Positions 1 to 15,084 of a stretch of 15,084 bases of DNA are shown here, one piece after another. The stretch covers positions 1-15,084 of the forward strand of contig WFVK01000251.1 in NCBI GenBank assembly GCA_015491705.1, read 5' to 3'. Every line of letters begins with the position of its first letter. The stretch's first letter is position 1. A program made the translations under genes and the position numbers. The stretch comes from Nitrospirota bacterium. GTDB taxonomy: Bacteria; Nitrospirota; Thermodesulfovibrionia; UBA6902. The notes beneath the pieces were generated by a model. It was not told the DNA's origin. It did no database searches and saw nothing but the letters and a program-made list of their open reading frames with translations.

Positions 1-52
1 CATGCCGGAGAGCCCGGCGGAAAAGCTTTATCTGCGATTCCCTGAGGAAATA
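1..52 (+). repeat. Inverted copy (D) of the operon's dispersed intergenic repeat, partial at window edge
   Basis: Read on the plus strand, 4-52 aligns with the minus-strand reading of the copy at 5545-5632 at roughly 75% identity with a few gaps. Shared blocks are GGAGAGCC, GGCGG, AAAAGCTTTAT, GCGAT and GGAAATAT. Positions 4-28 also match the reverse complement of 141-165 at 22 of 25 bases. This copy therefore faces copy A (100-195) tail to tail, with about 45 bp between them. Its beginning lies outside the window. The element type is unknown. Confidence 0.6.
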
Positions 53-64
53 TTCAGTACGCAT
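1..64 (-). CDS. Possible 5' end of a further operon gene, cut by the window edge
   Basis: An ATG at 64-62 is preceded on the minus strand by AGAGG with a 5-nt spacer, a good ribosome binding site. The frame then stays open for 21 codons to the window edge (begins MRTEYFLRES). It would be the next gene after the glycosyltransferase ending at 196. The product is not recognisable from so few residues. Caution: positions 1-52 also align in the opposite orientation with the dispersed repeat described at 100-195, so this frame may simply be repeat sequence. Twenty-one open codons are not significant alone. The call rests on the ribosome binding site and the operon context. Confidence 0.25.
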   Translation of the reverse strand, partial: MRTEYFLRESQIKLFRRALRH

Positions 65-99
65 ATCAACCTCTTTTGCAATTTCACTCCCCGTTACTT

Positions 100-195
100 C
101 CTGCAACAGAGACGTATTTCCGATATCCCATCGCTTTATAAAGGTTTTACGACGGGCTCTCCGGCCGGTTTATGCCGCATTAAGGTTATGCAACA
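100..195 (-). repeat. Dispersed intergenic repeat, copy A
   Basis: This 96-bp stretch begins (minus strand) with TGTTGCAT immediately after the stop codon of the 196-1317 gene and ends with TGTTGCAGG. Copies B (1308-1386) and C (5545-5632) share its order of blocks: a TTGCAT start, a GGAGAGCC-like block (diverged in B), the palindrome CTTTATAAAG (134-143), a GCGAYGGGAT block, and a TGCAGG end. Copy A has about 15 extra bases after TTGCAT compared with B and C. No transposase or CRISPR-like regular spacing is present. Confidence 0.75.
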
Positions 196-1317
196 CTAAG
201 GAATGCCTTTCCCTCCGTGCCCTGACAGCAGTGAACCGTATATCCTTTCAATCTCCCCGGTGTTTTTCCTTATATCAAAGAAAACCTCCGACCGCTTTCT
301 GAGTTTCTCCTTCATCTCCCGGAGGGCATGCCTGTCTTCAGCCAGTCTCCCCAGTATGAAGGCCAGCTTCAGGTCATCTCCCGCGGGGAAGAGAAATTCC
401 TCTGCTTCACGGCCCAGTGCCTCCCTGCTGGATAACAGATCGGATGCAACAACAACCTTTCCCATGGCCATGGATTCAATTACTATTCTCGGCAGGCCCT
501 CTTCCCTCAAAGAGGGCAGCACCACCGCATCAACGCCGGCAATATCCTGCCGTATGTCTCTTTTATAATCCTTAAATATAACATCGGCACCGGCAGCCGA
601 TTTTTTAAGTTCTTCGAGATACCGGCCGTCTCCCTCTCCCGTGATTATCAGTTGCACTCTTTCAGCGAGTCTGCCGGCCGCCCTGACAAGAACATCTATG
701 CCTTTTCTCCGCTCTATCCTGCCGAAATAACCGACCCGCAGCACTCCTGCGTCACTGCGGTCAGCGGAAGGCCTGAACACATCCGTATCAACACCGTTAT
801 AAACAACCTTCACCCTGTCCTTTGCACCGATTGTTTCAAATCTCCGGGCCGCTGACCGGGACACCGCTATCAGGCAGTCGGTCATGTAGTAGAGCATCCT
901 GTCCATCCACCGGAGGGAATCAGAGACTCTTAAGTGAAGGACGACCGGTATGCAGAGGATTTTCCCGACCACACCGGCATAAAAGGTCTCCCTGGGGGAT
1001 TCCGTATGGATTAAGTCAATCCCTTCCTCCTTAACAAGTCCGTACAGCCTGATCAGCCTGCTTATGACATGAAACAGATTGAAAAACCTTATGGCCGGAA
1101 AGGGGAGGATGAATACCTTTATCCCCGAGCTTGCGGCCTCTTCAGAGAATTCACCCGCACGGGGCACTATCAGAAAGGGGGTGAACCTGTCTTTATCAAG
1201 GTGTTTCAGCAACAGGTGCAGGCTTTTCTGCCCGCCCCGCCGCAATGAAGCGAAACAGCTTGTATACAGGATATTGTATTTTTTCTTCTTCACACCCTCG
1301 GATATTTCCTGCAACAA
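196..1317 (-). CDS. GT4-family (GT-B fold) glycosyltransferase
   Basis: Predicted cytoplasmic, retaining, nucleotide-sugar-dependent glycosyltransferase adding one sugar to the lipid-linked repeat unit. Donor and acceptor cannot be told from sequence. The N-terminal Rossmann half has a glycine-rich loop (FASLRRGGQKSL, about 22-33). The C-terminal half has VVYNGVDTDVF (171-181), the phosphate-binding GRIERRKG (199-206), GEGD (227-230) and the EX7E motif, E273 to E281, in EEGLPRIVIE. At 373 residues it has normal length. The start is uncertain: TTG at 1317 lies inside repeat copy B and has no clear ribosome binding site. GTG at 1293, giving a protein beginning VKKKKYNILY, fits the usual GT4 N-terminus better. 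The gene is bracketed by repeat copies A and B and is the last complete gene of the operon. Confidence 0.9.
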   Translation of the reverse strand: MLQEISEGVKKKKYNILYTSCFASLRRGGQKSLHLLLKHLDKDRFTPFLIVPRAGEFSEEAASSGIKVFILPFPAIRFFNLFHVISRLIRLYGLVKEEGIDLIHTESPRETFYAGVVGKILCIPVVLHLRVSDSLRWMDRMLYYMTDCLIAVSRSAARRFETIGAKDRVKVVYNGVDTDVFRPSADRSDAGVLRVGYFGRIERRKGIDVLVRAAGRLAERVQLIITGEGDGRYLEELKKSAAGADVIFKDYKRDIRQDIAGVDAVVLPSLREEGLPRIVIESMAMGKVVVASDLLSSREALGREAEEFLFPAGDDLKLAFILGRLAEDRHALREMKEKLRKRSEVFFDIRKNTGEIERIYGSLLSGHGGKGIP

Positions 1318-1386
1318 AGGCTTGATTCCAGAATCCCGTCGCTTTATAAAGGTATAACGGCAGGTTCTTCCGAATGTTTATGCAAT
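1308..1386 (-). repeat. Dispersed intergenic repeat, copy B, overlapping two gene ends
   Basis: This is the most diverged copy, about 79 bp. It starts (minus strand) with ATTGCATAA, contains the palindrome CTTTATAAAG (1342-1351) and GCGACGGGATTCTGG, and ends TTTGTTGCAGG. Unlike A and C it overlaps coding sequence. It supplies the last 13-14 codons and the stop of the 1344-2495 gene, and at its other end reaches into the annotated start of the 196-1317 gene. After TGCAGGAA the similarity to copy A continues a little further, to a GTGAA around position 1290. Confidence 0.7.
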
Positions 1387-2495
1387 GCCATCAGTCTCCC
1401 GTAGAGGTTCTCGATTTTATCCACCATAAGGCCGGATGAAAACCTCTCTTCAACCACTTCCCTCCCTCTCCTGCCCATCTCCGCGGCCTTTTCCGGATTC
1501 TCAACGAGAAAAACAATACTCTCGGCCAATGCATAAATATCACCCGGCGGCACCAGCAGGCCGGTCTCGCCGTGTTTCACAATCTCTGAAGTCCCGCCCA
1601 CATCTCCGGCGACCACGGGGATACCGCATGCCATGGCCTCGGCGACGGCCAGGGGCAGGCCTTCCCGCACCCCGGAGGGGTGCACAAAAATATCCATGAT
1701 GGACAAAAGCCGCGGGATATCCTCGCGGTAACCTGTAAAGATAAAATTCCTCCTGATGACCGACTCTTCAGAGGCAGCGGCCTCGATATCCTTTCTGAGG
1801 GGGCCGTCGCCGACCACGAGGAATTTGACGGCGGGGAATTTTTTCAGAACATTCACGGATGCAGCGAGGAGGCAGTGGTGCCCCTTGACCGGAACAAGGC
1901 GCGATACGCTTCCTACGACGATGTCTTCCGGTGCAAGGCTGAACTCAGCACGCACCGGGCGGGTATCAGCTATTTTTCTGAATCTCTGAATCTCAACGCT
2001 GTTATGGACGGTCTGGATTTTATGCCCCTTAATGCCGATGAATTCCACAAGACACGTCCTGACAGCCTCCGAGCATGCAATGATCCTGTCCGTAAACATG
2101 CTCAGGAAACGTTCTTTGAGGCGTTCCCTCCTGCTGAAGTTGTAATACGTATTCTGCACATGTACGAGCCTTACCGGCACGCGCGCGGGGATCGAGGCCG
2201 CCCTTCCCCACACGCCGGCCGAGGCGCCCCAGCAGTGAAGAATCTGCACCCTCTCCCGCCGGAGCCTGCATGCGAGCTCAAGCAGACTTCGTATCCTGTG
2301 GGAAGGTCTGAGACCGAGGATGACCACCTCAAATCCCTGTCTTTTCAGCTCATCGGCGATCCGCCCCCCACCGATCAGGCACCACACCGCCGTCCTGTAT
2401 CTGTCCTTATCCAGGTTTTTTACAATAATGGCAAGGGTTCTCTCCAGGCCCCCGACATTCAGATCATCAACCAGATGGACAACCGCAGTCTTCAT
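1344..2495 (-). CDS. GT4-family (GT-B fold) glycosyltransferase
   Basis: Predicted cytoplasmic retaining glycosyltransferase of 383 residues. The N-terminus has the typical HLVDDLNVGGLERTL acceptor-side glycine loop (7-21). VHNSVEIQRF (163-172), SRLVPVKGHH (198-207), VVGDGPLR (227-234), a GYREDI loop (255-260) and the EX7E motif (E278 to E286 in REGLPLAVAEAM) follow. VVAGDVGGTSEIV and the GLLVPPGD loop complete a standard GT4 donor domain. It overlaps the methyltransferase gene by ATGA, so the two are probably translationally coupled. The last residues (about HKHSEEPAVIPL) are encoded by repeat copy B and are unlikely to be part of the enzyme fold. Sugar specificity cannot be predicted. Confidence 0.92.
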   Translation of the reverse strand: MKTAVVHLVDDLNVGGLERTLAIIVKNLDKDRYRTAVWCLIGGGRIADELKRQGFEVVILGLRPSHRIRSLLELACRLRRERVQILHCWGASAGVWGRAASIPARVPVRLVHVQNTYYNFSRRERLKERFLSMFTDRIIACSEAVRTCLVEFIGIKGHKIQTVHNSVEIQRFRKIADTRPVRAEFSLAPEDIVVGSVSRLVPVKGHHCLLAASVNVLKKFPAVKFLVVGDGPLRKDIEAAASEESVIRRNFIFTGYREDIPRLLSIMDIFVHPSGVREGLPLAVAEAMACGIPVVAGDVGGTSEIVKHGETGLLVPPGDIYALAESIVFLVENPEKAAEMGRRGREVVEERFSSGLMVDKIENLYGRLMALHKHSEEPAVIPL

Positions 2496-3181
2496 TTACC
2501 TGACGCTCTCTTCCGGGCCAGCGCCACCCACCCGATGGCATCCCTTTTATCCAGTCCGTCAAAAATCGCTCCCGCGGTATAAAACAGCACTGAAAGGGGG
2601 AAGGTCAGAACAGCCGCCGTCCTCTCCGCGTGTAGGCGCGGGACAAAGGAAAGCAGGTCAGCGACCGCGTTATACCAGACATCAGCCAGCCTTACTCCAA
2701 CGAGTGAAAAGACGCCGCCTATGCGCTCGATCTTCAGAACCTCGAAACCGCCTGTCTCGATAAGCTGCTTAAGTGAATACATTGTAAACCTCCAGTAGTC
2801 ATCCGGCTCATAATGAAGGCACCAGCACATAGGACATGTTATATATGCAATGCCGCCGGGGCGCAGGACCCTCCTGATCTCATCCAGCGCCTTTGCAGGT
2901 TCTTTCAGATGTTCCAGCACCTCGCTGCAGATGACGCTGTCAAATGAATTATCAGGGAAAGGCATATTAAGCGCGCTGGCATTAACGTCCGGCCGCATCC
3001 TGATATTATCATCAATGCCCGTATAATCATGATAACACACAAATCTCTGAAATGGTTTCATACCGCAGCCCACGTCAAGCACGCGTCCCTTTAAGAACGC
3101 GCTGTTTTCCCTTATCTTGTTTCTGTGCAGTTTCCTGAGAATAAAAAGAGAATCCGTGAAAATATCCGTATCAAGTTGCAT
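2492..3181 (-). CDS. Class I SAM-dependent methyltransferase (type 11-like)
   Basis: A 229-residue Rossmann-fold methyltransferase. SAM-binding motif I is VLDVGCG (34-40), an acidic GIDD follows at 55-58, motif II is SFDSVICSEVLEHL (79-92), and LRPGG (106-110) is the post-II motif. The HYEPDDYWRFT stretch (about 123-133) is typical of the sugar/lipid-associated type 11 methyltransferases found in polysaccharide loci. It may O-methylate a sugar of the repeat unit or cap the chain; this is inferred from context. The ATG at 3181 has only a weak GAG upstream as a ribosome binding site. The stop overlaps the next gene's start by ATGA. A hydrophobic stretch at about 190-210 could mediate membrane association. 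Confidence 0.9.
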   Translation of the reverse strand: MQLDTDIFTDSLFILRKLHRNKIRENSAFLKGRVLDVGCGMKPFQRFVCYHDYTGIDDNIRMRPDVNASALNMPFPDNSFDSVICSEVLEHLKEPAKALDEIRRVLRPGGIAYITCPMCWCLHYEPDDYWRFTMYSLKQLIETGGFEVLKIERIGGVFSLVGVRLADVWYNAVADLLSFVPRLHAERTAAVLTFPLSVLFYTAGAIFDGLDKRDAIGWVALARKRASGK

Positions 3182-3195
3182 GTAATTGTCTCACA

Positions 3196-3223
3196 GTTGC
3201 ATTAACCTTGCAGCGGCATTAAA
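3196..3223 (+). repeat. Possible fragment (E) of the dispersed repeat, inverted
   Basis: In the 71-bp gap between the GT2 and methyltransferase genes, the plus strand reads GTTGCATTAACCTT, then GCGGCATTAAA after three bases. The start of copy A (minus strand) reads GTTGCATAACCTT, then GCGGCATAAA after three bases. That is about 23 matched bases with two one-base gaps and three mismatches. The rest of the element is not recognisable here. It could be a degraded inverted copy or chance. Confidence 0.3.
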
Positions 3224-3252
3224 ATTAAAATACCGCCGCAGGGGGGGTGAAA

Positions 3253-4200
3253 TCAGGTTTGTCCCCGGTATCTCAAAAAGCTTAAATATTCCTTCCACAT
3301 GATTCCCAGCGGCCCCCTGAAATACTTCACATCACGCGGCCTTCCGAATAACAGATGCAGGACAGGGAACAATCCCCATACGAGCATGCTGCGTACAAGG
3401 AGGTTGAGACTCATAACCGCCGGTGACCATCTCCCGTAGTGTTTTTCAAAGAACAGGAGCCTGCTCCTGCACTTCCACTGTTCACATTCAAGGGCTATCT
3501 GCCTGGAACTCTGATTGGCATGATGTATGACCCGTATATGGGGCACGAAATAAATCTTTCCGCCGTCTTTCCTGATTCTGTAACACAGGTCCACTTCATC
3601 ATAATACATAAAAAACCGTTCATCCATAAAACCTGCCTTTTCAAGACCCTCTCTCCTGAATAACAGGCATGCCCCGTAGGGCTGGTCAACCTCCCGCATC
3701 GAATCATGGCCCCACTGCCCCATACGGTAGCGGTTGAAAAAGGAACTGCGGGGGAATGCCTGATCAAGATACAGGCTTTCCATTAAATCAGTAAACAGGG
3801 ATGGGAAATGCCTGCAGTTTCGCTGAAGGGAGCCGTCAGGGTATATCAGCATGCCGGCCAGGCCGTCCACCCCGGGATGAGCGTCCATAAATTTAACCAT
3901 CATGCCCGGCGCGTTGTCAATAATTTCCGTATCAGGATTCAGGAGGAGGACATAACGGCCACGGCACTGCCTCATGGCCTGATTGTTGGCGCGGGCAAAT
4001 CCGGCGTTGGTACTGTTGACTATGAGTCTGACGCGGGGGAATTCCCTCCTGACCATACCGGCGCTTCCATCCGAAGAATTATTGTCCACAACAAACACCT
4101 CGAAATCTATCCCGGCGGTCTTCTGAAAAAGGGATTCCAGGCATCTTCTCAGCAAGCCCATCACATTCCAGTTGACTATCACCACCGACAGGTCAGGCAT
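3253..4200 (-). CDS. GT2-family (GT-A fold) glycosyltransferase, rhamnosyltransferase-like
   Basis: Predicted inverting glycosyltransferase of 315 residues acting at the cytoplasmic face of the inner membrane. Visible GT-A motifs: LSVVIVNWN (4-12), VVDNNSSDGS (37-46), NAGFARANNQ (65-74), the metal-binding region LLLNPDTE (85-92, NPD in place of DxD), the DGS loop (122-124), and the acceptor/base region MDERFFMYYDEVDLCYR (192-208). This set is typical of WcaE/RfbF-like enzymes, often rhamnosyltransferases, though the sugar is not proven. A hydrophobic segment at about 265-286 probably anchors the C-terminus in the membrane. The start ATG overlaps the end of the upstream GT4 gene by 8 nt and has a GGGGGAG ribosome binding site. 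Confidence 0.92.
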   Translation of the reverse strand: MPDLSVVIVNWNVMGLLRRCLESLFQKTAGIDFEVFVVDNNSSDGSAGMVRREFPRVRLIVNSTNAGFARANNQAMRQCRGRYVLLLNPDTEIIDNAPGMMVKFMDAHPGVDGLAGMLIYPDGSLQRNCRHFPSLFTDLMESLYLDQAFPRSSFFNRYRMGQWGHDSMREVDQPYGACLLFRREGLEKAGFMDERFFMYYDEVDLCYRIRKDGGKIYFVPHIRVIHHANQSSRQIALECEQWKCRSRLLFFEKHYGRWSPAVMSLNLLVRSMLVWGLFPVLHLLFGRPRDVKYFRGPLGIMWKEYLSFLRYRGQT

Positions 4201-5533
4201 TTATTCTCCCCCTTTTCCTGATGTCCATGACAGCTTCATAACATCCGAGCATCTCGTCAACATGGCTGCTGAAGGAAGTCCATGGTTTGATCCTCTGCTG
4301 CATCTGTGCGACCAGCGCCGGATTCCCGACAAACAGTTGCATTGCCCCGGCAAGCCCGCCCGCGTCGCCGGGCGGGACCAGGAAGCCGTTTTCTCCGTGT
4401 CTCAGCCATCCCGGTATCCCCCCGATATCACTTCCTATCACAGGAATGCCCGCGGTCAGCCATTCAATTCCAATGATACCAAATATTTCCTCCCAGATTG
4501 ACGGTATAATTCCCACATCCATCTCGCTGAAAACCCCGTTTATCTGTTCCGGCATGTAATGCCGCCTTAATTCCACATTAAGACGCCGATCCGGTTTCTC
4601 CTCAGGAGGCATATTCCATATAATAAGCTTTGCCCTGCACTGGTCAAGCATGGAGAAGGCATCAATCAGTATGCGGTATCCCCTCGACGGGTGCCTGCCG
4701 CTTATGTAACCGAATACAACCGGATGATTATTGTTCCTCAACGGCTTGGGTTTGATCCTTTCCAGGTTTTTTACTGAAAGCGGGATTATTCTGATCTTGT
4801 TTCTTAATACGCCGCAATCCGCAAGAATCCCGGCCGAACGGTGAGAGGAACAGTGGACGGCATCCAGCCTGTTTAAGCGCTCAACAAAAAACCGGCGCCT
4901 GAGAAGATACTGGTCGGAGAGATAAGGGACGGCTTTCCTTACCGGACGTAAAACAGGCAGGCGCGTGTACAACCATGAGGGCAGGAGGGTGCGCGCAAGC
5001 CTCATGCCGTAAGACGAGCCGGCGGCCGGCAGGACGGACAGGCATTCGGTGCACCGTCTCCCGCCGTCAAAATCGTAACAGCGCTCTTCCCCCATGTAGA
5101 GCAAATCACGCTGCGGGCAGATGTCGTAATAATTATGTATGGTTTTCAGTGAAGGTATCCCCCTGCCGGAGACAATATCCATGACGGAAGCCGGATGCAT
5201 CTGGAGTTCATGGAAATGGACTATATCCGGCCTTTCGTCATCGAGCACATTCATAACCAGTCTTTCGATATCGGGCTGGAAGCACTGTATTACGGGGTCA
5301 TTCAGGCAGCCGGGCATATAAGGCGTATTCAGTATCTCCACAAACCGTATACCCTTTTCTGAACGCGTCTTCAGGCAGGGTGCGCCTGATGAGGCACGGC
5401 GCGGCACTGCAAACAGGAAAACAGTTTCCCAGCCACGCGCGCTTACGGCCTCCATGAGGGATTCCTGATAAACTATGGCGCCTCCCCTGACAAGAGGGGA
5501 CAGCCCGAACCCGATATATAAAATCTTCGGCAT
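4193..5533 (-). CDS. GT4-family glycosyltransferase with a four-Cys insert
   Basis: Predicted GT-B glycosyltransferase of 446 residues, longer than the other two GT4 enzymes here. The N-terminal domain has LVRGGAIVYQESL (14-26) and DIVHFHELQ (103-111). An insert after IHNYYDICPQRDLLYMG carries C139, C152, C161 and C164, a cysteine set seen in some GT4 relatives and possibly a metal site. The donor domain has IIPLSV (249-254), GYISGRHPSRG (275-285, a variant of the usual GRxxxxKG loop), the EX7E motif E349 to E357 in EEIFGIIGIEW, VIGSDIGGIP and GFLVPPGD. The ATG at 5533 has only a distant GCAGGTG upstream, which is the end of repeat copy C. The stop overlaps the GT2 start. Confidence 0.9.
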   Translation of the reverse strand: MPKILYIGFGLSPLVRGGAIVYQESLMEAVSARGWETVFLFAVPRRASSGAPCLKTRSEKGIRFVEILNTPYMPGCLNDPVIQCFQPDIERLVMNVLDDERPDIVHFHELQMHPASVMDIVSGRGIPSLKTIHNYYDICPQRDLLYMGEERCYDFDGGRRCTECLSVLPAAGSSYGMRLARTLLPSWLYTRLPVLRPVRKAVPYLSDQYLLRRRFFVERLNRLDAVHCSSHRSAGILADCGVLRNKIRIIPLSVKNLERIKPKPLRNNNHPVVFGYISGRHPSRGYRILIDAFSMLDQCRAKLIIWNMPPEEKPDRRLNVELRRHYMPEQINGVFSEMDVGIIPSIWEEIFGIIGIEWLTAGIPVIGSDIGGIPGWLRHGENGFLVPPGDAGGLAGAMQLFVGNPALVAQMQQRIKPWTSFSSHVDEMLGCYEAVMDIRKRGRINA

Positions 5534-5544
5534 GATGTCTTACA

Positions 5545-5632
5545 CCTGCATATCCCTTACAGAGATATATTTCCGGTATCCCATCGCTTTATAAAGCTTT
5601 TACCGCCGGCTCTCCTGCCCTGCTCATGCAAC
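5545..5632 (-). repeat. Dispersed intergenic repeat, copy C
   Basis: This copy fills most of the 107-bp gap between the radical SAM gene and the 4193-5533 glycosyltransferase gene. Read on the minus strand it begins GTTGCATGAG nine bases after the upstream stop codon and ends ATATGCAGG shortly before the next start. It contains a perfect 12-bp palindrome GCTTTATAAAGC (5586-5597). From the AAAA before the palindrome to TCTCTGT it matches copy A over about 43 bp with only a handful of substitutions. Confidence 0.75.
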
Positions 5633-5640
5633 ATCAATGT

Positions 5641-8232
5641 TTATGCCTTCAGGTTGCGCAACCTGACTGACAGGTCCTTTGCTGCAAGCGCCATCCCCTG
5701 TCTCCAGAAAGACGGGAACCAGGACTCGAAGCTCCAGGAAGCAGCCCAGGAATTGGAGCATCCCGGGCATTCTTCAACCAGCCTCCTTGATTCCTGCGCC
5801 GCCTCACCATGCCAGATTTCGGAAAAGGGACGCGACCTGACATCCCCGGCACCGACGGCGCTGTAACGCAGGCACGGCGTTACAGCGCCGTTGCATCTCA
5901 GAAGAAAAAAAGTACGCAGCGCCGCACAACGGTACCTGAGCCTGTGCTTCATTGCGCCGAGCAGTATCTCGTTGTGGAAAGAAGGCGGCAATTCCCCGAC
6001 TGCTCTGATGAGGGCTGAGTTGTCCGAGCACCTGTAATTCCTGACATTACTGTTTTTCCCGATATTGCGATAATAGACAAACTCTTCATGGAGTTGTGTT
6101 ATAAACCCCGTCCCGGAGTGCCGGGCATATGCCAGCACATCTTTCAGCGTATCCGCTGTCAGGTTCGACAGTGTATGGCCGATGACGATTACACCCATCC
6201 TGTCCTTATATTTCTTTTTCAGCCCGGTCAGCTCCTGCAACAGGTAATCCGCTTTTCTGAAGTTTCCTTTCACGCCCCGTATCCGGTCGTGCCTGTCTCC
6301 CACGGCATCAAGGGATATGCCGACATTCATGTATATATTGTTTTCAATTGCACGGCGGACCACGCCGAGGACACGCCCGGGAAGCAATGCATTGGTGCTC
6401 AATGTTATTTCCGCTGCCGGCCTGACCCTGTGAATGGCCTCTACAAGTTCCAAGATGTCATCCCTGAGAACCGGCTCACCGCCTGTCAGCAGCACTGCCC
6501 TGAGTCCGCTGAAAAGATCGTCTCCGAGCATTTTTTCTGTTTCACCGGGGCTTAACATATCCCCGGAAGGTCTGTTCTGCCATATAAAACAGTGCCCGCA
6601 GCGGGAATTGCATGCGTCCGTCACTTCATAGACCATATACCTTATCTCCGGCAATTTGCGCGCGGCTTGCAATTTCATACCGGCAAAGGCGTTGGAGACC
6701 AGCGGCCGCCAGTAACGAAAGCGGCGGCGCAATCCCCCCGGTGTCTTCCATAACCAGGCAGAAATCCTGTGGCCGTATTTCAGATAGGGCCAGAGTTCCG
6801 GGAACCTGCGCAGTATCATGATATAAATATGTTTTCCTGCAAAGGCATGGTTTTTTATGAGCCAGGAGGCTATGTCATGCAGCCGGCGGATTTCCTCAGT
6901 GCTCCAATGCGGGGTGCTGATCAGCGGCTCCTGCGTGGAGAAGAGGCTGTTGTCCGGATCTTTTTCCAGAAAACCCTTGTGCCGGGCCTCTTCATACAGG
7001 CCGGTGCCGTAATACGGCGTGGCTATGTGAATGCCTGCCGCCTCCATACCCGCCCTTTTCATGCCGAGGGCATATGTTATGGTCTCCCAGATATCCCCCC
7101 GGGTTTCCCCTATCAGGCCCATGACAAAGGAGCCGTCGACCACTATCCCGTGTTTTCTGAACAGGGCCACGGCATCTTCAATCTTCCGGAGGTCCAGTTT
7201 CTTGCCGATAATCCGTGTAACCACCTCCTGACTTCCCGACTCCGGGGCCACAAACACCCTTTTGCATCCCGACCTCTTCATTTTCCCGGCCAGTTCCCCG
7301 TCAACGGTATCGGCCCTTATACCGTTCGGAGCGCTCCATGAAACATTCAGCCCGCTGTCCGCCATCAGATCGAATATTCGCGCGGCCCGCCTTTTATCAA
7401 GCGTTAAATTGTCGTCTTCGAAATTTATATGCTTAATGCCGTAACCGGCAACGGCGAGTTCAAGCTCGGCAATAATATTTTCAGGACTTCTGGCCCTGAA
7501 TCTCTTGCCCATTGTCAGACTGATGCTGCAAAAGCTGCAGTTATAGGGGCACCCCCTGCTTGTTATAACGCTCGTCCACCTTTCATTGAAGGTATACATC
7601 GCCCGCGCGCCGCGTGTGATTCTCATCGCGTTGAAATATTCCTCCATCGGCAGCAGGTGCCTTGCCGGAAAAGGGATAGAATCGAGATCGCGGATCAGCG
7701 GCCTCCGGCGTGTCAGGACCGGGCTGGAGCCATTCATGAAGCCGATCCCGGCAACATCTTTCAGCCTGGAATATGAACCGCCATCGAGGGTCTCTGTCAA
7801 CTCCCGCGCGGTATCTTCCCCTTCACCGACTATCACAAAATCCACACACCCGGATAAAAGCGTCTCCACGGGACGCACAGACGGGTGGACGCCGCCCATA
7901 ACCGTTATTATATTTTTATCAACGGCCTTTACCTCTGAAGCCGTACGGACGGCGTTTGCCTCGTTAATGGAAAAGGGGACGGTTATGCCTGCAAGGTCCG
8001 GTTTTATACTTCTTATCCTCTCCCTTATCTCCCCGAATGACAGTCCGAGACAGTACCTCCCGTTGATTTCCCTCAGGCTTCTCCATCCCTCCAGTGATGC
8101 ATCAAGGACATACACCTGGTGTCTCTTCTCCAGTACAGCCGCCACGTATAACAGTCCCAGGGGCTGAAAGACATACGGCGTACCGAAACGCCTGTGCAGG
8201 GCCTGGGGCGGATTAATCAGGCATATCCTCAT
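5641..8232 (-). CDS. Double radical SAM protein: B12-binding radical SAM half fused to a radical SAM/SPASM-like half
   Basis: An 863-residue protein with two complete radical SAM cores. Residues 1-180 form a cobalamin-binding-type Rossmann domain with INPP (6-9), VMGGVHPSVRP (111-121) and DFVIVGEGED (131-140), but no obvious DxHxxG, so the cofactor may be bound base-off. The first 4Fe4S motif is CPYNCSFC (C228, C232, C235), with FEDDNLTLD at 271-279 and a GLIGET motif (372-377). A linker of about 90 residues follows. The second motif is CNSRCGHC (C541, C545, C548), with TGGEP at 583-587. The tail has C769, C780, C787, C822 and C825 around GAVTPCLRY, resembling SPASM/Twitch auxiliary-cluster domains. 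The start overlaps the flippase stop (ATGA). It probably modifies a sugar or lipid of the polymer; the reaction is unknown and no precursor peptide is visible. Confidence 0.88.
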   Translation of the reverse strand: MRICLINPPQALHRRFGTPYVFQPLGLLYVAAVLEKRHQVYVLDASLEGWRSLREINGRYCLGLSFGEIRERIRSIKPDLAGITVPFSINEANAVRTASEVKAVDKNIITVMGGVHPSVRPVETLLSGCVDFVIVGEGEDTARELTETLDGGSYSRLKDVAGIGFMNGSSPVLTRRRPLIRDLDSIPFPARHLLPMEEYFNAMRITRGARAMYTFNERWTSVITSRGCPYNCSFCSISLTMGKRFRARSPENIIAELELAVAGYGIKHINFEDDNLTLDKRRAARIFDLMADSGLNVSWSAPNGIRADTVDGELAGKMKRSGCKRVFVAPESGSQEVVTRIIGKKLDLRKIEDAVALFRKHGIVVDGSFVMGLIGETRGDIWETITYALGMKRAGMEAAGIHIATPYYGTGLYEEARHKGFLEKDPDNSLFSTQEPLISTPHWSTEEIRRLHDIASWLIKNHAFAGKHIYIMILRRFPELWPYLKYGHRISAWLWKTPGGLRRRFRYWRPLVSNAFAGMKLQAARKLPEIRYMVYEVTDACNSRCGHCFIWQNRPSGDMLSPGETEKMLGDDLFSGLRAVLLTGGEPVLRDDILELVEAIHRVRPAAEITLSTNALLPGRVLGVVRRAIENNIYMNVGISLDAVGDRHDRIRGVKGNFRKADYLLQELTGLKKKYKDRMGVIVIGHTLSNLTADTLKDVLAYARHSGTGFITQLHEEFVYYRNIGKNSNVRNYRCSDNSALIRAVGELPPSFHNEILLGAMKHRLRYRCAALRTFFLLRCNGAVTPCLRYSAVGAGDVRSRPFSEIWHGEAAQESRRLVEECPGCSNSWAASWSFESWFPSFWRQGMALAAKDLSVRLRNLKA

Positions 8233-9812
8233 TTGCTGAACCTTGCCATCACGCGCCGGACCGCAGGGGCACTGTCCCTGGCCAGGAGCATGACATCTGT
8301 ATGATTCAGCGGCCTTATGTATAACAGAGCCATCAAATAAACACTAAAAAACAGCACGGCCTGTGCAATAAAGATAAGCAGCCCCGCCATGCGTCCCTGC
8401 GGGGCTGCAAATTCTGAAATCACTGTAGTCAGGCCCCAGACAGGCACTGCCGCTGATATACAAACGGCTGCCGCGGTTATAATCGATGTCTCCCTGAAAC
8501 GCCGGAGCGGAAGCCTGATCTCCTGATGCAATATCACAAACCCGTATACCGCTGAGAAGAACAGCGCGATTAATGTCCCGAATGCAACGCCCATGAAGCC
8601 GAAACGTGCAATAAAAATAATGCTCAGAGGAAGGTTGAGGGCCACAGCCACCAACCCGGCTTTCATCTCCATGCCGGGCCTTGCAATCGCCTGGACAACC
8701 GCTCCCCTCACACCCGCCAGTACAGCGCACAGCCAGCCGGCTCCCGTGATCCGGATGATCCAGGCGGACTTTTCGTAACCCTCTCCCATCCAGACCCTCA
8801 TTATCTGCGGAGCCGAGATAATGACAAAGACAAACAACGGAACCGATATGAAGGCGAGGTATTTGGTGCCCCTCAGATAACCTTCAACAAGTTTTTCTCT
8901 TCCTCCGGATGCATCTATCTCTGAAAAAGCCGGCACCAGAGCGGAGAGAAACAGGAGCGCAACCGATTTGGTCTTCTCCACTATTGAGCTCCCCAGTTGA
9001 TAGAAGGCCACAAGGCCGATTGACAGGAAATAACCGATCAACAATTTGTCCATATTAACCGATACCATTGAGGCTATGCGGGCTATCTGCAGCCTCACCC
9101 CGAAGCCCGACAGCCTCCTGAACATCTCCCGGCTGCACAACATGGGATTGAATTTCAGTTCCGGCAGTATCCTGAAGGCGATACAGATATTGACGGTACC
9201 GCCTGCGGCAAGCAGGATTGCATTGTTGATCATCAGGCCGGGCAGGCCCCAGCCCGCTTCCAGAAAGGCTATCGTACCGATGATGCCCGGCACGGACACT
9301 GCAATCGCCGCCTTGTTGGTGATGTCCATCCGCTGCAAACCTCCCGGGACCGCAGCGAAAGGACTCAGTGCCCCGGAGACTGCAAACAGGAGGATCCCGA
9401 GCAAAAGGACAAACTCCGCCTCGCTGCGCAGTTCCTGCGGGATATTGAACAGATTCACCAGCGGGCCAACAAGATAAAAAGCCGGAACAATAATCAGCGC
9501 CGCAACAACCGAGTAAAACACGAACCCCGTGTTGACAGCCTCGTTTATCTTCCTGAAGTCCCTGAGGGTGTAATACTCTGCCATATACCTGACAAAAGAG
9601 GTTCCGATGCCGAAATCAAGCAACCCGAAATACCCTGTGACAACACCGGTAATCGCCCATATGCCGTATCTCTCTATGCCTATACGGTCTATGATATAGG
9701 GTGTCAGGAGCAGCGCCGTCAGGATGCCCCAGAACCGTCCGATGATGTTAAAAAAAGTGTTTCTGATTATCTTGCGGGCAACAGGAGTTTCCCGTGTCGG
9801 ATTATCGCTCAT
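8229..9812 (-). CDS. Polysaccharide flippase, Wzx/PST (MATE-like) family
   Basis: A 527-residue polytopic inner-membrane protein with roughly 12-14 hydrophobic segments spread over its whole length. It opens with the typical family start NTFFNIIGRFWGILTAL, followed by TPYIIDRIGIERYGIWAI, which matches the usual Wzx/RfbX-type N-terminus (LGxxxYGxW). GLLDFGIGTSFVRYMAEYY, about residues 62-80, is another family hallmark. It would flip the completed lipid-linked repeat unit to the periplasmic face. The start overlaps the polymerase stop by ATGA, and its own stop overlaps the radical SAM start by ATGA, so the three genes are tightly coupled. Substrate specificity is not predictable. Confidence 0.92.
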   Translation of the reverse strand: MSDNPTRETPVARKIIRNTFFNIIGRFWGILTALLLTPYIIDRIGIERYGIWAITGVVTGYFGLLDFGIGTSFVRYMAEYYTLRDFRKINEAVNTGFVFYSVVAALIIVPAFYLVGPLVNLFNIPQELRSEAEFVLLLGILLFAVSGALSPFAAVPGGLQRMDITNKAAIAVSVPGIIGTIAFLEAGWGLPGLMINNAILLAAGGTVNICIAFRILPELKFNPMLCSREMFRRLSGFGVRLQIARIASMVSVNMDKLLIGYFLSIGLVAFYQLGSSIVEKTKSVALLFLSALVPAFSEIDASGGREKLVEGYLRGTKYLAFISVPLFVFVIISAPQIMRVWMGEGYEKSAWIIRITGAGWLCAVLAGVRGAVVQAIARPGMEMKAGLVAVALNLPLSIIFIARFGFMGVAFGTLIALFFSAVYGFVILHQEIRLPLRRFRETSIITAAAVCISAAVPVWGLTTVISEFAAPQGRMAGLLIFIAQAVLFFSVYLMALLYIRPLNHTDVMLLARDSAPAVRRVMARFSK

Positions 9813-11206
9813 ATCACCCGCCGCATCAAAATATTGCCGGCGGATGGACAGACCGCCGTCATATCTTTGCCGGTGACCTCCGGCAGCATCACTACCATGG
9901 CCGTCAGAAACCAGAACGGCTCCATAATCCGGATAATAATGAATGTACTGGCGGAGAATGCATGAAACAACAGACCGGCAAACGCCGCTGTAAATCCTGT
10001 GGCCAGACCCCGTGTCCAGTCATCCTCCATAATATTCAGCGTCCGTGTCCCCGCCTTGAAGATAGCCGCCATCAGCCACAAAAACACCATAAATCCCGCC
10101 AGGCCCGTCTCTCCCAGCACCCGTGCATACTGTGAATCTATAAAACCGGCCCCGGCCGCGCCGTAGCCCAGAATGGGACGCTTGTACCACTTCTCCATTG
10201 TTTCCTTCCACGTATCTATGCGGGCGGCGGCGGACTTTTCAAATATCACCCGCCTGCCGAATACAGAATACTCCTTCCCTGAAACGAATGTGGAGGCTAT
10301 GCGCTGCCTGACAAAGTCGGGCATTAACACAGGAGACGACACGATGATGACCGCCAGGAATGCGAGCAGGACGTATCTCGCCTTTCTGGTCAATATTATC
10401 ATGGAAATATACATGGGTATAAATCCCAGCCATCCGCCCCTGGAGAGTGTGAACAAAAAGGGCGGAACCATAAAACAGAGGAGCCCCGACAGGAGAACAC
10501 GGTAAAGCAGGCGTCCGGAGTATATGATAAGCCCGATGATCACGCCCATCATCAAAAGCAGGTATCCCGCGAGGGTATTCGCCTCGCCACCCACTATGCC
10601 GTCAAAAGGGGCGGCGACGCGTGTAACTCCTGAAAAATGCAGCTTCCATGCATATACGCTGACAAAAAAAGAGGTGAGTATCATAAAAAACAGGAATATT
10701 TTCACCTGCCTTATGTCTTTTATAATATTGCTCACCATAAAAAACAGCAGAAAATATTCAAAATATTTCAGAAGATAAAGGAAGCTTTTTCTGTAGTCCG
10801 ACCCTCCCCACATTATTCCAAGACCCGTGGATATCAGGCAGATAAAGATATATACAAGCACAGGCCTGTTAAGGGGCGTAACCCTTAACAGGCCCACCTC
10901 CTTGTTTACGGCCATTTTTGCCAGCCAGCCCAGAAACACGACCATCAGAAAAATATCGTCCATGCGCAAGACAACGGCCCTGTCACTGGCCTCACCTACC
11001 GGGAGCTCCGGCGACAGCAGCATCGAGAGGATCAGGATAATCAAGGCGATATCAGTGTGGATAAAGGCAAGGACAAATATCGCCGAGGCAAGAAGAAAGA
11101 CGATGCGAAGTCCGGGAGGGACATCATAACTGTTCATGAAGGCCACCATTACAATGGCCGTAACGGAAATTACGGTAATAATGCCTGCCTGGCCGCTTTT
11201 AATCAT
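9809..11206 (-). CDS. Wzy/WaaL-like O-antigen polymerase or ligase (Wzy_C family)
   Basis: A 465-residue inner-membrane protein with about 10-12 transmembrane segments. The family signature is clear: TLSRGGWLGF (253-262), then a periplasmic-loop region RIDTWKETMEKWYKRPILGYGAAGAGFIDSQYARVLGETGLAG (about 329-371), broken by the RPxxGxG and ExGxxG hallmarks of the O-antigen ligase/polymerase superfamily. It would polymerise repeat units on the periplasmic side or ligate them to an acceptor; sequence does not separate the two roles. Lying next to Wzx, Wzc and Wza homologues, it is more likely the polymerase. The ATG at 11206 follows AAAAGGGGAG. It is separated from the Wzc gene by 70 bp containing two stem-loops. 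Confidence 0.88.
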   Translation of the reverse strand: MIKSGQAGIITVISVTAIVMVAFMNSYDVPPGLRIVFLLASAIFVLAFIHTDIALIILILSMLLSPELPVGEASDRAVVLRMDDIFLMVVFLGWLAKMAVNKEVGLLRVTPLNRPVLVYIFICLISTGLGIMWGGSDYRKSFLYLLKYFEYFLLFFMVSNIIKDIRQVKIFLFFMILTSFFVSVYAWKLHFSGVTRVAAPFDGIVGGEANTLAGYLLLMMGVIIGLIIYSGRLLYRVLLSGLLCFMVPPFLFTLSRGGWLGFIPMYISMIILTRKARYVLLAFLAVIIVSSPVLMPDFVRQRIASTFVSGKEYSVFGRRVIFEKSAAARIDTWKETMEKWYKRPILGYGAAGAGFIDSQYARVLGETGLAGFMVFLWLMAAIFKAGTRTLNIMEDDWTRGLATGFTAAFAGLLFHAFSASTFIIIRIMEPFWFLTAMVVMLPEVTGKDMTAVCPSAGNILMRRVI

Positions 11207-11230
11207 AACTCCCCTTTTTTCCAGAAAATA

Positions 11231-11259
11231 CGGCTTCAGCCGGGCAGGAGAGCCTGCCC
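11231..11259 (-). terminator. Twin stem-loop, candidate attenuator between the Wzc-like and Wzy-like genes
   Basis: Two adjacent inverted repeats lie 17 nt after the Wzc-like stop. One is GGGCAGG/CCTGCCC with a 4-base loop (11242-11259). The other is CGGC/GCCG with a 4-base loop (11231-11242). On the minus strand the second stem is followed by TATTTTCTGG, a weak U-rich tail. This could act as a partial terminator, lowering expression of the downstream genes relative to Wza/Wzc, or protect the mRNA end. The U tract is too poor for a confident intrinsic terminator call. Confidence 0.4.
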
Positions 11260-11276
11260 ATGAACCCGGAACAGGG

Positions 11277-13286
11277 TCAGGTCAACCTGTCATACTGGTA
11301 ATATGTATAAGTCGGCACGGCTCCGGTGCGGAGCCTGATCTGGTTCAGGATTACTCCCGCGATATTGGCGCCGACCGATTCAAGCTGGACCTTGGCCCGC
11401 AACAGCCCTTCCCTTGATATCTTGCCGATTTCATAGCACAGAACCACAACATCCAGCCTCGATGCAAGAAGGCTGGCATCGGTCACCGGCAGCACGGGCG
11501 GTGAATCAAAGAAAATAAAATCAAACTCTCTCTTCAGCTCTTCAATCAGTTCCCACCATCTCCCGGATTCCAGTATCTCCGCGGGATTGGCGGGCAGACG
11601 TCCGCCGGGAAGAACCCACAGGTTTTTTATACCCGAAATCATTGCTGTTCCACCGGATGCCGTATCTTCCGGTACGGTCTGCTCTATATTCCTGAGCGCT
11701 TCTTCCATGCTTGCCGTGCCTGCCACAAGTTCGGTCAGCCCCGGTTCCCTCTTTATACCGAAAGTCCTGGCAATAGACGGGCGCCTTAAGTCACATGAAG
11801 CAAGAAGTGTTTTGGCGCCTGTCTGGGCCACGGCCAGACCCAGATTCGTCAAAATCGTACTCTTGCCTTCGTGGGGCCCCGAGCTCGTTACAAGGACCGT
11901 CCTTCTGGATGGTCCGAGTTTAAGATTGGTCCGGATATTGCGGCAGGCTTCGGCTACAACAGACCGGGGTTGATGATGGACAATCAGGCGTATATATGCC
12001 TCCTCGGCCTCCCTCCTCATCACAGGGGAAATGTTTTTTCTGAATTTCACTTTCCATTTCTTGAGATTACCGCGTGCCGAAGGAACCACCCCCAAGACGG
12101 GCAATTTGACGAGGTTCTCCACATCCTCAATGGTTCCTATGGAAGTATCCAGGGCCTCGAATATAAAGGCAAGCACAATTCCAAGCAGCAAGCCCATCAT
12201 CCCGCCTATCAGCAGGTTGAGCCTTCCCTGCGTATTCACCGGGGAGACAGGCATGACCGCAGGATCCACTATCGAGACATCCCCGACTTTCTGCGCCTCG
12301 TTAATACGCGCCTCTTCGAGCTTTTCCTTGAACATCATGTATAATTTTCTGTTGACCTCAACCTCGCGGGAGAGCCTGGCATATCTGAGTTTCTGCCCCG
12401 CAAGAGTCTTTCGGCGCGACTTTAACTCTTCGCTCTTCTTCTCCTGCCGAACCATTGATTCTCTCGCGCCTTCCATACGTTGTGAATACGACTCCTTCAG
12501 TCTTTCCTCGAGCAATGCCTCCAGTTCATTTATCTGCCTTTTAAGGCGCACTATCCGTGGATGCCGGGCCGTATATCTCTGCATGAAGGCCGACAATTTG
12601 AAATTCAGCTCCAGCAGTTTCTCCCTGATCGGTCCAAGCGCCTTTATATCCCCTGCATCATCCGTTTTCACTGTGTTATCAATACTGCCTGATTCATCAG
12701 TCATCTGTTCTTTGAATTTCCACAGGCGGTCTTCCGCCTTTTCCAGCCTGACCTCCAGCAATGCGAGCTGCTCTTCAATAAACCTGCGGGCATTGCGCGC
12801 CTGCCTCGTCTTCTCCAGCAGGTTCTCTTCTATGTATACAGAGGCTACATTTTCGGCCAGTTCTTTGGCCCTTTCGGGGTCGGATGCAGAGGCGGTGATT
12901 CTGATGATATTGGTGCGTTCGATTCTCTCGGTCTCTATGCTGTTCTGTAATCCCTTCACCACCCTGTGCACTTCCATGACAGGCATATCATCGTTTATCA
13001 TTTTCAGGCGCAAAGCCACTTTCTTCATAATGGGGAACCCCTTGATTATCCTGGCCTGTGAGGCCATTTTATCGCCCGGGTTGTAAGTTATCCACTCTGA
13101 AAGCAGGCCGGAGACGGTTCTGCGTTCTTCTATCTTGACCGTGGTGGATGCCTTGTATACGGGAGAGGGCTTGGGGGAAAGCAGGATACTGCCGGCGCTT
13201 ACAAGAAGAAATGTCGTGATTATGACAAATTTTCTTCTCTGGAATATCCTTATGTAATCCCTGAGGCTCAGTTCATACTGCGGCAA
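11277..13286 (-). CDS. Wzc-like polysaccharide co-polymerase with C-terminal BY-kinase domain
   Basis: A 669-residue inner-membrane chain-length regulator fused to a bacterial tyrosine (BY) kinase. A Wzz domain lies at the N-terminus, with TM1 at about 20-37 and TM2 at about 357-376 next to a proline-rich PVSPV. A long charged, coiled-coil-prone periplasmic part fills roughly 155-335. The cytoplasmic ATPase has Walker A SSGPHEGKST (468-477), Walker A' LLASCDLRRP (494-503) and Walker B FDFIFFDSPP (588-597). A tyrosine cluster near the C-terminus (Y660, Y662, Y663, Y665) is the expected autophosphorylation tail. Walker A' normally reads DxD; here the first Asp is Ser497. The start is TTG at 13286, supported by GGGGGG with a 6-nt spacer. 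It follows the Wza-like gene by 39 bp. Confidence 0.93.
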   Translation of the reverse strand: MPQYELSLRDYIRIFQRRKFVIITTFLLVSAGSILLSPKPSPVYKASTTVKIEERRTVSGLLSEWITYNPGDKMASQARIIKGFPIMKKVALRLKMINDDMPVMEVHRVVKGLQNSIETERIERTNIIRITASASDPERAKELAENVASVYIEENLLEKTRQARNARRFIEEQLALLEVRLEKAEDRLWKFKEQMTDESGSIDNTVKTDDAGDIKALGPIREKLLELNFKLSAFMQRYTARHPRIVRLKRQINELEALLEERLKESYSQRMEGARESMVRQEKKSEELKSRRKTLAGQKLRYARLSREVEVNRKLYMMFKEKLEEARINEAQKVGDVSIVDPAVMPVSPVNTQGRLNLLIGGMMGLLLGIVLAFIFEALDTSIGTIEDVENLVKLPVLGVVPSARGNLKKWKVKFRKNISPVMRREAEEAYIRLIVHHQPRSVVAEACRNIRTNLKLGPSRRTVLVTSSGPHEGKSTILTNLGLAVAQTGAKTLLASCDLRRPSIARTFGIKREPGLTELVAGTASMEEALRNIEQTVPEDTASGGTAMISGIKNLWVLPGGRLPANPAEILESGRWWELIEELKREFDFIFFDSPPVLPVTDASLLASRLDVVVLCYEIGKISREGLLRAKVQLESVGANIAGVILNQIRLRTGAVPTYTYYQYDRLT

Positions 13287-13325
13287 TAAAATCCCCCCTG
13301 CCCCGTTTGTCTAACCCCCGTTTTT

Positions 13326-14081
13326 TCACTGGGCTATAACCTGCATCAGCCGTAATGTCCATGCGCTTTTGTATACAGGCTCAAGAAACTGCGTGACAAA
13401 ATAATTCACATCGGCGATAAATTTCCTTGGCACATAGACCATATCCTCTGACTGCAATGCAATATTCTGAGTCATGTCCGTCTTTTTGATGGCGCGGCTC
13501 AGGTCGAGCCTCATCCCCTGAGGGCTCTCCGGCCCTCCCCTGAGGAGTATTACGCTGGATAAAACCGCATGCTGCGTAAAACCATTTGCGCGTGCTATCG
13601 CTTCAAGCACGCTCCTCTGCCCGGAGACATAATAAACTCCCGGTTCATTGACCTCGCCCAGCACAATGACCTTTTTATCGCCTGTTTTCTTGATGGATAT
13701 GGAAATTATGGGATCCCTCACATACTGTTTGAGCCTCTCTGCAAGCTCTTCCCTTAACATGCTGAACGTCAGGCAGACAGCCGGCACGTCACCTGCGAGG
13801 GGAAAAGATATCTTCCCGTCAGGACGGACCACCACCTCCTCCCTGAGGTCATCTTCATCCCATACCGATATATACAGGACATCCCCGACTTCAATGACAT
13901 ACTCCGGAAGCCCGGTTTCCCCGTTATAGCCGGCCGGGCCGCCTGCATGACCAGCGGGCGCGCAGACAAGCAATGCGGTTATCAGCATGAAAACGCGAAG
14001 AACAATCCCCGCCTTCAGGTGACTTGCCGGCGGTCCCGCCACTCCTGTCAGGGCCGGAATATTTTTGACTGAAGTTTCCAT
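13326..14081 (-). CDS. Wza-like polysaccharide export protein (PES and SLBB domains)
   Basis: A 251-residue secreted protein, first gene of the operon. A hydrophobic signal sequence spans about 24-46 with a likely signal peptidase I site after AGHA. C40 in LLVC is not a proper lipobox because Val precedes it, so lipidation is unlikely. The export (PES) domain begins YVIEVGDVLYISVWDEDDL (61-79) and includes VRPDGKISFPLAGDV (85-99). An SLBB domain follows with VIVLGEVNEPGVYYV (138-152). The C-terminal helix-like stretch (about 224-250) could be the membrane-spanning end. It would form the periplasmic/outer-membrane export channel working with the Wzc-like protein. The ATG at 14081 is preceded by AAAGGGG. 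It is shorter than E. coli Wza and resembles the compact export proteins of EPS loci. Confidence 0.92.
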   Translation of the reverse strand: METSVKNIPALTGVAGPPASHLKAGIVLRVFMLITALLVCAPAGHAGGPAGYNGETGLPEYVIEVGDVLYISVWDEDDLREEVVVRPDGKISFPLAGDVPAVCLTFSMLREELAERLKQYVRDPIISISIKKTGDKKVIVLGEVNEPGVYYVSGQRSVLEAIARANGFTQHAVLSSVILLRGGPESPQGMRLDLSRAIKKTDMTQNIALQSEDMVYVPRKFIADVNYFVTQFLEPVYKSAWTLRLMQVIAQ

Positions 14082-14113
14082 TTCCCCTTTATCCCCCTGT
14101 GCACAACGCAGTT

Positions 14114-14143
14114 TTGAAGTAATCCCGCGTATTGCTATATACT
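14114..14143 (+). promoter_or_regulatory. Candidate sigma-70 promoter for the divergent ABC ATPase gene
   Basis: TTGAAG (14114-14119) is followed after 16 bp by TATATA (14136-14141), or after 18 bp by TATACT (14138-14143), with TG just upstream of the -10 box. Transcription would start near 14150, some 45 nt before the GTG start at 14194. It lies just downstream of the opposite-strand promoter's -10 box, so the two promoters may compete. Confidence 0.4.
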
Positions 14144-14146
14144 AAG

Positions 14147-14175
14147 TTATTATTATGTAACGTTATTATCGGCAA
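14147..14175 (-). promoter_or_regulatory. Candidate sigma-70 promoter for the polysaccharide operon
   Basis: On the minus strand TTGCCG (14175-14170) lies 17 bp before TAATAA (14152-14147), a fair sigma-70 match. It would give a leader of about 60 nt before the Wza-like start at 14081. The spacer is AT-rich and lies between divergent genes, which supports a promoter, but no experimental or conservation evidence is visible. No operator palindrome is obvious. Confidence 0.4.
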
Positions 14176-14193
14176 ATCCGGCGGATTAATTAA

Positions 14194-15042
14194 GTGGAAC
14201 GTATAGATATAGTGAAGGCGCAGGCCCTGACCAAGGATTTTTCCCCTCCTCTCTCTTTCAGAAAACTGCTCAGCCTTGATTTCAGGCACACAAGGCAGAC
14301 CAGGGCGATTGAGGATGTCTCTTTTTCCCTTGAAAAGGGAAAGATACTCGGTGTTCTCGGCCCGAACGGCGCGGGCAAGACCACCCTGCTGAAGATACTG
14401 GCCACCCTCATACTCCCGGATAAAGGCAGCGTGCTTATAAACGGATGGCGTGCCGGCATTGATGACAACAAAATCAAATCCTTTACCGGACTGGTCTCTT
14501 CACAGGAGAGGAGTTTTTACTGGCGGCTTACGGGAAGGCAGAACCTTGAATTTTTTGCAGTCATGCACGGCCTGGAAAACGCAAAGGGCAAAATTGAAGA
14601 ATTGTTTGATCTCTTTGAGACAGATTACCAGGATATGCGGTTTGACTCTTACTCCACCGGAATGAAACAGAAATTCGCCTTAATGAGGGGCCTGCTCCAT
14701 GATCCGGGACTTCTGCTTTTAGATGAGCCGACCAGGAGTCTGGATTACACGACAGCCCTGAATCTGAGGAATTTCATAAAAGAGAACCTGGTCAGGGAAA
14801 AAGGGAAAACGGTTATATTCACCACCCACAACATGGATGAGGCCGTGGATTTCTGCGACCTGTTTATGATATTGCATAAAGGGAGGCTTTATGCCATGGG
14901 AACGCTGGATGAGCTGCGGGAAAAGGTAAATGATCCCGCTGCGTCACTGGGGGAGATATTTATAAAACTGACTGAGGGGAACAGCCACAAAGACACAAAG
15001 ATTAAAGACAACATAATAGTTCAGCCCCCTCGGGGAGATTAA
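14194..15042 (+). CDS. ABC transporter ATP-binding protein (ABC-2 exporter type)
   Basis: A 282-residue nucleotide-binding subunit that would power an ABC-2 type exporter; the permease should follow outside the window. Walker A is GPNGAGKTT (56-64), the Q-loop Gln is 104 in SSQERSFYWRL, the signature is YSTGMKQK (153-160, an ST-G-M variant of LSGGQ), Walker B is LLLLDEPT (173-180), the D-loop SLD is 182-184 and the H-loop His is 212. The 107-114 stretch FYWRLTGRQNLEF is typical of DrrA/NatA/CcmA-like ATPases. The start is GTG at 14194 without a strong ribosome binding site; GTG at 14212 is an alternative. The last 20 residues look non-conserved and include a tandem CACAAAGA. It is divergent from the polysaccharide operon, so a shared role is not implied. 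Confidence 0.9.
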   Translation: MERIDIVKAQALTKDFSPPLSFRKLLSLDFRHTRQTRAIEDVSFSLEKGKILGVLGPNGAGKTTLLKILATLILPDKGSVLINGWRAGIDDNKIKSFTGLVSSQERSFYWRLTGRQNLEFFAVMHGLENAKGKIEELFDLFETDYQDMRFDSYSTGMKQKFALMRGLLHDPGLLLLDEPTRSLDYTTALNLRNFIKENLVREKGKTVIFTTHNMDEAVDFCDLFMILHKGRLYAMGTLDELREKVNDPAASLGEIFIKLTEGNSHKDTKIKDNIIVQPPRGD

Positions 15043-15084
15043 GGAATAGAAAGGGTTTAAATGACGGATTGATTGGATAACTCC

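Follow-up and report, generated by a model that had tools for sequence, protein, structure and literature searches.

A recurrent fusion of a B12-type and a predicted twitch-type radical SAM enzyme beside Wzx-type flippase genes

The arrangement described here, with a pair of radical SAM enzymes on a single chain, also occurs in FbiC, the CofG-CofH fusion of F420 biosynthesis, which serves a different pathway from the present fusion and to our knowledge carries no B12-binding domain. As excerpts of PMC8498797 state, the parts of FbiC are separate proteins elsewhere. A B12-type enzyme followed by a second radical SAM enzyme on one sugar-containing substrate is described for AlsB and AlsA (albucidin) in excerpts of PMC13331322; these are separate proteins with a nucleotide substrate, whereas the present fusion is one chain. 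Also unlike the fusion, OxsB, TokK and TsrM (class 1 enzymes in the same excerpts) and CysS have no second radical SAM enzyme in the chain, and AprD4 (PDB 6fd2), the radical SAM 1,2-diol dehydratase of apramycin biosynthesis, has one radical SAM domain where the fusion has two. HpnJ, a B12-type relative of the N-half that functions in BHT cyclitol ether formation, acts on a lipid-carried sugar, BHT glucosamine, according to excerpts of PMC12583986, and its model, again unlike the fusion, has no second radical SAM domain. BtrN is a twitch radical SAM dehydrogenase of a cyclitol and a single enzyme (270 residues in its entry). Among the papers listed in searches of the open-licence PMC literature, none described the present fusion in its title or abstract start. 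What is new is the combination: both enzyme kinds are already known, and FbiC is the architectural precedent.

We analyzed a stretch of 15,084 nucleotides from a Nitrospirota bacterium (contig WFVK01000251.1, positions 1 to 15,084), hereafter the window. The fused gene, its parts and its neighbors are as follows.

5641..8232, minus strand: fused radical SAM protein, 863 aa (B12-binding radical SAM plus predicted twitch radical SAM)
6853..8232, minus strand: N-half, residues 1-460, B12-binding-domain radical SAM enzyme
7798..8175, minus strand: B12-binding domain PF02310, residues 20-145 (Pfam)
7528..7551, minus strand: first cluster motif C228/C232/C235, invariant in 26/26 rows
6643..6888, minus strand: linker, residues 449-530, holding a basic, aromatic-rich stretch (463-525)
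5644..6642, minus strand: C-half, residues 531-863, predicted twitch-domain radical SAM enzyme
6589..6612, minus strand: second cluster motif C541/C545/C548, invariant in 26/26 fusions and in 35/35 C-halves (fused or presumed split)
5758..5928, minus strand: predicted twitch domain, residues 769-825, with C769, C787, C822 and C825 invariant in 35/35
8229..9812, minus strand: Wzx-type flippase (Pfam PF13440/PF01943), overlapping the radical SAM start by 4 bases
9809..11206, minus strand: Wzy/O-antigen-ligase-type polymerase (PF04932)
11277..13286, minus strand: Wzc-type chain-length determinant with tyrosine autokinase domain
13326..14081, minus strand: Wza-type export protein (PF02563)
4193..5533, minus strand: GT4 glycosyltransferase (Pfam)
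3253..4200, minus strand: GT2 glycosyltransferase (Pfam)
2492..3181, minus strand: SAM-dependent methyltransferase (Pfam)
1344..2495, minus strand: GT4 glycosyltransferase (Pfam)
196..1317, minus strand: GT4 glycosyltransferase (Pfam)

The first-pass annotation had claimed two radical SAM enzymes in one uninterrupted frame of 863 codons, and this was borne out, with the frame 5641-8232 lying on the minus strand; the plus-strand reading of the same frame runs into stop codons. The Pfam search placed Radical_SAM (PF04055, 146.4 bits) on two stretches of the chain, and 25 further full-length sequences show the same make-up. The two proposed CxxxCxxC motifs were exact in position, and the expected B12-binding-type N-terminal domain scored 63.4 bits against a PF02310 cut-off of 32.1. 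All ten cluster cysteines were invariant when the window's protein was aligned with the 25 other full-length sequences (26 rows). The N-half has the make-up of class 1 cobalamin-dependent radical SAM enzymes, in that a B12-binding Rossmann domain precedes the radical SAM barrel, which carries the CX3CX2C motif C228/C232/C235. Enzymes of this class hold cobalamin base-off with no His ligand. The N-half has no conserved histidine: the loop after strand 1 (8-24) holds one in 5/25 rows, the window's H13 included, and the loop after strand 3 (84-92) in 0/25. The N-half presumably binds cobalamin.

A SPASM-like, Cys-rich C-terminus had also been proposed. The cysteine-rich Fe-S-type domain stood, with SPASM (PF13186) matching residues 769-825 at 35.2 bits against a cut-off of 21.5, but its type did not. 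The cysteines follow the pattern C769-x12-G782-x4-C787 ... C822-x2-C825, and beyond residue 825 there are none in 21 of the 26 rows and one or two, none conserved, in the other five. The seven-cysteine SPASM motif, given as CX9-15GX4C-gap-CX2CX5CX3C-gap-C in excerpts of PMC6231123, had no match in the C-half, where only C769, C787, C822 and C825 are conserved. A full SPASM domain was rejected on the three missing cysteines of seven, although PF13186 exceeds its cut-off. Judged from its residues, the domain is a four-cysteine twitch domain, a truncated SPASM domain with predicted ligands for one auxiliary cluster.

Closest among solved folds were enzymes including AprD4, BlsE, DesII and BtrN, which act on sugars or cyclitols; matches to the C-half also included peptide maturases, and the absence of a family from these matches does not exclude it. 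BlsE, the top fold match of the C-half, is a cytosylglucuronate decarboxylase. By fold, BlsE, SkfB and SuiB outscored BtrN against the C-half, and the BtrN sequence match was weak (E 4e-4, profile positions 763-821). The sequence profile left the N-terminal part of AprD4 unaligned, while those of TokK, OxsB and CysS aligned in part. Three NCBIfam families stayed below their cut-offs: Sden_1168 P-methyltransferases (NF038361) at 215.1 bits for the whole protein and 217.4 for the N-half (cut-off 575), HpnJ (TIGR03471) at 165.5 bits (cut-off 577.6), and AprD4 (NF033070) at 101.7 bits for the whole protein and 103.6 for the N-half (cut-off 500). CofG and CofH families were absent from the 25 NCBIfam matches listed of 68. 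P-methylation, to which the best NCBIfam match points, was no more than disfavored: PEP mutase exceeded its cut-off in 0/9 genomes and matched below it in 2/9, these being incomplete MAGs.

The first-pass annotation had called for a search for the fusion and its neighbors in other genomes, and the fusion proved to be recurrent. Searching approximately 5.8 billion proteins gave 1289 matches, and the best 120 were examined. Of these, 26 aligned over 94-100% of the query (the window protein and 25 others at 47-85% identity), and the remaining 94 covered 51-59%, the N-half only. Judged by length and coverage, no fusion in the reversed (C-N) order occurred among the best 120 of the 1289 matches. 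Source-given names put the fusions in Deferribacteres, Omnitrophica, Firestonebacteria, Spirochaetota and Thermodesulfobacteriota; a scan of genome contigs added L012, recorded as Elusimicrobia, where residues 1-72 are missing from the frame. The most similar protein, 85% identical, lies in a genome of the same genus (G395, locus L009). In scans that scored the top two or three candidates of each genome, the fusion was present in 1/395 sampled genomes of its own phylum (G000, the source genome itself, to which G395 is added), 2/384 of the phylum of L011, 1/294 of that of L012 and 0/297 of that of L015. It was further present in 2/45 sampled genomes of the phylum of L014 and in 0/48 of the class of L016. 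The fusion is real and conserved. Its description as unusual holds as far as it is rare in sampled genomes, but it recurs, and chains with two radical SAM enzymes have a precedent in FbiC.

In the window, genes of Wza, Wzc, Wzy and Wzx type lie upstream of the fusion, and GT4, GT2, methyltransferase, GT4 and GT4 genes follow it. The reported ATGA coupling is present at 8229-8232, the flippase stop occupying 8229-8231 and the radical SAM ATG 8230-8232. We read eight distinct fusion loci, a minority of the 26 fusion proteins: the window, L009 (the L192 contig), L010 (L139), L011, L012, L013, L014 and L177. A Wzx gene lies directly upstream of the fusion in the window, L009, L013 and L014, approximately 2.0-2.4 kb upstream in L010, L011 and L177, and approximately 4.1 kb upstream in L012. 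Two genes lie in the interval in L010, L011 and L177: an additional C-type gene and another that is a methyltransferase gene in L010 and L011 and a 304-codon frame in L177. Wzx is also directly upstream of the two split pairs, L015 and L016, in which the halves are separate genes. Among close C-only genes (stand-alone C-half matches at E <= 1e-90 in the scans of the phyla of L012 and L015), Wzx is adjacent in L178 and L180 and approximately 1.1 kb away on the other strand in L179. Pfam confirmed the flippase in L015, L016, L178, L179 and L180. Wzx was thus found within 4.2 kb in 13/13 related loci (eight fusion, two split-pair and three close C-only loci).

Of forty further stretches, 33 served as more distant N-type controls; the other seven were counted apart as fusion or split loci (L138, L139, L177, L192) or C-only loci (L178-L180). 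Among the 33, some of them short (3.5-7.6 kb), Wzx occurred anywhere in 7, within 4.2 kb in 5 and adjacent in 2 (L124, L127). In two of the 33 (L125, L130) a distant C-type gene adjoins the N-type gene. None of the three distant C-type loci (L204-L206) had a Wzx match; in L204 and L206 a B12-type radical SAM gene directly follows the distant C-type gene. Set against 0/3 and 5/33, the count of 13/13 indicates that the flippase link belongs to the close subfamily, and the C-half-only and control loci indicate that it tracks the C-half more than the N-half. Support for an export-pathway link of the close subfamily, as first proposed from the window, is therefore good. Downstream, a GT4 gene like 4193-5533 follows the fusion in six of the seven other loci, the exception being L012, and hence in 7/8 with the window included; homologues of the GT2 gene 3253..4200 lie downstream in L011, L012, L014 and L177.

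Several of these stretches hold further radical SAM or sugar genes. The extra stand-alone twitch-type gene lies at 9956-11011 in L010, 3517-4472 in L011 and 11374-12483 in L177. In L010 and L177 its reading frame is open, whereas in L011 it carries a frameshift. That the L177 copy is broken was considered and rejected, as its frame of 369 codons is open; a stop reported for it in a genome scan falls inside the span of the match. L013 carries, at 2148-5703 of the fusion locus, a second pair of adjacent genes (B12-type and SPASM radical SAM), after which comes an NAD-dependent epimerase. L131 belongs to a genome of the same family; its Wzc, Wzy and GT4 genes share 63-71% identity with those of the window, and the same stretch holds an N-half-only radical SAM gene (37%) with a Wzx match 4.9 kb from it. 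L182 and L184 hold six and eight B12-type matches per 20-kb stretch. Distant C-half-like genes directly adjoin B12-type ones in L037, L034, L039-L041, L204 and L206, and around L037 the two types alternate C-N-C-N. In L180 a UDP-glucose/GDP-mannose dehydrogenase gene (11622-12998) lies beside Wzx and the C-only gene, a hint at uronic-acid sugars.

Both split pairs have the N-half gene directly followed by the C-half gene (493 + 358 aa in L015; 503 aa and a C-half frame in L016). Among 94 N-only and 88 C-only listed proteins we found 8 putative same-source pairs, where 20 offset controls together gave 5; several of the 8 are therefore probably further split pairs. Fused and split forms are intermixed on a quick tree built from 83 N-halves. 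There the fusion label requires 7 changes, of which 3 or more are forced by well supported branches, and the fused or split state has therefore probably switched at least twice. N-half identities co-vary with those of the C-halves in 26 fusions (Mantel r 0.90) and in 9 split pairs (r 0.72), values reached in 0/2000 shuffles. Within fusions, physical linkage alone could explain the co-variation.

The linker (residues 449-530) is poorly conserved in sequence (mean column conservation 0.38). Its stretch 463-525 is 15% aromatic and positive in 26/26 rows, with a net charge of +6 to +13 (median +9), compared with about +0.3 and +0.9 per 100 residues in the enzyme parts. It was modeled mostly as a long helix (478-523, pLDDT 63-93), whose hydrophobic moment of 0.64 was the highest among the helices compared, in part because this was the longest stretch. 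In the split pairs, N-half tails are basic in 9/9 (+5 to +9), and the charge of C-half heads varies from 0 to +7. These predicted features suggest membrane docking by the basic linker helix.

We lean towards the hypothesis that the fusion is a two-enzyme radical catalyst that modifies the glycan of its Wzx/Wzy locus at the inner membrane face before flippase export. The C-half, with SAM and its predicted four-cysteine auxiliary cluster, would carry out a BtrN-like oxidative or epimerizing step, and the B12-type N-half would perform a second step on the same glycan unit, such as a C-methylation, a ring rearrangement or an AprD4-like dehydration. The fusion would keep both steps together, the basic linker helix would hold the protein at the membrane near its lipid-linked substrate, and the modified unit would then be exported by the flippase. 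We infer the substrate as well as the two reactions and the order in which they occur; that both halves act in turn on a single sugar is suggested by the co-variation, the neighbors and the sugar or cyclitol substrates of several of the closest folds. As the pairing recurs in unrelated bacteria, it probably stands for two uncommon chemical changes to a surface sugar. A fuller version, which we put forward tentatively, is that one membrane-docked protein performs two consecutive radical reactions (B12-type and twitch-type) on a lipid-linked Wzx/Wzy sugar, giving a polymer sugar (C-methylated, ring-contracted, deoxy or keto/epimerized) beyond the reach of ordinary nucleotide-sugar enzymes; the C-half subfamily would be the Wzx-linked partner to which a B12 enzyme was joined.

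Both halves might instead be active but work on separate substrates within one pathway, such as a nucleotide sugar and a glycan unit, the fusion serving only to equalize their amounts. The close C-half genes of L178, L179 and L180, which lie near Wzx in stretches that lack an N-half match, are consistent with this, as is FbiC, whose domains appear independent, with a diffusing intermediate, in excerpts of PMC8498797. Repeated fusion and fission, the N-then-C order and co-varying divergence fit a shared substrate better, though they are no proof of it, and we regard separate substrates as unlikely. A substrate other than a sugar (a membrane lipid, lipid carrier or peptide) would agree with the basic, aromatic linker, with the peptide maturases among the C-half folds, and with N-half relatives that include lipid enzymes below cut-offs (HpnJ; TIGR04072, 89 bits; HpnR, 69.6 bits); Wzx, GT4 and GT2 neighbors in loci named to several phyla argue against it, and we consider it fairly improbable. 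Fused domains are often accessory, and one half could be an electron-transfer or docking module for a single catalytic partner, but both CX3CX2C motifs are invariant in 26/26 rows, which makes this quite improbable. That a sequencing or assembly error removed a stop/start pair between two genes, a danger flagged by the first-pass annotation and lent some color by the adjacent-gene split pairs of other lineages (L015, L016), was rejected as highly improbable, being contradicted by independent records: the 85% identical same-genus protein, 24 further database proteins and a steady linker length of 68-82 residues.

Should the favored hypothesis hold, several little-studied bacterial lineages would have radical chemistry as an integral part of surface-glycan assembly, and the fusion would identify two reactions as belonging together. 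The protein would then be a defined, expressible target in the search for new sugar chemistry and a means to study how radical SAM enzymes gain access to lipid-linked substrates.

The GC content of the window is even (0.50-0.56). No known RNA family matched it at gathering score, and scans for promoter-like (18 vs. 14.7 expected) and terminator-like sites (24 vs. 15.1 expected) were uninformative. An inverted repeat (16 pairs, 6-base loop) lies within the Wzy-type gene (10860-10897), and a divergent plus-strand gene at 14194-15042 encodes a putative ABC transporter ATPase, its motif recognized by eye.
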